This document shows, piece after piece, positions 1-64,000 of a DNA stretch of 64,000 nt (positions are counted from its first letter, which is position 1; the number at the start of each line of letters is the position of its first letter). Position numbers and translations under genes: made by a program. The DNA is taken from IMG/VR virus record IMGVR_UViG_3300023179_000077, positions 1-64,000 of that record. One strand, given 5' to 3'. The notes beneath the pieces are model-generated. The model saw only the letters and a program-made list of their open reading frames with translations, had not been told where the DNA came from and made no database searches. Source of the stretch: a virus.

Positions 1-1
1 A

Positions 2-37
2 TTACTTCCTGGTGTTGGAGGAGAAATTATAACTTAG
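2..37 (+). CDS. C-terminal end of a gene cut by the window edge
   Basis: Frame 2 reads LLPGVGGEIIT and then a TAG stop at 35-37, followed by a short A/T-rich gap before the next start at 68. The fragment is too short to assign a function. It is called because its frame ends cleanly upstream of the next gene, as expected for a co-directional neighbour. It could be chance. Confidence 0.35.
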   Translation, partial: LLPGVGGEIIT

Positions 38-67
38 AAGGCAAAATATTTTTTATACTTTTAAAGT

Positions 68-550
68 ATGAATATATTTTATATCAATCAAGACCCAATC
101 ATCGCAGCACAACAATTAGCCGATGATCACATTCGCAAAATGCAAATCGAATCAGCTCAAATGTGTTGTACAACACATTGGGCAGTAGGTTCACAAGCAC
201 CATATAAACGTGCTCATTTTAATCACCCATCAACAATTTGGACTCGCCAATCAATTCAACACTATCGTTGGCTTGTACAGCATGGTCTTGAAATTTGTAG
301 TGAATTTACAAAACGTTATGGTAAACACCATAAAACACAAAATGTACTTGAATGGTGTCGTGACAATGAACCTAATATACCTGATAATGGATTTACTCCT
401 CCACCGCAATGTATGCCTGATGAGTATAAGAATAGTGATACTATTATTGCTTATAAGCAGTTTTATATTAAAGATAAAATAGCTATTAAAGGATTGAGTT
501 GGAAAAAATTGGGAAACACACCATCTTGGATATTTATTGATATATCATAA
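68..550 (+). CDS. Conserved phage protein of the 'MNIF-x-dP-AAQ' family
   Basis: This 160-residue protein starts MNIFYINQDP and then shows AAQQLADDHIRKMQIESAQM, an N-terminal pattern I recognise from a widespread family of uncharacterised tailed-phage proteins (small, with conserved H-x3-KM, AQ, NHP and W motifs). The later HFNHPSTIWTRQS stretch and the RYGKHHK motif (about residues 83-89) also fit that family. Members are sometimes loosely labelled as DNA-repair or glycosylase-like, but I see no catalytic signature that proves this. Its last 27 nucleotides, encoding SWIFIDIS and the stop, are copied in the gap before the gene at 974, so the locus has been used as a recombination or duplication boundary. 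Function unknown. Confidence 0.72.
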   Translation: MNIFYINQDPIIAAQQLADDHIRKMQIESAQMCCTTHWAVGSQAPYKRAHFNHPSTIWTRQSIQHYRWLVQHGLEICSEFTKRYGKHHKTQNVLEWCRDNEPNIPDNGFTPPPQCMPDEYKNSDTIIAYKQFYIKDKIAIKGLSWKKLGNTPSWIFIDIS

Positions 551-644
551 TAAAAAAAATGAAAAAACAAATCAACGAAATAAAAAGAATGCAGCTTATC
601 GCTGGATTAATCACTGAAAGTGAATATCAAGAATCATTAATGAA
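524..644 (+). repeat. 5' cassette repeat, copy 1
   Basis: Roughly 121 bases nearly identical to 938-1059. It covers the last codons of the gene at 68, the short gap and the first 28 or so codons of the gene at 559. Differences are confined to a few third-position changes and one extra A in the A-run before the start. Downstream of the repeat the two genes are unrelated. Confidence 0.9.
530..538 (+). promoter_or_regulatory. ATATTTAT-type element before the gene at 559
   Basis: ATATTTATT lies inside the last codons of the upstream gene, 20 bases before the start at 559. It matches the element recurring in gaps throughout the window and is duplicated at 944-952. Confidence 0.35.
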
Positions 645-909
645 AGAAGCAATTAAAGTTATACAAGATGGTGATCAAATAGAAATATCAGATGATAGTG
701 GTAATTATTCTGGATTTATAGAAGATGATGGTACTGTACGTTTTTCTGTAGTATATGAAGGTGAAGATTTTAATGACGAAAACTGGAGAGATATCTTAGG
801 ATCAAATCACGCTTTTGTTAAAATTATAGATAAAATTGGCGGTGATGTTGAAGCATTAGATGATTATGTTCAAATTACTGTTGATGCTAATAAATTAATT
901 AATATTTAA
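559..909 (+). CDS. Small acidic protein with candidate capsid-targeting N-terminus (cassette A)
   Basis: 116 residues. Residues 1-20 read MKKQINEIKRMQLIAGLITE, an amphipathic basic tag ending in L-I-T-E. The same L-I-T-E precedes alanine at the predicted gp21 cleavage point of the major capsid protein encoded at 20437. T4 internal head proteins carry short N-terminal capsid-targeting sequences removed by gp21 after (L/I)-x-E, so this looks like a packaged, possibly injected, internal protein. The tag is almost identical at DNA level to that of the gene at 974, while the acidic cargo after residue 28 (VIQDGDQIEISDDSG) is unrelated. Gene reality is well supported; the targeting role is inference. 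The cargo has no recognisable domain. Confidence 0.72.
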   Translation: MKKQINEIKRMQLIAGLITESEYQESLMKEAIKVIQDGDQIEISDDSGNYSGFIEDDGTVRFSVVYEGEDFNDENWRDILGSNHAFVKIIDKIGGDVEALDDYVQITVDANKLINI

Positions 910-910
910 T

Positions 911-938
911 ATAATAAAATATACAGAACAGATTCATT
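911..938 (+). repeat. 3' cassette repeat, copy 1
   Basis: 28 bases beginning ATAATAAAATATACAG and ending GATTCATT, identical to 1305-1332. It directly follows the stop of cassette A and abuts the 5' repeat of cassette B, giving the order 5'repeat-cargo-3'repeat twice in tandem. Confidence 0.9.
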
Positions 939-1059
939 CTTGGATATTTATTGATATATCATAACAAAAAAAAATGAAAAAGCAACTTAATGAAATTAAA
1001 AGAATGCAGCTTATCGCTGGATTAATCACTGAAAGTGAATATCAAGAATCATTAATGAA
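938..1059 (+). repeat. 5' cassette repeat, copy 2
   Basis: Near-identical partner of 524-644. Here the copied tail of the 68-550 gene is non-coding, which shows that this copy is the derived one. Confidence 0.9.
944..952 (+). promoter_or_regulatory. ATATTTAT-type element before the gene at 974
   Basis: ATATTTATT, 21 bases before the start at 974; part of the duplicated 5' cassette repeat. Confidence 0.35.
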
Positions 1060-1303
1060 TGAAGAAAATGAAGCAATGTCTGAAGAAGAAGTTCTTAATA
1101 TTTTAAATCAAAATGGAGTAGATGATGATTATTTTGAATCAATGGGAGGTAAAGAAATAGAATCAGGAACTGAAGAGTGGATGGGTATTTTAACTGATTT
1201 AACTGGAAAAGATGCTTTTGAAGCTGACTTTGATGATGCAGATAATCAAAAAATTATGAATTTTATAAAAAAGTTAAAAGAAATGGGAATTGAATTAGTA
1301 TAA
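974..1303 (+). CDS. Small acidic protein with candidate capsid-targeting N-terminus (cassette B)
   Basis: 109 residues with the same tag as the gene at 559 (MKKQLNEIKRMQLIAGLITE), then SEYQESLM, after which the cargo is completely different and very acidic (EENEAMSEEEVLNILNQNG). The start is fixed by the match to cassette A. A later segment, VDDDYFESMGGKEIE, has no family I recognise. The gene ends just before the second 28-base 3' repeat. By analogy with the T4 internal-protein locus, this is likely a head-packaged protein whose tag would be cut after E20. Being next to cassette A with shared flanks indicates duplication plus cargo replacement rather than simple divergence. Confidence 0.72.
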   Translation: MKKQLNEIKRMQLIAGLITESEYQESLMNEENEAMSEEEVLNILNQNGVDDDYFESMGGKEIESGTEEWMGILTDLTGKDAFEADFDDADNQKIMNFIKKLKEMGIELV

Positions 1304-1304
1304 A

Positions 1305-1332
1305 ATAATAAAATATACAGAACAGATTCATT
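1305..1332 (+). repeat. 3' cassette repeat, copy 2
   Basis: Identical to 911-938. After this copy the sequence departs into the hairpin-rich stretch that ends in the terminator at 1369-1408. Confidence 0.9.
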
Positions 1333-1341
1333 GCCTGTTCG

Positions 1342-1353
1342 CCTCGCAAGAGG
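1342..1353 (+). other. GNRA-type small hairpin
   Basis: CCTC-GCAA-GAGG: a 4-bp stem closed by a GCAA tetraloop. It sits between the cassette repeat and the terminator and is followed at 1353-1368 by a perfect 16-base palindrome, GATTTATATATAAATC. Together these suggest a structured RNA 3' end or a small RNA. Confidence 0.45.
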
Positions 1354-1368
1354 ATTTATATATAAATC

Positions 1369-1408
1369 GGAGTAGTGGCCCTAAAACAGCCACTACTCCA
1401 TTTTTTTT
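1369..1408 (+). terminator. Intrinsic terminator after cassette B
   Basis: Perfect 11-bp stem, GGAGTAGTGGC (1369-1379) with GCCACTACTCC (1389-1399), 9-base loop, then A and eight T's. It ends the transcript of the cassette genes, and the next gene's promoter-like element begins 3 bases later. Confidence 0.93.
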
Positions 1409-1410
1409 GT

Positions 1411-1427
1411 AATATTTATTATAAATA
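1411..1427 (+). promoter_or_regulatory. AATATTTATTATAAATA element before a GIY-YIG gene
   Basis: Follows the terminator directly and contains TATAAATA (1420-1427), the T4 late-promoter octamer. T4 spacing from that octamer would place the transcript start on the ATG at 1433, giving a leaderless mRNA. Confidence 0.5.
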
Positions 1428-1432
1428 ATATT

Positions 1433-1978
1433 ATGATAGGTATTTATAAAATAACTAACCCTGAAAAAGAAATATATATTGGTCAATCAACTAATATAGA
1501 AAAAAGATTTGAAACATATAAAAAGCATTATTGTAAAGAACAAACTAAATTATATGAATCTTTAAAAAAATATGGATGGTTTTATCATTCTTTTGAAATA
1601 ATAGAAGAATGTAAAGAAGAAGAATTAAATGAAAAAGAACAATACTGGATAAAACAGCACAACTGTGTTTTAAATGGTATGAATTGCATAGGAGGAGGTT
1701 ATCATAAACCTTATATATATCCTGAAGAAGCTAAACGTATTAAAAGTGAAAAAATGAAAAAACTTTGGATGGAAAATAAATTTAAAAGAAAACTAGGAAA
1801 ACGAATACAAAATATAAAAACCGGAGAGATATATGAATCTTGTTCTGAAGCAGCTAATAAATTAAATATAAGTCTTTCTACTATAGCGATATGGTGTAAA
1901 AAAGAAAAAAATATAAAATATATTGATAATTGGAATATTAGACCTTCAAAATTTGAAATGGCAAAAATAAATTATTAA
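1433..1978 (+). CDS. GIY-YIG homing endonuclease
   Basis: 181 residues. The N-terminus has GIY (residues 3-5) and YIG (15-17) with the usual spacing, then R25 in 'NIEKRFETY', and an E in 'LNEKEQYWI' typical of the GIY-YIG nuclease fold. The C-terminal part reads IQNIKTGEIYESCSEAANKLNIS, a NUMOD-type DNA-binding repeat as in free-standing phage homing endonucleases such as the T4 Seg proteins. It stands alone between a terminator and unrelated small genes, with no split gene or intron seen. Such genes spread by cutting alleles that lack them. Lysine/asparagine-rich codon use fits an invasive element. Confidence 0.92.
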   Translation: MIGIYKITNPEKEIYIGQSTNIEKRFETYKKHYCKEQTKLYESLKKYGWFYHSFEIIEECKEEELNEKEQYWIKQHNCVLNGMNCIGGGYHKPYIYPEEAKRIKSEKMKKLWMENKFKRKLGKRIQNIKTGEIYESCSEAANKLNISLSTIAIWCKKEKNIKYIDNWNIRPSKFEMAKINY

Positions 1979-1981
1979 TTT

Positions 1982-2003
1982 TATAAAAACAATAAAACAT
2001 GAA
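1982..2003 (+). repeat. Shared 22-base translation leader, copy 1
   Basis: TATAAAAACAATAAAACATG plus AA, identical to 2208-2229. Both copies end in the start codon. There is no Shine-Dalgarno sequence. Confidence 0.8.
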
Positions 2004-2202
2004 GCAACAACTTAAAGTAATAGATGGAAGAGAAATACTTGACCATGATGGGATTTATATTCCTGCTGACTCTTCCGGAGATGCTGGGTTGTTTATAACC
2101 ATAGATTCTACATTTGATGCTGGCGATTATGAAACAGCTGGAGACAGTGGAGAAATAAATATAAATGGAAAAATATTTAAATGGGCTATACTGTATTCTT
2201 AA
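1999..2202 (+). CDS. Small acidic protein of unknown function
   Basis: 67 residues, MKQQLKVIDGREIL, with a run of aspartates and glycines (IPADSSGDAGLFITIDSTFDAG). It is not recognised. The 22 bases spanning its start are repeated exactly around the start of the next gene (2208-2229), so the two share a leader and probably co-expression. The product could be a small beta-rich domain. No membrane segment or metal-binding motif is visible. Confidence 0.6.
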   Translation: MKQQLKVIDGREILDHDGIYIPADSSGDAGLFITIDSTFDAGDYETAGDSGEININGKIFKWAILYS

Positions 2203-2207
2203 CATAA

Positions 2208-2229
2208 TATAAAAACAATAAAACATGAA
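2208..2229 (+). repeat. Shared 22-base translation leader, copy 2
   Basis: Second exact copy of 1982-2003, before the gene at 2225. Suggests duplication of a start region followed by exchange of the coding part. Confidence 0.8.
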
Positions 2230-2491
2230 TTATCAAAGATCAATTAGAGGATGGTTTAACATGGTTAACAATGCTATCTCTGCAGAAAATAAAGCTAAAA
2301 TCCCAGCAACACCCCCTCCACCCGCAGAACCAGAAACTCCTACAGTTATTGAAAAACTAGATTCAATAATTGAAAATTTAGAAGAAATTACTGAAATGGT
2401 AAAAGCAGATAAAGAAGTAAAAACAGAAGAACCTCAAGAAACAATTAAAGAATATAAAAGAAAAAATAAAGAAAAACAAGATGAAGAATAA
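2225..2491 (+). CDS. Small proline- and glutamate-rich protein
   Basis: 88 residues. A short N-terminal part (MNYQRSIRGWFNMVNNA) is followed by a proline-rich linker (IPATPPPPAEPETPT) and a charged helix rich in Glu and Lys that ends KRKNKEKQDEE. It looks mostly extended or coiled and non-enzymatic. I do not recognise a family. It shares its leader with the upstream gene and is followed by a new regulatory element and a homing endonuclease. Confidence 0.6.
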   Translation: MNYQRSIRGWFNMVNNAISAENKAKIPATPPPPAEPETPTVIEKLDSIIENLEEITEMVKADKEVKTEEPQETIKEYKRKNKEKQDEE

Positions 2492-2517
2492 TAGGATGTT
2501 GGTCTGATGGAACTTTA

Positions 2518-2536
2518 TTATATTTATAATAAATAA
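2518..2536 (+). promoter_or_regulatory. TTATATTTATAATAAATAA element before a GIY-YIG gene
   Basis: Near-palindromic A/T element 4 bases before the start at 2541; very similar elements precede 1433, 12901 and 23264. Confidence 0.45.
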
Positions 2537-2540
2537 CATT

Positions 2541-3185
2541 ATGACTAAAATTTATATGTTAGAAAAAAATGGAGTTCCATTTTATGTGGGTAAAGCTAAT
2601 GATGTGATTAGACGAAAACATAAGCATTATCAAACATATGGTTTAGATATTAAAGCAGAAATAATTGATGAAGTTGAGGATAAACAATGGAAATTTTGGG
2701 AACAATATTGGATATGTCAATTTAAAGCTTGGGGTTTTATTTTGTTAAATAAAAATAATGGAGGAGGAGGACCAACAGAATGGACATTAAAACAAAAACA
2801 AAATATTAATCCTGAACGAATAAAAAAAATTATGAATCATCCTACTAGAGGAAAACATATAAGTAAAACATTAAAACAAAGAAATCATTCAAAATATTAT
2901 ACTGAAAGTGTAAGACAAAAAATATCCGAGGCAAATAAAAATATTCCTAGACCATTTTCAAATGAACATAAATTAAATATGGGTATAGCTAAACGTAAAC
3001 AAGCTAAACCTGTACTTATGTTTGATTTAGAAGATAATTTTATAAAAGAATGGGAAAGTAAAGGACAAGCTGCTGAATGGATAAGAGAACAAACAGGTAA
3101 AACAAGTAATATAACATCACAAATTAAAGATTGTTGTTTAGGAAGACAAAAAACAGCTTTTAAATTTAAATGGAAATACAAATAA
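2541..3185 (+). CDS. GIY-YIG homing endonuclease with NUMOD repeats
   Basis: 214 residues. The catalytic start is a variant, IYMLEKNGVPFYVGKA (the YIG becomes YVG at residues 15-17), then 'RRKHKHY' and 'WEQYWI'. The middle and C-terminus carry NUMOD3-like segments (FSNEHKLNMGIAKRKQ) and a NUMOD1-like ending (GQAAEWIREQTGKTSNITSQI). This is the usual build of mobile phage endonucleases. It is not closely similar to the endonuclease at 1433, so the two probably arrived separately. It sits immediately upstream of the FAD dehydrogenase gene, which may be its insertion neighbour. Confidence 0.88.
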   Translation: MTKIYMLEKNGVPFYVGKANDVIRRKHKHYQTYGLDIKAEIIDEVEDKQWKFWEQYWICQFKAWGFILLNKNNGGGGPTEWTLKQKQNINPERIKKIMNHPTRGKHISKTLKQRNHSKYYTESVRQKISEANKNIPRPFSNEHKLNMGIAKRKQAKPVLMFDLEDNFIKEWESKGQAAEWIREQTGKTSNITSQIKDCCLGRQKTAFKFKWKYK

Positions 3186-3187
3186 TT

Positions 3188-4504
3188 ATGAAACAAAAAA
3201 AGATTATAGTGATTGGAGCAGGAGTAGCTGGAATCAATTTTGCTACTAAAATGGTAGATAATGGATATCCAGGGAATCTTATAACAATTATAGATAAAGG
3301 AAATGATCCTTATAATCGCAAACCAGAGGAAGTTATGACAGGCATGCTAGGTAGTGGAGGGTGGAGCGATGGTAAACTCACCTACCACACAGCAATTGGT
3401 GGTCAACTATCAAAATATTGTGGTGAAGAAAAAGCAATGGAACTGATGAAGCAAGTAGTAGATAATTTTACCCGCTTCCATCCTAAACCAGATGAAATAT
3501 TCATGTCTGATCCACAAGAGGAACCTGAATTTATTAAACCATATTTTGGTTTGAGAATGTTTCCTGTGTGGCATATTGGATCTAACTTCTTGCACGAGAT
3601 CGCTAAGAATTGGTATCAATATTTAGTTGATAAAGGTGTTAAATTTATGTGGAATTATGAAGTAGTATCAATAGATTTTGAAACAAATAATTTTGAATAT
3701 ATTGAAACAAATGGAGATGATACTGATACTTTAATAGGCCAATATGACACACTCATATTCGCAGTAGGCAAATCAGGTATTGATTTCGCTCAACAATTAT
3801 CAAATGATTATAAATTACCAACTGAATCTAAAGCAGTACAAATTGGTGTTCGTTTTGAAGCACCACAAAAATATTTTCAAAAATTAATTGATATATCATA
3901 TGATTTCAAACTATATCAAAAATTCGATAAGGTATCTCTCCGTAGCTTTTGTACTAATAACAATGCGGCTTACGTTGCAGTGGAAGAAACTTATGGAGAC
4001 GTTAGCTACAACGGACACGCCAAAAAAGGTAAAGAATTCGAAAACCAAATGACTAATTTTGGTATTCTAATGGAAATCAAAGGTATTGAAGATCCATTTG
4101 CTTGGAGTAGAGATGTAGTAAATAGACTACAAATAGGTGAATATGGAGGTATATTTTATAGTCCCGATCCTAATCGTCAACCTTCACTTACTTCTGAAAA
4201 TGTATCTGTTAAATCATTTAAAGTAAATAATTTAGGATTATTTAAGTATTCTCTGGGTGAATATGCAACTTATATAATCAATTTTATTGAACAAATGAAT
4301 GAAATATTTCAATTTGATAATGATTATGGATTCTATGCTCCTGAAGTAAAATATCTTAGTCCTGAACCATTAGTTAACTATAATGATTTATCATTAACAA
4401 CACATCCAAATGTACACTTTGTAGGAGATGCACTTTCAGCTCGTGGTATTACAGTTAGTGGTGCGCATGGTATTTATGTTGCTGAAAGTATTTTGGCAAA
4501 ATAA
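3188..4504 (+). CDS. FAD-dependent dehydrogenase, COG2509-like
   Basis: 438 residues. I take ATG 3188 because the alternative start at 3170 would overlap the endonuclease gene. The N-terminus KKIIVIGAGVAGINFA is a classic FAD/NAD dinucleotide-binding beta-alpha-beta (G10-x-G12-x2-G15). GSGGWSDGKLT resembles the glycine-rich SDGKLT signature of the uncharacterised FAD-dependent dehydrogenase family COG2509. IFAVGKSGIDF, GVRFEAP and the C-terminal FVGDALSARGITVSGAHGI (the second FAD contact) also fit. The substrate is unknown. Such enzymes are unusual in T4-like phages. It may be an auxiliary redox gene acting on a host cofactor or precursor in the cytoplasm. No signal peptide is seen. Confidence 0.85.
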   Translation: MKQKKIIVIGAGVAGINFATKMVDNGYPGNLITIIDKGNDPYNRKPEEVMTGMLGSGGWSDGKLTYHTAIGGQLSKYCGEEKAMELMKQVVDNFTRFHPKPDEIFMSDPQEEPEFIKPYFGLRMFPVWHIGSNFLHEIAKNWYQYLVDKGVKFMWNYEVVSIDFETNNFEYIETNGDDTDTLIGQYDTLIFAVGKSGIDFAQQLSNDYKLPTESKAVQIGVRFEAPQKYFQKLIDISYDFKLYQKFDKVSLRSFCTNNNAAYVAVEETYGDVSYNGHAKKGKEFENQMTNFGILMEIKGIEDPFAWSRDVVNRLQIGEYGGIFYSPDPNRQPSLTSENVSVKSFKVNNLGLFKYSLGEYATYIINFIEQMNEIFQFDNDYGFYAPEVKYLSPEPLVNYNDLSLTTHPNVHFVGDALSARGITVSGAHGIYVAESILAK

Positions 4505-4528
4505 TTTTATTAATTTTAAAATAAAAAT

Positions 4529-4771
4529 ATGGTAAAAAAACTAGTAAAAGCAGATGGAACTATAGCATATGTTAATGAAGCTAATGGAGTATATAAACTT
4601 CATAATTTTGATGGACCTGCTCTTATTCCACAAGGCAATAAACGCTTAGCAGAGTATTATTTATTTGGTACTAAATACACTAAAGAAGCATGGGAACTAG
4701 CTAAAAAAGATGAAAATGGAGTTCCATTTCATAAGACAGCTGCTTCTAAAAAGATGGGTAACAGAAACTAA
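4529..4771 (+). CDS. Small conserved phage protein with GPA motif
   Basis: 80 residues, containing YKLHNFDGPALIPQGN and YYLFGTKYTKEAW. This 'hnfDGPA... yylfGtkytkeeW' pattern is seen in short phage proteins made of beta-hairpin repeats of the MORN/WG sort, whose function is unknown. The stop overlaps the next start (TAATG), so the genes at 4529, 4771 and 4971 form a tightly coupled set. No catalytic residues are apparent. Confidence 0.65.
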   Translation: MVKKLVKADGTIAYVNEANGVYKLHNFDGPALIPQGNKRLAEYYLFGTKYTKEAWELAKKDENGVPFHKTAASKKMGNRN

Positions 4772-4974
4772 TGAATCAATTTACTAGAACATACGAGGAC
4801 GATGAAACTATAGAAGTATGGACCTTCGATTTAGACAAATTTAGTGGAGGTCCTATTTCTGTAGACGTACAATATAAAGCAGGTGCTGAAAAGCAAATAA
4901 AAAATCGTGCTAAAGAAACAAAACAAATAAAGAAAACAGCACGACAAATGAAAAAAATAAATAACAAGTCATGA
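4771..4974 (+). CDS. Small lysine-rich protein of unknown function
   Basis: 67 residues. The N-terminal half is acidic (YEDDETIEVWTFDLDKFSGG) and the C-terminal half is a highly basic helix (KQIKNRAKETKQIKKTARQMKK). It is translationally coupled on both sides: TAATG with the upstream gene and an ATGA overlap with the kinase-like gene. It is not recognised, but a nucleic-acid-binding accessory role is plausible from charge alone. Confidence 0.58.
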   Translation: MNQFTRTYEDDETIEVWTFDLDKFSGGPISVDVQYKAGAEKQIKNRAKETKQIKKTARQMKKINNKS

Positions 4975-5489
4975 GAATAGGTTTAGCAGGAACAATGAGT
5001 GCAGGTAAAACAACGTTAGCAAAAGCATTAGGTGAATTAGATCAATTTAAAGACTATAAAATACAAACTGAACGCAGTAAGTATCTTAATAGTTTAGGTA
5101 TTCCACTTAATACTGATTCAACATTACCTGGTCAATTTGTATTCTTGGCTGAACGTGCTAGTGAGTTATTAGTAGACAATATTATTACTGATAGAACAAT
5201 TTGGGATGTGTGTGCTTTTACATTATCAGCTAAATCAATAAGCGATTGGGAAAAACGTACATTTGTTGAAGCAGCAATGTGTCTTAAAGATTATTATGAT
5301 GTAGTAATATATGTTTCATCACGTGGTGTACGAATGGAAGATAATGGTATTAGAGAAACTGATTTAGCTTATCGTATGAAAATAAATCAAACTATTGTAA
5401 TGGCATTAGATGAGTATAAACCCAAATGTGTGATTGAAGTTGAAGGTACAACTGAAGAAAGAATAAGCACTATATTAGCAAATATATAA
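4971..5489 (+). CDS. P-loop nucleoside/nucleotide kinase-like protein
   Basis: 172 residues. Walker A is GTMSAGKTT (residues 7-15), in a fold like the AAA_28/NadR-kinase or deoxynucleoside-kinase group. 'IQTERSKYLNSLG' and 'ITDRTIWDVCAF' (a DR motif like the lid and acceptor region of dNMP kinases) support a small-molecule kinase rather than a DNA-dependent ATPase. 'DVVIYVSSRGVRMEDNGIRETD' resembles the strand before the LID. It probably phosphorylates a nucleotide or nicotinamide riboside-type substrate. Which one cannot be told from sequence alone. Confidence 0.75.
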   Translation: MRIGLAGTMSAGKTTLAKALGELDQFKDYKIQTERSKYLNSLGIPLNTDSTLPGQFVFLAERASELLVDNIITDRTIWDVCAFTLSAKSISDWEKRTFVEAAMCLKDYYDVVIYVSSRGVRMEDNGIRETDLAYRMKINQTIVMALDEYKPKCVIEVEGTTEERISTILANI

Positions 5490-5499
5490 AATAAAAGTT

Positions 5500-6669
5500 A
5501 TGAGTATTATAAATGATGTAAGCAAAGTTGCAAAACAACTTATGCTAAAGGAACCGTTTTATGGAGTTTTTCTTTCAACATTAAATAAAAGAATAGGCAC
5601 AGATACTCCAACTGCGGGTGTTTGTTTAAATAATATTAATTATGAGTTGATTATTAATGAAGAATTTTGGAACTCATTAGATAATGACAATAAAAAAATT
5701 GGATTACTTAAACATGAATTACTTCATATATGTTTTAATCATTTAATTGATCGAGAAAATTATCCTGATCATATATTACATAATATTGCAGCTGATATTG
5801 AAATAAATCAATATATAGACCCACAATATTATTCAACAGATTCACTACTATTGCCATCATCTTTTTCAGAATTAACATTACCGGCAAAAGCCGGTACAAA
5901 ATATTATTATGATGCTTTACTTAAAGCTAAACAAAATAATACTAGCCCTACATTAAATAGTATGTTAGATGATAATTTTCATTTAACTTGGGGAGAATTT
6001 GAATCATTATCTGAAGCTGATAAGAAATTAATTAAAGCTCAAATCGATCATCAAATAAAAAGTATAGTAGAATCTCAAGCAGATAAAAGTAGAGGTTTTG
6101 TACCAAATGAATTAAAAGATTATATTGATAGTTTATTTGCAATTACTCCTCCATCATATGATTGGAAATCATATTTTAGAAGATTCTTTAGTTCATCATC
6201 CAAAATATACACTAAAAAAACACGCCGTAAACTAAATAAACGTTTCATAGAAAACCCAGCATTAAAAATTAAACCTAAAAAGAATGTATTAGTTGGAATT
6301 GATACTTCAGGTTCTGTTGGAAAAGAAGAGACAATAGAATTTTTTAATGAATTACATCATATGCATAAAACGGGAGTATCAATTACTATAGCTGAAGGTG
6401 ACGCCAAAGTACATAAAGTATATGAATATAAAGGCAAACCACCTGAAACTATTACTGGTAGAGGTGGTACTGAAATGAATGTTTTTATAGATTATTTTAA
6501 TAAAAATCCTCAATACAATAGTTTAATTATTTTCACTGATGGTTATATAGGTGAACGAACATTAAGTTCTTTTAAACCTATATTAACTGTTTTAACTTCA
6601 AACGGTGAAAAATTAGAAACAGTTATAGAAAATAAATGGGGAAATGTTATAAAAATGAATAAAAGATAA
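5500..6669 (+). CDS. DUF2201-type metallopeptidase with VWA domain
   Basis: 389 residues. A zinc-metallopeptidase-like helix, KHELLHICFNHL, holds HExxH at residues 72-76. The C-terminal VWA-like domain has a complete MIDAS: DTSGS (about 268-272), the threonine in GRGGTEMNV and the aspartate in IIFTDGYIG. This is the architecture of the DUF2201/COG3864 family, which usually sits next to a MoxR-type ATPase, exactly as here (6718). The pair would act as an ATPase plus adaptor that remodels or activates a target. Whether the HExxH site is an active protease is unknown. The genes at 5500, 6718 and 7912 read as one unit. Confidence 0.85.
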   Translation: MSIINDVSKVAKQLMLKEPFYGVFLSTLNKRIGTDTPTAGVCLNNINYELIINEEFWNSLDNDNKKIGLLKHELLHICFNHLIDRENYPDHILHNIAADIEINQYIDPQYYSTDSLLLPSSFSELTLPAKAGTKYYYDALLKAKQNNTSPTLNSMLDDNFHLTWGEFESLSEADKKLIKAQIDHQIKSIVESQADKSRGFVPNELKDYIDSLFAITPPSYDWKSYFRRFFSSSSKIYTKKTRRKLNKRFIENPALKIKPKKNVLVGIDTSGSVGKEETIEFFNELHHMHKTGVSITIAEGDAKVHKVYEYKGKPPETITGRGGTEMNVFIDYFNKNPQYNSLIIFTDGYIGERTLSSFKPILTVLTSNGEKLETVIENKWGNVIKMNKR

Positions 6670-6717
6670 GATGGTCGAGACTCTTATTATAAATTTATTT
6701 TGTAAAAAAATTAAAAT

Positions 6718-7902
6718 ATGTCAAGTAAAACTAAACAGGTTTCACTTAATGTTAATGAAGCAAAAATATTTCTTAAACACATCATTAACAATAATCGCTT
6801 TCTTCAATCTAATAACAAACTACCAGTAGCGGTTGAAGTAGTAGGAGATTCAGGTATTGGTAAAACATCAACTATTATTCAATTAGCCAACGAATTAGAT
6901 CTTAATTTTGTTAAATTAAATCTTGCTCAAATTGAAGAACTAGGTGATTTAGTTGGTTTTCCAATTCGTCAATTTGAAGTATGTAAAGATACAAATAATT
7001 GCACTTGGATTGATGAACATGCTGTAGATGAATATACAAAACAAGGATATAAATTTACAGGTCAAAATAGAATGAGTTATTGTCCACCTGAATGGATTAG
7101 TGGTAAAACAAATGGCGGTATATTGCTATTAGATGACTGGAATCGTGCTGATGTTAGATTTATTCAAGCTGTAATGGAGCTAATAGATAGACAGCAGTAT
7201 ATTAGTTGGTCTTTACCTAAAGATTGGCATATTATTCTCACAAGTAATCCTGATAATGGTGAATATCTAGTTAATAGTATAGATAACGCTCAAAAAACAC
7301 GATTTATATCTATTAATCTTAAATTTGATATTAACTGTTGGGGTGAATGGGCTGAAAATAATCAAATAGATAATAGATGTATTAATTTTCTTCTTAGACA
7401 TTCTGAATTAGTTAATACAAATACTAACTCTAGAAGTATTACAACGTTTTTTAATTCAATATCTTCATTATCTTCATTTGATGCTGAACTAGGTCTTATC
7501 CAAATGATTGGAGAAGGTAGTGTCGGTCCTGAATTTACTACTATGTTTACAATGTTTATTAATAATAAACTTGATAAAATTATATCTCCAGAAACTATTA
7601 TGACGCATGAAAGCTTTGATTATGTACTTAATACTTTAAAAGGAATTATAGGGAAAGATAAAGATTATCGTGCAGATTTAGCATCTATTATTTCAACTCG
7701 TATTATTAACTTTAGCTTGTTTTTCGCTAAAAATAATAAAGTTGAAAAAAGTTTTATAGATAGATTAGCATCACTTATAAACGAAGAATTATTTGCGGTT
7801 GATTTGAAATATAATATTGTTAAATCGATTTATAATGGTAATCAATCTTCATTCAAAAGTTTGACTTTGAATAAAACACTTCTTAATTTTATAATCAAAT
7901 AA
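6718..7902 (+). CDS. MoxR-like AAA+ ATPase
   Basis: 394 residues. Walker A GDSGIGKT (43-50), Walker B GGILLLDDWNRAD (about 132-144, the 'N-R-A' being typical of MoxR proteins), sensor 1 'IILTSNPDN' (about 171-179) and a following 'KTRFISINL' resembling the MoxR arginine-finger region. MoxR ATPases work with VWA-domain partners as chaperone-like remodelling machines in the cytoplasm, and the partner is the upstream gene. The long C-terminal part is helical and unassigned. There is no motif of a helicase or clamp loader. Confidence 0.88.
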   Translation: MSSKTKQVSLNVNEAKIFLKHIINNNRFLQSNNKLPVAVEVVGDSGIGKTSTIIQLANELDLNFVKLNLAQIEELGDLVGFPIRQFEVCKDTNNCTWIDEHAVDEYTKQGYKFTGQNRMSYCPPEWISGKTNGGILLLDDWNRADVRFIQAVMELIDRQQYISWSLPKDWHIILTSNPDNGEYLVNSIDNAQKTRFISINLKFDINCWGEWAENNQIDNRCINFLLRHSELVNTNTNSRSITTFFNSISSLSSFDAELGLIQMIGEGSVGPEFTTMFTMFINNKLDKIISPETIMTHESFDYVLNTLKGIIGKDKDYRADLASIISTRIINFSLFFAKNNKVEKSFIDRLASLINEELFAVDLKYNIVKSIYNGNQSSFKSLTLNKTLLNFIIK

Positions 7903-7911
7903 TAAAAAGTT

Positions 7912-8904
7912 ATGTATAAGGAAATAGGAACAATAGTTGATAATAATAAAAGAATATCACCATTTATCCTGTGGGGGGCAGGATCAGATACTTTAAATTA
8001 TGTTAGTAAAAGTACAATGCAAAAGTATCAAAAAATATATGAAGAAAATAAAAATAATAAACTACAAAATAATTCTACAGTTTATTTTAGTTCATTATCT
8101 TCTTTACCCAGATACAAATATAATAATTACATTACTGAGAATAAATTAAATATTAAAAAAGTAAGAAATAAAGATAAAATAAATTCATTAATAATTAGTA
8201 ACTCATTAATTAATGAATATTATATAAAAACTAATAATATAAGTAAATATTATATAGTTCCACCATCAATGCTTAAACTTTCTAAGCAAACTATTCAAAA
8301 AATTACAGCATTTCTTGTCGAAGAAGAGTTAATAGAAGAAGTAAAACCAGTTTCACCATCATTATATGCTAATCTTATTACTTGTGATAGTTTTGAAGGA
8401 TATCTTATACGAGAAGTATGGGGCCAAACATCAGCTATAAACAATCTTACAATTTTTAAAGAACTAATTAATAATCACGACTCAGCTTCTTATAATATAG
8501 TTTTTGATGAATCTATTAATAATGATATTAATAAAGATTTAGTTTTAGATGATGATACTTTTCAAACATTATATAATATGTTGGATAGTACTAATAAAGA
8601 AAATTGGTCTTTAGCCCAAGAAATGATAGCTAATTGCGATATTGAATCTTCAGCACCTTATATATTGTTTTTAATATGGAAATTTAATTATTTAAAAAAA
8701 CATAATAATAATCTAAATTATAAATTTTTACTAAAATCACTAGCTAAATACGGTTTAATAACTCATGAATTAAGAATTGAAAAATTTATAGCAAAAACTA
8801 TAGAAATTCATCCAGAATATAAACAAGCTTTATTTAACTGTTTTAAAATGTATATTAATATAGTAAATAATAAAAATATTATACAAGAAATTAATGTTGT
8901 GTAA
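7912..8904 (+). CDS. Unknown partner of the MoxR/VWA pair
   Basis: 330 residues, very rich in Asn, Ile and Lys, with no domain I recognise. It follows the ATPase after 9 bases with the same A-rich leader, so it is probably co-transcribed. The segment 'SKYYIVPPSMLKLSKQTIQKITAFLVEEELIEEV' could be a winged-helix-like or adaptor helix pair. The middle is acidic and the C-terminus is helical ('KFIAKTIEIHPEYKQALFNCF'). By context it may be the target or specificity subunit of the ATPase system. This is inference only. Confidence 0.6.
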   Translation: MYKEIGTIVDNNKRISPFILWGAGSDTLNYVSKSTMQKYQKIYEENKNNKLQNNSTVYFSSLSSLPRYKYNNYITENKLNIKKVRNKDKINSLIISNSLINEYYIKTNNISKYYIVPPSMLKLSKQTIQKITAFLVEEELIEEVKPVSPSLYANLITCDSFEGYLIREVWGQTSAINNLTIFKELINNHDSASYNIVFDESINNDINKDLVLDDDTFQTLYNMLDSTNKENWSLAQEMIANCDIESSAPYILFLIWKFNYLKKHNNNLNYKFLLKSLAKYGLITHELRIEKFIAKTIEIHPEYKQALFNCFKMYINIVNNKNIIQEINVV

Positions 8905-8911
8905 TATTTAT
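8902..8911 (+). promoter_or_regulatory. TAATATTTAT element before the gene at 8916
   Basis: Overlaps the stop of the upstream gene and lies 4 bases from the next start. Begins a run of four overlapping genes (8916-11229). Confidence 0.42.
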
Positions 8912-8915
8912 TTAT

Positions 8916-9383
8916 ATGAATAAACATAAAACAATAGTCTTACTAAGCTGTGTAGCTACTAAATTACCAAAACCAGCACCAGCTCAAGAACTATATAATT
9001 CACCTTTATTTAAACGTTCTTTAGAATATGCTTTATCATTAGACCCAAATGATATAGTAATTTTATCAGCTAAACATTATGTTTTACCTTTGGATAAAGT
9101 AATTGCTCCTTATGATAAGACATTATTGAATATGCCTGATGAGGAGGTTAGAGAATGGGCAGTACAAGTATTAAAAATATTAGCTGATAAGTATGATTTA
9201 GATAATGATAAGTTTATTATACTAGCTGGTGAAAAATACAGAAAATATTTAGTGCCTCAAATAAAACACTGGAGTGCACCTTTAAAAGGATTAAGAATAG
9301 GACAACAACTAGCATGGTATGTTAAAAAATTAACTAAGAAAGTTAAAGAGGGCTTTATTAAGCTATTAAATTTATTAAGATGA
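8916..9383 (+). CDS. DUF6884-like protein
   Basis: 155 residues. The pattern 'VLLSCVATKLPKPAPAQELYNSPLFKRSLEYA', then 'IVILSAKHYVLPLDKVIAPYDKTLLNM' and 'ILAGEKYRKYLVPQI' matches the DUF6884 family as I know it (conserved Cys near the N-terminus, PAPA-ELY, LSAKyGll, pYd-tL). Such proteins occur in phages and in plasmid or defence-related neighbourhoods. They are thought to have a Rossmann-like fold of unknown activity. The conserved cysteine is C12. First gene of a coupled set with 9380, 9616 and 10558. Confidence 0.68.
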   Translation: MNKHKTIVLLSCVATKLPKPAPAQELYNSPLFKRSLEYALSLDPNDIVILSAKHYVLPLDKVIAPYDKTLLNMPDEEVREWAVQVLKILADKYDLDNDKFIILAGEKYRKYLVPQIKHWSAPLKGLRIGQQLAWYVKKLTKKVKEGFIKLLNLLR

Positions 9384-9619
9384 AAAAGATTTTTGGATTA
9401 ATAGAAATGTATAAAAGTGATGCTTATCATTTTGATGACTTTGATGATACTATTATCGCTGAAACTTTAGATAAATTGAAAGAATCATTATCAAACTTAA
9501 AAGAAAATGATAACGCAAGTTACGCTCGCGTTATAAAAGAATATAAAAGTTCACTTGAAGGTGAACGTAAAGATGTTATAGAAGACTTTATTAAATACTC
9601 TAAATACTACAATAAATGA
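9380..9619 (+). CDS. Small acidic helical protein, unknown
   Basis: 79 residues, MKKIFGLIEMYKSDAYHFDDFDDT, mostly predicted helix with many Asp, Glu and Lys. It is coupled to both neighbours by ATGA overlaps (with 8916 and 9616), a strong sign that it is real. No family recognised. Confidence 0.62.
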   Translation: MKKIFGLIEMYKSDAYHFDDFDDTIIAETLDKLKESLSNLKENDNASYARVIKEYKSSLEGERKDVIEDFIKYSKYYNK

Positions 9620-10557
9620 AAAAATCAGAATTACAAGAACTCATACGTGAGGTTGTTGATGAAGTAATAAATGAACAAGCTACAATTGACGTTTCTAATC
9701 CTGGATCTTTAACTGGTCCTCAAAAACAAACTTTAATTCAACGAGCTCGCAATAATACTAAAAATCCTAAAATAGGAACTGCTGATGAACCAGTTGAATT
9801 TGTTGAAAAAAAACTAAAAGAAATGGCTCGTCAGCCTATTATCTATAAATTAACTGACGACTATGCTGATAAACTTTCTGAATTGTCTTATATTGGTTCA
9901 TCTAAACGAATGGCATGGGTTAATGGTATTATAGAGTATATAAAAGATAATGGTCCTTCCGATATTACTAAAATAGCTAGAGAAAAATTTAATGTTCCTC
10001 AACCACGCATATCTGACTATGCTCGTGATATGATTAGACTTGGTATTTTAGCACCAACAACAGCGGGTGTTGTTCCTCAATTTATGAAACCTAAACCAGA
10101 ACCTGGTGAAGAAGTAGAACCAGAAGAAGAAACAGGTATTGTTTCTGGTGATTTAAGTGATGAAGAAATTGAAGCTTCATTTGCTAAAGCTAAAGCAGCG
10201 GGTGAAGAAGAACCTACTGGAATAGAAAAAACATCAGCTCCCACATCAGCTTCAGAATTATCAGATGAAGATTACAGTGATTTTATGAAATACACTGATT
10301 TAATGGATCGTTTAAATAGTGTAAAAGGTGATCTAAATAGAATGAAACGTAGTAGATTTATGGCAGGCGGTGGTGATATTAAAGATAAACCATCTGATGA
10401 AGAAAAACGTTTAAGAGATTTAAAAGCTAGTTTGGAACAACGCGTAAATACCTTAGTAGCTGGATCTGAGTATCTACAAAAACGTCAAGCTAAAAAAGAC
10501 GAATTAAACGAGTGGAATAAAAAGAAAATGCAGTATTACGCTGGTATTATAAAATAA
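9616..10557 (+). CDS. Tagged DNA-binding-like protein (candidate packaged protein)
   Basis: 313 residues. The N-terminus MKKSELQELIREVVDEVINE is a short amphipathic tag ending in I-N-E at residue 20, fitting the gp21 cleavage rule (L/I)-x-E. A similar tag starts the prohead-region gene at 17538. After a linker, residues about 85-140 (YIGSSKRMAWVNGIIEYIKDNG, then 'ITKIAREKFNVPQPRISDYARDMIRLGILAPTTAG') look like a winged-helix DNA-binding domain. The rest is acidic low-complexity (EEVEPEEETG) and a basic coiled C-terminus. It may be a DNA-binding protein targeted into the head and ejected with the genome. Gene certain, role inferred. Confidence 0.68.
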   Translation: MKKSELQELIREVVDEVINEQATIDVSNPGSLTGPQKQTLIQRARNNTKNPKIGTADEPVEFVEKKLKEMARQPIIYKLTDDYADKLSELSYIGSSKRMAWVNGIIEYIKDNGPSDITKIAREKFNVPQPRISDYARDMIRLGILAPTTAGVVPQFMKPKPEPGEEVEPEEETGIVSGDLSDEEIEASFAKAKAAGEEEPTGIEKTSAPTSASELSDEDYSDFMKYTDLMDRLNSVKGDLNRMKRSRFMAGGGDIKDKPSDEEKRLRDLKASLEQRVNTLVAGSEYLQKRQAKKDELNEWNKKKMQYYAGIIK

Positions 10558-11229
10558 ATGAATAAGTTTTTTAATACGTTATTGTTTTTAACAGTTATTG
10601 GTTTAGCTGTTTGGATTATTCTTGATCGAATAAGAGATAAAGAAAAAGATGAATTATTCCTTCAAAAACAAATCCAATTTACTCGTACTATTGATTCTTT
10701 AAAAGGAGAAATACCTAAAAAAGATTCAGTAGTACTTGTTTTATTTGAAATAAACGATTCACTACAACATAAAATAGATACATTAAAAAGTAATGTTAAA
10801 GTTGTAGTTAAATACGTTGATTCATCTAAACTAGCTATTGATAACTTCACCGAAAGAGAATTAATTGCATTTTATAATGAACGCTACCCAAAAGATACTA
10901 CAAGCAATAAATTACCAGTAGCACAGCCTGTACTTACAAACGCTGCTAAAGAATTAGCTGAATTAGACGGTGCTAGAAAAATGTTAACGTTGAAAGATAG
11001 TATATTGGCTAATATAGGTAAGCAATTAGAAGTAAAAGATAGTATAATTAATGTTTATGTAAGTAAAGAAGGTGATTATAAAACTATTATAGTTAATCAA
11101 GATTCACTTATAAAGAATTGGGATAATAGGTACAAAGAATTAGATAAAAAATACCAAAAAGCAAAAATAATGAATAAAGTCATTAAAACTGCTAGTGGTA
11201 TTATAATAGCTGCTATTTTGGTTTTATAA
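10558..11229 (+). CDS. Membrane-anchored coiled-coil protein, spanin-like candidate
   Basis: 223 residues. The N-terminal hydrophobic segment (residues about 5-23, NTLLFLTVIGLAVWIILDRI) is followed by a long charged helical region with repeated 'DSL/DSI' heptads, and the C-terminus ends in another hydrophobic stretch (TASGIIIAAILVL). This build resembles inner-membrane Rz-type spanins and related coiled-coil proteins of phages of Bacteroidota. It sits just before the terminator that closes its operon and directly upstream of the terminase gene. No outer-membrane lipoprotein partner was found, so a lysis role is a guess. Confidence 0.6.
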   Translation: MNKFFNTLLFLTVIGLAVWIILDRIRDKEKDELFLQKQIQFTRTIDSLKGEIPKKDSVVLVLFEINDSLQHKIDTLKSNVKVVVKYVDSSKLAIDNFTERELIAFYNERYPKDTTSNKLPVAQPVLTNAAKELAELDGARKMLTLKDSILANIGKQLEVKDSIINVYVSKEGDYKTIIVNQDSLIKNWDNRYKELDKKYQKAKIMNKVIKTASGIIIAAILVL

Positions 11230-11250
11230 TCCTCTACTCTGTCAAATACA

Positions 11251-11276
11251 AAGCTCCGCCAAAAGCGGAGCTTTTT
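11251..11276 (+). terminator. Intrinsic terminator before the terminase gene
   Basis: Perfect stem AAGCTCCGC with GCGGAGCTT (11251-11259 with 11265-11273), loop CAAAA, T-run to 11276. It separates the 8916-11229 operon from the late head genes. Confidence 0.95.
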
Positions 11277-11277
11277 G

Positions 11278-11287
11278 TATATTTATA
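11278..11287 (+). promoter_or_regulatory. TATATTTATA element before the terminase gene
   Basis: Lies between the terminator and the terminase start, only 3 bases from the ATG. If it is a -10 element the mRNA would be leaderless or start inside the gene. Confidence 0.45.
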
Positions 11288-11290
11288 TAT

Positions 11291-12871
11291 ATGAGTCAAA
11301 CACAAATTAAAGAAATAATTAAACAGGAGTATATTAAATGTGCTTTAGATCCTGTACATTTCTTTCGTAAGTATTGTTACATTACTCATCCTGTTAAAGG
11401 ACGAGTATTATTTCATCTATACCCATTCCAAGAAGAAGTATTAAACGATTTTAGAAATAATCGTTTTTGTATTATAAATAAATCAAGACAATTAGGTATA
11501 TCTACACTAGTAGCTGGTTTTTCATTGTGGACTATGCTATTTAATAAAGATAAAACTGTATTATGTATAGCAACTAAACAAGAAACAGCAAAAGGAATGG
11601 TAGATAAAGTACAGTTCATGTACAATAACTTACCTAACTGGTTAAAAGGTAATCAAAAACCACTTTCAGATAATAAATTATCACTTAAACTAGCAAATAA
11701 CTCCCAAATAATAGCTACTTCAGCCGCATCCGATGCTGGTCGATCATACGCAGTATCGTTACTATTAGTGGATGAGGCGGCGTTTATTGAAGGTATTGAT
11801 CGTATTTATACATCAATTAAACCTACAATTGCAACTGGTGGTGGTATTATTGCTTTATCTTCACCAAACGGTGTGGGTAATTGGTTCCATAAAATATACA
11901 CCGAAGCTGAAATAGGCAAAAATGATTTTAAAGCAATTAAACTACCCTGGAATTTACACCCAGACCGAGATGATAAATGGGAATCTACAGAGCGAACTAA
12001 TATGTCACCTCGTGAATTTGCTCAAGAATATGACTGTGATTTCTTAGGTTCTGGTAATACTGTAGTAGAATCCGACTTATTATCTTTTTATGAAGAAACT
12101 TATATACAAGATCCTGTGGAGCGTCGCTTTATGGGTGGTGACTTTTGGATTTGGAGTTATCCTGATTACAATAAGCAGTATATTGTATGTGCTGATGTGG
12201 CTAGGGGTGATGGCAGTGACTACTCTGCATTCCATATCATCGATGCAACAACGTGTGAGCAAGTTGCTGAATATAAATCACAAGTAGACACTAGAACATA
12301 TGGTAATATGCTTGTATCTGTTGCTACTGAATATAACAATGCGTTGCTAGTAGTAGAAAACGCTAACGTAGGTTGGGATGTAGTTAATACTATAATTGAA
12401 AAAGGATATCAAAAACTATATTATTCGCCTCGTGCTTATGGTGAAATGCATATTGATAAATGGTTATCTAAAATGGAATCTGAGCAGACAGTTCCTGGTT
12501 TTACTACATCAGCTAAAACAAGGCCGCTTGTTATTTCAAAAATGGAGTCGTATATTAGAGAGAAAGCATTTATTTTTAGATCAAAACGCTTATTAGAAGA
12601 GTTACGTGTGTTTATTTGGCAACATGGTAAAGCACAAGCACAAAACGGTTATAATGACGATTTAGTTATGTCATTAGGAATTGGTTTATTTACTAGAGAC
12701 ACCGCAATGAAATTCTATGAGCAAGGATTAGATTTAAATCGTGCAATGATTTCAAGTATAGGACGAACAAGTTATAATGCCCAACCTATGTTACCTAATA
12801 TTAATCAACCAAACCCATTTATGATGAATGATGGACGAGGTGGATTTGAAGACATAACATGGATTTTTTAA
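11291..12871 (+). CDS. 17: Terminase large subunit (gp17-like)
   Basis: 526 residues (T4 gp17 is about 610). The ATPase has a Walker A-like SRQLGIST (residues 65-72), as in T4-type terminases, and Walker B 'LLLVDEAAF' (about 156-164). The nuclease domain starts at 'IVCADVARGDGSDYSAF' (about 298-314) with its first metal-binding Asp, followed by 'LVVENANVGWDVV' and the late 'NGYNDDLVMSLGIG' bearing the last acidic pair. It cleaves concatemeric DNA and pumps it into the prohead through the portal. It stands alone between a terminator and a homing endonuclease. Confidence 0.97.
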   Translation: MSQTQIKEIIKQEYIKCALDPVHFFRKYCYITHPVKGRVLFHLYPFQEEVLNDFRNNRFCIINKSRQLGISTLVAGFSLWTMLFNKDKTVLCIATKQETAKGMVDKVQFMYNNLPNWLKGNQKPLSDNKLSLKLANNSQIIATSAASDAGRSYAVSLLLVDEAAFIEGIDRIYTSIKPTIATGGGIIALSSPNGVGNWFHKIYTEAEIGKNDFKAIKLPWNLHPDRDDKWESTERTNMSPREFAQEYDCDFLGSGNTVVESDLLSFYEETYIQDPVERRFMGGDFWIWSYPDYNKQYIVCADVARGDGSDYSAFHIIDATTCEQVAEYKSQVDTRTYGNMLVSVATEYNNALLVVENANVGWDVVNTIIEKGYQKLYYSPRAYGEMHIDKWLSKMESEQTVPGFTTSAKTRPLVISKMESYIREKAFIFRSKRLLEELRVFIWQHGKAQAQNGYNDDLVMSLGIGLFTRDTAMKFYEQGLDLNRAMISSIGRTSYNAQPMLPNINQPNPFMMNDGRGGFEDITWIF

Positions 12872-12876
12872 TTCTG

Positions 12877-12895
12877 TTATATTTATTATAAATAA
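12877..12895 (+). promoter_or_regulatory. TTATATTTATTATAAATAA element before an HNH gene
   Basis: Contains TATAAATA (12887-12894), 6 bases from the start at 12901. Almost the same sequence precedes the GIY-YIG gene at 1433. Confidence 0.5.
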
Positions 12896-12900
12896 CTAGT

Positions 12901-13578
12901 ATGAAAATTTGTATTAAATGTAACCAAGAAAAAGAATTAAATAATTTTTATAAAAATAATAGAAATAAATCAGGATATGAAGGTATTTGTAAATCTTGTA
13001 AAAATGAATATACTATTTTAAATAATAAAAAATTAGGAAATAAATACTTTCAATTAACTTCTAAAAAATGGTCAAATAAAAATAAAAATAAAATATCACA
13101 ATATAATAAAGAAAAATATAATAATAATAAAGAATACTGGTTAAGTGAAAATAGAAAATTATATAGTAAAGAATGGAGAAGTAATAATAAAGATAAATTA
13201 GCAAAATATTGGAAAATTAAATATGATACTGATATTAATTTTAAACTATCTTGTTTGTTAAGACTTAGGTTATATAATGCTTTAAAACTAAATTTAAAAA
13301 CTAAAAGTGCTATAAAATTAATAGGTTGTACAATAGATACTTTTAAACAATATCTTGAATCTAAATTTAAACCAGAAATGAATTGGAATAATCATGGTGA
13401 TATTTGGGAAATTGATCATATTAAGCCATGTGATTCCTTTAATCTAACAGATATAGAACAACAAAAACAATGCTTTCATTATACTAATATGCAGCCATTA
13501 TTTAAAACAACAAAAATTGCTGAGTCGTTTGGATATAATGAATTAGGCAATAGAAATAAGACTAATAAATATTTATAG
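12901..13578 (+). CDS. HNH homing endonuclease with zinc finger
   Basis: 225 residues. An N-terminal treble-clef-like zinc finger (CIKCNQEKELNNFYK, then CKSCK) is followed by a lysine/asparagine-rich helical linker and a C-terminal HNH site: 'MNWNNHGDIWEIDHIKP' with the catalytic DH pair, then 'FHYTNMQPLF' with the Asn. The segment 'IKLIGCTIDTFKQYLESKF' is typical of this phage HNH group. The same architecture is found at 22170. It lies between terminase and portal, a common site for free-standing phage homing endonucleases. Extreme A/T-rich codon use contrasts with its neighbours. Confidence 0.92.
   Translation: MKICIKCNQEKELNNFYKNNRNKSGYEGICKSCKNEYTILNNKKLGNKYFQLTSKKWSNKNKNKISQYNKEKYNNNKEYWLSENRKLYSKEWRSNNKDKLAKYWKIKYDTDINFKLSCLLRLRLYNALKLNLKTKSAIKLIGCTIDTFKQYLESKFKPEMNWNNHGDIWEIDHIKPCDSFNLTDIEQQKQCFHYTNMQPLFKTTKIAESFGYNELGNRNKTNKYL
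13566..13578 (+). promoter_or_regulatory. TAAATATTTATAG element before the portal gene
   Basis: Overlaps the last codons and stop of the HNH gene and lies 18 bases before the portal start. Confidence 0.4.
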
Positions 13579-13596
13579 ACATAATAAAGCAATATA

Positions 13597-15486
13597 ATGG
13601 CAGAAAATAACCAACAACAACCCGGTTTATTTAGTAGGCTTACACGATTATTCAGTACAGATGTTATTATTAGAAATGTTGGTGGAAATCAACTCAAAGT
13701 AGTAGATGTTGATAAAATTCAAGCTTATGGTAATGTAAAGACAAATGCATTAATAGATAGATATACAAAACTTCATCGTTATGGAGCTAATATGCCCTAT
13801 AACCCAACAATGAACTATCAAACACTTCGTATTCAGTTATATACTGACTATGAAGCTATGGATACAGAATCTATTATAGCATCTGCTCTTGATATTGTAG
13901 CTGATGAGGCTACATTAAAGAATGAAGCAGGTGAAGTATTACAAATCAGAAGTGCTGATGAAAATATTCAACGTATATTATATAATTTATTCTACGATAT
14001 ATTAAACATTGAATTTAATTTATGGTTGTGGATTAGAAATATGTGTAAGTATGGTGATTTTTATTTACACATGGAAGTCGCTGAAAAATTTGGTGTATAC
14101 AACGTAACACCTCTTTCAGTATATGATATGATTCGTGAAGAAGGACAAGATCCTGAAAATCCATCTTATGTTTGCTTCAGAATAGATCCAATGGTTATAG
14201 CTGCTGGTGGTATAAGCAATCGTGTTAAAGATAGAGATGGTAAAATTAAATTTGAAAACTACGAAATAGCTCACTTTAGGCTATTAACTGATGCAAACTA
14301 TCTTCCATACGGAAGATCATATATTGAACCTGCTCGTAAAACATATAAGCAATATGTGTTAATGAAAGATGCAATGCTATTGCATCGTATCACTCGTGCC
14401 CCAGAAAAACGTGTGTTTACTATTAATGTTGGTAACATTCCTCCTCATGAAGTAGATGCTTATATGCAGAAGGTAATGCAAAAAATGAAAAAAACACCTT
14501 ACATTGATCAACAAACAGGTGAATATAATTTAAGATATAATTTAATGAACTTAATGGAAGACTTTTATCTTCCAGTTCGCGGTAATGATACAGCAACTAA
14601 AATAGATACTGTAAAAGGTCTTGAGTATAATGCTATTGAAGACGTAGCATTCTTACGTGATGAAATGTTAGCTGCACTTAAGATACCTAAAGCATTTTTT
14701 GGTTTTGAAAAAGATCTTGAAGGTAAAGCTACATTAGCCGCTGAAGATATTCGTTTTGCTCGTACAGTAGAACGCGTACAGCGTATTGTTATTTCTGAAT
14801 TGTATAAAATGGCATTAGTGCATTTATATGTTCAAGGATATGATGGTGAAGCATTAACTAACTTTGAGTTATCATTAACTACTCCATCTATCATTTACGA
14901 ACAAGAGAAAGTAGCATTATGGAAAGAAAAAGTTGACTTAGCTAAATCAATCCAAGACACTAACTTATTACCTTCAGATTGGATATATGATAATGTATTC
15001 CAATTCAGTGAAGATCAATATGATGAATATCGTGATTTAATGCTTGAAGATAAAAAACGTGTGTTTAGATTAGCTCAAATTGAAAATGAAGGTAATGACC
15101 CCGCTAAATCAGGTAAATCATATGGTACACCACATGATTTAGCTTCACTATACGGCAAAGGCAGAACAGGAATGGATACTGATGGACCTATACCTCCTGG
15201 ATATGATGAAAAGCGTCCTGTTGGTCGTCCTAAAGAAAGAGCATCTATTATTGGTACTCAACAGGATCCATTAGGTAAAGATAGACTTGGTAGAAAAGCA
15301 AATAGTACTCTTTATACTGCTAATATTCCTTCTGAAGATGGTACTCCAAAAGGGGGTTCACCTGTTGCTTTAGCTGAATTAAAGAAAAATAAAAGCTTAT
15401 TAGAAAGTATCAACGTAGAACGCAAAAAGCTAATATACGATGAAGAAAATAATATGCTAAGTGAGAAAAATATCAAGGGTATATAA
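13597..15486 (+). CDS. 20: Portal vertex protein (gp20-like)
   Basis: 629 residues (T4 gp20 is 524). Typical T4-type portal features include 'YRYG'-rich early strands, 'DYEAMDTESIIASALDIVADEAT' and 'YGDFYLHMEV', then 'GRSYIEPARKTYKQYVLMKDAMLLHRITRAPEKRVFTINVGNIPP', and the stem/clip region 'IPKAFFGFEKDLEGKATLAAEDIRFARTVERVQRIV'. The C-terminus is longer than T4's and basic/glycine-rich. It forms the dodecameric DNA channel, nucleates prohead assembly and docks the terminase. It starts without a Shine-Dalgarno sequence. Confidence 0.97.
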   Translation: MAENNQQQPGLFSRLTRLFSTDVIIRNVGGNQLKVVDVDKIQAYGNVKTNALIDRYTKLHRYGANMPYNPTMNYQTLRIQLYTDYEAMDTESIIASALDIVADEATLKNEAGEVLQIRSADENIQRILYNLFYDILNIEFNLWLWIRNMCKYGDFYLHMEVAEKFGVYNVTPLSVYDMIREEGQDPENPSYVCFRIDPMVIAAGGISNRVKDRDGKIKFENYEIAHFRLLTDANYLPYGRSYIEPARKTYKQYVLMKDAMLLHRITRAPEKRVFTINVGNIPPHEVDAYMQKVMQKMKKTPYIDQQTGEYNLRYNLMNLMEDFYLPVRGNDTATKIDTVKGLEYNAIEDVAFLRDEMLAALKIPKAFFGFEKDLEGKATLAAEDIRFARTVERVQRIVISELYKMALVHLYVQGYDGEALTNFELSLTTPSIIYEQEKVALWKEKVDLAKSIQDTNLLPSDWIYDNVFQFSEDQYDEYRDLMLEDKKRVFRLAQIENEGNDPAKSGKSYGTPHDLASLYGKGRTGMDTDGPIPPGYDEKRPVGRPKERASIIGTQQDPLGKDRLGRKANSTLYTANIPSEDGTPKGGSPVALAELKKNKSLLESINVERKKLIYDEENNMLSEKNIKGI

Positions 15487-15490
15487 TAGA

Positions 15491-15502
15491 TAAATATTTA
15501 TA
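15491..15502 (+). promoter_or_regulatory. TAAATATTTATA element after the portal gene
   Basis: 22 bases before the start at 15525. Would drive the coupled prohead-core genes 15525-17355. Confidence 0.45.
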
Positions 15503-15524
15503 GATAGTGTACACTAACTAAATT

Positions 15525-16379
15525 ATGAAAATAAAACATTCTAAATTTCGAAACACTGGTATATTATTTGAATTATTGGTGCGTCAGATAGCATCTGACA
15601 CTTTATCTAATAAAGACTCTGCAGCTGTTAATTTAGTTAAAAAGTATTTTAACAAAACCGAATTAACTAAAGAATATAAAATATATCAGACTTTAATTAA
15701 TTCAAAACTTTTAAGCGAAGCTAAAGCTGAAACATTCATAAATACAGCATTAGATGCTTCTTTGCGTTTAAATAAAACTACTTTACGTAAAGAAAAATAT
15801 AATTTAATTAAAGAAATCAAAGAAAACTACGACTTAGAAGAATTCTTTAAAGCAAAAATCAATCATTATACTCAATACGCTGCTGTATTCAATTTAATTG
15901 AATCTCATAGCTCAACAGAATTTATTGATCCTAAACTTATTATTGATAATAAAATTACTCTATTAGAGCATATTACACGTAAAGAAGTTAATAAAGAAGA
16001 CGTTAAAGATCGTGTAATAGAAGAATACATGAAACTAGATAAAGGTTCTCGTATACTTGCTTATCGTATGTTATTAGAGAAATTCAACACAAAATACGCT
16101 GAGTTGAATGATAAGCAAAAAAATGTATTAAAAGAATATATCAATAATGTAACTAATACTGTTAAATTAAGAGAATTCGTTAATAATAATTTTAATGTTA
16201 TTATTAGCGAATTAAAGTTAATTATCCCCACAATAGAAGATAAAACAACTCAAATTAAATTAACAGAAATAACTAATTTCCTTCAACCATTGGATAAAAA
16301 TCAAAATGTAAAAGATGAAAATATAATTTCACTTTTGCAGTTTTATCAGTTATTAAATGAGTTAAAAGCCATTAAATAA
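15525..16379 (+). CDS. Prohead-region protein, unknown
   Basis: 284 residues, MKIKHSKFRNTGILFELLVRQIASDTL, almost wholly helical with lysine/glutamate repeats. The order portal - this gene - tagged small proteins - protease - scaffold matches the slot where T4 has the prohead core genes 67 and 68. I cannot align it with either. It overlaps the next start by TAATG. Likely a core or assembly factor of the head. Confidence 0.7.
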   Translation: MKIKHSKFRNTGILFELLVRQIASDTLSNKDSAAVNLVKKYFNKTELTKEYKIYQTLINSKLLSEAKAETFINTALDASLRLNKTTLRKEKYNLIKEIKENYDLEEFFKAKINHYTQYAAVFNLIESHSSTEFIDPKLIIDNKITLLEHITRKEVNKEDVKDRVIEEYMKLDKGSRILAYRMLLEKFNTKYAELNDKQKNVLKEYINNVTNTVKLREFVNNNFNVIISELKLIIPTIEDKTTQIKLTEITNFLQPLDKNQNVKDENIISLLQFYQLLNELKAIK

Positions 16380-16924
16380 TGGATCAATTAAGAGAAAAAT
16401 TAAAGCAATTAATACGTAAAGAACTAGAGGAGATGTCTGCTACTAGTGGTGGAGAAGCATATTCTACTCCTTTTGCTTTTGCTAAAAAAGGTCAAAAAAC
16501 AAACGCTGCTATTCAAACAGCTAAATCTCAAGGAATGAAATTAGCTCCTACAGGAATACCTAGTGACTCTAAAGTAAGAGATTATAAAGCAATTTGGAAA
16601 TCAGCTGAAAAATCTAAATATAAGATGTATAAAGAATCTTTAGAAAAAATTGTTAAAGAAGAGTTACTCAACGAAGTAACCTATTCTAAATTCAAAAACG
16701 AAGTTAAATTTAGAACTAAATCAGAACAACTTCATAAAGCAATTCGTGAAGTAAAACGTAAACTACAAGAAATTGATCGTATTGTTGAATATACTTCACG
16801 CATGAAACAAGAATTAAGTGAAGACGGCGGTATCAACTATTGGAAAGCCACTCAAAAGAATATAGGTACTATATCTGAAATGGTAAACCAATTAAATAAT
16901 AAGATTAAAAATTTACATCAATGA
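16379..16924 (+). CDS. Prohead-core candidate with helical N-terminal tag
   Basis: 181 residues. The start MDQLREKLKQLIRKELEEMSAT resembles the helical tags of the genes at 9616 and 17538, and L-E-E at 16-18 could be a gp21 site. A second possible site is 'EELLNE' near residue 100, before 'VTYSKFKNEV'. The C-terminal half is a long basic coiled coil (LHKAIREVKRKLQEIDRIVEYTSRMKQEL). It is coupled by overlap to both neighbours (TAATG upstream, ATGA downstream) and probably belongs to the internal core that is digested during maturation. Confidence 0.7.
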   Translation: MDQLREKLKQLIRKELEEMSATSGGEAYSTPFAFAKKGQKTNAAIQTAKSQGMKLAPTGIPSDSKVRDYKAIWKSAEKSKYKMYKESLEKIVKEELLNEVTYSKFKNEVKFRTKSEQLHKAIREVKRKLQEIDRIVEYTSRMKQELSEDGGINYWKATQKNIGTISEMVNQLNNKIKNLHQ

Positions 16925-17355
16925 AAAAGCAAATTAACGAAATCCGCAGAATGCAGCAATTAGCTGGGATTTTAAAAGAAAATAATATAAACGAAGCTCC
17001 TCAGCCTGATTGGGGTTCTATGGGACTTACATATAGTGATACAATAGGAGATGATAATGAAGGTGAATATAATGAGATTGTGGATATAACAAAAAAATTA
17101 TATCAAGACTTCATAGAACAATATGAGAAAATGCCAGATCAAGAAAAAATTGAATATAAAATATCACAAGATATAGATAACGATATTACGAATATGTTAG
17201 ATGCAATATATAGCTTTTCTTTTAGAAAGGATAATAATGTTAAACTTAGTGATGGAAGAACAGTTAGTATTAACTATCTTATGAACAAAATGCTTGAAAA
17301 GGGAGAATACAGTAAACTAGCTCAAGATATCTTGGAAATAATTATAGGCTTATAA
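16921..17355 (+). CDS. Tagged acidic prohead-region protein
   Basis: 144 residues. The N-terminus MKKQINEIRRMQQLAGILKE is the same tag type as in the genes at 559 and 974, here in the head operon itself, which supports a capsid-targeting role for the tag. Possible gp21 sites are L-K-E at 18-20 and I-N-E at 23-25, the latter before 'APQPDW'. The cargo is acidic and helical (EIVDITKKLYQDFIEQYEKMP) and unlike the other two cargos. It starts inside the end of the upstream gene (ATGA). Confidence 0.75.
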   Translation: MKKQINEIRRMQQLAGILKENNINEAPQPDWGSMGLTYSDTIGDDNEGEYNEIVDITKKLYQDFIEQYEKMPDQEKIEYKISQDIDNDITNMLDAIYSFSFRKDNNVKLSDGRTVSINYLMNKMLEKGEYSKLAQDILEIIIGL

Positions 17356-17374
17356 ATAAAAATTAATATCAATA

Positions 17375-17503
17375 ATGGCAAAAGGTAAAGGTGGTAGTGA
17401 AAGCCGTAAAATAACATTCGGCAAACGCAAATTAGGAAAAGCAAAAAAATCCTACAATAAGCACGATAGAACAGAAAAAAACTACCGTAGACAAGGACGA
17501 TAA
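17375..17503 (+). CDS. Tiny very basic protein
   Basis: 42 residues, MAKGKGGSESRKITFGKRKL, ending KKSYNKHDRTEKNYRRQGR: about 40 percent Lys and Arg with no hydrophobic core. It is a complete reading frame with an A-rich leader in a gap that would otherwise be empty between tagged head genes. The composition suggests an unstructured RNA- or DNA-binding or neutralising peptide, possibly packaged with the genome. It was found by reading frames directly because it is too short for usual cut-offs. Confidence 0.72.
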   Translation: MAKGKGGSESRKITFGKRKLGKAKKSYNKHDRTEKNYRRQGR

Positions 17504-17511
17504 TATTTATA
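17501..17511 (+). promoter_or_regulatory. TAATATTTATA element before the gene at 17538
   Basis: Overlaps the stop of the tiny basic protein gene; 26 bases before the next start. Would drive 17538-19175. Confidence 0.45.
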
Positions 17512-17537
17512 CATAACAAACCATAAATTATAACACA

Positions 17538-17930
17538 ATGAAAAAAAGCGAATTACGTGAATTAATAAAAGAAATAATACTTCAAGAAATAACTAAAGTA
17601 GAGGAAAGTCAAGAAGAAAGAGGAATTACACCTAGTGGTCAAATTCAAACTCCCGCACAAGCTCTTGGCCGTGCTCGCCCTAGAACTTCCGCTGAGTTAG
17701 CTTGGGAAAATTATGGTTTGGACAGATATACTGCTGGAGTAGCATATAACGGAGGATATACTAAAAAAGATGGAACATTTGTTCCAGTAGATGAACAAGG
17801 ATTAGTTAATATAGTAATATCCATGTTAAAGAAAAAATTACCAAATGCTGATTCTGAAATTGTAGATTGGATGAAAAATAAAACTAGAGAGGTGTATAAA
17901 AGACAACAATCGTTTAAAAAAGGTAGTTAA
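17538..17930 (+). CDS. Tagged prohead-region protein
   Basis: 130 residues. The tag MKKSELRELIKEIILQEITK is nearly the same as in the gene at 9616 (MKKSELQELIREVVDEV), and L-Q-E at 15-17 is a possible cleavage site. The rest is small and polar: 'GRARPRTSAELAWENYGLDRYTAGVAYNGGYTKKDGTFVPVDEQGL', then a basic helix to the end. I do not recognise the cargo. Position between core genes and protease supports a head-internal protein. Confidence 0.7.
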   Translation: MKKSELRELIKEIILQEITKVEESQEERGITPSGQIQTPAQALGRARPRTSAELAWENYGLDRYTAGVAYNGGYTKKDGTFVPVDEQGLVNIVISMLKKKLPNADSEIVDWMKNKTREVYKRQQSFKKGS

Positions 17931-17940
17931 AAATAATATA

Positions 17941-18570
17941 ATGAAAAGCATACAAAACCAATATCGCGATCTTAAAGAAGGAAAAATGTCACAAGCTAAC
18001 TTTATGCGTAATGTGCGTATGACTTTTCCTCATTTAGTTACTAATGTAACATCATTTGATGATACTGTCAGAATACTTAAAAATAAACAAATATTAAGCG
18101 AAGCTAAAACTAAACTACACCCAAATCAAATTCACCCACAAGAATTAAGAATGGGTATTAAAGTAGAAATGGAACACACAGATGATCCTAAAAAAGCAGA
18201 AAAAATTGCTTTAGATCATTTAGCAGAAAATCCATTTTACTACACAGCATTAAAATTATCAGGCATTGAATCACCTTCAGCTCCTAAAACTAAAACACCT
18301 GCTAAAGCTAAAGCTAAAAAAGAATCAGTTGAATTAGTTGATAAAGAAAATCAAATGAAAACACCAAAAGGTGTTGAAAAAGCAAAAGCATCAGCTAATA
18401 AAGCACATAAAGAAACAAACAAAGGTGTTAAAGGAGTAGAAGAACTCACTCACGCTGCTAAAAAAGCTAAAGGCATTAAACAAGTAATGTCTCCTACTGG
18501 TGGTAAAATGAAAACCATTAGAGAACAATTAGAAAAACTTGTGCGTGAAGCCATAAATGAATATTACTAA
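17941..18570 (+). CDS. DUF5661-like prohead protein with C-terminal tag
   Basis: 209 residues. Residues about 68-100 (ELRMGIKVEMEHTDDPKKAEKIALDHL, then 'ENPFYYTALKLSG') match the DUF5661 pattern of 'G-kvE-EHt-d-a-kIAlDHL-e-p-YYt-L'. A lysine/alanine-rich linker follows. The last 16 residues (REQLEKLVREAINEYY) resemble the amphipathic tags of neighbouring genes, but at the C-terminus. The stop overlaps the protease start (TAATGA). It may be a core protein like T4 gp68, held in the scaffold by the C-terminal helix. Confidence 0.75.
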   Translation: MKSIQNQYRDLKEGKMSQANFMRNVRMTFPHLVTNVTSFDDTVRILKNKQILSEAKTKLHPNQIHPQELRMGIKVEMEHTDDPKKAEKIALDHLAENPFYYTALKLSGIESPSAPKTKTPAKAKAKKESVELVDKENQMKTPKGVEKAKASANKAHKETNKGVKGVEELTHAAKKAKGIKQVMSPTGGKMKTIREQLEKLVREAINEYY

Positions 18571-19175
18571 TGAAATCATTACTCATAGACCATACTCCTT
18601 TCCAACATGCTAAGCTTACTTTAGTTGAAGGTAAAGTAAACAATGGTACTGTCACTTTAGTTGGTAAATTACAAGAAGCTGAACAAAAAAACGGCAATGG
18701 TCGTGTATATCCTCGCGAAATACTTGAAAGAGAAGTAAAAAAATATGCTGAAGGACCAATAAAAACACGCACTGCTTTAGGAGAACTCGATCATCCTGAA
18801 GCCTCTGTTGTTAATCTAGCAAATACTTCCCATGTTATTACAGAAGTATGGTGGAAAGGAAATGACTTAATGGGTAGATTACAACTATTACCCACACCCG
18901 CGGGCAATATCGCTAAAGCACTTGTATTATCTGGTATTCCACTTGGTATTTCATCACGCGGTATGGGTAGTGTTAAACAACTTGGTGAAACAGTTGAAGT
19001 ACAAGACGATTTTGAATTGTTATGTTGGGATTTAGTATCAGTACCTAGTACTCCACAAGCATATATGAGAATAGCTGAAGCAAAGCAATATGCTTCTATT
19101 AAAGATTATAGCAAAGTAAATAGTTTAATTACAGAAATTATTTGTCAACATACTGGAGTTTGTCCTTTATGTTAA
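18570..19175 (+). CDS. 21: Prohead core protease (gp21-like)
   Basis: 201 residues (T4 gp21 is 212). The serine-protease fold of T4-type prohead proteases is seen in 'GRVYPREILEREVKKY', the catalytic His in GELDHPE (H75) and the catalytic Ser in 'IPLGISSRGMGS' (S128 or S129), followed by 'DFELLCWDLVSVPSTPQA'. It digests the scaffold, trims gp23 and removes targeting tags after (L/I)-x-E. Its probable substrates in this window are gp22, gp23 and the tagged small proteins. The start overlaps the upstream stop. Confidence 0.97.
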   Translation: MKSLLIDHTPFQHAKLTLVEGKVNNGTVTLVGKLQEAEQKNGNGRVYPREILEREVKKYAEGPIKTRTALGELDHPEASVVNLANTSHVITEVWWKGNDLMGRLQLLPTPAGNIAKALVLSGIPLGISSRGMGSVKQLGETVEVQDDFELLCWDLVSVPSTPQAYMRIAEAKQYASIKDYSKVNSLITEIICQHTGVCPLC

Positions 19176-19200
19176 ATAATTCACGTCTTTCCATATCTCC

Positions 19201-19211
19201 ATATATTTATG
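19201..19211 (+). promoter_or_regulatory. ATATATTTATG element upstream of the scaffold gene
   Basis: Lies 113 bases before the scaffold start and leaves an unusually long leader containing two hairpins. Confidence 0.4.
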
Positions 19212-19233
19212 AGCATCCTACAATAGGTTGCTC
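19211..19233 (+). promoter_or_regulatory. Hairpin in the scaffold gene leader
   Basis: GAGCA-T-CCTA pairs with TAGG-T-TGCTC around a CAA loop, with a single T-T mismatch. A second stem, TAAGATT with AATCTTA, lies at 19271-19291. There is no T-run, so neither looks like a terminator. Confidence 0.55.
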
Positions 19234-19308
19234 ATTCTTATGCAACCTCGGGTATATTACAAACCCCTATTAAGATTTTCTAATAATCTTATTTCCGAAA
19301 AAAAATTT

Positions 19309-19314
19309 AAGGAG
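19309..19314 (+). promoter_or_regulatory. Strong Shine-Dalgarno of the scaffold gene
   Basis: AAGGAG, 9 bases before ATG 19324. It decides that start over 19228 and is exceptional here, because nearly all other genes have no such site. Confidence 0.8.
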
Positions 19315-19323
19315 AAAAATTTT

Positions 19324-20406
19324 ATGACAAACCAAGATTTGTTCAAAGAAGCAATTGCTGACGCTAAAGCTATTCGTGAAACTGCTTTAGCTAATGCAAA
19401 AGTTGCTCTTGAAGAAGCTCTTGCTCCTAGACTTCAATCTATGCTTGCTGCTAAATTGCAAGAAATGGATAATATGGACGAGGCTGAAGAAGAGAAACTT
19501 GAAGAAAAATCACTCGGTCAAGACACTTATCGTACAGGCGATGTACAACATGTTGGTGCTAGAGAAAGACATGCTGCACTCGAAGAAAACGAAGAAGAAC
19601 TTGAAGAAGATTTTGATTTATCTGAAATTTTAGCTGAACTCGAAGAAGCTAAAGAAGAAGAAGAAAAAGAAAAAATGAAAGAAGCTAAAAAAGAAGAAGA
19701 GGAAGATGAAGAAGAAGGTGAAGAGCCTGCTGAATCTGAACCTGCTGAATCTGAAACAGTGGCTGATCTTTCAGTTGATGAATTAAAAATGATTATCAAA
19801 GACATTATTTCTAGCGAAATGGAAGACGGCGGCATGGAAGACATGGGCGGCGACGAAACAGAAGCTGGAGACGAAATGACGGTTGATGTATCATCTGATG
19901 AAGGTGAAGGAATGGAAGAAGATCTTAATTTAGAAGAATTATTAGCTGAACTTGACGCTTTAGACGAAGACTATTCTGAAGAAGAAACAGAATACGAAGA
20001 AGGTGGAATGTACGAAGCTAAGAAAAAAGCTAAAAAAGAAGATGATAAAATGAAAAAAGAGTTAGATGAAGCTATTGCTACTATCCATACTCTTCGTTCA
20101 GAACTTAACGAAGTTAATCTTCTTAACGCTAAATTACTCTATGTAAATAAGATTTTCAAAGCCAAGAACTTAACTGAATCACAAAAACTTAAAGTAATCG
20201 CTCAATTTGACAAAGCATCTACTGTTAAAGAAGCTAAGATGATTTATGAAACTATGGACGTTGCTATTGCAAAATCTGCTAAGTCTTCAATTAAAGAATC
20301 TATGGGTTTTGCTTCCAAAGCAGCAGGTGTTGCTAAAAAACCAATCGTCGAAGTGGACGAAACAATGTCAAGATGGCAAATGCTTGCTGGCATTAAAAAA
20401 CACTAA
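19324..20406 (+). CDS. 22: Prohead scaffold protein (gp22-like)
   Basis: 360 residues starting MTNQDLFKEAIADAKAIRE. It is extremely acidic with long glutamate runs (about residues 40-210) and alternating helices, the composition of T4-type scaffolds. Its position between protease and capsid gene is diagnostic. Many (L/I)-x-E tripeptides would allow gp21 to shred it during maturation. The C-terminus reads MSRWQMLAGIKKH, which resembles the 'RMQ-LAG' part of the N-terminal tags at 559, 974 and 16921. The AAGGAG site sets the start; the upstream ATG-free extension from 19228 is discarded. Confidence 0.95.
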   Translation: MTNQDLFKEAIADAKAIRETALANAKVALEEALAPRLQSMLAAKLQEMDNMDEAEEEKLEEKSLGQDTYRTGDVQHVGARERHAALEENEEELEEDFDLSEILAELEEAKEEEEKEKMKEAKKEEEEDEEEGEEPAESEPAESETVADLSVDELKMIIKDIISSEMEDGGMEDMGGDETEAGDEMTVDVSSDEGEGMEEDLNLEELLAELDALDEDYSEEETEYEEGGMYEAKKKAKKEDDKMKKELDEAIATIHTLRSELNEVNLLNAKLLYVNKIFKAKNLTESQKLKVIAQFDKASTVKEAKMIYETMDVAIAKSAKSSIKESMGFASKAAGVAKKPIVEVDETMSRWQMLAGIKKH

Positions 20407-20436
20407 AAATTAATTTAACAAAAAACTCTTTAAAAA

Positions 20437-22083
20437 ATGAACGTACAACAATTACTCGAGTCATCTAACCAGTATAAAGTTATAATGGAAGATGCACAAC
20501 GTTTGTCTGGTAAGTGGGCTAAATCCGGTCTTTTAGAAGGCATTAGCAACACTCAAGACAAAAACACAATGGCTATTCTCCTTGAGAACCAAGCCAAGCA
20601 ATTAATCACTGAAGCTTCTGCTACAGGTGGTACTACCTCAATGTCTGGTGCTGGATATAATGCAGAAAACTGGGCTGGTGTAGCTTTGCCATTAGTTCGC
20701 CGCGTATTCGGTGAAATCGCTGCTAAAGAATTCGTTAGCGTACAACCAATGAACTTACCTTCAGGTCTCGTATTCTATCTTGATTTCAAATACGGTACTG
20801 GTGTTAAGCCATTTACCAGCGGTGGTTCACTTTATGGTGCTAACGCTACTACAAACGTAACCGATATTGCTTCTCAATCACTTTATGGTGCTGGTAAGTT
20901 TGGTTACTCAATCAACCAATTCTCAGCTTCTATTGTTGCTGTAACCGGTTCAACCACATGGGCTGACTTTAACTTAGATTCTACCTATTCAGCTTCTGCT
21001 GCTACTGGTTGGAAAAAGATTTCAGTTCCTCTCCCAGCTGCTGCTGATACAAATGCTGTTAGATCATTTGTATTTACTTCTGGTTCTTCCGGAACATTCA
21101 TCAGCGCTAATGACATTTTACAGCAATTTACAACTGTAGCTAATAGCACAGCTTCATTCATTGTAACTGGTTCATTAGTATCTGTTTCTAGCTCAACTCC
21201 AACAGTAACCTTGTTCTTCTCTGTAGCTCCTACTCCAGCAGCTCGTGGTGATTTCGAAGATCAAACAACAGGTGGCGGTGCTGGTAACGGCGGTAATGGT
21301 GGTTATCCTGGTGCTAACACTACTTCTGCTGCAATTGCTATCCCAGAAATCAACGTTCAGTTGAAATCAGAAGCTATTGTTGCTAAAACTCGTAGGTTAA
21401 AAGCACAATGGACACCAGAATTCGCTCAGGATCTTAATGCTTATCATAGTGTTGATGCTGAAGCTGAATTAACTGGTATCTTATCACAGTATATTTCAAT
21501 GGAAATCGACCTCGAAATCCTTGATATGTTAATTCAAAACGCTTTCACTACTGAATACTGGTCAGCAGTTAACAACCAAGGCGTAGGTGCTTCTGGTGTT
21601 ACTAATGGTAACCTCGGTTACTACAACACCCAAGGTGGTTGGTTCCAAACCCTCGGCACTAAGCTCCAGAAAGTTTCTAACATAATCCATCAGTTAACTC
21701 TCCGCGGTGGCGCTAACTTCCTCGTAACTTCACCAACCGTAGCTACAATCCTCGAATCAATTCCTGGATTTGCTTCTGACGGTGATGGTGAAAAAATGGA
21801 ATTCAACTTCGGTATTCAGAAAGTTGGTTCACTTAACAGCCGTTACAAGGTTTACAAGAACCCATACATGACTGAGAACGTAATCCTCATGGGTTACAAA
21901 GGTGCTCAGTTCCTTGAGTGCGGTGCTGTATTTGCTCCATATGTGCCTTTAATCATGACTCCACTTCTCTACGATCCTAACACCTTCACTCCACGTAAAG
22001 GTTTGATGACTCGTTACGCTAAGAAGATGATTAGACCGGACTATTATGGTCGTGTATATGTTGCTGGTTTAAATACTCTTTAA
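20437..22083 (+). CDS. 23: Major capsid protein (gp23-like)
   Basis: 548 residues (T4 gp23 is 521). The N-terminal propeptide ends 'AKQLITE' and the mature chain should start at A60 ('ASATGG'), the same place as T4's cleavage after residue 65. After it come 'AGYNAENWAGVALPLVRRVFGEI' and 'EFVSVQPMNLPSGLVFYLDFKYG', hallmarks of the HK97-fold T4 capsid family. The end is 'FTPRKGLMTRYAKKMIRPDYYGRVYV'. Codon use is richer in C-ending codons than neighbouring genes, consistent with very high expression. It follows the scaffold gene by 30 bases with no promoter-like element, so is probably co-transcribed. Confidence 0.98.
   Translation: MNVQQLLESSNQYKVIMEDAQRLSGKWAKSGLLEGISNTQDKNTMAILLENQAKQLITEASATGGTTSMSGAGYNAENWAGVALPLVRRVFGEIAAKEFVSVQPMNLPSGLVFYLDFKYGTGVKPFTSGGSLYGANATTNVTDIASQSLYGAGKFGYSINQFSASIVAVTGSTTWADFNLDSTYSASAATGWKKISVPLPAAADTNAVRSFVFTSGSSGTFISANDILQQFTTVANSTASFIVTGSLVSVSSSTPTVTLFFSVAPTPAARGDFEDQTTGGGAGNGGNGGYPGANTTSAAIAIPEINVQLKSEAIVAKTRRLKAQWTPEFAQDLNAYHSVDAEAELTGILSQYISMEIDLEILDMLIQNAFTTEYWSAVNNQGVGASGVTNGNLGYYNTQGGWFQTLGTKLQKVSNIIHQLTLRGGANFLVTSPTVATILESIPGFASDGDGEKMEFNFGIQKVGSLNSRYKVYKNPYMTENVILMGYKGAQFLECGAVFAPYVPLIMTPLLYDPNTFTPRKGLMTRYAKKMIRPDYYGRVYVAGLNTL
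20611..20616 (+). other. Predicted gp21 cleavage site in the capsid precursor
   Basis: Codons for E59-A60 in 'QLITE-ASATG'. The L-I-T-E matches residues 17-20 of the tags at 559 and 974. Confidence 0.75.
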
Positions 22084-22122
22084 TCTAGTATAACATAATA
22101 GCCCTGTAAGGCTTAAAAAAAC

Positions 22123-22153
22123 AAAAGGCTCGAGGTAATACTCGGGCCTTTTT
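22123..22153 (+). terminator. Intrinsic terminator after the capsid gene
   Basis: AAAAGGCTCGAG (22123-22134) pairs with CTCGGGCCTTTTT (22141-22153), with one T-G pair, loop GTAATA. It is preceded by a 'CCTGTAAGGCTTAAAAAA' motif also found (as CCCGTAAGGCT) before the terminator at 23211. Confidence 0.92.
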
Positions 22154-22154
22154 G

Positions 22155-22164
22155 TATATTTATA
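22155..22164 (+). promoter_or_regulatory. TATATTTATA element before an HNH gene
   Basis: Directly follows the capsid-gene terminator, 5 bases before ATG 22170. Confidence 0.45.
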
Positions 22165-22169
22165 CACGT

Positions 22170-22718
22170 ATGAAAACATGTAAAAAATGTGGTATTGAAA
22201 AACCACTAAATGAATATTGTAAACGTAAAGAAGAAAAAGATGGATTACATCGTTATTGTAAACCATGTATGAGACAACGTCTTAAAAATGAGTACAATAG
22301 GGATAAAGAAAAACATCTTAAACGTACTCGAAAATATCAAGAGGAAAATAGGGAATATTTTAGAAATAAATCTAATAATCACTACCACACCAAAAAAGAC
22401 TACTATCGCGAATGGAATCGAACTAAATATTCTACTGATTTACTATTTCGTCTCCGCCATACTCTCAATTCTATCATAAACCATCACCTTAAAGAAGGTA
22501 AATCACAAAGCAGCATTGACTATCTAGGCTGCACAATACAAGAATACAAAGAGTATCTTGAACCACTATTCACACCAGAAATGAATTGGGAAAATTATGG
22601 AACTTATTGGGAAATAGACCACATTCATCCATTAGCTAAAGGTGGATCATTTCATTATACCAACACTCAGCCACTTACTGTAGTTGAAAATAGAATAAAA
22701 TCAGACATAATATTATGA
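22170..22718 (+). CDS. HNH homing endonuclease with zinc finger
   Basis: 182 residues from ATG 22170; a TTG 18 bases upstream would overlap the promoter-like element and is rejected. The N-terminal zinc finger (CKKCGIEKPLNEY, then YCKPCMR) and the C-terminal site 'MNWENYGTYWEIDHIHPLAKGGSFHYTNTQPL' match the endonuclease at 12901 in architecture, so both belong to one mobile family, here beside the capsid gene. It overlaps the next start by ATGA. It cleaves DNA at a target presumed to be near the capsid gene. Confidence 0.92.
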   Translation: MKTCKKCGIEKPLNEYCKRKEEKDGLHRYCKPCMRQRLKNEYNRDKEKHLKRTRKYQEENREYFRNKSNNHYHTKKDYYREWNRTKYSTDLLFRLRHTLNSIINHHLKEGKSQSSIDYLGCTIQEYKEYLEPLFTPEMNWENYGTYWEIDHIHPLAKGGSFHYTNTQPLTVVENRIKSDIIL

Positions 22719-23188
22719 AACTTAAAAATATTATACAACAATTAATTCAAGAAAATAAAGATTTTCCATGGGTAGAACAACGAGAATATGAATTATTAAT
22801 TGAATTTAATTATAATTTAGACGATACATATTTTATAACAAATGAATTACCTTTCAATATTGAATTTAAAGATGATCAAAATAGATTAAACATTACTAAA
22901 GGTAAATTAAATAAAGATTTTATTGAAATAAAATTATATTGGGTTGATGATAAAGGAAAAGTTAGAATGGATACTCCTGAAGGTATACTGCCTAAAACAA
23001 TGAATACTCATTTAAATAATATTATAAATAAATTTTTACCTAATTATGATAAGTTTTTAATTAGACCTAATGATGATATAAGGTATAGATTATTCCAATT
23101 ATTGTTAAACAAATATATAGATAAAAATCAATGGAATATTACATTTAATTCTAATGATAGATCTATATTTTTAATTAAAAAAAATTAA
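22715..23188 (+). CDS. Unknown protein coupled to the HNH endonuclease
   Basis: 157 residues, MKLKNIIQQLIQENKDFPWVEQREYE. The first 15 residues form an amphipathic helix slightly like the tags of the head proteins (with L-I-Q-E), but without a clear cleavage motif. The rest is acidic and beta-rich with no recognised domain. It starts inside the endonuclease gene and ends before a terminator, so the two may have arrived as one insertion between the capsid gene and PhoH. Confidence 0.65.
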   Translation: MKLKNIIQQLIQENKDFPWVEQREYELLIEFNYNLDDTYFITNELPFNIEFKDDQNRLNITKGKLNKDFIEIKLYWVDDKGKVRMDTPEGILPKTMNTHLNNIINKFLPNYDKFLIRPNDDIRYRLFQLLLNKYIDKNQWNITFNSNDRSIFLIKKN

Positions 23189-23210
23189 TCCCGTAAGGCT
23201 AAAAAATAAG

Positions 23211-23240
23211 AGATCCGAGCTTAGCTCGGGTCTTCTTTTT
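23211..23240 (+). terminator. Intrinsic terminator before PhoH
   Basis: AGATCCGAGC (23211-23220) pairs with GCTCGGGTCT (23224-23233), loop TTA, one T-G pair, then a T-rich tail. Confidence 0.92.
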
Positions 23241-23257
23241 ATATTTATAATAAATAA
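23240..23257 (+). promoter_or_regulatory. TATATTTATAATAAATAA element before PhoH
   Basis: Overlaps the end of the terminator's T tail; 6 bases before ATG 23264. Confidence 0.45.
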
Positions 23258-23263
23258 TGTTAT

Positions 23264-23932
23264 ATGCGTGAATCTAATCGTGAAAGAAAAAATGATATTA
23301 AATCCATTAGTGCGGTACAGTTAAATGAAGAACAAAAAGAAGCAAAACGATTAATAGTAGAAAATCAAATAGTAATTATAACAGGTAGAGCAGGCTCGGG
23401 TAAATCATTAGTATGTGCTCAAGCCGCATTAGATTTTCTTAAGAAAAAACAAATCAATTGTATTTACAATACGCGTGCTGCAATTGAAGTAGGAAAAAGT
23501 TTAGGATTTTTACCTGGAGATATTAATGGTAAGTTTGATCCATATATGGAAGCACTTGTTGAAAATCTTAATAAATGCTGTTCCAATAAAAACGAAGTAC
23601 CTAATCTTGTGTCTGAAGAAAAAATAAAAGCATTACCAGTACAATTTATACGTGGTAAAACAATCGATGATATATTGATTGTAGAAGAGGCACAAAACTT
23701 AACTAAAGGTGAAATGCTAGCTATATTAACACGTTTAGGTAAAACAGGTAAAATAGTAATTAACGGTGACAATGAACAAACCGATATAAAAACGCATACA
23801 GGCGAAATAAACGGATTAAGTTACGTAATCGAACTATCTAAAAAAATAGAAGAAATTAAGTGGATTAAATTGAAAGAAAATCATCGTTCTGATCTAGTTG
23901 GGAAAATACTTGAATACGAATATGGGAAATAG
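23264..23932 (+). CDS. phoH: PhoH-like ATPase
   Basis: 222 residues. Walker A GRAGSGKS (41-48), Walker B 'ILIVEEAQN' (137-145, like the DEAQN of PhoH proteins), then 'GDNEQTDI' and 'LKENHRSDLVGKI', the ordered motifs of the PhoH family. PhoH is a common gene of marine and freshwater phages. Its role is uncertain: RNA processing or stress response is suspected, and phosphate regulation is not proven. The gene has its own regulatory element and no operon partner. Confidence 0.93.
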   Translation: MRESNRERKNDIKSISAVQLNEEQKEAKRLIVENQIVIITGRAGSGKSLVCAQAALDFLKKKQINCIYNTRAAIEVGKSLGFLPGDINGKFDPYMEALVENLNKCCSNKNEVPNLVSEEKIKALPVQFIRGKTIDDILIVEEAQNLTKGEMLAILTRLGKTGKIVINGDNEQTDIKTHTGEINGLSYVIELSKKIEEIKWIKLKENHRSDLVGKILEYEYGK

Positions 23933-23933
23933 C

Positions 23934-23943
23934 TATATTTATA
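23934..23943 (+). promoter_or_regulatory. TATATTTATA element before the neck gene group
   Basis: 22 bases before the start at 23966; would drive 23966-28308, whose genes overlap or nearly touch. Confidence 0.45.
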
Positions 23944-23965
23944 CGTGTTAAATACTACTTAAATA

Positions 23966-25537
23966 ATGGCTATAAATCTTAAAGACTTATATGATAAATA
24001 CTATGGGGATACTTCATACTTAACACCAGTTAAATGTAATACTCCATTTGAATATTATGATAACGATCCTGAATTTGTAAGAGATGCTAAAAGTGTTGCA
24101 CGATTTGTAGCTCAACGCTTAGGTACTGGTTTAGGTCTTACTCAACTCAACATTAGTGATTTAACCGTGTATGCTGCTTTTGAAGAAGCAGTTACTACAT
24201 ACGGTAATATGGTCTATCAATATAAAATTAGAGACCAATACTTAAGTATGGAAGGAGCAGAATCGTCTCCTTTTAATAACGCTACTGTTACTTATGTAAA
24301 TAGTATAGATGTAAGTTCACCTGTTACTTGGTCTGGTGCTAGATTAGCTACTTTAACTGATATAGATAATAATCCAACTTACACTCAAGCAGTAAATGAT
24401 GGAAGCATATATGTTATATCTGCTTCATTATCTAATTTTATATTACCTAATTTAGATTATGTTAAATCATTCACTTTAGCTACAGAATATGTAAGTGGAT
24501 CTATTACTTATGATTTAAGTCAATACGTTTATAATAAATTAAATAAAGTAAGTGGTAGTTATCTTTATTTCTTTACTACTAGTCCTCAAATATCAAGTGG
24601 ATCTGCTTTATTTGGAACCGGATCTATACCTACAGTTTATATTCAAGATGTATTAGATCCTGAATTTAATAATAAATTAATTAGTGATACTTTAGCTACT
24701 TTAACTACTACTATAGCTGAAAACTATGCTAGTGAAGCAGGTATAGGTGGAAACTATACAGTATATAGTGGTACTCTTCCAATGACAGCGGGCGTTCAAG
24801 ATTATGATTTAAATACTTGGGCTGCTAACTCAGCATCATTAAATCCAGGTGACAGAATAGAAATTAGAAGAGTATTCTATGAAGAACCCCCTGCTATTGT
24901 TCGTTACTTTGATCCATATGCCGGTACAGGTACTGGTATCCAATCATTACTTGAAACATTTGGATTTGGTCAGTTTTCTCCGGGTATTAACTTCTTATTA
25001 ATGCCTATCTACTTTGATATACAAAAAATACAAGCGATTGAATTTAACGATCAAATAAGAAAAGCAGCTTATTCATTTAATTTAGTAAATAATAAATTAA
25101 AAATATTTCCTATACCTACTGAAAATAAAAATTTATTTTTTGAGTATGTAAAAGTAAGTGAAAAGTTCAATCCTATCAAAGACAACAGAAATAATGTTGT
25201 TACTGATGTAATGAATGTTCCTTATAGAAATCCAATATATTCTAGAATAAACACTGTAGGTAGAACTTGGATATTTAAATATGCCTTAGCATTATGCCGT
25301 GAAATTGAAGCACATATTCGCTTAGAATATTCTACAGTTAACGTTCAAGGTGTAGGAGCATTACAAGGATCCGATTTAATTCAAGATGCTAGAACAGAAA
25401 AAGAACAATTGTTGACTGAATTAAAAGAAATGTTAAATGAAGTATCGCGTAAAGCACAATTAGAGCGTCAACAACAAGAAGCCCAATTTGCTCGTGATAC
25501 TTTAACTCAAATACCATTACCAATTTATATATTCTAA
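23966..25537 (+). CDS. Virion structural protein, neck/connector candidate (gp13-like position)
   Basis: 523 residues. The start 'AINLKDLYDKYYGDTSYLTPVKCNTPFEYYDND' and the C-terminal 'GRTWIFKYALALCREIEAHIRLEYSTVNVQGVGALQGSDLIQDARTEKEQLLTELKEML' follow a pattern of head-tail connector proteins in T4-like phages ('W-kyalA-akeilg-iRsky... l-gd-L-s-a-aek-L-eel'). The middle is rich in Ser, Thr and Gly and looks beta-structured. It overlaps the next gene by TAATG. The gp13 assignment rests on these patterns and gene order, so it is moderate. Confidence 0.6.
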   Translation: MAINLKDLYDKYYGDTSYLTPVKCNTPFEYYDNDPEFVRDAKSVARFVAQRLGTGLGLTQLNISDLTVYAAFEEAVTTYGNMVYQYKIRDQYLSMEGAESSPFNNATVTYVNSIDVSSPVTWSGARLATLTDIDNNPTYTQAVNDGSIYVISASLSNFILPNLDYVKSFTLATEYVSGSITYDLSQYVYNKLNKVSGSYLYFFTTSPQISSGSALFGTGSIPTVYIQDVLDPEFNNKLISDTLATLTTTIAENYASEAGIGGNYTVYSGTLPMTAGVQDYDLNTWAANSASLNPGDRIEIRRVFYEEPPAIVRYFDPYAGTGTGIQSLLETFGFGQFSPGINFLLMPIYFDIQKIQAIEFNDQIRKAAYSFNLVNNKLKIFPIPTENKNLFFEYVKVSEKFNPIKDNRNNVVTDVMNVPYRNPIYSRINTVGRTWIFKYALALCREIEAHIRLEYSTVNVQGVGALQGSDLIQDARTEKEQLLTELKEMLNEVSRKAQLERQQQEAQFARDTLTQIPLPIYIF

Positions 25538-26130
25538 TGCCCAGAGGAATAGTAAAATATGTACCTGTAGATAATTGTCCTGATCCAAATTATCCCGCTG
25601 CAGCGCCTTCAGCACCTGTAACAAAAGCAGGTACACCTACTGCTCCTGAATTACCTCCAACTGGTGCTGATTTTATAAATACATTTATAGATCAAGCAGC
25701 TAAATCATCTATTCGTTTTAGTAATATGACTGTAGGTTATTTTAAATTAGATTTAACCAATACTAAATCAAATATGTATGGTGAATCAATAGAAAAATGG
25801 TATTATCCACCAGTGGAAGTAAGATGTTTAATTGAAAGAGGTGATTTTGCTTATACCGATACTGAATATGGACCTGATATTAATCAAACATTAACATTAA
25901 CAATACCAAAAATAACTTTAGTTGAGCTTGACTTTTTACCTGAAGTAGGAGATATAGTTACTGATCAAGAAAGATATTATGAAGTACATGATTCAAACAG
26001 ATCATTCATAACTATACCAGGTACAGGTAGATCTGAATCAACTGTTGGCACTCCGGGTCAAATAGTAGTATATAAAGTAACAGCTCACTTAACAAGAACA
26101 ACAAAACTTAACCTAATACAGTATAGCTAA
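25537..26130 (+). CDS. 14: Neck protein candidate (gp14-like)
   Basis: 197 residues. The stretch 'LTNTKSNMYGESIEKWYYPPVEVRCLIERGDF' and the later 'EVGDIVTDQERYYEVHDSNRSFI' resemble the T4-type neck protein gp14 ('n-YGEskek-y-ppv-v-clid', then 'gd-I--ngeyYEi'). An N-terminal proline/alanine-rich linker (about residues 20-45) is not part of the domain. It would help join head and tail. Overlaps both neighbours by TAATG, so translation is coupled. Confidence 0.62.
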   Translation: MPRGIVKYVPVDNCPDPNYPAAAPSAPVTKAGTPTAPELPPTGADFINTFIDQAAKSSIRFSNMTVGYFKLDLTNTKSNMYGESIEKWYYPPVEVRCLIERGDFAYTDTEYGPDINQTLTLTIPKITLVELDFLPEVGDIVTDQERYYEVHDSNRSFITIPGTGRSESTVGTPGQIVVYKVTAHLTRTTKLNLIQYS

Positions 26131-26471
26131 TGGGACTTTTAGAAAAAATATTATTAAATGAAGGTATTACTATTTTTAGATGTGATATTCTAATTAAAAC
26201 AGAAGCTGAGCAAAATAAAGTAGAAATATACAATGAAATTAGAGCATTAGAAGGTGTAGTTGTTGTAACTGTAGTACAAAGTGATTTCTTAAATAGAAAA
26301 AGAACACCACGATATGAATATTCTTTAATTAAAATAAAATATATTGGAAGAGGTGATGCTAAAACATCAATCAAACAAATTGGTATAAATGCAGTAACTA
26401 AAAATAAAGTTCCTGGTTTATTACAGTTTATTCCAAGATACGATACAATTACTAAAGTAGGATCATACTAA
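26130..26471 (+). CDS. Small conserved tail/neck-region protein
   Basis: 113 residues, 'ITIFRCDILIKTEAEQNKVEIYNEIRALEGVVVVTVVQSDFL', a beta-alpha-beta pattern like a small ferredoxin-type fold, then 'YEYSLIKIKYIGRG'. Function unknown. Translation is coupled to the gp14-like gene (TAATG). Lies inside the neck operon. Confidence 0.65.
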   Translation: MGLLEKILLNEGITIFRCDILIKTEAEQNKVEIYNEIRALEGVVVVTVVQSDFLNRKRTPRYEYSLIKIKYIGRGDAKTSIKQIGINAVTKNKVPGLLQFIPRYDTITKVGSY

Positions 26472-26481
26472 AACATATAAA

Positions 26482-26835
26482 ATGAAATTATTAGATATAT
26501 TAAGAGAAGCAAATGAAAATATTACTGATATCATTGCTAATCTAACGCCAGAGCAACGTAAAGAATTATTTCAAAGAGGATCACTATTAATTCCTCAATC
26601 TCAAGATCCATCTCGTCCATCAACTATATCTTCAAAAGTAGTTCGTTTACCTAAAGCAGAAGAAATACAAAGAAAATTAATTAATGATAAAAAAGAATTT
26701 GAAGCATATCAATACCATCCTGATGAAGATATTAAAAAAATAGCTAAAGAAATAAATAAACTATATAATCAATTATATGGTACTATAAAAGCTCTAGATA
26801 AAACATTAGAATTAAAAAAACTAGGTAAATTATAA
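26482..26835 (+). CDS. Small helical structural-region protein
   Basis: 117 residues, MKLLDILREANENITDIIANLTPEQRKELF. The start contains L-R-E before A9, reminiscent of a short T4-type targeting tag, but this is weak. The rest is helical and basic, ending in a coiled segment (KKIAKEINKLYNQLYGTIKALDKTLELKK). Overlaps the next gene by TAATG. Function unknown. Confidence 0.6.
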   Translation: MKLLDILREANENITDIIANLTPEQRKELFQRGSLLIPQSQDPSRPSTISSKVVRLPKAEEIQRKLINDKKEFEAYQYHPDEDIKKIAKEINKLYNQLYGTIKALDKTLELKKLGKL

Positions 26836-28082
26836 TGCAACAATTCCGTAAACCAACACCAAAAAATCAAGCAGAAATAGTACAAGATACTATTAATCCT
26901 TACTATCAGGGTAAACCAGTTAGTCAAAATGTATTTACTCATCGTGATAATAGAGCATTAAATACTACTCGTAAAACGGATAATGTAAAGGATATTACTG
27001 TTGGTTTAGAAGATATTGATTATGCTATTAAATATTATTTTGAAACTGCTATTTTACCTACTGTAGTACAAGATGGTAATGTAATTAATGTTCCTGTGAT
27101 GTATGGTTCTCCTGAGCGTTGGAAATCAGTACAACAAGATGGTTATTATAGAGATACTAATGGTAAATTAGTAATTCCTCTTATAATGTTTAAACGTAAT
27201 GGGATTGAAAAAAATAGAAATTTAGGTAATAAAATAGATGGTAACTTAGCATCTTTATTTCAAGTATTTGAAAGTAGATATAATCAAAGAAACCAATATG
27301 ATAAGTTTTCTATATTAACAAATAGAATACCATCAAAACAATATTATGTTTCTGTAGTACCTGATTATGTTACTATAACATATGAGTGTGTTATATTTAC
27401 AAATTTTGTAGAACAAAATAATAATATAATTGAAGCAATTGAATTTGCAGCTGATTCATATTGGGGAGATAAAAATAGATGGCAATTTAGAACTATGATT
27501 GATAATTTTGCTACAACAAATATTATTAACACTGGTGAAGATAGAGTAGCAACTACTAATATTACTTTAAAAGTAAATGGATACTTAATTGCTAATAGCA
27601 TTAATCAACACCTATCAGATACTAATATGCATTATTCTCCATCTAGAATAACATTTACATTTGAAACATCAGAAACTGCTGAAACATTTTCACCCACTGG
27701 TAAAGCTACTCCTGTACCTAAAACAGCAATGGGAGCTATATCCGCTGTTGATTCTTATAATGTGAACGTAACAAATGCAACTGTAGCTTTAAATACTGAT
27801 TTAGCTTCATACTTAGGAACAAGCATAACAAAATACGCTGTTACTATTACATCAAATACAGCTGTATTTAATGGATCTTTCTTAACAGCACCATCACCAT
27901 TACCCGCAACGTCAGCTGCTAACTTTAATTTCTTTGTTAATGGCCAGTATGTAGATGCAAATGCTATAACATCATTTGTTGATAATGGAAACGGAACTTG
28001 TACTTTAACTGTAAATACTACTAACTTAGAATATTCACTTGAATCAACAGATCAAATAATAGCCGTAGGTAAATTCGCTTAA
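26835..28082 (+). CDS. Tail completion/sheath-terminator candidate (gp15-like) with C-terminal extension
   Basis: 415 residues. 'IDYAIKYYFETAILPTVVQDGNVINVPVMYGSPERWKSVQQDG' and 'GKLVIPLIMFKRNGIEKNRNL' recall the gp15-type tail terminator ('V-VPi-YgpkeK', then a conserved basic strand), and 'NNIIEAIEFAADSYWGDKNRWQFRTMI' and 'INTGEDRVATTNITLKVNGYLI' fit the second half. The last 130 residues (SAVDSYNVNVTNATVALNTDL onward) form a separate beta-rich domain absent from T4 gp15 (272 residues). The match is by pattern memory, so moderate. Confidence 0.55.
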   Translation: MQQFRKPTPKNQAEIVQDTINPYYQGKPVSQNVFTHRDNRALNTTRKTDNVKDITVGLEDIDYAIKYYFETAILPTVVQDGNVINVPVMYGSPERWKSVQQDGYYRDTNGKLVIPLIMFKRNGIEKNRNLGNKIDGNLASLFQVFESRYNQRNQYDKFSILTNRIPSKQYYVSVVPDYVTITYECVIFTNFVEQNNNIIEAIEFAADSYWGDKNRWQFRTMIDNFATTNIINTGEDRVATTNITLKVNGYLIANSINQHLSDTNMHYSPSRITFTFETSETAETFSPTGKATPVPKTAMGAISAVDSYNVNVTNATVALNTDLASYLGTSITKYAVTITSNTAVFNGSFLTAPSPLPATSAANFNFFVNGQYVDANAITSFVDNGNGTCTLTVNTTNLEYSLESTDQIIAVGKFA

Positions 28083-28083
28083 A

Positions 28084-28308
28084 ATGGCACGATTAAAATT
28101 AAAACAAGTATTATCTAATTTATCATATAATGCTACTACTAATCAATTAACTCTTAGTGGTAGTTCAGACCCATCATTTATAATCTCAGGCTCAGTTTAT
28201 GTAGCATCAACACCAACAATAACAGGTTCTGTTACAATTCAAAACGTAGATACATTCGGTGATAGTGGCAGCTTCTATACGTTAGACCTAGGAAATAATT
28301 CATTTTAA
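28084..28308 (+). CDS. Small fibre-associated protein
   Basis: 74 residues, MARLKLKQVLSNLSYNATTNQLTLSGSSDPSFIISGSVYV. The Ser/Thr-rich, short beta pattern 'TITGSVTIQNVDTFGDSGSFYTLDLG' resembles the 'ITGSVTI' units of the fibres downstream. It follows the gp15-like gene with 1 base between. Perhaps a fibre-attachment or fibre-tip piece. Last gene before the fibre block. Confidence 0.6.
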   Translation: MARLKLKQVLSNLSYNATTNQLTLSGSSDPSFIISGSVYVASTPTITGSVTIQNVDTFGDSGSFYTLDLGNNSF

Positions 28309-28316
28309 TATTTATA
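28306..28316 (+). promoter_or_regulatory. TAATATTTATA element before the first fibre gene
   Basis: Overlaps the stop of the upstream gene; 30 bases before the start at 28347. Confidence 0.45.
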
Positions 28317-28346
28317 TTCAACACTGTTGACGTTGTAATATAAAAT

Positions 28347-31300
28347 ATGCCAAAGATTATTCCAAATTATACAACAATTCCTGGACAGGGATTTACTATT
28401 TTAGATTTAGATTTAGGAGAAATAGCACTTAACGTTAGTGATGGTAATCTATATCTTAAAAAAGAAACAGCAGGAGTACCAAGTGTTGTTATACTAGCAG
28501 GTCCTGGAAATGTTGCTGTTAGTTCATCATATGCTTTAACATCATCATATGCTAATTATGCTGCTGTAGCATTAAATGCTACTAATTCTCTTAATACTTT
28601 ATTTGGTATATTTTCACTTCATTCGTATTACTCTCAATTAGCAAGAACAGCATCGTTTGCATATAAAGCAGATTATTCTGATTTTGCATTAAAGGCTTTA
28701 ACAGCTACTAATGCTTCAACAGCATCTTTACCTATACGAGGTATAATAACAGCATCAGCTGCTGGTTCTACAATTACATTTACTAAAGGCGATAGCAGTA
28801 CTTTTAACGTTAGCGTAACAACAGCAACTGCTCAAACAGCATCATATGTTACTTCATCTAACGTTGATGGTCCTTATGGTAAAAATAGTATACTAACAGC
28901 ATCATACGCTCTAACAGCATCATTACCGCTTCGAGGTTTAATAACAGCATCCGCTGTCGGCTCTACAATCACGTTTACTAAAGGTGATAGTAGTACTTTT
29001 AATGTTACTATAACAACAGCAACTGCCGAGACTGCATCATATGTATCTTCTTCTAATGTTGATGGTCCTTATGGAAAAAATAGTATATTAAGTGCGTCGT
29101 ATGCTGTAACAGCATCTTATGTTTTAAATGCAATAAGCGCCTCGTATGCTCTTAGTGCCTCACAAGCATTTAGTTCATCATATGCGTTTAGTGCATCACA
29201 AGCAGTTAGCTCATCATACGCACTTAGTGCATCGTTTACTTCAACAGCAAGCTATTCCCTATCATCATTATCAGCATCATATGCTAGTACTGCTTCTAAT
29301 ATAGAAGGAGGTGCTACAAATTATATTACACTATGGAGAACCAATACTGCTTTAACAAGCAGTGTAATGTATCAAAGTAGTAGTAATATTACTATAGGTG
29401 GTGGAGCTATTTTACCTTCAGCTAGGTTAGAAGTAAAAGGAGCAGGCTCTACATCAGCTACTGCTGCTTTAAACGTTATAAATGCTTCATCAACAGATTT
29501 ATTATACTTAAGAAATGATGGTTTTGTAGGTATAGGAACAGCATCTGCTGCTTCTACTGAAAATATGTTCATTAAAAAACAGTGGACTATATTTGATCAA
29601 GGAGTTGATCTTACAAATTATACTATAGTTGATATATCAAATACAACTAGTGTTTTAAGATTAGGAGTTGAAACTAATTCTGGAGGAGGTATAGCAACAA
29701 ATTCTACAGCTTATGCTGGTATAATTGGTACTACAAAAAATATTCCATTACAGTTTATTACTAGCGGCAGTGTAAAAACTACTATAACATCAACAGGTAA
29801 TTTTGGAATAGGTATTACATCACCGTTATATACTTTAGATGTATCAGGCAGTGCTCGTATTACTAGCTCAGTATTCTTACCAGGATTAATTAATACTAGT
29901 CAATCTCATCTTATAAGCTATAATTCAAGTTCAGGACAACTTTATTATTTAGGAACCGGTTCGTTTACAGCTAGTTGGGCTAATAATACTATTAGTGCTT
30001 CTAATGCACAAACAGCAAGTTATATTCTTAACGCTGTATCTGCATCGTTTGCTTCTACAGCTTCATACGTGTTAAATGCAGTCAGCGCATCATTTGCATC
30101 AACTGCTTCGTTATCTCAGAATGCATTAACAGCGTCATTTATAACAGCTTCTAATGTTTGGGGCCCGTTTGGCTCAAACAGTATTATCAGTTCATCGTTT
30201 GCATCAACGGCTTCATATGTTCTTAACGCTGTGTCTGCATCATTTGCAGCAACAGCATCATCCGCAGATAATTTTCTAGTTAGAGGCACACTTACTGCAC
30301 AAACTATTATAGCACAAGTAATAACTTCATCAACTGACTTTGTTACTGGTTCAACTCGTTTCGGTACTCAACTCACTAATACACATCAATTTACCGGCAG
30401 CGTAAGTATAACTGGTAGTTTAACTGTTACTGGAGCTGGAATTACAGGATCGCTGTTTGGAACAGCAAGTTGGGCAGTGAGCGCATCACAAGCACTTACA
30501 GCTTCATATGTGTTAAATGCTGTATCATCATCCTATGCACTAAGTGCATCACAAGCTCAAAATGCAACTACAGCATCATACGTGTTAAATGCTGTTTCAG
30601 CATCATTCGCTAGTACAGCATCGTTTGTTCAAAATGCTATATCTGCTTCGTTTGCTTCTACTGCTTCATATGTGTTAAATGCAGTTAGTGCATCATTTGC
30701 ATCTACTGCTTCATTCGTTCAAAATGCAGTTAGTGCATCATTCGCATCAACAGCATCCTTAGCTCAAAATGCTTTAACAGCATCATTTGTAACAGCGTCT
30801 AATGTTTGGGGCCCATTCGGATCAAATAGTATTATTAGCTCATCGTTTGCTAGTACAGCATCCTTAGCTCAAAATGCAGTTAGTACTTCATTCGCCGCAA
30901 CAGCATCATCCGCAGATAACTTTACAGTACGTGGTACACTTACTGCTCAAACAATAGTAACTCAAGTTATAACTTCAAGTACTGATTTTGTAACTGGTTC
31001 ATCTCGATTCGGTACATTATTAACAAATACACATCAATTTACAGGTAGTGTAAGTATAACAGGAAGTTTAAATGTAGTAGGAGCTGGAATTACAGGTTCA
31101 TTGTTTGGAACATCATCGTGGGCTAACAATGCAATAAGTTCATCTTATGCATTATCAGCATCACAAGCACAAAACGCAGTTAGTGCATCTTATGTATTAA
31201 ACGCTGTAAGTGCTTCATTTGCTAGTACAGCATCCTATGTACTTAATGCAGTTAGTGCTTCATTTGCTAGTACAGCATCGTTCGTTCAGAATGCCGTTTC

Positions 31301-33845
31301 AGCATCGTTTGCTTCTACGGCTTCATTAGCTATAAATGCTCTAACAGCATCTTTTGTTACTGCTTCTAATATATTTGGCCCATTTGGTTCAAATAGTGTT
31401 ATTAGTTCATCATTTGCTTCAACTGCTTCATTCGTCCAAAATGCCATTTCAGCATCATTTGCTGCAACAGCATCTTCAGCTGATAATTTTACAGTACGTG
31501 GTACTCTTACTGCACAAACTATTGTGACACAAGTAATAACATCTTCAACGGATTTTGTAACAGGTTCATCACGTTTTGGAACATTACTTAGTAATACACA
31601 TCAATTCACGGGCAGTGTTTCAATTACAGGTTCGTTAAATGTTACTGGAGCCGGTATAACAGGATCATTATTTGGAACATCATCATGGGCGGTTAGTGCA
31701 TCACAAGCAGTAACAGCTAGTTATGTACTCAATGCCGTATCTGCATCATTTGCTAGTACAGCATCGTTTGTTCAAAACGCAGTTAGTGCTTCGTTTGCAT
31801 CAACTGCTTCATTCGTTCAAAACGCAGTTAGTGCATCATTTGCTAGTACAGCATCATATATAACAGCATCTGGTGTATTCGGCCCATTCGGATCAAACAG
31901 TGTAATAAGCGCCTCACACGCAGTAACAGCAGCGTTTGCTGCTAATTCTAGCGGCGTGAGTGGCGGTGCTGCAAACTATATCACGATGTGGACTAGTGCT
32001 ACAGCATTAAGCAGCAGCACAATATATCAAAGTACTGGTAATATTGGTATTGGTACTATAACACCTAATGCTAAACTTGATGTTAATGGCAATGCAATTA
32101 TCACCGGTTCATTAACAGTAGCGCCAAACAGTAATATAGAATTTCAAGTTCAAACTGCAGGTGTTAAAATAGGTAACGTAATTACTGATGCTCATACAAT
32201 AACAGGTAGTGTAAATGTAAGTGGCAGTGTAACTGCAACTAACTTTACTGGTTCTTTATTTGGTACATCATCGTGGGCAGTAAATGCATTACAAGCATCA
32301 ACAGCCAGTTATATACTTAATGCTATTTCAGCATCGTTTGCATCAACAGCCTCATTTGTTCAGAACGCTGTTTCAGCATCATTTGCTAGTACAGCCTCAT
32401 TCGTTCAAAACGCAGTTAGTGCTTCATTCGCTGCTATAGCATCATCTGCAGATAACTTTGCTGTAAGAAATACATTAACTGCTACTACTATAGTAGTACA
32501 AACTATAACATCATCAATTGATTTCGTAACAGGTTCTAGTCGTTTTGGAACATTACTTAGTAATACACACCAGTTTACTGGTTCAGTAAGTATGACGGGT
32601 AGTTTAACTGTTACTGGAGCTGGAATTACAGGATCATTGTTTGGTACATCATCGTGGGCAGTAAGTGCATCACAAGCATTAACAGCTAGTTATGTACTTA
32701 ATGCTATTAGTGCTTCGTTTGTAGCAACCGCGTCATATATAACAGCATCAGGAGTATTTGGTCCATTTGGTTCAAACAGTGTTATTAGTGCTTCACACGC
32801 AGTAACAGCAGCGTTTGCTGCTAATTCTAGTGGTATAAGCGGTGGGGCTGCAAACTATATTACAATGTGGACTGGGGCTACTACATTAAGCAGTAGTGTA
32901 ATATATCAAAGTGCTGGTAATATAGGAATTAATACTATTTCTCCTAATGCTAAACTTGACATTAATGGTAGTACTATTATTACAGGATCTTTAATTGTTA
33001 GTTCTTCTGCTGTAAGACTTACTGTTAGTGGTTCTCAAGCTTTATTTAATCTTACTGGTACTACTCCTTCAATAGTAATATCAGGAAGTGGTTATACATT
33101 TGCTGCAAGAATTGGTTCAACATCTAATAATCAATATTCTTGGCTTACTAATATATACTATGATGGAGCTAATTTCCAAAAAGATGATACTTCTCGTAGT
33201 GGTTGGAGAATGAATCAAGTAGCAGAAACTACTGATACTACTAGTTCAATGGAGTTTAATTATTTCCCTATTGGAACTACTATTTCTGTTCAACCTTTAG
33301 TAATAAAAAGAAATAGTTTATTAATAAATAACCAAATTACACCTGTTAATACGGGTTCTGTATCTTTTGTAAATTATGCTTTTGCAAACCAAACTGGATC
33401 TGGTTTTTATGGTAGTGGTTCTAATTTAGATAGTGTTAAACTAGCATTCAATAGATCTGATGAATTTGAATTCTCTTCAAGCGGCATGTTTAGAGCAGCC
33501 GATGATATAGTTGGTTTCTACTCATTCTCAGACCGCAATCTAAAATACGATGTAAGACAAGTATGTGGTAGTGTAGCGCTTGATCAAGTACAACAATTAC
33601 AAGGTGTATATTATAAATGGGTAGGAGATCAAGGTAGTAGAGCAAATAGAGAAGAAATAGGTTTAATAGCACAAGATGTAGAAAAAATAATACCTCAACT
33701 TGTACGTGAACAAGAACGTTTAGGTCAAGGTACATTTAAAACAGTCGATTATGATCATTTAACTGCGTTATTAATTGAAGCAATTAAAGAACAACAAAAA
33801 CAAATCGACGAATTAAAATCTAGACTAGATGCCTTTACCAAGTAA
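28347..33845 (+). CDS. Long tail fibre with S74 self-cleaving chaperone end
   Basis: 1832 residues. The N-terminus has 'LDLGEIALNVSDGNLYLKK', a common fibre attachment motif. Most of the chain is made of 'SASFASTASFVQNAV' units of 14-15 residues, interrupted by larger modules: 'SADNF-VRGTLTAQTIV' through 'GSLFGTSSWA' (four copies), 'GPFGSNSVIS' and 'GGAANYITMW...GNIGIGTITPNAKLDVNG'. The C-terminus (about 1727-1832: SDRNLKYDVRQV, 'EEIGLIAQDVEKIIPQLV', 'TVDYDHLTALLIEAIKEQQ') is an intramolecular chaperone of the peptidase S74 type, which trimerises the fibre and cuts itself off just before the SD motif. Host recognition. Confidence 0.93.
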   Translation: MPKIIPNYTTIPGQGFTILDLDLGEIALNVSDGNLYLKKETAGVPSVVILAGPGNVAVSSSYALTSSYANYAAVALNATNSLNTLFGIFSLHSYYSQLARTASFAYKADYSDFALKALTATNASTASLPIRGIITASAAGSTITFTKGDSSTFNVSVTTATAQTASYVTSSNVDGPYGKNSILTASYALTASLPLRGLITASAVGSTITFTKGDSSTFNVTITTATAETASYVSSSNVDGPYGKNSILSASYAVTASYVLNAISASYALSASQAFSSSYAFSASQAVSSSYALSASFTSTASYSLSSLSASYASTASNIEGGATNYITLWRTNTALTSSVMYQSSSNITIGGGAILPSARLEVKGAGSTSATAALNVINASSTDLLYLRNDGFVGIGTASAASTENMFIKKQWTIFDQGVDLTNYTIVDISNTTSVLRLGVETNSGGGIATNSTAYAGIIGTTKNIPLQFITSGSVKTTITSTGNFGIGITSPLYTLDVSGSARITSSVFLPGLINTSQSHLISYNSSSGQLYYLGTGSFTASWANNTISASNAQTASYILNAVSASFASTASYVLNAVSASFASTASLSQNALTASFITASNVWGPFGSNSIISSSFASTASYVLNAVSASFAATASSADNFLVRGTLTAQTIIAQVITSSTDFVTGSTRFGTQLTNTHQFTGSVSITGSLTVTGAGITGSLFGTASWAVSASQALTASYVLNAVSSSYALSASQAQNATTASYVLNAVSASFASTASFVQNAISASFASTASYVLNAVSASFASTASFVQNAVSASFASTASLAQNALTASFVTASNVWGPFGSNSIISSSFASTASLAQNAVSTSFAATASSADNFTVRGTLTAQTIVTQVITSSTDFVTGSSRFGTLLTNTHQFTGSVSITGSLNVVGAGITGSLFGTSSWANNAISSSYALSASQAQNAVSASYVLNAVSASFASTASYVLNAVSASFASTASFVQNAVSASFASTASLAINALTASFVTASNIFGPFGSNSVISSSFASTASFVQNAISASFAATASSADNFTVRGTLTAQTIVTQVITSSTDFVTGSSRFGTLLSNTHQFTGSVSITGSLNVTGAGITGSLFGTSSWAVSASQAVTASYVLNAVSASFASTASFVQNAVSASFASTASFVQNAVSASFASTASYITASGVFGPFGSNSVISASHAVTAAFAANSSGVSGGAANYITMWTSATALSSSTIYQSTGNIGIGTITPNAKLDVNGNAIITGSLTVAPNSNIEFQVQTAGVKIGNVITDAHTITGSVNVSGSVTATNFTGSLFGTSSWAVNALQASTASYILNAISASFASTASFVQNAVSASFASTASFVQNAVSASFAAIASSADNFAVRNTLTATTIVVQTITSSIDFVTGSSRFGTLLSNTHQFTGSVSMTGSLTVTGAGITGSLFGTSSWAVSASQALTASYVLNAISASFVATASYITASGVFGPFGSNSVISASHAVTAAFAANSSGISGGAANYITMWTGATTLSSSVIYQSAGNIGINTISPNAKLDINGSTIITGSLIVSSSAVRLTVSGSQALFNLTGTTPSIVISGSGYTFAARIGSTSNNQYSWLTNIYYDGANFQKDDTSRSGWRMNQVAETTDTTSSMEFNYFPIGTTISVQPLVIKRNSLLINNQITPVNTGSVSFVNYAFANQTGSGFYGSGSNLDSVKLAFNRSDEFEFSSSGMFRAADDIVGFYSFSDRNLKYDVRQVCGSVALDQVQQLQGVYYKWVGDQGSRANREEIGLIAQDVEKIIPQLVREQERLGQGTFKTVDYDHLTALLIEAIKEQQKQIDELKSRLDAFTK
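30262..30476 (+). repeat. Fibre module, copy 1
   Basis: About 71 codons from 'ADNFLVRGTLTAQT' to 'GSLFGTASWA'. Further copies lie at 30912, 31479 and 32448 in this gene, at 36352 and 39803 in the next, and partial ones at 34689, 42720 and 44784. Confidence 0.85.
30912..31122 (+). repeat. Fibre module, copy 2
   Basis: 'ADNFTVRGTLTAQTIVTQV' to 'GSLFGTSSWA'. Very close to copy 3 at protein level, with many synonymous changes. Confidence 0.85.
31479..31689 (+). repeat. Fibre module, copy 3
   Basis: 'ADNFTVRGTLTAQTIVTQV' to 'GSLFGTSSWA'; DNA differs from copy 2 mainly at third positions. Confidence 0.85.
32448..32658 (+). repeat. Fibre module, copy 4
   Basis: 'ADNFAVRNTLTATTIVVQT' to 'GSLFGTSSWA'; the most divergent copy of this gene. 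Confidence 0.8.
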
Positions 33846-34392
33846 TGGACCAATATCGTTTGGAGATATAAATGAAGAAGCTCATCTAACAAGAAATACA
33901 GCTAATACTATATTAGCAGGTGGAAGTACTCCCCAAGTCGGTTCATTAGTAAAGTTATATGAAGCTACTGTTAATCAAAGTGCACCTCACGCGTTATCTG
34001 AGTTTAGAGGAGTATATTATGATGCTGTTAGTACTACTTTAGAAGTTAAGTATGAAACAAACTATTTTTACGCTAATATATATGATTATATAAATTCAAC
34101 AACAATAACAATATCTGCTGCTTCGCTAAATGTAATTGGTTATGATGATGGCTCCTGCTCATCTCTTTCAGGAGAATCAGATACAAGTTCAAATGCTTTA
34201 GTAATAAATGGTGGTTCATTAAATGCTAATCAACCTGGTAATTATGGAATGACTTGTAATACAACTTATTATAAATTTTCTGGTAATTTAGTAATAAACG
34301 GGACTAGTAGATATGATGGAGAACAATTCTATATAGGATCAACCTATGTTACTCTATCATTTCCGCAGTCTTGTACTCCCTATTTCTGTTAA
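33829..34392 (+). CDS. Tail adhesin/fibre-tip protein
   Basis: 187 residues. The start 'MPLPSNGPISFGDINEEAHL' is a known lead-in of many phage receptor-binding or tip proteins ('lP-sGpIslsdIn-E'). The rest is beta-rich and cysteine-containing (GYDDGSCSSLSGE, 'YGMTCNTTYYKF', ending 'CTPYFC'), possibly disulphide-bonded or metal-bound in the virion. The start overlaps the end of the S74 fibre gene by 17 bases, so the two are co-translated and may assemble together. Confidence 0.72.
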   Translation: MPLPSNGPISFGDINEEAHLTRNTANTILAGGSTPQVGSLVKLYEATVNQSAPHALSEFRGVYYDAVSTTLEVKYETNYFYANIYDYINSTTITISAASLNVIGYDDGSCSSLSGESDTSSNALVINGGSLNANQPGNYGMTCNTTYYKFSGNLVINGTSRYDGEQFYIGSTYVTLSFPQSCTPYFC

Positions 34393-34402
34393 TATATTTA
34401 TT
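34389..34402 (+). promoter_or_regulatory. TTAATATATTTATT element before the giant fibre gene
   Basis: Overlaps the upstream stop; followed at 34406-34417 by the palindrome GCCTATATAGGC. The start is at 34435. Confidence 0.42.
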
Positions 34403-34434
34403 GCTGCCTATATAGGCCTTAGAACACCATAGAT

Positions 34435-37400
34435 ATGGCTCAACAAATACTTAAGCTACGTCGCAGTAGCATACCCGGGAAAGTTCCTAGTACTTCTTCT
34501 TTAGATTATGGAGAAATAGCGCTTAACACGTATGACGGTATAGCATACATGAAGCGATCTGGCTCTAATGGAGATGAAATAATTGCTATAGGCGTTGGAA
34601 CATCAGGTAGCTTTACTGGTTCGTTTTTTGGTACTTCAAGTTGGGCCTACAATGCAATATCTGCTGCTTACGCAGCAACCGCATCATCAGCTGATAATTT
34701 TACTGTTAGAGGTACACTTACCGCACAAACAATAGTAGTACAAGTTATTACTTCATCACAAGAATTAATAACTGGTTCTCTTATTGTTAATGGTCCTTTA
34801 ACTGTTAATGGTGGAATAACAGGTTCATTACAAGGTACATCAAGTTGGGCTAATAATGCTGTACAAGCAATAAATGCTGCTACTGCCTCTAATATATTAG
34901 GTGGTACTGCAACATATATACCTTTCTTTAAAACTAATACTACATTAGGCAATAGCACAATGTATCAGATTAGTAATAGTTTTAGCACAACAAGCATTGC
35001 TATTAATGAAACTAATATCACTTCAGCTAATCCTGAAGCATTATATGTGTTTCAGACACATCCAACATCAATAAATGTATTAACAGGTAAAGGTAACTTA
35101 AATAACTATTTACAAAATAATATACAAAACACCAATCAAGGAGTTAGTGCTTCATCTGATGTAGTTGCCACTGCAAATAACGGTAATGAAGATACCAACT
35201 ACATTGATATGGGTATTAATAGCCAAAACTATAGTGCTGGTTTTATTGGTGAAGCTAATGATGCTTATTTATATTCAATAGCAAATAATTTACATATTGG
35301 TAATGCTAATGATAATGGTACTCATGTTGGTTTCTTTGTTGGAGGAACTGATGTAGAAGCATATAATAAATTACAATTAAGTCCCAACAACCAGCATAAA
35401 ATGTCTGGTTCATTAGATATAAGCGGTAGTTTAACTATTAATAATGGTATTACTGGATCTTTATTTGGAACTGCGAGTTGGGCTATAAATGCTTTAACAG
35501 CTTCCTATGCTGCAAACGTACCTGCAACAGCATCATATGCATTACAAGCATTAAGTGCATCATTTGCATCAACAGCTTCCTATGCTGCAAACGTACCTGC
35601 AACAGCATCATATGCATTACAAGCATTAAGTGCATCAAACGCATTAACAGCATCTTATGCTTTAAATGCTCAAGGATCAGGATTCCCATATACTGGATCT
35701 GCAATAATAACTGGTAGTTTAATAGTAACTGGTTCTGTAAATGCAAGTTTAGGCTTTACTGGATCGTTATTTGGCACTGCATCATGGGCTGTTAGTGCAT
35801 CACAAGCATTAACTGCTAGTTATGTGTTAAATGCAGTATCTGCTTCGTTTGCTACATCAGCATCTAGAGCAGTAACAGCATCACTTGCTACAACAGCATC
35901 ATATGTACTAAATGCTGTTAGTGCATCGTTTGCTACCACTGCTAGCTATGTACTTAACGCTGTTAGTGCATCGTTCGCTACTACATCTTCATATGTACTA
36001 AATGCTATTAGTGCATCGTTTGCTTCTACTGCTTCATCTGTCAACCAGCTTAACCAAGCAGTAGTAATATCAGGATCATTAACAGTAACTGGAAGTTCAG
36101 GTACAACACTACTTGTTTCAAACGCTGACACTTTAACGTTTACTGGCTCTATATTCACAAGCGGTTCTATTGTATCAACAGGTAGTTTAAGTATAACTAG
36201 TATAACTAGTTCATTATTTGGAACAGCATCATGGGCAAATAATGCTATATCAGCATCATATGCATTATCTGCTTCGCAAGCACAAAATGCTGTAACTGCC
36301 TCTTATATACTCAATGCTGTTAGTGCCTCATTCGCTGCTACAGCATCATCAGCAGACAACTTTACAGTTAGAAATACACTTACTGCTCAAACTATAGTAG
36401 TACAAACCATCACTTCATCAGTTGATTTTGTTACTGGTTCTACTCGTTTTGGTACTTTACTATCAAATACACATCAATTTACTGGATCAGTAAGTATAAC
36501 AGGTAGTTTAAATGTAGTTGGAGCTGGAATAACAAGTTCATTATTTGGAACTGCTAGTTGGGCTAATAATGCTATAAGTTCATCATATGCTGTAAGTGCA
36601 TCACAAGCTCAAAATGCTGTAACAGCATCTTACGCATTAACAGCTTCTTATGCTTCTAACGTACCTGCTACTTCATCATATGCTTTACAAGCATTAAGTG
36701 CATCGTATGCCAATAATGCAGTAACAGCATCTTATGTATTAAATACAGTTAGTGCTTCGTATGCTTCAACTTCATCTTTACCTTTAGAAGGTATAGTAAC
36801 CGCTTCGGTTGCCGGTTCAACAATAACATTCACTAAAGGTAATAGCAGTACTTTTAATGTTACTATAGCAACAGCTACTGCTGAAACGGCATCATATGTT
36901 ACTTCATCTAATGTTGATGGTCCTTATGGAAAAAATAGCATATTAAGCGCTTCGTATGCTGTCACGGCATCATATACTGTATCTGCTTCATATGCTACTA
37001 GTGCATCACAAGCATATAATGCTACTACAGCATCATATGTACTAAATGCAATAAGTGCATCTTATGCTACTAGTGCTTCTTACGCTGTATCTGCATCACA
37101 AGCTCAAAATGCAACAACTGCAAGCTATACATTAAACGCAGTTAGTGCATCATATGCTCAAACAGCATCTTATGCTACAAACATTACAATATCAGGATCA
37201 ATCACTGGAGTTGATTATATTAATTTTGATACTACAGCTTCATTTGCTGCTGCTGTTGGTAGATTAGGATATGACAATGGTGAAGGTACTTTAACTTTAG
37301 GACTACAAGGCGGAAATGTTACTTTAAAAATTGGAAATGATTTATACCAATACGTCTATAATAATACAACATCATCATTAACATTAGGTCAAGTAGTTTA

Positions 37401-40400
37401 CATTTCAGGATCGCAAGGTAATAGAATAGCAGTTAAACTAGCTTCTGCAACTGCAGAACAAGGTTCAGCAAATACATTAGGATTTGTAGCTGAAACTATT
37501 GCTGCTGGTGCTGAAGGTTGGGTAATGACTGAAGGTACTTTAAGAAAATTAAATACTACTGGATTAATAGGAGGACAATTAATATACTTAGATGTTATAC
37601 CTGGTGCTTATACTCAAACACCTCCTGTAGCTCCTGCTCACGGAGTAAGATTAGGATACGCTGAAAGAATAAGTGCTACTGTAGGATCTATCTATGTAAA
37701 AATAGATAATGGATATGAATTAGGAGAATTACATAATGTAGTTGATTCTACTACAACGTCTTCATTTGGGGATTTACTTGTTATAAGTGGTAGTGTTTGG
37801 ATAAATTCAAAACAACTAACTGGATCTTACGGATTAACAGGTTCGTTAAGTGCTACATCATTTACTGGTAGTTTATTTGGAACATCAAGCTGGGCGAACA
37901 ATGTAATTAGTGCTTCTTATGTTTCAAATGCTGGTTTATTAAATGGAACTTCATCTGCTGTTTTTGCTACTACTGGTTCAAATAATTTTATAGGAATTGA
38001 AAATATAACAGGTAGTTTAAACGTATCAGGTTCTCAATCGTTTATAGGAACTTCTATTAGTGTAGGAAACCAAATAGTTACTGGTAGTTTAATTACTAGT
38101 GGCTCTAACACATTAATAGGAAATACTAGTCTTACTGGATCTGTAAATATATCTGGTTCTACAACACAAGTTGGAAATAATAATTTACTTGGTAGTACTA
38201 CTTTATCAGGTAGTGTTGTTGTGTCTGGATCTCTTAATGCTTCTGCTAATCTTACATTACAAGGTCATTTAAGATTAGATCCAGGACAAGATCCAGGCAA
38301 TAATAACTTCACAGCATCTTACTTGTTTACGTCTGCTTCTAATACAAATACTGGCTATGATTTATATTATCGTCAAGATGGTAACTTAATCAAGTTCAAA
38401 TGGTTAGAAGGTGGGTTAAGTTCAGGTATATTATATGGAGGAACAATTTCTTATAGCGGCAGTGTAATATATGTTAAAAAAGGTACAGGCATCATTAATA
38501 ACATGAATGCTACTACCAGTTCAGAAATTAACCCAATTCTTACATATGTTAGTTGGAATGATTATACCTCGTCTGCTCAATATATTACATCATCTCAAAT
38601 TACTTATCTATATGTTAATCCATCAGGAAGTATAGTTCAACAAACTTCTTACTTTGATCAAACACAGTATGAACAAGCTCTGCCTTTAGGATTAGTTGTT
38701 CATCCAAACTATACTACTATTACTTCACAAGAAAGTAGCGTTCAAACTACATATGATAGTGATACTCAACAAAATGATTTTATTAGAGCATTTGGTCCTA
38801 TAAAAGTAAATGGATTTACTCCTTCTGGTCAAACTGGTTCTTTAAGAATTAATATTGGAAGCGGTACTGCATTTACTTTAGGAGGATTTTACAGTCAAAA
38901 TCAAAACAGTCCTTCACACTATACAGCGACTGCTGCAACTACTGCTTCTCTAGCTAGAGCTTACAGAACAGGCTCAGGAGTATACTTAGACAGTAATAAT
39001 AATGCTTATTATACTGTTATTGATCCTTCAAAGTATGATAATGGAAATGGATTATCAAACGTAGCTGGAACTAATGCTACTATACAACGTATATTCTATA
39101 ATCCTGTAGATAAACGAGCAGTAGTTTATTATGGTCAGAACACATATAGCTCATTAGCAAACGCATTAACTGCTTTACCATCAGATAGTTTCACAGAAGG
39201 AGAATTTACAGCTAAAGCATTACTTTTTGTTGGTTATATAATAGTACAAGGTAATGCTAGTGATCTATCCAATACCGGTCAAGCACTTTTCATTCAAGCA
39301 GGTGTATTCCGAAATACAGCTGGTGGTTCTTCTGGTGGAGGAGCTATAGCCCAATCATTAGACGATTTATCAGATGTAACTATTACTACCCCAACAAATG
39401 GACAAGCACTAATATATCAAGGTGGTGTATGGGTAAATGGTACACCTCTAAATGCAACTTCTGCTTCATTTGCTACATCTGCTTCTCAAGCACAAAATGC
39501 TGTGACAGCATCATATATAATAAACGCGGTTAGTGCATCATATACTTTATCCGCTTCAAATGCTCAAACAGCATCTTATGTTTTAAACGCTATCAGTTCT
39601 TCATTCGCTACTAGCGCATCGTATGCATTATCAGCTTCACAAGCCCAAAATGCGGTATCTGCTAGCTATGTACTAAATGCTATTAGTGCATCATTCGCTA
39701 CTAGTGCATCATACGCATTATCAGCATCACAAGCACAAAACACAGTAACAGCTAGCTATATATTAAACGCTGTTAGTGCATCATATGCCGCTACCGCTTC
39801 ATCAGCAGACAATTTCTTAGTAAGAAGTACATTAACTGCTCAAACATTAATAGTTCAAACTATTACTTCAAGCACTGACTTTGTAACTGGTTCATCTCGT
39901 TTTGGTACACTGTTTAGTAATACTCATCAGTTCACAGGCAGTGTAAGTATAACTGGATCATTAAACGTTGCTGGAGCCGGAATAACAGGATCATTGTTTG
40001 GAACGGCATCGTGGGCAAGTAATGCAACCACTGCAAGTTATATATTAAACGCAGTTAGTGCTTCGTTTGCTAGCACGGCTTCTAATGTGTTAGGAGGAGC
40101 TACTAATTATATTCCACTATGGAACGGAGCTACTACGTTGAGTAGCAGTGTAATATATCAGAGCAGTGGAAACGTTCTTATTGGTACTACAACAGATAAT
40201 GGATACAAATTGAGTGTCCAAGGAGGAGATGTTACTATACAATCTGGTCGTACATTGGATTGGGGTTTTGGAAACATGCGTATAATAAATAGTACGTACG
40301 ACATGGTGTTCCAAACCTACAATGGCGCATCTACTGCTGAAGCGATGCGTATAAAGGGATCTGGAAATGTAGGTATTGGTACTTCTGCTCCATCAGCAAA

Positions 40401-43400
40401 ACTTCACGTATCTGGTTCTAATACTGACTCACTATTACTGTTAGCATCTCCCGGCGCTACGAGTGCTTTGTTTGTAAGTGGTAGTGGTAATGTAGGTATA
40501 GGTACTACGAGTCCTGCAGCTTTTGCTAATTATACAACTACAACGATTGATGGAACTTTAGGTTCTGTCATCCAGTTTCGACGTGCTACTGTTGACGGTT
40601 TGCAAATTGCAATAGACGCAAATAAGACTCAATTTCTTGAGCAACGCGCATTAAGAATGGCCTTCGGTACTAACAACACCGAAAGGATGAATATTTTAGC
40701 TAACGGTAATGTCCGTATTGCAGCAAATGCTACAGATTCAGGAGAGCTTTTTCAAGTTGATGGAACAGCAAGAGTAACGCAGGATGCTTATTTTGCAACG
40801 ACATCAGGTGGCATATCCATTGGTTCAACCTCTACTGGTGGGGCAAAACTCAATATAGTAAATGGTGACTTTCAAATGTCGCCTACATATAAACTAACAT
40901 TAGCATCAACTACCGGGCAAATATATTTAAGGGCAACTTCAGGTACAGGTGACTTGCAAATGTTCACCAACTTCACTGAACGTATGCGCATCACATCCGC
41001 TGGTGATGTCGGCATCGGCACCACATCCCCTAACGCAAGACTCGACGTAAGCGGCAGCACAATAATATCAGGTTCCTTCACAGTAGCTCCAAGCAATGCC
41101 ATAGAACTACAGGTGACTAGCACAGGAACAAAAATAGGCAACGTTATAACAGATACTCACACCGTAACAGGTAGTTTAGGAGTGAGTGGTAGTGTAACTG
41201 CAACTAGCTTTACAGGTTCTCTATTCGGAACCTCATCTTGGGCAAGTAACGCCGTAAGTGCTTCGTTTGCTAGCACGGCTTCTAATGTATTAGGAGGAGC
41301 TACTAGTTATATTCCGTTATGGAACGAAGCTACTACGTTGAGTAGTAGTGTAATATATCAGAGTGGTAGTAACATAGGAATTGGAACTACAACTCCAGCA
41401 GAAAAATTAAGAGTTAATGGAACATTTTCAAGCAACGCTTTATGGACAGATAATACAACAATATCATATTGGGGAAATTATCCAACACCATACGGAGGTT
41501 TTACTTGGGATACTGGATATGCTACAATATACGCTATTGCAGGAAATATATTAAGATTGGGTTCTAACGGAGCTAGTCCTGATATGACTATAGATTTATC
41601 AGGAAATGTAGGAATAAATACTACTTTACCAACAGCTAGACTACACGTTTCTGGTTCAAGTGCAGACTCTTTATTGCTATTATCATCTCCTGGAGTTACA
41701 AACGCATTGTTTGTGAGTGGTAGTGGAAACGTTGGTATTGGAACAACTACTCCTGGAGATGCTTTGCAAATAACTAAATCAAATCCGTACATAATAATGA
41801 CGGGCGATGATGCAAGTTATACGAATGCTGGTATACAAATGATTGCCAACGGTGCATCTAACCAAAGAGCTTTGGGAATATTTATGTTCCAATCTGTTGC
41901 AGGACATGAGTGGTTTATGGGTCAACCTTATGCAGGAGCAGATAGTTTTGTTATCAATCGAAGAGTAACAAGTACGCCATCATCGCAATCAAATCCGAAA
42001 GGTATTGGCGCGTCTACAGGAACAGTATTTATCGTAACCTCATCAGGTAGTGTTGGTATCGGCACTACGAATCCGCAAGGAAAATTACATGTTAATGGAG
42101 GAGATGTCTTTTTTGGAGATGAAACCAATGTAGCAACAAATATAAGATTAAGAAGAAATGGAGCTACTGTTGGCTCAATCGGTACATACAATTCACAACT
42201 TGAATTATGTGGTGGTAGTTCGATTGGAGCATCTCATATGGTTATTACCTCTACTGGTAATGTTGGTATTGGAATAAATGCTCCTACAGCAAAACTTCAT
42301 GTTTCAGGCAGTACAACAACTAATTTATTAGTTGGGACTAATGACTTGTTTGTAAGTGCGAGTGGGAATATAGGAATAGGAGAAACAAACCCAACAAGTA
42401 AATTAGTAATAAAAGATCTTTCAACATCAGTATTTCAGGCTATAAATGCAGGAGTAGGTAGTACAGCAGGAATATCATTTCAAAACAACAGCGTTGAACA
42501 ACTAATAGTTCGTTCAAGAGGTGATATAAGCCGCAGTACAATATATTCGCAAGTATGGGATTTTGAATTAGGAACTAATGCTGATAAAAATTTACTTTTA
42601 TATACTAATGGTCAAGAGCGCGTAAGAATAAATAATGGAGGAAATGTCGGCATCGGCACCACCACCCCCAACGCCAAACTCGACGTTAACGGCAACGCAA
42701 TAGTGACCGGTTCTCTTACCGTCACCGGTACAATCACTGCTCAAACGCTAGTAGTACAAACTATTACTTCATCAATAGACTTCGTAACAGGTTCGTCTCG
42801 CTTCGGTACTCTACAAAGCAACACACATCAATTTACAGGTAGCGTAAGCATAACTGGATCATTAAATGTAACTGGAGCTGGAATTACCGGATCGTTGTTT
42901 GGAACTGCATCGTGGGCAAGTAATGCAATAACTGCATCTAATGCATTAACTGCATCGTTTGTACAGAATGCAGTCAGTTCTTCTTTTGCTACTAGCACTG
43001 CTGCTGTAGCAGGTACAACAAACTATATAAGCAAGTTTACTAGTAACACTGCAATTGGCAATTCACAGATATTTGACGATGGAAATAGTGTTGGCATAGG
43101 CACAGCAAGTCCTACAGCCAAGCTTGAAATTTCTAATACGTCTGCTAATATATTATATTTATATTCTACTTCTACTACTGGTACAACAAATAATTCAAGT
43201 TTTAGAATTGGCTCGTACGATGGCACGCAAGTATCCGTTGGTACGTATCTTACTGAACTAGCTAGTAGTTGGAATAGCTCTAATTTTGCTGGTGGGAATT
43301 TTCCTAATTCAAGTGTTTTACTTGGATCAAAAGCTAATGGTTTAGGAATTGGTGCAAGTTCAGCAACAGGAAATATACGTTTCTTCACGGGCGGTGAAAC

Positions 43401-43956
43401 AGGAGGTAATGAACGTATGCGCATCACTTCTGGTGGTAATATCGGCATCGGTACTACTACCCCCAACGCTAAACTCGACGTAAGTGGGAGCGCAATCATC
43501 ACCGGCTCACTCACCGTCACCCAAGGCATCACCGGCTCACTCTTCGGCACCGCATCATGGGCAAACAATACAACAAGCGCATCATACGCCGCCACAGCAT
43601 CATACTCAAATAACTTCACAGTTGCAAACCAACTCATAATAGATTCTACACTCACTGATTATACTACAGTAGCATCATCAATAGTAGGATCGAATAACTT
43701 ATTCACTCAAGCAACTGGCTCATACACATCAGCATTCTTCAAATACACTGCTACTACAGGTAGCAACAGCAGAGCTGGTGAAGTAGTAGCAGTATGGAAC
43801 GGCACAACAGTACAATACTACGATAATTCAACTGTAGATATAGGTAATACAACAGCAGTAACATCATCTGTTTCTATTGTAGGCGGTGATGTACAGTTTA
43901 ATATGCAAACCAATACTTCAGGATGGAGAATAAAATCATTAGCAACGTTCATGTAA
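34435..43956 (+). CDS. Giant tail fibre protein
   Basis: 3173 residues, one uninterrupted frame. The N-terminal 'QILKLRRSSIPGKVPSTSSLDYGEIALNTYDGIAYMKRSG' is a typical attachment domain of T4-like distal fibres. Then come many 14-15-residue Ala/Ser repeats, copies of the 71-residue module seen in the 28347 fibre, and a unique middle domain (about 1230-1660) without repeats. Several 'GNVGIGTTSPNAKLDVSG' modules follow, each with a different insert (40.2-43.5 kb), probable alternative binding heads. There is no S74 end; the C-terminus is a small beta domain. Base composition jumps: some modules are strikingly G/C-rich. Confidence 0.93.
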   Translation: MAQQILKLRRSSIPGKVPSTSSLDYGEIALNTYDGIAYMKRSGSNGDEIIAIGVGTSGSFTGSFFGTSSWAYNAISAAYAATASSADNFTVRGTLTAQTIVVQVITSSQELITGSLIVNGPLTVNGGITGSLQGTSSWANNAVQAINAATASNILGGTATYIPFFKTNTTLGNSTMYQISNSFSTTSIAINETNITSANPEALYVFQTHPTSINVLTGKGNLNNYLQNNIQNTNQGVSASSDVVATANNGNEDTNYIDMGINSQNYSAGFIGEANDAYLYSIANNLHIGNANDNGTHVGFFVGGTDVEAYNKLQLSPNNQHKMSGSLDISGSLTINNGITGSLFGTASWAINALTASYAANVPATASYALQALSASFASTASYAANVPATASYALQALSASNALTASYALNAQGSGFPYTGSAIITGSLIVTGSVNASLGFTGSLFGTASWAVSASQALTASYVLNAVSASFATSASRAVTASLATTASYVLNAVSASFATTASYVLNAVSASFATTSSYVLNAISASFASTASSVNQLNQAVVISGSLTVTGSSGTTLLVSNADTLTFTGSIFTSGSIVSTGSLSITSITSSLFGTASWANNAISASYALSASQAQNAVTASYILNAVSASFAATASSADNFTVRNTLTAQTIVVQTITSSVDFVTGSTRFGTLLSNTHQFTGSVSITGSLNVVGAGITSSLFGTASWANNAISSSYAVSASQAQNAVTASYALTASYASNVPATSSYALQALSASYANNAVTASYVLNTVSASYASTSSLPLEGIVTASVAGSTITFTKGNSSTFNVTIATATAETASYVTSSNVDGPYGKNSILSASYAVTASYTVSASYATSASQAYNATTASYVLNAISASYATSASYAVSASQAQNATTASYTLNAVSASYAQTASYATNITISGSITGVDYINFDTTASFAAAVGRLGYDNGEGTLTLGLQGGNVTLKIGNDLYQYVYNNTTSSLTLGQVVYISGSQGNRIAVKLASATAEQGSANTLGFVAETIAAGAEGWVMTEGTLRKLNTTGLIGGQLIYLDVIPGAYTQTPPVAPAHGVRLGYAERISATVGSIYVKIDNGYELGELHNVVDSTTTSSFGDLLVISGSVWINSKQLTGSYGLTGSLSATSFTGSLFGTSSWANNVISASYVSNAGLLNGTSSAVFATTGSNNFIGIENITGSLNVSGSQSFIGTSISVGNQIVTGSLITSGSNTLIGNTSLTGSVNISGSTTQVGNNNLLGSTTLSGSVVVSGSLNASANLTLQGHLRLDPGQDPGNNNFTASYLFTSASNTNTGYDLYYRQDGNLIKFKWLEGGLSSGILYGGTISYSGSVIYVKKGTGIINNMNATTSSEINPILTYVSWNDYTSSAQYITSSQITYLYVNPSGSIVQQTSYFDQTQYEQALPLGLVVHPNYTTITSQESSVQTTYDSDTQQNDFIRAFGPIKVNGFTPSGQTGSLRINIGSGTAFTLGGFYSQNQNSPSHYTATAATTASLARAYRTGSGVYLDSNNNAYYTVIDPSKYDNGNGLSNVAGTNATIQRIFYNPVDKRAVVYYGQNTYSSLANALTALPSDSFTEGEFTAKALLFVGYIIVQGNASDLSNTGQALFIQAGVFRNTAGGSSGGGAIAQSLDDLSDVTITTPTNGQALIYQGGVWVNGTPLNATSASFATSASQAQNAVTASYIINAVSASYTLSASNAQTASYVLNAISSSFATSASYALSASQAQNAVSASYVLNAISASFATSASYALSASQAQNTVTASYILNAVSASYAATASSADNFLVRSTLTAQTLIVQTITSSTDFVTGSSRFGTLFSNTHQFTGSVSITGSLNVAGAGITGSLFGTASWASNATTASYILNAVSASFASTASNVLGGATNYIPLWNGATTLSSSVIYQSSGNVLIGTTTDNGYKLSVQGGDVTIQSGRTLDWGFGNMRIINSTYDMVFQTYNGASTAEAMRIKGSGNVGIGTSAPSAKLHVSGSNTDSLLLLASPGATSALFVSGSGNVGIGTTSPAAFANYTTTTIDGTLGSVIQFRRATVDGLQIAIDANKTQFLEQRALRMAFGTNNTERMNILANGNVRIAANATDSGELFQVDGTARVTQDAYFATTSGGISIGSTSTGGAKLNIVNGDFQMSPTYKLTLASTTGQIYLRATSGTGDLQMFTNFTERMRITSAGDVGIGTTSPNARLDVSGSTIISGSFTVAPSNAIELQVTSTGTKIGNVITDTHTVTGSLGVSGSVTATSFTGSLFGTSSWASNAVSASFASTASNVLGGATSYIPLWNEATTLSSSVIYQSGSNIGIGTTTPAEKLRVNGTFSSNALWTDNTTISYWGNYPTPYGGFTWDTGYATIYAIAGNILRLGSNGASPDMTIDLSGNVGINTTLPTARLHVSGSSADSLLLLSSPGVTNALFVSGSGNVGIGTTTPGDALQITKSNPYIIMTGDDASYTNAGIQMIANGASNQRALGIFMFQSVAGHEWFMGQPYAGADSFVINRRVTSTPSSQSNPKGIGASTGTVFIVTSSGSVGIGTTNPQGKLHVNGGDVFFGDETNVATNIRLRRNGATVGSIGTYNSQLELCGGSSIGASHMVITSTGNVGIGINAPTAKLHVSGSTTTNLLVGTNDLFVSASGNIGIGETNPTSKLVIKDLSTSVFQAINAGVGSTAGISFQNNSVEQLIVRSRGDISRSTIYSQVWDFELGTNADKNLLLYTNGQERVRINNGGNVGIGTTTPNAKLDVNGNAIVTGSLTVTGTITAQTLVVQTITSSIDFVTGSSRFGTLQSNTHQFTGSVSITGSLNVTGAGITGSLFGTASWASNAITASNALTASFVQNAVSSSFATSTAAVAGTTNYISKFTSNTAIGNSQIFDDGNSVGIGTASPTAKLEISNTSANILYLYSTSTTGTTNNSSFRIGSYDGTQVSVGTYLTELASSWNSSNFAGGNFPNSSVLLGSKANGLGIGASSATGNIRFFTGGETGGNERMRITSGGNIGIGTTTPNAKLDVSGSAIITGSLTVTQGITGSLFGTASWANNTTSASYAATASYSNNFTVANQLIIDSTLTDYTTVASSIVGSNNLFTQATGSYTSAFFKYTATTGSNSRAGEVVAVWNGTTVQYYDNSTVDIGNTTAVTSSVSIVGGDVQFNMQTNTSGWRIKSLATFM
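36352..36562 (+). repeat. Fibre module, copy in giant fibre (first full)
   Basis: 'ADNFTVRNTLTAQTIVVQT' to 'SSLFGTASWA'. Same family as 30262-30476. Confidence 0.8.
39803..40017 (+). repeat. Fibre module, copy in giant fibre (second full)
   Basis: 'ADNFLVRSTLTAQTLIVQT' to 'GSLFGTASWA'. Directly precedes the switch to 'VGIGTTSP' modules. Confidence 0.8.
42640..42916 (+). repeat. G/C-rich fibre module
   Basis: 'GNVGIGTTTPNAKLDVNGNA' then 'TITAQTLVVQTITSS' to 'GSLFGTASWA'. The first 80 bases are full of GGC, ACC and CTC-type codons, unlike surrounding A/T-rich codons. Similar blocks are at about 40985-41110, 43420-43570 and 44710-44770. Confidence 0.8.
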
Positions 43957-43969
43957 AAAATAAAATAAT

Positions 43970-44152
43970 ATGTTTAAAGTAGAAATGCAATTTATTCCAG
44001 GAAACAGTCAGATGTGGGTCCTCAAACTAAATCCAGACGATCCCATTTACGAATACGACAACGAAGCTGAAGCACAAGCTAAAGCAGAAGAACTTCAAGC
44101 AGCAGACTCAACAGGCAGGTTGTATCGTGTATCGACTGTTATGGCTGTTTAA
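43970..44152 (+). CDS. Small fibre-region protein
   Basis: 60 residues: 'MFKVEMQFIPGNSQMWVLKLNPDDPIYEYDNEAEAQAKAEELQAADSTGRLYRVSTV'. The 'EAEAQAKAEELQAADSTGRLYRV' ending is a pattern I know from tiny proteins next to fibre genes in aquatic phages, function unknown. It follows the giant fibre by 13 bases, so shares its transcript. Confidence 0.72.
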   Translation: MFKVEMQFIPGNSQMWVLKLNPDDPIYEYDNEAEAQAKAEELQAADSTGRLYRVSTVMAV

Positions 44153-44160
44153 TATTTATT
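44150..44160 (+). promoter_or_regulatory. TAATATTTATT element before the third fibre gene
   Basis: Overlaps the upstream stop. A 7-bp hairpin, TTCCTAG (44171-44177) with CTAGGAA (44188-44194), lies between it and the start at 44204. Confidence 0.42.
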
Positions 44161-44203
44161 GTAAACCCCCTTCCTAGGGAGAGTGAACTAGGAAACAAGT
44201 ATA

Positions 44204-46771
44204 ATGCCAAATGAATTTGTCGCAAGGAACGGCATAATTGCCCTCAATAACTCAATAATTACCGGTTCACTTACTGTCACTCAAGGTGTAACAGCATCGC
44301 TGTTCGGTACATCATCGTGGGCAACTAACGCATTAACTTCATCTTATATATTAAGCGCTGTAAGCGCTTCGTTCGCTAGTACTGCTTCTAATGTATTAGG
44401 AGGAGCTAGTAGTTATGTTCCACTTTGGAATACTGCTACTAGTTTGAGTAGTAGTGTGATATATCAGAGTAGTGGAAATGTTGGTATTGGTACTACGAGT
44501 CCAAGCTCAAAATTGCACGTCTATAATTTATCCGCTGCTAATGATGTCAGCACTACTATATTAGTAATTGAAGCAGGGACAGACGCGACGTTGGGCCCTC
44601 TTTCTTTTATTACAAATTTAAGGCCAAGCACAACAGCATCAAATCGAAGAGTCGAAATATATGCAGGGGATAATGGAAACTACCGAAATGTTACATTCCC
44701 TTATGCAAATATTGGCATCGGCACCACTACCCCTAACGCCAAACTCGACGTCAACGGCAACGCAATTGTTACAGGATCTCTTACTGTTACTGGCACTATT
44801 ACTGCGCAGACGCTAGTAGTACAGACAGTAACTTCTTCTGTTAGTTTCGTAACAGGATCTAGCAGATTTGGTAGTTCGTTAAGCAATACTCACGATTTCA
44901 CGGGATCTGTTGGTGTGACTGGTAGTTTGACAGTAACTGGTGATATATCTTCGACAGGAAATTTTAAATCTCCAACTACTACTTACTATTTCAATCCAAA
45001 TACTGGATTATTTAACATTACTAACGGATATATATCGGGATTATACAGCCCAGGAAGTGTTTTAAGAGCATCTTTCTCTGATACCGCCACTGTTTTTAGC
45101 GGAAATGTAAATTTCGCCGGATCAGGTATATGGAATTCTTCAGGAAATGTTGGTATAGGTACCACTTCCCCTACAGCTAGACTTCACGTTTCTGGTTCAA
45201 ACAGCGATTCACTGTTACTAGTAGCATCACCTGGTGCTACGAGTGCTCTGTTTGTGAGCGGAAGTGGAAACGTAGGGATTGGCACTGTAAGTCCCACAGC
45301 ACCGCTTACGTTTGGTAAATCTGTTTACGCTGCCCCAACAAGCGAAGACTTTTTCAGAATTAAATTTGAGGATGTAGGTGGAATTGCTAATGATGTAGGC
45401 ATAGGAATGCCAGCGACTGGCGCAATCGGTTTTAATATTACTGACGTTTCCGGATATTACGCATTCTATAAAGGTCCAACGGCAACGGAATTAGTAAGAA
45501 TTACAAATGCCGGGAATGTTGGTATTGGTACCACTTCCCCATCCGCCCGCCTTCACGTCTCAGGAAGTACTACAGCTAATCTATTAGTTGGTACTAGCGA
45601 TTTATTTGTGAGTGCGAGTGGAAATGTAGGTATTGGAACTACAAGTCCAACTGAAAAACTAACAATCAGAGGGAATGGAGCTAAGATGTTAATAGAAGCA
45701 GCATCCGATCCATCCGGGTATTATACTTACTTACAATCTAATTACGATGCTGTAAATCCATTTGTATTAGTTAGTCAAGGATTCGATATACTCGGATCAA
45801 GAACAGCTACATCTCCTGTAGGAACTAGAGCTACTTATCTAAACAGTTACTATGATATTTCTTTAAATACAGGAGGAGCCACAGCTTCTTTAGCCACTTC
45901 TAAATTGTATATTTCAGCTAGTGGTAACGTAGGTATAGGAACCACTTCTCCCAACGCTAAACTAGATGTAAGCGGTAGCGCTATAGTATCAGGATCATTC
46001 ACTGTAGCTCCTAGCAACGCTGTAGAACTGCAAGTAACGAGTACAGGTACTAAAATAGGAAATATAATAATAGACGCTCACACTGTTACTGGTAGTTTAA
46101 GTGTAAGTGGTAGTACAGTAGTAGTAGGATCTTTAACAATAGGTACATCATCACTAGGATCTACTGAAAATACTTTAGTTGTAGGACCATCCCCTGCAGG
46201 AGGAACTGGAGAAGGTGGACAAATACTACTTCAAGCAACAGGAGGTACGTATACCTCAGCATCAATGCTTGATAATTATCAAAATAGATTCAGAATACTA
46301 AGAGGTACAAATGCTGTTAGTGATGCAGAATATTTTAATGTTAGTTTACATTCTGGTCAGCTTGGATTTAGCAGATATACCGGATCAGGAGCATTTCCTG
46401 GAACAGCTGTGGCAAACTTGGCTGTAGATAGCGGTGGTAATGTAATTACAGTAGCTACTGGAGGTGGTGGAGGTAGTGTAACTATAAACAACAACACAGA
46501 CAACTATCTTATATCAGCAACAGGTACGGCTAATACTTTAAACGGAGAAGCCAATTTACAATTTAATGGTACTGCATTATCAGTAACAGGATCATTTACT
46601 GTTATCACAGGCAGTTCAATAGAATTCCAAGTTACTAATACTGGTGTTATAATAGGTAATACAACAACAGATACTCACACTATTATAGGAGACGTGACAA
46701 TAACAGGAAGTATAATAGGAGCCGAACCAATACCTGCTGGAGCTAAATTATATTTATTTTATAATTACTAA
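44204..46771 (+). CDS. Third tail fibre/adhesin protein
   Basis: 855 residues. The short N-terminus 'MPNEFVARNGIIALNNSIITGSLTVTQGVTASLFGTSSWA' is followed by modules shared with the giant fibre: 'VLGGASSYVPLWN...GNVGIGTTSPSSKLHV', the 'SARLHVSGS' and 'LLVASPGATSALFVSGSGNVGIG' units, a partial 71-residue module (44784-44940), each separated by different inserts. The end differs from the other fibres ('IPAGAKLYLFYNY'). Likely a second, shorter adhesin, or a reservoir of modules that recombine with the giant fibre. Confidence 0.9.
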   Translation: MPNEFVARNGIIALNNSIITGSLTVTQGVTASLFGTSSWATNALTSSYILSAVSASFASTASNVLGGASSYVPLWNTATSLSSSVIYQSSGNVGIGTTSPSSKLHVYNLSAANDVSTTILVIEAGTDATLGPLSFITNLRPSTTASNRRVEIYAGDNGNYRNVTFPYANIGIGTTTPNAKLDVNGNAIVTGSLTVTGTITAQTLVVQTVTSSVSFVTGSSRFGSSLSNTHDFTGSVGVTGSLTVTGDISSTGNFKSPTTTYYFNPNTGLFNITNGYISGLYSPGSVLRASFSDTATVFSGNVNFAGSGIWNSSGNVGIGTTSPTARLHVSGSNSDSLLLVASPGATSALFVSGSGNVGIGTVSPTAPLTFGKSVYAAPTSEDFFRIKFEDVGGIANDVGIGMPATGAIGFNITDVSGYYAFYKGPTATELVRITNAGNVGIGTTSPSARLHVSGSTTANLLVGTSDLFVSASGNVGIGTTSPTEKLTIRGNGAKMLIEAASDPSGYYTYLQSNYDAVNPFVLVSQGFDILGSRTATSPVGTRATYLNSYYDISLNTGGATASLATSKLYISASGNVGIGTTSPNAKLDVSGSAIVSGSFTVAPSNAVELQVTSTGTKIGNIIIDAHTVTGSLSVSGSTVVVGSLTIGTSSLGSTENTLVVGPSPAGGTGEGGQILLQATGGTYTSASMLDNYQNRFRILRGTNAVSDAEYFNVSLHSGQLGFSRYTGSGAFPGTAVANLAVDSGGNVITVATGGGGGSVTINNNTDNYLISATGTANTLNGEANLQFNGTALSVTGSFTVITGSSIEFQVTNTGVIIGNTTTDTHTIIGDVTITGSIIGAEPIPAGAKLYLFYNY

Positions 46772-46789
46772 TATATTTATATATAAATA
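46771..46789 (+). promoter_or_regulatory. ATATATTTATATATAAATA element
   Basis: Contains TATAAATA (46782-46789), the T4 late octamer, 9 bases before the start at 46799. Confidence 0.45.
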
Positions 46790-46798
46790 CAAAATAAT

Positions 46799-47203
46799 AT
46801 GCCACAAAACACATCTCCTATTTTTGCACAAACTCCTATTCTAGCACAAACGTATATTACTGGTTCATATACAGATAGAACAGGAGCAACTTCGGGATTG
46901 TACACTCTTGTAACTGCTGGTTCTAGCGGTTCTAAAGTAACTCAAATTGGAGTTAAATTTACAGGAAATACAGTTACAGGCTCTTTATTAGTATTTGTTA
47001 CTAATACGGCAGGAGCAAGTCCTAGGTTATACGATGAAGTCCCTGTTACTGCTTTAACTGTTAGTACAACTAGCGGCTCCTACAGAAACGTAAACACATA
47101 TACCGATTTTCAAATAAACGCAGGACAACTAATACAAGTTGGACTAACTGCTATTTCTTCAAGTGTGTCATGCAGTGTGTTTGCTTCACAAGGTAATTTT
47201 TAA
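46799..47203 (+). CDS. Small structural protein of the fibre block
   Basis: 134 residues, all beta-type sequence rich in Thr, Ser and Gly: 'AQTYITGSYTDRTGATSGLYTLVTAGSSGSKVTQIGVKFTGNTVTGSLLVFVTN'. Reminiscent of small baseplate- or fibre-decorating proteins, but no family is recognised. Shares a transcript with the LamG-like gene downstream. Confidence 0.65.
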   Translation: MPQNTSPIFAQTPILAQTYITGSYTDRTGATSGLYTLVTAGSSGSKVTQIGVKFTGNTVTGSLLVFVTNTAGASPRLYDEVPVTALTVSTTSGSYRNVNTYTDFQINAGQLIQVGLTAISSSVSCSVFASQGNF

Positions 47204-47208
47204 TTTAT

Positions 47209-47973
47209 ATGTTTTTACCTTTTCAACGGAATAGTAGCAGTTTTTCAGACAGGTTATATCCTAGAACTGATACAAGTAAGGTTGGCATTATATATACAGT
47301 TGAACCATCCGAATACATTAGAACAGGACTACAAGTATATTTAGATGCCGCAAATTATCCTGGGACTGGGACTACTTGGTCGGATCTTAGTGGTAACGGT
47401 AGAAATTACACATTAGTGAATAGCCCAACGTACAATTCTGCTAATGGCGGTTCTTTGTTGTTTCAGACTAATCAATATTCTGACGGTCCTGCATCGAATA
47501 GTTTTAATATAGATCAAAATGTGACTATTGAATTAGTTTATAAATTAAATACATCTTCAGGTACACAATGGGGATTTTTTTTCGACACTTCGGCAGCAGA
47601 TAGAGGAATTAGTACTCACTTAAATGAAGGAGGATCGACCATTTTTGATACTATGGGATACAATACTGGAAATGGAGATAGAATAAGCGTCGGAGCAGTA
47701 TCTAATGGAACTATAACCCATTTGACATGTAGATATAGAAATAATACTACACCGCGTAAAAACATATTTAGAAATGGATCTTCAGTTGCGGACTCGGGGG
47801 CTAATACCCCTACAGCACTATCTCTTTCAAGTGGTGTAGCTCAAGTACCTGGTAACAAATATGGTATATATATTGATGCAAACATTTATTTATTTAGAGT
47901 ATACAACATTGCGCTCACAGACGAACAAATACTATTTAATTTTAATGTTACAAAAACCAGATTTGGTTTATAA
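47209..47973 (+). CDS. LamG/concanavalin-like lectin-domain protein
   Basis: 254 residues. After a short N-terminal arm, residues about 40-245 form a concanavalin-type jelly roll: 'GLQVYLDAANYPGTGTTWSDLSGNGRNYTLVNSPTYNSANGGSLLF', 'FNIDQNVTIELVYKLNTSSGTQWGFFF' and the closing 'IYLFRVYNIALTDEQILFNFNVTKTRF'. These are typical Laminin_G_3 phrases ('lDa-n-SYpGtGttW-DlSGngn', 'fri-n-aLs-eqi-nFna'). Probably binds host surface glycans as a tail adhesin. Confidence 0.88.
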   Translation: MFLPFQRNSSSFSDRLYPRTDTSKVGIIYTVEPSEYIRTGLQVYLDAANYPGTGTTWSDLSGNGRNYTLVNSPTYNSANGGSLLFQTNQYSDGPASNSFNIDQNVTIELVYKLNTSSGTQWGFFFDTSAADRGISTHLNEGGSTIFDTMGYNTGNGDRISVGAVSNGTITHLTCRYRNNTTPRKNIFRNGSSVADSGANTPTALSLSSGVAQVPGNKYGIYIDANIYLFRVYNIALTDEQILFNFNVTKTRFGL

Positions 47974-47990
47974 TACAAATATATTATAGT

Positions 47991-48293
47991 ATGGAAATAA
48001 ATGAACATATTAATAAAAACTACATAATTTTTAGAGTAGAAGAGTTACAAAAAGTTGACTTTAGCGTTGTAAAAGAAACATCACAATACACAGTAAGAAA
48101 ATCAGTCGATAAGTCAAAAACATTCATTAATTGGGATTCAGAAAAAGAACCTTGGTTTTTATACTTGTTGGAAACTAAAGAAGGGCCGTATACTCACGAA
48201 GAAATGCTTGATATACTGGCTACTGAGGAATGGACTAGTTCTTACATTAAGTCTCATTATATAAATAATGAGAACAATTTTAATGAATTTTGA
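47991..48293 (+). CDS. Small unknown protein after the lectin gene
   Basis: 100 residues, 'MEINEHINKNYIIFRVEELQKVDFSVVKETSQYTVRKSVDKSKTFINWD', then 'ETKEGPYTHEEMLDILATEEWT'. Acidic and not recognised. It follows the lectin gene by 17 bases and is probably co-expressed. No repeats like those of the fibres. Confidence 0.65.
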   Translation: MEINEHINKNYIIFRVEELQKVDFSVVKETSQYTVRKSVDKSKTFINWDSEKEPWFLYLLETKEGPYTHEEMLDILATEEWTSSYIKSHYINNENNFNEF

Positions 48294-48310
48294 TTTTTTC
48301 TACATTCTTT

Positions 48311-48323
48311 ATATATTTATATA
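48311..48323 (+). promoter_or_regulatory. ATATATTTATATA element before the gene at 48342
   Basis: 18 bases before the start. Would drive 48342-49309. Confidence 0.45.
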
Positions 48324-48341
48324 CACAAATAATAAAACAAT

Positions 48342-48809
48342 ATGGCAAAAACAATTTTAAAATTACAAGAATTCTTTCAACTCGACGTTGAAATAAACGG
48401 TTTTACTAACCCCGAAACCGGCGAAGTATTAGTTAAAGGATTACTCGCCGAAAAAATATCAGTACCAACTAAATATTGGTTATACGATTTAGCTAAAAAA
48501 GTAACTGCTGAAAAAGAAGCAGTAAATTCATTAAGAGAAGAACTTATTAAAAAGTATGGTACTACTGATGAGCAAGGCAACATTAGTATTCCTATTTATA
48601 TCAACGAAGTAGTTGATGATGATACTAAAGAAGTTGTTTCTCGCGAAATAAATCTTGCGTATGTTGGTTTTCAAAATGATTTTAATTCATTGTTAAATGA
48701 AGAACGTGAATTAGAACATCATGCTTTTCAATTAGAAGACTTTGAAAATGTATCAACAGAAGTTAATTATGCTGTTTTATTTAAATTAATTCAAGCACCT
48801 AATGCTTAA
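48342..48809 (+). CDS. Tail-region helical protein, unknown
   Basis: 155 residues. 'KTILKLQEFFQLDVEINGFTNPETGEVLVKGLLAEKISVPTKYWLYDLAKKVTAEKEAVNSLREELIKKYG' mixes a beta start with a coiled helix. The 'EELIKKYG-TTDEQGNISIPI' layout is shared in outline with the protein at 49046 ('KLVEKYG-NVTIDPNTGEI'), so the two may be related small coiled proteins. It overlaps the next gene by 8 bases. Role in tail assembly is a guess from position before the sheath gene. Confidence 0.65.
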   Translation: MAKTILKLQEFFQLDVEINGFTNPETGEVLVKGLLAEKISVPTKYWLYDLAKKVTAEKEAVNSLREELIKKYGTTDEQGNISIPIYINEVVDDDTKEVVSREINLAYVGFQNDFNSLLNEERELEHHAFQLEDFENVSTEVNYAVLFKLIQAPNA

Positions 48810-49035
48810 AATAGTTGAAATAGCAAAAGCATGGATTGCTGCTGCTGACCCAACGCCTGAACAAAAATTAATAGCTGAGTATAGGGCAAGTGTATGTGAT
48901 GGGTGTGATAAAAAATCTCACAATTCAACTATAGACTTATACTATTGTGGTGAATGTGGATGTCCTCTCTCTAAAAAATTGTTCAGTCCTAAACCAGGAA
49001 ATGAAGCCTGCCCATTAGCTAAATGGAAAAAATAA
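48802..49035 (+). CDS. Small zinc-ribbon-like protein
   Basis: 77 residues. Cysteine pairs CDGCDKK and CGECGCPLSKK plus a late C in 'NEACPLAKW' form a compact zinc-binding pattern. The 'CGECGCPLSKKLFSPKPGNEACPLAKW' tail is a family I have seen in T4-like phages but with no assigned function. It starts inside the end of the upstream gene, so it is translated with it. Confidence 0.78.
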   Translation: MLKIVEIAKAWIAAADPTPEQKLIAEYRASVCDGCDKKSHNSTIDLYYCGECGCPLSKKLFSPKPGNEACPLAKWKK

Positions 49036-49045
49036 AATAAAGTAT

Positions 49046-49309
49046 ATGGCACAATTAGCACAAGAAGAATTACAATCAATTAAAGATCTTCAAACACGTT
49101 ATAATCAAACTGCATTTGAAATAGGCAGTCTTGAAATTCAATTATCAACATATAAAAAGTATGTTGTTTCTTTAGAAGAAGAAAAAGTAAATCTTCTTAA
49201 GGACATAACGTCTATTGAAGAAAAAGAAAAAGAATTAACGGACAAATTAGTAGAGAAATACGGAAATGTAACAATAGATCCTAATACAGGAGAAATTACA
49301 TCCGTTTAA
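49046..49309 (+). CDS. Small coiled-coil protein
   Basis: 87 residues, almost one long helix: 'ELQSIKDLQTRYNQTAFEIGSLEIQLSTYKKYVVSLEEEKVNLLKDITSIEEKEKELTDKLVEKYGNVTIDPNTGEI'. Typical of a small assembly helper or chaperone near the tail genes. No named family. Confidence 0.7.
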   Translation: MAQLAQEELQSIKDLQTRYNQTAFEIGSLEIQLSTYKKYVVSLEEEKVNLLKDITSIEEKEKELTDKLVEKYGNVTIDPNTGEITSV

Positions 49310-49336
49310 TATTGTTTTGCGTTTTATGATTAGTTT

Positions 49337-49347
49337 TAAATATTTAT
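49337..49347 (+). promoter_or_regulatory. TAAATATTTAT element before the sheath gene
   Basis: 43 bases before the start at 49391, in the 81-base gap before the sheath gene. Confidence 0.45.
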
Positions 49348-49390
49348 TAGTAGGTCAATCCTATTAAATTTATTAAAAAACAATTATAAA

Positions 49391-51109
49391 ATGGCAGAAA
49401 AAATCATTTCGCCTGGTGTGTTTCAAAACGAAACTGACCAGTCTCTAGTGCAGCGGGGTATTCAAGGAACAGCAACTGCACTTGTTGGCCCTACAGTATT
49501 AGGCCAGCCCTTTGTTCCTACTTATGTTACTTCATATAGTGAATATGTAGCTAAATTTGGTGAATCATTTAAAAGCGGTAGCTACTACTATGAATATTTT
49601 ACATCATTAGCTGCTAAAGATTTCTTTCAAAACGGCGGTCAAACATTACTTGTAACTAGAATTGTTAGTGGTTCTGCTGGTCTTGGTACTTATTCACAAG
49701 CTACAGTTCCTGGAGTAGTTGATGCTTCTTCATTTGTAATTGAAACATTAGCTTGGGGTGATATCATGAATAATACTTCTAGTATATCAAGTGGTGCTTT
49801 AGCAAGCGGCAGTAACACTAACGTTCGCTGGGAAGTAACAAATGTAAGTACCGGTAGTGGTATATTTACTTTAGCTGTTCGCGCTGGTAATGATAATACA
49901 GCTCAACCTAATTATTTAGAAACATGGGCTAACTTATCATTAGACCCAGCATTACCTAACTTTATTTCTCGCGTTATAGGTGATATTAAGCCTGTATTCA
50001 CAATTGATAGTGATGGTAATTATATAGTTGATACTACAGGTTCATATAGCAATGCTTCAAGATACATACGTGTTAAATCAGTAACTACACCTCAAGTAGA
50101 TTCTATTGATAATAACGGTAACTATAAAGCAACTCAATATAGTGGTTCATTACCTGCATTAGGAAGTGGTTCTTATGGTGGTTCATTTGCAGGAGGTGTA
50201 GCTGCAACTACTACTGCTCAATTAATGAATGAAACTATTACAACAAGTAACATTCAAGGATTTTCAGCTAACGACTATATTACAGCATTCCGTATCTTAA
50301 ATAACTCAGATGCTTATCAATTCAATGTATTGTTAGCTCCTGGTGTTGGTTTAAGTAATAGTGCGGTTTCAACTATGATTTCAACTGTTGAAGGTCGTGG
50401 TGATTCTATTGCTGTTGTAGATGCTGGTGTTTATGGTACTTCAATTGCATCCGCAAACGCAGCTGCTGCTGGCCAATCAAGTAATTATGCTGCTGCTTAC
50501 TATCCTTGGGTTCAATTATACAGTTCAGCTTTAGGTAAATCTGTATGGACTCCTCCATCAACAATAGTAGGTGGTGTTTATGCCTTTAATGATCAAGTTG
50601 CTGCTAGTTGGTTTGCTCCTGCAGGTTTAAACCGCGGTGGTGTTCCTTCAGTATTACGTGCTGAAAAGAGATTATCTCAAGCAGATCGCGATTCATTATA
50701 CTCAGCTAATGTTAACCCACTTGCTACATTCCCTGGTGAAGGTGTTGTAGTATATGGTCAGAAAACATTACAGAAAAAACAAACCGCCCTCGATCGTGTA
50801 AATGTTCGTCGTTTATTAATTGCATTAAAAGATTATATTGGTCAAGTATCAAACGGCTTAGTATTCGAACAAAATACTAATGTTACTCGTAACCGTTTCT
50901 TAGCTCAAGTAAATCCATATCTCGAATCAGTAGTACAACGTCAAGGTTTATATGCTTATAAGGTAGTAATGGATGATTCCAACAATACACCTGATGTAAT
51001 AGACCGCAACCAATTAGTAGGTCAGATCTATATCCAACCAACTAAGACCGCTGAATTTATTATATTGAATTTCAATATTCAACCAACTGGCGCTACATTC
51101 CCTGCATAA
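49391..51109 (+). CDS. 18: Contractile tail sheath protein (gp18-like)
   Basis: 572 residues (T4 gp18 is 659). 'AEKIISPGVFQNETDQSLVQRGIQGTATALVGPTVLGQPFVPTYVTSYSEYVAKFG' is the classic sheath N-terminus ('sPGV-v-E-d-s-----g-tg-a-vG---kGp-f-P--v-s-~eF---FG'). The C-terminus 'LVFEQNTNVTRNRFLAQVNPYLESVVQRQGLYAYKVVMDDSNNTPDVIDRNQLVGQIYIQPTKTAEFIILNF' is equally typical. Forms the contracting outer tube. A hairpin overlaps its stop codon. Confidence 0.97.
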   Translation: MAEKIISPGVFQNETDQSLVQRGIQGTATALVGPTVLGQPFVPTYVTSYSEYVAKFGESFKSGSYYYEYFTSLAAKDFFQNGGQTLLVTRIVSGSAGLGTYSQATVPGVVDASSFVIETLAWGDIMNNTSSISSGALASGSNTNVRWEVTNVSTGSGIFTLAVRAGNDNTAQPNYLETWANLSLDPALPNFISRVIGDIKPVFTIDSDGNYIVDTTGSYSNASRYIRVKSVTTPQVDSIDNNGNYKATQYSGSLPALGSGSYGGSFAGGVAATTTAQLMNETITTSNIQGFSANDYITAFRILNNSDAYQFNVLLAPGVGLSNSAVSTMISTVEGRGDSIAVVDAGVYGTSIASANAAAAGQSSNYAAAYYPWVQLYSSALGKSVWTPPSTIVGGVYAFNDQVAASWFAPAGLNRGGVPSVLRAEKRLSQADRDSLYSANVNPLATFPGEGVVVYGQKTLQKKQTALDRVNVRRLLIALKDYIGQVSNGLVFEQNTNVTRNRFLAQVNPYLESVVQRQGLYAYKVVMDDSNNTPDVIDRNQLVGQIYIQPTKTAEFIILNFNIQPTGATFPA

Positions 51110-51119
51110 GGGAATGTAG
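51093..51119 (+). terminator. Hairpin over the sheath stop codon
   Basis: CTACATTCCC (51093-51102) pairs perfectly with GGGAATGTAG (51110-51119); the 7-base loop holds the TAA stop. No clear T-run follows, so it may stabilise the 3' end or attenuate rather than fully terminate. Confidence 0.6.
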
Positions 51120-51123
51120 TTGC

Positions 51124-51134
51124 TAATATTTATT
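51124..51134 (+). promoter_or_regulatory. TAATATTTATT element before the tube gene
   Basis: 23 bases before the start at 51158, just after the hairpin over the sheath stop. Confidence 0.45.
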
Positions 51135-51157
51135 AACAGCAATTAAAATTAAATAAC

Positions 51158-51643
51158 ATGCCTGTACTAGACGCAAATGAAATTATGTTTACAGCGTTTG
51201 AACCTAAAGTTCAGAATCGCTTTATCATGTATATTGACGGTATTCCCGCATACTTGATTAAAGCTGCTTCTGCTCCTGGATTTGAAGCTGGTGAAATTAT
51301 ATTAGATCACATCAACGTTTACCGTAAAGTAAAAGGTAAAGTACGTTGGAATGATATGACTTTAAGTTTATATGATCCTGTAACTCCCTCTGGTGCTCAA
51401 GCTGTAATGGAATGGGCTCGTTTAGCACACGAATCAGTAACTGGTCGTGATGGCTATTCTGACTTCTATAAGAAAGACTTAACATTAGATATTTTAGGTC
51501 CTGTAGGTGATGTAGTAGGTGAGTGGATTGTTAAAGGTGCTTATTGTAAAACAGCAACTTTTGGTGAGTATGATTGGGCTAACGATGCTGCAATTAACTT
51601 ATCCGTTACAATCGCTATGGATTACTGCGTATTGAACTTCTAG
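51158..51643 (+). CDS. 19: Tail tube protein (gp19-like)
   Basis: 161 residues (T4 gp19 is 163). 'FEPKVQNRFIMYIDGIPAYLIKAASAPGFEAGEIILDHINVYRKVKGKVRWNDMTLSLYDPVTPSGAQAVMEWARLAHESVTGRDGYSDFYKKDLTLDILGPVGDVVGEWIVKGAYCKTATFGEYDW' has all the conserved phrases of T4-type tube proteins. Builds the inner tail tube through which DNA passes. Has its own element upstream and a strong terminator downstream, which separates it from the chaperone gene. Confidence 0.97.
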   Translation: MPVLDANEIMFTAFEPKVQNRFIMYIDGIPAYLIKAASAPGFEAGEIILDHINVYRKVKGKVRWNDMTLSLYDPVTPSGAQAVMEWARLAHESVTGRDGYSDFYKKDLTLDILGPVGDVVGEWIVKGAYCKTATFGEYDWANDAAINLSVTIAMDYCVLNF

Positions 51644-51667
51644 TTTCTCTATACTTCTTTCTTTTAT

Positions 51668-51695
51668 AAAGGCGTCTGCTTTTGCAGACGCTTTT
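51668..51695 (+). terminator. Intrinsic terminator after the tube gene
   Basis: GCGTCTGC (51672-51679) with GCAGACGC (51684-51691), loop TTTT, extended by A-T and G-T pairs, tail TTTT. Confidence 0.94.
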
Positions 51696-51702
51696 ACTTT
51701 TC

Positions 51703-51713
51703 ATATATTTATA
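51703..51713 (+). promoter_or_regulatory. ATATATTTATA element before the gp26-type gene
   Basis: 25 bases before ATG 51739; rules out a start at 51682, which lies in the terminator. Confidence 0.45.
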
Positions 51714-51738
51714 TATATCAAACAACAAAAAACGTTAT

Positions 51739-52482
51739 ATGGCTGAATTAAAAATTCCAACAGAAACAGTTACATTACCCTCTAAAGGTTTACTTTATCC
51801 CGCTACATCACCATTAGCAAAAGGTGAAATTGAAATGAAGTATATGACAGCTAAAGAAGAAGATATTCTTACTAATGCTAACTATATTAAAAATGGCACA
51901 GTAATAGACAAATTATTACAAGCACTTATTATAACACCAATCGACTATAATGAATTATTAGTCGGTGATAAAAATGCTATTTTAATTGCTGCTCGTATTT
52001 TAGGTTATGGTAAAGACTATTCATTTGAATATAACGGAAGGCAATATACAGTAGATTTGTCTACATTACCTGATAAGCAAATAGATGAATTTTCATTTAA
52101 AGCAGGTGTAAATGAATTTACATTTACTTTACCTCACTCAAGTAATACAATAACTTTTAAACTTTTAACACACGGCGATGAACAAAAAATAGAAGCCGAA
52201 ATTAAAGGTATGCAAAAAATAAATCCAAATATTACTACAGACGTTACAACACGTTTAAAATATATTATTACTTCAGTTGAAGGTAAACGTGACCAAAAAG
52301 ATATTCGCGATTTCGTAGATAACTACTTAATTGCAAAAGATGCAAGAGCACTCCGTGAATACTACAATAAAGTATCTCCAGATATCGATTTAAAATACAA
52401 ACCAGATGATGAAGATTATGTTGGGGAGGGCATAAATATTCCTATTTCAATTAACTTTTTTTGGCCTGACGCCGGAATATAG
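51739..52482 (+). CDS. 26: gp26-type tail/baseplate protein, candidate tail assembly chaperone
   Basis: 247 residues from ATG 51739. 'ELKIPTETVTLPSKGLLYPATSPLAKGEIEMKYMTAKEEDILTNANYIKNGTVIDKLLQALIITPIDYNELLVGDKNAILIAARILGYGKDYSF' is diagnostic for the T4 gp26 family (PF12322). The end is 'PISINFFWPDAGI'. In lambda- and Mu-type phages the gene just upstream of the tape measure is a chaperone with a frameshifted longer form, and this gene occupies that place, with a run of seven T's at 52456-52462 and an overlapping start-less frame downstream. It may make a short form (247) and a long form of about 332 residues. Confidence 0.9.
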   Translation: MAELKIPTETVTLPSKGLLYPATSPLAKGEIEMKYMTAKEEDILTNANYIKNGTVIDKLLQALIITPIDYNELLVGDKNAILIAARILGYGKDYSFEYNGRQYTVDLSTLPDKQIDEFSFKAGVNEFTFTLPHSSNTITFKLLTHGDEQKIEAEIKGMQKINPNITTDVTTRLKYIITSVEGKRDQKDIRDFVDNYLIAKDARALREYYNKVSPDIDLKYKPDDEDYVGEGINIPISINFFWPDAGI

Positions 52483-52738
52483 ATTATATGTTTTTTCTCA
52501 AATACATGAAATAGTATTTCATGGTAAAGGTGGGTATGATTGGAATACACTATATAATATGCCTATTTGGCTTCGTCGATTTACATTTGAAAAAATTAAA
52601 GAATTTTACGAAAAAGAACGTGAAGAAGCTGAAAAACAGCAAAACCTATTAAAGAATACATCAAGTAAAGAAATATCAAGACCAAACGTTACTCCTCCAA
52701 AACAACCAACATATATAACTAAAGCGCCCAAAAAGTAG
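52436..52738 (+). CDS. Start-less extension frame, candidate frameshift product of the gp26-type gene
   Basis: This frame is open from 52436 (just after a TAA) to TAG 52736-52738. It has no ATG, GTG or TTG before 52559. Yet the protein reads as coding well before that: 'LTPEYRLYVFSQIHEIVFHGKGGYDWNTLYNMPIWLRRFTFEKIKEFYEKEREEAEKQQ'. It overlaps the gp26-type gene by 47 bases and lies in the +1 frame relative to it. Joining at the T-run gives 'INFF-GLTPEYRLY' and adds about 91 residues. This is the layout of phage G/GT chaperones. An alternative is a 59-residue product from ATG 52559. A one-base sequencing error in the T-run must also be excluded. Confidence 0.68.
   Translation: MFLFQLTFFGLTPEYRLYVFSQIHEIVFHGKGGYDWNTLYNMPIWLRRFTFEKIKEFYEKEREEAEKQQNLLKNTSSKEISRPNVTPPKQPTYITKAPKK
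52456..52462 (+). other. Candidate frameshift slippery site (T7)
   Basis: TTT TTT TGG in the gp26 frame; +1 slippage (or -2) brings the ribosome onto TTT GGC CTG of the extension frame. Sits inside the 47-base overlap. Confidence 0.55.
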
Positions 52739-52746
52739 GGCGCTTT
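52721..52746 (+). terminator. Terminator overlapping the extension stop
   Basis: AAAGCGCCC (52721-52729) pairs with GGGCGCTTT (52738-52746); the loop carries the end of the coding frame. The T-run is only TTT, so it is moderate. Confidence 0.75.
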
Positions 52747-52756
52747 AATATTTATA
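52746..52756 (+). promoter_or_regulatory. TAATATTTATA element before the tape-measure gene
   Basis: Directly follows the terminator stem; 17 bases before the start at 52774. Confidence 0.48.
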
Positions 52757-52773
52757 CGAAGTAACATTAAATT

Positions 52774-55656
52774 ATGGCAGTAACTCCAGATCCACAAGAC
52801 CAGGCAGAATTAAATAAGCTATATCAAGAATATATTAGACTATTAGAAATAGTTGATGGGAAAACTGCTGCTCAAGCTAAAATACAAGCAGATGCTGCTA
52901 AAGTAGCAGGAAATTTAACTAAAGAAGTAAATAGATTAAATAAAGAATTAGATAATACTTTATTTAAATCAGATTATTTATATCAATCTTTTAAAGAAAC
53001 AACAGCTGAATTAAAAAATCAAAATACTTTATTACAAGCCGGCAGATCTACATTTAAAGGGCTTACTGATATTGCATCTAATTTAAAATATTTTCAACAA
53101 GGAATTACAGATTTAAGTGATAAACAATTAAGAAAACAAAAACAAAAACTAGAATATAGTAAGGAAGAGTTAAAAAGTATAGTAGATAGATTATCTAATT
53201 CTAAAGGAGAATATAATAAAACAAATCAAATATTAAATTTAGAAAGAGTATTAACAACTTTAACTGGTGAAAGAAAAAAACGAGCTGAATTAATATTAGC
53301 TAGTTTAAAAAAAGAAGAACAAGTTTATCATACTTCTAAGAATGCTTTAGAAGAAATGCTTCCTGTATTAGAAAAAGAATTACAATTTTCTAAAGATATA
53401 TCTAAAGCTAGAGAATCTTTAGGAGGAATTACAACAGCGGCTGCAAAAACTATAAGTAAATATGGTGGTTCTTTATCTGAATTTTTAGATATAAATGAGT
53501 CAATAGAAGCTGTTGAAGAATATAATAGAAAAATTATAAACAATGCTCTAACAAGAGAAGATGTTTTAAAAAGTTTACATGAAAATGAATTAAAAAGAAT
53601 TAAATTAGAAGCAAAATTAGAAACAGCAACAGGAAGTGATAGAAAGAAAATACTTGAAGAAATAAATGCTTTAGAAGAAAAAAATCTAGCAATTAAACAA
53701 AACGCTGTTAAATCTACTGATACCTTATTAAATAAAATAAAAACATTAGGAGTATTCATACAAGGATTAGGACCTGGTCTTAAAAAAGCATTAACAGATC
53801 CAATAACATTAATTACTTTTTTTGTAACTAAAGCATTAGAAGCAAATACTCAAGCAGTAAATCTAGGAAAATCACTTGGAATTAGTGCTGAAGCTGCAAC
53901 AAAGTTAAGAGAAGAATCGGTAAAGTATGTTAATAATTCTAAAGATACATTTTTAACTGTAAAACGATTAGAACAAGCTCAATCTGATTTATCTGAAGAA
54001 TTAGGTATTGCTGTTCGCTTTGGTCAGAAAGAATTAGAAACTCAAGCTCGTTTAACAGAATTAACAGGTTTATCTGGTCAAGAAGCAGCTAAATTAAATA
54101 GAATTGCATCTGCTACAGGTACAACAACTGAAAAGTATGTAGGTAATTTGCGTAAAGCTGTATTTTTTGCTCAACAAGAAACTAAAACTCATTTTAATAG
54201 TCAAAAAATATTACAAGAAATATCTAAATTAAGTGCAGGTATATTAGTTAAGTTCCAAGGTAATCCTAAAGCATTAGCACAAGCTGTTGTTGAAGCTAAA
54301 AAATTAGGTACTAATTTAGATACAATAGATAAAATTGGTGATTCATTATTAGATTGGGAATCATCAATTCAAAATGAATTAGAAGCTGAATTACTAACTG
54401 GTAGAGAAATAAATTTAGAAAGAGCACGCGCCGCTGCTTTATCAGGAGATCAACTAGCATTAACTAGAGAAATATCAGATCAAGTTGGAACATTAGCTGA
54501 TTTTCAAAATTTAAATGTAATTGCTCAGACATCATTAGCAAAATCATTTGGATTAAGTAGAGAAGAAATGTCTGAAATGTTAATGCAACAAGAAGCTATT
54601 AATAAGTATGGAGATAAAGCTGCTAAATTAAATAAAGATCAGTTAGCAGATATGAAAAGACAAGGACTATCTGTTGATGAATATCTTACAAAACAAGAAC
54701 AACAACAAACTACTCAACAAAAAATTAATGATACTATAGCCCAATTACAAGAAAGTATAGGTAATTTAGTTGCTGGTCCTTTAGGTTCACTTATTAATTC
54801 ATTAGCTAAAGGTTTAGATATTATTAGTCAAATATGGAAATTTTTTGGAAAAATAGGTAGTGTAATTAAAGGATTTTTTGGAGATAAAATTGGAGGTATT
54901 TTAGGTGATGTTGCTTCTGTAGCTACAATAGGTGCTTTAATAGCATTAGTTACTAAGTCAATGTTAAAAGGCACTATCTTTAATCCAATGATTGTTGAGG
55001 ATGTTAGTTCTATTGGTGGAGGTGGTGGCAATAGTGGTGGAGGTGGTGGATTTAAAGGTGGTATAGGTAGAATTGGAAAAGCATTTAGCAAAGGCGGAAT
55101 GAAAGGTGGTGGTAAAGCAATAGGCAGAATACTTAGTAAAACATTAAAAGGAAATGCTCTTACAGCTTTAGTAATGGGTGGTATAGATGCTGTTACAAAT
55201 TTAAGTGAAGGAAAAGGTACAGGTGAATCTATAGGAAGAGCATTAATTACAGGATTAACATCACTTGGTGGGGGTGCTTTAGGGTCACTTATAGCACCAG
55301 GAGCTGGAACTATAGGTGGCGGCATTGCTGGTGGGATGTTAGGTGATAAAATTAGTGATTGGATTTTTGGTGATTCACAACCAGTACAAGATGGTATAGC
55401 GCCTTCAAATCAAGGACCATTTATTATTAGAAACAAATATGGTAAAACTGCAATAACAACTAAAGGTGATAGCTTAGCAGTATCACCTAATATCAATAAT
55501 GCTTCATTAAATCTTACACCAATGATTAATGCAATTAATGAAGTTAAAAATGCTATACTTAATCCACCTTCTTCTCAATTACAACCAATAAAACTTTATC
55601 TTGATAGTAAAGAAATAACAACAGCACAACAAAAATCATCACGAGGACCTATATAA
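52774..55656 (+). CDS. Tape-measure-like tail protein
   Basis: 960 residues. The N-terminal two thirds is long coiled coil (lysine/glutamate-rich, residues about 10-310), followed by 'GPGLKKALTDPITLITFFVTKALEANTQAVNLGKSLGISAEAATKLREE', a helical region and a hydrophobic, glycine-rich part (about 670-860: 'VIKGFFGDKIGGILGDVASVATIGALIALV', then 'GGGGGNSGGGGGFKGG'). Tape measures combine coiled coil and membrane-active C-terminal segments, and their length sets tail length. The gene follows the chaperone pair exactly as expected. T4's gp29 (590 residues) has no clear similarity by eye. A role in DNA passage through the inner membrane is possible. Confidence 0.82.
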   Translation: MAVTPDPQDQAELNKLYQEYIRLLEIVDGKTAAQAKIQADAAKVAGNLTKEVNRLNKELDNTLFKSDYLYQSFKETTAELKNQNTLLQAGRSTFKGLTDIASNLKYFQQGITDLSDKQLRKQKQKLEYSKEELKSIVDRLSNSKGEYNKTNQILNLERVLTTLTGERKKRAELILASLKKEEQVYHTSKNALEEMLPVLEKELQFSKDISKARESLGGITTAAAKTISKYGGSLSEFLDINESIEAVEEYNRKIINNALTREDVLKSLHENELKRIKLEAKLETATGSDRKKILEEINALEEKNLAIKQNAVKSTDTLLNKIKTLGVFIQGLGPGLKKALTDPITLITFFVTKALEANTQAVNLGKSLGISAEAATKLREESVKYVNNSKDTFLTVKRLEQAQSDLSEELGIAVRFGQKELETQARLTELTGLSGQEAAKLNRIASATGTTTEKYVGNLRKAVFFAQQETKTHFNSQKILQEISKLSAGILVKFQGNPKALAQAVVEAKKLGTNLDTIDKIGDSLLDWESSIQNELEAELLTGREINLERARAAALSGDQLALTREISDQVGTLADFQNLNVIAQTSLAKSFGLSREEMSEMLMQQEAINKYGDKAAKLNKDQLADMKRQGLSVDEYLTKQEQQQTTQQKINDTIAQLQESIGNLVAGPLGSLINSLAKGLDIISQIWKFFGKIGSVIKGFFGDKIGGILGDVASVATIGALIALVTKSMLKGTIFNPMIVEDVSSIGGGGGNSGGGGGFKGGIGRIGKAFSKGGMKGGGKAIGRILSKTLKGNALTALVMGGIDAVTNLSEGKGTGESIGRALITGLTSLGGGALGSLIAPGAGTIGGGIAGGMLGDKISDWIFGDSQPVQDGIAPSNQGPFIIRNKYGKTAITTKGDSLAVSPNINNASLNLTPMINAINEVKNAILNPPSSQLQPIKLYLDSKEITTAQQKSSRGPI

Positions 55657-55669
55657 AACCAATATAATT

Positions 55670-55680
55670 AAATATTTATA
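55670..55680 (+). promoter_or_regulatory. AAATATTTATA element before the baseplate genes
   Basis: 15 bases before the start at 55696; no strong terminator precedes it. Would drive 55696-61951. Confidence 0.45.
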
Positions 55681-55695
55681 CTAAATATTAAAACT

Positions 55696-55998
55696 ATGCC
55701 ACTATTAGACAAATTACCAACTAGCACTTTAGGATTAGGAGGAAATAAACCACTATCCTTTGGAGTTAATCCTATTCCTCCTGGTTCATTGCATGATACT
55801 TATTCTGTAGATAGTAATCCAAATGTAACTTGGAGATTAATTAAGAGAAATTTACCAATGAAACCACAGCCATCTGTATTAGACGAGACTGATATTAATG
55901 CTCCTAATTTAAGACCTGTAGGTGTTGTATCACAAATATATAAATCTTCCACTGGTCGTAGATACAAAGATTTAGGTCCAAAAGAAGGACGTTATTAA
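55696..55998 (+). CDS. Small baseplate-region protein
   Basis: 100 residues, 'MPLLDKLPTSTLGLGGNKPLSFGVNPIPPGSLHDTYSVDSNPNVTWRLIKRNLPMKPQPSVLDETDINAPNLRPVG'. Proline/glycine-rich, probably extended. Its 'MPLLD-L' start resembles that of the next gene ('MPLLDLKTDLKSLKYG'), suggesting that both bind the same site in the baseplate. Unknown family. Confidence 0.68.
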   Translation: MPLLDKLPTSTLGLGGNKPLSFGVNPIPPGSLHDTYSVDSNPNVTWRLIKRNLPMKPQPSVLDETDINAPNLRPVGVVSQIYKSSTGRRYKDLGPKEGRY

Positions 55999-56007
55999 TA
56001 TACATAA

Positions 56008-58188
56008 ATGCCACTTCTTGATTTAAAAACCGATTTAAAATCTCTTAAATACGGAAACGATCAACCAGGAGGAGGTAGTAGTGGCCAACCATATGTAACA
56101 ACTGATATTAATACAGTTGATACAGGATTTAACCGTTTTCGAATGACTAAATTCGATGATGGTCTAGTTCGAGGGGGTGTAGTTGGTGCCGCTAATGCTT
56201 CAATTGTTGATACTATTCGTGTAGGAAAATTTCTTAAGGACTTTCCAAAAGGTCCTTTATTTATTGTTAAACAAATAGGTTTACAATTATCTAATCCTAG
56301 ATTAGAAATAAAAAAATTAAAGACAGATAATCCTACCTCTGGCGGTGGATTATTAAGAAATGTAGGTAATTTTATTCTTAATACAGCAAATAAAATTCAA
56401 AATGCTGTAGGTCCTACTCGTATTTATAATTTAGGTATCAATACGCTTGCTCAAGTACCAATTAATGCTTTTGGTCAACATATAGTAAGACATGGTTTTA
56501 CTCCTAAACGCAATGATGATAATTTATATTTTAAAGTTGCTCAATATAATAATAATGAAGATAGTAATAGATTAACTCAATTAAGATCTATATTAGGTAA
56601 TACTAATGATATTGCTAATTATATTAGTGGTCCTTCATCTGTTTATGGTATTGGTAAAACAATTATTAGAAGAAGAGGTGATTTTCTTATAGTAAATCAA
56701 GATATAACTGAAAATGAATGGGCTATTAAAGGGGCTAAAGAAGCAGGAATATCATATAGATTAATAGGACATGAAGGGGGAACAAGAGATGGTTATATAG
56801 ATGCTAGTAGAAGAATAACAGATTTTACAGGAGTATCAAACCAAACAGGTTCAATTTTAGCTTCTAATTCTTTATTTTTTAAAGATAAAAAATCTATTCA
56901 ATCTGTATTTAACAGTAGAAGATATAATACTCCATTAGGATTAAACGAATACGATAAATTATCACAATATAGTGGAAGTAATACTTGGTTTCCCCAAAAT
57001 GGAGAACCAAGACGAGCTAGTTTACGAACTGATTTAGGAGTATCAAAACAATATTTTTCAGGATCAAATATTGGTTTACCTAATTTAGATATTACTACTT
57101 ATTCTCAAATAGTAACAACTAATCTTCCTATACAAGTAAATGGAAATAAAGTTACTTCTCTTCCTGTTGGAAATAAAGGAAAAATTTCTATTAAAAATGC
57201 TTCTTATCAAAAGTATAAAGATATAATTGATTCTAAAAAATTACGAGAAACAACTTATACTCTTGATGAAAATCAAATAAATGCTTTTGGAATATATGGT
57301 AATAGATTTCCTATAAAGGAAACTTTAGGAAATATTCTTCCAGACTCAACTCAACTTCCTGTTTATACTAATAAAGATAAAGTAGTAAAAATAAATATTC
57401 CATGGAATAAAGTTACTCGCGAAGAAAGAGTAGGTAGTGGACTACAAGATCAAATTAATTTAACACCTATATTTAATGCTACAGCAGGTACTCATATAGA
57501 TACTGTAAATATTTCTGGAATAGGAGAAAAAAATATAAATGATTTAGTTAAATTTAGAATTCAAGCATTAAATGGAGATAATCCTACACAGGCTAATTGG
57601 ATAATATTTAGAGCATATTTAACTCAATTTTCAGATAATACAGATGCTACTTGGAATCCAGTTAAATATGTTGGTAGAGGTGAAGATTTTTATATATACA
57701 ATGGATTTAGTAGAAAAATACAAATTGGTTTTAAAGTAGCAGCATTATCAGTTGAAGAAATGGAACCAATGTATCAAAAATTAAATTATTTAATGGGTAA
57801 TTTAATGCCTGATTATAAAGATAATTTATTAATGAGAGGTCCTTTAGTAAAAATGACTGTAGGTAATTGGCTTGATGGACAAGATGGTATATTAACTTCT
57901 CTTAATTATACAGTACCAAACGATTCACCTTGGGAAGTATCACTAAATACATTAAATGGTAATGAACTTTTAGAATTACCTCATATTATAGAAGTAAGTT
58001 TAGGGTTTACACCTATCGGTTCTCAAACTAAAGGTGTTAATAAAATATCTCAAAAATCTCAAACTACATCTCATATTGCTCAAAATTATAATGACTACCA
58101 ATACATAAAAACACGAGCAAGATCACAAGTAATAGTACCTTCTCCTGATAGAATTTCTGAAGAACAGTTTAATAATCCTTCATTTTAA
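56008..58188 (+). CDS. Large baseplate structural protein, unassigned
   Basis: 726 residues, no transmembrane segment or signal peptide. Start 'MPLLDLKTDLKSLKYGNDQPGGGSSGQPYVTTDI'. Middle region mixed alpha/beta with 'FKVAQYNNNEDSNRLTQLRSILG'. The C-terminal part (about 500-680: 'NDLVKFRIQALNGDNPTQANWIIFRAYLTQFSDNTDATWNPVKYVGRGEDFYIYNGFSRKIQIGFKVAALSVEEM') resembles domains of large baseplate hub/wedge proteins of myophages that precede LysM-bearing proteins. By place it is a wedge or hub component. No T4 counterpart recognised. Confidence 0.7.
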   Translation: MPLLDLKTDLKSLKYGNDQPGGGSSGQPYVTTDINTVDTGFNRFRMTKFDDGLVRGGVVGAANASIVDTIRVGKFLKDFPKGPLFIVKQIGLQLSNPRLEIKKLKTDNPTSGGGLLRNVGNFILNTANKIQNAVGPTRIYNLGINTLAQVPINAFGQHIVRHGFTPKRNDDNLYFKVAQYNNNEDSNRLTQLRSILGNTNDIANYISGPSSVYGIGKTIIRRRGDFLIVNQDITENEWAIKGAKEAGISYRLIGHEGGTRDGYIDASRRITDFTGVSNQTGSILASNSLFFKDKKSIQSVFNSRRYNTPLGLNEYDKLSQYSGSNTWFPQNGEPRRASLRTDLGVSKQYFSGSNIGLPNLDITTYSQIVTTNLPIQVNGNKVTSLPVGNKGKISIKNASYQKYKDIIDSKKLRETTYTLDENQINAFGIYGNRFPIKETLGNILPDSTQLPVYTNKDKVVKINIPWNKVTREERVGSGLQDQINLTPIFNATAGTHIDTVNISGIGEKNINDLVKFRIQALNGDNPTQANWIIFRAYLTQFSDNTDATWNPVKYVGRGEDFYIYNGFSRKIQIGFKVAALSVEEMEPMYQKLNYLMGNLMPDYKDNLLMRGPLVKMTVGNWLDGQDGILTSLNYTVPNDSPWEVSLNTLNGNELLELPHIIEVSLGFTPIGSQTKGVNKISQKSQTTSHIAQNYNDYQYIKTRARSQVIVPSPDRISEEQFNNPSF

Positions 58189-58194
58189 ATTATT

Positions 58195-58503
58195 ATGAAT
58201 CGCTACGATAACTCAACTATATTAACAATCCAATATACTAATCGTCCATATTATAAAGGAAAATTTTATCCTAATATTCCTTTATCAGAAAACGATGTGT
58301 ATGTTATTACTACAGTTGGTGATAGACTAGATTCATTAGCATATAGTTATTATCAAGATGTTAATTTATGGTGGATTATTGCCGCTGCTAATAATAATAT
58401 TACTAAAGGAGCATTATATCCAGCACCGGGTACTCAATTAAGAATACCAACAGATATTAATAATGTTCTTAAACAATTTAACCAATTTAATCAAGTAAGA
58501 TAA
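58195..58503 (+). CDS. LysM-domain baseplate protein (gp53-like)
   Basis: 102 residues. Residues about 38-92, 'VYVITTVGDRLDSLAYSYYQDVNLWWIIAAANNNITKGALYPAPGTQLRIP', are a LysM domain in the form found in T4 gp53 and in gpX-type tail proteins ('GDrlD-iA---YgD--lWWiIa-aNni-----l-pGt-LriP'). In the baseplate it holds wedge or hub parts together and may touch peptidoglycan. Starts 6 bases after the large baseplate gene. Confidence 0.88.
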   Translation: MNRYDNSTILTIQYTNRPYYKGKFYPNIPLSENDVYVITTVGDRLDSLAYSYYQDVNLWWIIAAANNNITKGALYPAPGTQLRIPTDINNVLKQFNQFNQVR

Positions 58504-58507
58504 TGTT

Positions 58508-61393
58508 ATGTCTATATTTAAAGATACATTTAAATTTGGAGTTAAAACTCAAATAGAAAAAAGACAAGAAGCTATATTTGAACGCACTCCTACAGCTGTT
58601 CAATATTATAATGCTCGCAACGCTTGGATTAGAATGACCTCTTCTGTTAATGTTAAAGGTTCTGATAGTCTAGCTAAACAATATGTTTTAATAGGAGGAG
58701 TAATAAATAATAATGGTACTTTAAAATCAGGAATAGGAAATACAAATAATAATGCTTATAGCACAGTAACTCCTGGAGGTGGAACTAATAGACTAGGTAT
58801 TCGTCCTATGCCCGGTATTACTGGAATAGATGTACAATCATTAGGTGCCTATGGATCATTAAGAAATGTAGTTGTTAATTTTGTATGCTGGGATATACGT
58901 CAATTAGAAGATTTAGAATTACTTTATATGCGCCCTGGTTATACAGTGTTAATAGAATGGGGGTGGGCTCCTTATTTAACTAATAATAAAACATTAGGAA
59001 ATATTGTTAAATTTAATGATAGTGTTTTAAATGGAGGTAAATCAAAAGAAGATATTTGGAAAGAAATATTTACTCAAGCTTCAGCAGATGGTAACTATGA
59101 TGCAATGTATGGTAAAATACAAAATTATAGTTGGAAAGCCAGAAATGATGGAGGATATGATTGTACTGTAACAGTTATTTCTATTGGAGAAATAATAGAT
59201 TCTTTAAAAGTAAATTACGTACCTGCTGACCAACCAGATATTGAAAAAAAAGGAATCATTACTAATAGAATTACATCATTACAAGATTTAAATTTACAAA
59301 GTGAAATATCAGGATCGTATTCTAAAAATATAGTAGCCGGAGTATGTCATGAATTATATGCTATAGCAAGTGCAAGAATAACATCACCTGAAGGATCTTA
59401 TAGGATAGTAGATACTATAGGATCAAATTCTTATAATTATGATTTTTATAAATTATCTATACCTTTTACAAATGTAGATGTATCTAAAACATCTATTATT
59501 AAAAATGATGTTCAAATTTATATTACTTTAGGTTCATTTATTGAAATTTTGAATAAATACGTTTTAATAGAAGATAGTAAGCAAGGTACATCTTATGTTA
59601 AATTATCAGTTAAAGAATCTGATATAACGTCTGATGGAAAAAAAGATTTGTTATGTTTAGGAAATAAATATCAACTATCAACTGATTTATCTGTTTGTTT
59701 AATAGCAAATGAAGCATGGTTAAACCCAGAAGGAGAACTGGGTATTAAAGGATCATTTAATACTTTACAAACATTTACTAAAAATGCAACTAAAAAATAT
59801 TTTTATAGTGATTCAAACATAAATAATAAATATCAATTTGGTATTATAGGAAATATATATGTTAATTTAAATTATTTATACTCTTTAATTACTGATGATA
59901 ATGTTGCTTCTCAAGATCAAAATGAAAAAAATGATATTCCTGTATATAGATTTGTAAAAGATATTTTATTTGGAGTATCTAAAGCAATAGGAAACGTTGC
60001 TAATTTTGATATACATGTTGATCCTATAGATAATAATGTAGCTAAAATAATAGATGTAAACTATATAGACACAATAAGTAGAAAAGAAGCATATGATAAT
60101 GCTTTTAAATTTGAAATGCATAATACAAAATCTATAGTTAGAAACTATAGTTTAGAATCTTCAATATTTCCTAGTCAAGGAGCTATAGTAGCTATAGGTG
60201 CTCAAGTACAAGGTGGAGTTATAGGAGCAGATACAAATACATTAGTTGATTTTAATCAAAACTTAACAGATCGTATTATACCTAAAGTAAATGCTCCTGT
60301 AAAAAATAAATCATTAGAGGATGATATTAAAGCTAAAATAGATAATTTAACTAAAAACGTAAACGTAATAATAACTTTTATAACAGGTCTTGATACTAAT
60401 ACTTCTGAAGGAGGAGGATTTGATGTTTCTAAAACATCTGAATATTATTCTGCTTTACGAGATATAATTAATTTTTATAAAGGATTTGTTAATGTTAATA
60501 ATAAAAATAGAGCTATAATACCAACTAAATTATCTCTTGAAATAGATGGTATTGGAGGAATGATAATAGGAAATATATTTAGAATTCCTGATGAAATATT
60601 ACCTAAAGGATATAAAGGTGATGATGGGATAGGAGCTAAAATTGGATTTGTAGTAACTAAATTAGGTCATTCTATTCAAAATAATGACTGGATTACTAAA
60701 ATAGATTCACAATTTATCATTTTAGATAATCCCAAATCGGGTATTGATGAAGCTGCTTTTCAAGAACTACAAAAACAAATAATAACATCTATACAATCAG
60801 GTAATGTTGAAGAAGCAAAAAAAATTACATCATCTGCTATATCAACTATAAATCCACCAGAAAAAGGAAATTGGAATACTTTAAATAATACTCTTTTAAC
60901 TATAGCAAATCAAGGCTCAAAAACTTGGAAAGAGCAAAGATCTAATCCTCTTATTCTTAACACATATAAAGAAATAGGAATTCCTCAAAGTTCAGATGCT
61001 GCTGCTTGGTGTGCTGCTTTTGTAGGATATGTTTTAAAAACATCTAAATTACCTTATTTAAAAACTTTAAGTAGTTTAGCATATGCTAAATATGGTCAAG
61101 AAGTATCTCTTAATGATCCGTCAAAATGGAGAAAATGGGATATAGCAGTATGGAAACATACTACTAAACCAGGAACAGGTCATGTATCTTTTATAACAGG
61201 AGTAACAGGAACTGGAACTACACCACAAGAACCAATAAGCGCTTTTGGAGGTAATCAATCAGATACTGTGCAAGTTTCAAAATATCCTTATAGAGGAAGT
61301 GATATGGTTTTAATTGCTGTTAGAAGAGCCTGGATTCCTCCTAATAATATATTACCACCAGCTTCAGGAAATACTGGAGGTAATACAATATAA
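58508..61393 (+). CDS. Baseplate hub protein fused to a peptidoglycan hydrolase domain
   Basis: 961 residues. The main body ('FEFGVK', 'GAYGSLRNVVVNFVCWDIRQLEDLELLYMRPGYTVLIEWGWAPYL', and later 'NTKSIVRNYSLESSIFPSQGAIVAIGAQVQGG') looks like a large hub of the T4 gp27/gp5 kind. The last about 140 residues are a separate hydrolase of the CHAP/TIGR02594 type: catalytic Cys in 'AAWCAAFVGYVL' (C835), His in 'GTGHVSFITG' (H892) and the family's 'FGGNQSDTVQVSKYPYRG'. It would locally cut the host cell wall during infection, as T4 gp5 lysozyme does with a different enzyme fold. A short disordered tail follows. Confidence 0.88.
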   Translation: MSIFKDTFKFGVKTQIEKRQEAIFERTPTAVQYYNARNAWIRMTSSVNVKGSDSLAKQYVLIGGVINNNGTLKSGIGNTNNNAYSTVTPGGGTNRLGIRPMPGITGIDVQSLGAYGSLRNVVVNFVCWDIRQLEDLELLYMRPGYTVLIEWGWAPYLTNNKTLGNIVKFNDSVLNGGKSKEDIWKEIFTQASADGNYDAMYGKIQNYSWKARNDGGYDCTVTVISIGEIIDSLKVNYVPADQPDIEKKGIITNRITSLQDLNLQSEISGSYSKNIVAGVCHELYAIASARITSPEGSYRIVDTIGSNSYNYDFYKLSIPFTNVDVSKTSIIKNDVQIYITLGSFIEILNKYVLIEDSKQGTSYVKLSVKESDITSDGKKDLLCLGNKYQLSTDLSVCLIANEAWLNPEGELGIKGSFNTLQTFTKNATKKYFYSDSNINNKYQFGIIGNIYVNLNYLYSLITDDNVASQDQNEKNDIPVYRFVKDILFGVSKAIGNVANFDIHVDPIDNNVAKIIDVNYIDTISRKEAYDNAFKFEMHNTKSIVRNYSLESSIFPSQGAIVAIGAQVQGGVIGADTNTLVDFNQNLTDRIIPKVNAPVKNKSLEDDIKAKIDNLTKNVNVIITFITGLDTNTSEGGGFDVSKTSEYYSALRDIINFYKGFVNVNNKNRAIIPTKLSLEIDGIGGMIIGNIFRIPDEILPKGYKGDDGIGAKIGFVVTKLGHSIQNNDWITKIDSQFIILDNPKSGIDEAAFQELQKQIITSIQSGNVEEAKKITSSAISTINPPEKGNWNTLNNTLLTIANQGSKTWKEQRSNPLILNTYKEIGIPQSSDAAAWCAAFVGYVLKTSKLPYLKTLSSLAYAKYGQEVSLNDPSKWRKWDIAVWKHTTKPGTGHVSFITGVTGTGTTPQEPISAFGGNQSDTVQVSKYPYRGSDMVLIAVRRAWIPPNNILPPASGNTGGNTI

Positions 61394-61417
61394 TATAAAA
61401 TAATATTTTATATAACT

Positions 61418-61951
61418 ATGAAAATACCAGCAAATATAATTAAAAAAAATCAATATACAATTGGAAATGAATTTATATATAAAAATTCATATAAAGAATA
61501 TCAAGGATATTATTATGAATTAAATAATAAATTTTTTGCAGGCAAAGAATTTAATGTTAATGCTCCTATTTTAATAAAAAAAAATTCTAATGAAATAAAT
61601 AAATTACTATTAAATCCAAAAACATCAGAGTACGCAAGATTATCAAATAATAAAATTAAAAATTATAAATCTTTTTCTTTTTATTTTATTCCTACTGAAC
61701 AAGATATTAAAGAAGGACAAACGATTAGATATTTTTGCCAACAAGTTAATACTAAATTAATAAAAGAAATAAATAAAAAAGATTATCAAGATATTTTTTC
61801 TAATCCATTATTTGTTGTTGTTGAAATTAAATGTTATATAATTGCAGATATTTTAAATCCTGTAGGAAATAATAATTATACATTTGATGAGATTAGTTTA
61901 GAAAATGCCCAAAAAACTATACCAGAAATTAGAGCTTTTTTGGAAGGCTAA
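61418..61951 (+). CDS. Unknown protein closing the baseplate operon
   Basis: 177 residues, Asn/Lys/Ile-rich: 'MKIPANIIKKNQYTIGNEFIYKNSYKEYQGYYYELNNKFFAGKEFNVNAPILIKKNSNEINKLL'. The 'YQGYYYELNNKFFAGKEF' phrase is one I have seen in hypothetical proteins of environmental phages located beside baseplate genes. Function unknown. Ends without a terminator. Confidence 0.7.
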   Translation: MKIPANIIKKNQYTIGNEFIYKNSYKEYQGYYYELNNKFFAGKEFNVNAPILIKKNSNEINKLLLNPKTSEYARLSNNKIKNYKSFSFYFIPTEQDIKEGQTIRYFCQQVNTKLIKEINKKDYQDIFSNPLFVVVEIKCYIIADILNPVGNNNYTFDEISLENAQKTIPEIRAFLEG

Positions 61952-61990
61952 AAAATTTTCGTTAACTTTAAACTATAAAGGTTATGATAT

Positions 61991-63286
61991 ATGTTTTATA
62001 TTATAGAGCGCTCAGATCAATTGTTTTCTCAATCGTTTAACGATTGTTTCGTTAGATTTATTTCTAAAAACGATAATTATCATCCGTCACTCACGTCACT
62101 AAGTCTAATATACGTTAGACCGCTTGATGGAAAGAAAGGATACATTTTGTGTTTAGATCACAATGAATCGTTTAGTATACCTCAAACTGAAATTATTAAT
62201 TGGCTACTTAATAATACAGGTAAACTGTGGGTATTGAACAAAAAAGAAGCACTACATTGGGTATATCCACTAGCTGATAAATTATACGATGCTCATCTAC
62301 TCGAATTTATTGACTTAACTGAAATATTAGGAAATAATTGTATTAATCATTATTATAGAAATAATATTAATTTACCTAATATTAATTGCTTAATACCAAT
62401 CAGTAAACACTATGAAGAATGTGAAAAAATATTTCAAGCAACACTACCTATAATACAAAAATACACACCCAGTAATACACAATTCCAATTTCAAAATTTT
62501 AATACAGTAAACGTATTCTATAATATAGAAAAAAACGGCATAAAAGTAGATAAAAACTGCTTTATTGACTGTTATGGCGATGATTTAAAATATCCCGAGT
62601 TTAGTTTATTTAAGGGAAGAATATATTCTTCTTATAATTTAAATACTACTACGTCTCGTCCGTCAAACACATATAACACTATTAATTTCGCAGCACTGAA
62701 TAAAACAAACGGAGAACGTTTATGTTATAAACCAAATAACGATTCATTTATAGAGATAGACATTCAGGGCTATCATCCACGCTTAATAGGTGAATTAGTT
62801 GGTTTTGAATTTCCTAAAGATAAAAACACATATGATTACTTAGGTGAATTACTTAATGTATCACAGCAGGAAGCTAAAGAATTAACGTTTAAGCAGTTAT
62901 ATGGTGGTGTTTGGAGTGAATATCGTGATAAACCATTCTTTAAAGACGTAATAAAATACATTGATAATTTATGGAATACATACCAATATAATGGTTACTA
63001 CGAAACTAAAAATAAAATATTTATACGTGACAAAACAATGACAATTAATAAATTATTTAATTATGTAATTCAAAGTTATGAAACATCAACTAATGTTCAG
63101 TTACTTGAATTAATTTTAAATCATTTAAAAGATAAAAAAACAAAACTAGTACTATACACGTATGATGCTTTCTTATTTGATTATAACAAAGAAGATATTA
63201 ATTTAATTCAAGAAATAATAAATATACTAAAATACCCAGTAAATATCAAACAAGGCAAAACATATCACAGTTTAACCAAAATCTAA
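61991..63286 (+). CDS. Divergent family A DNA polymerase-like protein
   Basis: 431 residues. The region from about 175 on follows PolA order: 'NIEKNGIKVD' (178-187, the 'mE--GI-vD' motif), 'SRPSNTYNTINFAAL' (the 'tgRlss--pN-QN-p' motif), motif A 'IDIQGYHPRLIG' with D257, motif B 'AKELTFKQLYGG' with K296, F300 and Y304, and motif C 'LYTYDAFLF' with D392. Both catalytic Asp are kept. The steric-gate Glu of motif A is replaced (H262), the Arg of motif B is a Gln, and the HDE of motif C is YDA. The first 170 residues show no exonuclease motif. It may be a specialised or inactive polymerase. Its position after tail genes is unusual. Confidence 0.82.
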   Translation: MFYIIERSDQLFSQSFNDCFVRFISKNDNYHPSLTSLSLIYVRPLDGKKGYILCLDHNESFSIPQTEIINWLLNNTGKLWVLNKKEALHWVYPLADKLYDAHLLEFIDLTEILGNNCINHYYRNNINLPNINCLIPISKHYEECEKIFQATLPIIQKYTPSNTQFQFQNFNTVNVFYNIEKNGIKVDKNCFIDCYGDDLKYPEFSLFKGRIYSSYNLNTTTSRPSNTYNTINFAALNKTNGERLCYKPNNDSFIEIDIQGYHPRLIGELVGFEFPKDKNTYDYLGELLNVSQQEAKELTFKQLYGGVWSEYRDKPFFKDVIKYIDNLWNTYQYNGYYETKNKIFIRDKTMTINKLFNYVIQSYETSTNVQLLELILNHLKDKKTKLVLYTYDAFLFDYNKEDINLIQEIINILKYPVNIKQGKTYHSLTKI

Positions 63287-63295
63287 ATATTTATG
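63284..63295 (+). promoter_or_regulatory. TAAATATTTATG element running into a start codon
   Basis: The recurring element ends in the ATG at 63293, and its TAA is the stop of the polymerase-like gene. Confidence 0.35.
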
Positions 63296-63715
63296 ACAGA
63301 ACATTATAATTTATTTGATCAATTGAATAAACTTTTCTGTACATTCACTTTACCGGACGAACTAGAATCTACTATTAATAATATTAACCGCCGCTATGTT
63401 ATATTATATAATAAAATATTCATACTCGAATCGCCTCAAAGTAACGAGTTAATATGCACTTATAACATAGACACCGGCAACGTTGCCGACAGCCCATTAC
63501 CAAATACTATTCTAGTACATCGTAAAAAAGAATCAAACACACTCTACACTATCAATGCTTTAAATGCATTGATTAGACAACTTAATGAAGGAAGGCTAGA
63601 TAAAAATTATATGGTTAATTGGTTAGACTATAGAAACTGTATATTATTGAATAATGGCCCTGAATTACGTCGTTTAGATACAGCTATTTATAAAATTATA
63701 GACTTAGGTAAATAA
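63293..63715 (+). CDS. Unknown protein after the polymerase-like gene
   Basis: 140 residues, 'MTEHYNLFDQLNKLFCTFTLPDELESTINNINRRYVILYNKIFILESPQSNELICTYNIDTGN'. It reads like a small alpha/beta protein with no motif I recognise. 'NTILVHRKKESNTLYTINALNALIRQLNEGRLDKNYMVNWLDYRNCILLNNGPELRRLDTAIYKI' could be an accessory domain for the polymerase-like protein. The pair may be a replication or regulation unit. Confidence 0.68.
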   Translation: MTEHYNLFDQLNKLFCTFTLPDELESTINNINRRYVILYNKIFILESPQSNELICTYNIDTGNVADSPLPNTILVHRKKESNTLYTINALNALIRQLNEGRLDKNYMVNWLDYRNCILLNNGPELRRLDTAIYKIIDLGK

Positions 63716-63716
63716 A

Positions 63717-64000
63717 ATGGCTACATACACATCAAATCAATTATACGGCTCTGGTTCAATCGGAGAAAATTTATCAGGATTAAAAACATTTACGTTTTAT
63801 AATGCTGATGCTTCAACTGGTTATTTTACTTTAGAGACTATAAGAAATGCTGATGGATTTTACAATAGTGGTTCTAAAACTAACGCAGTAGGAACATGGG
63901 TTGTATCATCATCTATGGGATTTGTTTCATCATCTCATGTAGCTTCAGCTGTTATTTCTCCAGGCACATCATCGCTTACATTTACACCAACAGTAGCTGT
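63717..64000 (+). CDS. N-terminal part of a virion-like protein (runs off the window)
   Basis: At least 94 codons: 'MATYTSNQLYGSGSIGENLSGLKTFTFYNADASTGYFTLETIRNADGFYNSGSKTNAVGTWVVSSSM'. Ser/Thr/Gly-rich beta character, like decoration or fibre proteins of this genome. Starts 1 base after the upstream stop. No stop inside the window. Confidence 0.75.
   Translation, partial: MATYTSNQLYGSGSIGENLSGLKTFTFYNADASTGYFTLETIRNADGFYNSGSKTNAVGTWVVSSSMGFVSSSHVASAVISPGTSSLTFTPTVA

Follow-up and report, generated by a model that had tools for sequence, protein, structure and literature searches.

Exchangeable small proteins of a T4-like phage share an N-terminal tag that resembles the scaffold C-terminus and may address them to the head

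The closest described parallel to the genes considered here is found in phage T4. Several unrelated small T4 proteins (the internal proteins IPI-III and Alt) carry a short N-terminal propeptide, the capsid-targeting sequence, that ends in L/I-x-E, the rule of the T4 prohead protease; the genome encodes this S77-family protease, and the cargo varies between phages (review PMC9026906). In herpesviruses, the scaffold C-terminus binds the capsid protein, and the maturation protease removes the last 25 residues (PMC12474303). The phage S77 and herpes proteases have been described as related (PMC9026906).

The DNA analysed here (the window) comprises positions 1-64,000 of a 77,053-base IMG/VR virus record from an uncultured phage. 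It encodes a T4-like head module with a portal-like gene, an S77 protease, a scaffold and a Gp23-family capsid protein (Table 1), as well as genes headed by a common N-terminal tag. What is new is that the address within the tag resembles the tail of the phage's own scaffold. To our knowledge, it is not clear which residues of the T4 core are recognised by the capsid-targeting sequence. Because the tag matches the scaffold tail, the address is here readable from the genome, making the recognition question directly testable.

Table 1. Features of the window discussed in the text; a slash marks a predicted or candidate cut.
Feature	Position	Strand	Remarks
Conserved neighbour gene	68..550	+	marginal Pyr_excise (endonuclease V) match; homologues adjoin tagged genes in 9 loci
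Duplicated cassette unit 1	524..937	+	5' flank, tag, cargo A, 3' flank
Tagged gene A	559..909	+	116 aa; tag 559-645 and acidic cargo A; predicted S77 cut after E20 (base 618), LITE/S
Duplicated cassette unit 2	938..1332	+	5' flank, tag, cargo B, 3' flank; flanks as in unit 1, cargo different
Tagged gene B	974..1303	+	109 aa; tag 974-1060 and acidic helical cargo B; predicted cut after E20 (base 1033), LITE/S
Second C-terminal address carrier	9616..10557	+	C-terminus LNE/WNKKKMQYYAGIIK; N-terminal helix ends VINE/Q
Portal-like gene	13597		head module
Third tagged gene, within head operon	16921..17355	+	tag 16921-16995; predicted cut ILKE/N
S77 prohead protease (T4 gp21 family)	18570..19175	+	PF03420, E 6e-33
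Scaffold protein	19324..20406	+	T4 gp22 position; acidic
Scaffold C-terminal tail VDETMSRWQMLAGIKKH	20353..20403	+	candidate cut IVE/ directly before; tag-like
Gp23-family major capsid protein	20437..22083	+	head module
Predicted capsid-protein propeptide	20437-20613	+	ends QLITE/A

A common tag before exchanged cargos

The core observation of the initial annotation, two open reading frames (559-909 and 974-1303) with a common N-terminus, is real, with its boundaries corrected. The sharing had been put at 20 N-terminal residues followed by full divergence. The cargos are indeed dissimilar (best blastp E = 12 for the proteins), but the sharing is longer, with 27 of the first 29 residues identical, compared to 12/29 for the next best N-terminal pair among the 79 ORFs of the window (pairs with the third tag excluded). 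The common protein block therefore ends approximately nine residues beyond LITE (to SEYQESLMxE). At the DNA level, 524-658 and 938-1073 are 92% identical, a block that begins within the preceding gene and takes in 27 nt of its 3' end. The regions 907-938 and 1301-1332, located after the stop codons, are 97% identical. Significant similarity is absent between the cargo A and cargo B DNA that lies between these flanks. Duplicated 5' and 3' blocks with dissimilar cargo between them mark this as a tandem duplication with a replaced middle.

Beyond residue 20, all three tagged proteins of the window are acidic (cargo pI 4.05–4.20); their tags have a basic pI of ~10. Structure models of cargo A (pLDDT 83.6) and cargo B (pLDDT 92.5) returned nothing below E 0.001 when compared to the PDB, and VIA-align gave a Z of at most 3.4 for the cargo A model, which is within noise. 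A match of a cargo model to the MotA C-terminal domain (E 0.027, TM 0.39) was considered weak and dropped.

The presence of a homologue of gene 68-550 beside tagged genes in nine loci marks a preferred site. In T4, the internal-protein genes adjoin denV; this parallel was left unused for gene 68-550, the proteins being dissimilar by blastp (E 0.2). Judged by eye, the genes at 1433-1978, 2541-3185, 12901-13578 and 22152-22718 of the window are likely to encode homing endonucleases of the GIY-YIG or HNH type; they adjoin the tagged genes, separate terminase from portal, or follow the capsid gene.

The gene at 16921 had been assigned the same tag type and an acidic cargo, which is borne out by 58% identity over 26 aa (E 2e-6) and by a cargo pI in the range given above. 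In the relative G004, 94% DNA identity to this gene's region breaks at 16995, the end of the tag, and returns at ~17365, just beyond the gene; the G004 cargo at this position is a diverged relative fused with extra sequence. The same pattern is seen at the tandem locus, where flanks and tags are ~86–96% identical between G004 and the window at the DNA level while the cargo is different. The G004 gene preceding the locus is 94% identical to that of the window. A second block, of ~86% identity, runs from the unit 1 3' flank to within the GIY-YIG gene that comes next. In the stretch separating the two, where the window has cargos A and B, G004 has cargo C, a D+B fusion and cargo E. G004 also contains an additional tagged gene (L004 9616), flanked by an oxidoreductase gene on one side and by the counterpart of window gene 4529 on the other. 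Cargo B was found in six phages, with every copy within a tagged protein, at times behind another cargo. In line with what the initial annotation proposed to look for in relatives, G004 keeps tag and flanks but differs in cargo, and the tag is constant across the ~69 cargo clusters described below.

Viral contigs were scanned with a protein query (20 loci) and with a tag profile (162 loci, 80 of which were kept). The tag was found at the N-terminus of 113 distinct ORFs from related IMG/VR contigs, and the other profile matches consisted of two tags with a missing or non-ATG start, one short truncated tagged ORF and, for the rest, true C-termini. An alignment of 116 tagged proteins shows conservation confined to the tag. 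The cargos form ~69 clusters among 112 (blastp E 1e-3), with a median length of 129 aa and a median pI of 4.6 (83% below 5.5), and a single record can hold up to ~7 tagged genes. Searching the 116 tagged proteins against Pfam, PHROGs and PADLOC gave scattered weak matches only, leaving nearly all cargos without a known family. No confirmed tag was obtained from 257 Gb of bacterial and archaeal genomes using the tag profile. Of 30 tag-bearing records, 20 contain both S77 and Gp23, among them six of the seven that are at least 100 kb long. The ten records without S77 and Gp23 (nine below 60 kb, one of 102 kb) are possibly fragments. The nearest cultured relative found, and the one cultured tag-bearing phage, is Flavobacterium phage vB_FspM_immuto, whose capsid protein is 58% identical to that of the window. 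Published virion proteomics or N-terminal data were not found for tagged proteins, those of immuto included, and a literature search for the motif strings found no paper.

Several individual loci display unusual arrangements. L011 4533-5285 contains a second tag in frame, as if two tagged genes had fused. L001 4236-5918 (also L002 and L003) encodes a 560-aa tagged protein with several cargo-like domains in series and [LI]-x-E motifs between them, which looks like a polyprotein for cutting inside the head; a homologue of cargo A sits within it. One phage has two neighbouring Gp23-family capsid genes (G025 98130-101274), and the Gp23 matches G023 113418-114815 and G030 24733-26130 contain two in-frame TAA codons each, perhaps reflecting an intron, an insertion or a match overrunning the stop.

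Cut motif and likeness to the scaffold tail

The initial annotation had placed a T4-like protease motif at the end of the tag. Consistent with this, 113 of 118 tags have [LIV]-x-E at the same position, as opposed to 1.35% of downstream positions, and the motif matches the site in the capsid protein. T, N, K and S all occur as the middle residue of the tag motif, a variation in keeping with protease specificity. The capsid-protein site KQ[LI][IV][TSV]E (e.g. KQLITE/A) was present in 18/18 head clusters examined, and SLITE or a near variant is held in the C-terminus of the S77 protease in most of these, the window enzyme having SLITE/I inside its own C-terminus. T4 gp23 has FLTE/A at the position of QLITE/A in the window capsid protein. 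Most tags also possess a second motif, I-N-E, near the start, and the exact position of the tag cut is uncertain because of this earlier motif.

The non-N-terminal matches of the tag model include the extreme C-termini of scaffold proteins, e.g. ...PIVESDAAIRRMQQLAGIIK. In all 18 head clusters, the scaffold ends with an [IV]-x-E type motif shortly before an address R[MWF]xxLA[GN]. When a model of scaffold tails only was run against 5861 ORFs (E<1), it retrieved 84 N-terminal tags, 27 scaffold tails and 3 others; the loci had been picked by their tags, so the tag count is enriched, but this selection does not explain the near-absence of other matches. Comparison of tags with scaffold tails by hhalign gave a probability of 97.2% and E 3.7e-11 across 18 aligned columns of a short, helix-prone sequence, with KKQINE----IKRMQxLAGII paired with KKPIVEVDETMSRWQMLAGIK and the cut motif aligned too. 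In a shuffle control, most single tails pass and the weakest four fail, the window scaffold tail scoring 9.8 bits, barely above the 9.5 bits of the best of 9000 shuffles. Given this mixed control, the tag/tail claim rests on the profile comparison. The resemblance of the tag to the extreme C-terminus of the scaffold was missed in the initial annotation and provides strong, independent support for head targeting.

Within genomes, covariation of tag and scaffold tail is not evident by eye. The window has SRWQML in the scaffold and KRMQLI in the tag, and LANI scaffolds were found alongside LAGI/LAGL tags. The scaffold tail was found in Microcystis phage Mel-JY01, LR756508 and Rhodothermus phage RM378, where tagged proteins are absent, while T4 and S-RIM2 gave no match. 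The scaffold copy looks ancestral because the tail occurs in these three without tagged proteins; in the simplest order of events, the scaffold tail came first and the tags later.

An address of this type also terminates the product of the gene at 9616, whose family is not homologous to the scaffold and emerged in the shuffle control as high-scoring non-scaffold C-termini. Nearly all homologues end in [LIV]-x-E and then an address, for example KMQYYAGIIK or RMQYYAGIKK. Across all ORFs (228,064 residues), the address motif is C-terminal in 43 ORFs versus 3 internal matches. The N-terminal helix of the window protein (MKKSELQELIREVVDEVINE/Q) is of a different kind from the tag and ends in a cut motif. 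Its middle region has a winged-helix DNA-binding look by eye, with no match in Pfam, and the product might be a DNA-binding protein that enters the head along with the genome. This second type of N-terminal helix, MKKSEL..LI.E....[IV].E, was found as a strict pattern in 12 proteins and internally in none (162,547 residues). It also heads L066 from 4989 and L121 from 929, with window 17538-17930 similar by eye, and is possibly a further address.

Proposed head loading and its alternatives

Tag, cut motif, scaffold likeness, cargo exchange and S77/Gp23 co-occurrence support, at the level of sequence, a model to which we assign a probability of about three in four: the common N-terminus is a portable, cleavable head address, a copy or mimic of the scaffold tail, that is cut by S77 to leave the cargo free in the head. 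The tagged protein would behave like scaffold, joining either the core of the prohead or the inside surface of its shell. S77 would then cut after the [LIV]-x-E just behind the tag address, as predicted in the capsid protein and before the scaffold tail, releasing the acidic cargo within the maturing head. We infer both packaging and cleavage of the tagged proteins. That the freed cargo is then ejected into the host is slightly more likely than not. Exchange of cargo genes may proceed by recombination at the tag and the common 3' flank.

In terms of docking, the scaffold tail would attach the scaffold to the shell or core, tags would attach cargo likewise, and the protease would free both. This proposal is made by analogy with the herpesvirus scaffold and with T4 gp22. 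The latter has FVTE/A 24 residues before its C-terminus, corresponding to a peptide of 2525 Da, and a 2.5 kDa gp22 fragment is listed for the mature T4 head (PMC9026906); the two are presumably the same. A broader proposal, for which we would offer even odds, is that of a general head-loading code. A single address, ancestral at the scaffold C-terminus and placed beside a cut motif, would have been copied to the N-termini of dozens of exchangeable cargos and to the C-terminus of at least one further family, such that any protein bearing it could be docked as a pseudo-scaffold, freed and delivered with the genome.

The acidity of the cargos (median pI 4.6) is reminiscent of the scaffold and of T4 gp67, whereas T4 internal proteins are basic, and some tagged proteins (L001-L003) are long products of the head operon with several [LI]-x-E motifs. 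It is therefore conceivable that tagged proteins are auxiliary core or scaffold factors similar to T4 gp67/gp68, entering the prohead by means of the tag, acting in assembly or head-size control and subsequently being destroyed or left behind, with no delivery. We consider this rather unlikely, as the ~69 clusters among 112 cargos, the tandem arrays outside the head operon and the differing cargo of close relatives are a better fit to accessory genes. The motif common to scaffold and tags could instead bind, in both kinds of protein, a partner outside the head: a chaperone of host or phage origin, for instance, or a degradation factor. Short amphipathic terminal motifs can recruit chaperones, but the fixed S77-type cut motif adjoining the address in tags, scaffold and the 9616 family is then unexplained, making such a role improbable. 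Finally, ordinary duplicated genes with decaying or fast-evolving C-terminal parts, and a tag devoid of any targeting role, are scarcely credible: although units 1 and 2 are a clear tandem duplication that includes 27 nt of the upstream gene, identity ends abruptly at the tag boundary yet resumes in a 97% identical 3' flank, the cargos have their own homologues elsewhere with open frames and folds kept, and the tag is conserved in phages with unrelated cargo.

Implications and described counterparts

Under the proposed head-address model, the tag can be used as bait to retrieve small, uncharacterised phage proteins in ~69 clusters, which are probably virion components. The tagged cargos form a natural search ground for host-takeover and counter-defence proteins, and the tag itself may find use in loading proteins for delivery by Bacteroidota phages.

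In encapsulins, one short cargo-loading peptide brings unrelated proteins into an HK97-fold shell; unlike the proposed address, this peptide remains uncleaved, and the shell contains no DNA and takes no part in infection. The giant phages phiKZ and SPN3US are alike in that head-protein propeptides are cut off by the prohead protease and ejection proteins reach the host, but we know of no short common tag copied from the scaffold tail on these ejection proteins. Nor do we know of a herpesvirus cargo protein bearing a copy of the scaffold tail. The herpesvirus scaffold itself does provide a parallel, as its last residues form a separate binding tail that is removed by the maturation protease at the M site (PMC12474303). 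The corresponding arrangement, a distinct C-terminal motif with a protease motif directly before it, was found in 18/18 head clusters. That the tail binds the capsid protein has been demonstrated in herpesviruses and is assumed here.

The initial annotation had likened the locus to the T4 internal-protein delivery system. This likeness holds at the functional level (propeptide, cut motif, swapped cargo, S77), but does not extend to the tag, which has no detectable T4 homologue, or to the cargo, which is acidic here and basic in T4. The tag profile gave no match in T4, where IPII and IPIII start with MKTYQEFIAE and IPI with MKTFKEFTSTTTPVSTITE, both unlike the tag. Membership of the T4 internal-protein family was rejected on the basis of tag sequence and cargo charge. 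Further differences from T4 are the match between tag and scaffold C-terminus, the larger number of cargo clusters and the presence of up to ~7 tagged genes per record. To judge from these comparisons of sequence, the system works like T4 capsid targeting but differs in the range of its cargo and in having an address in common with the scaffold tail.
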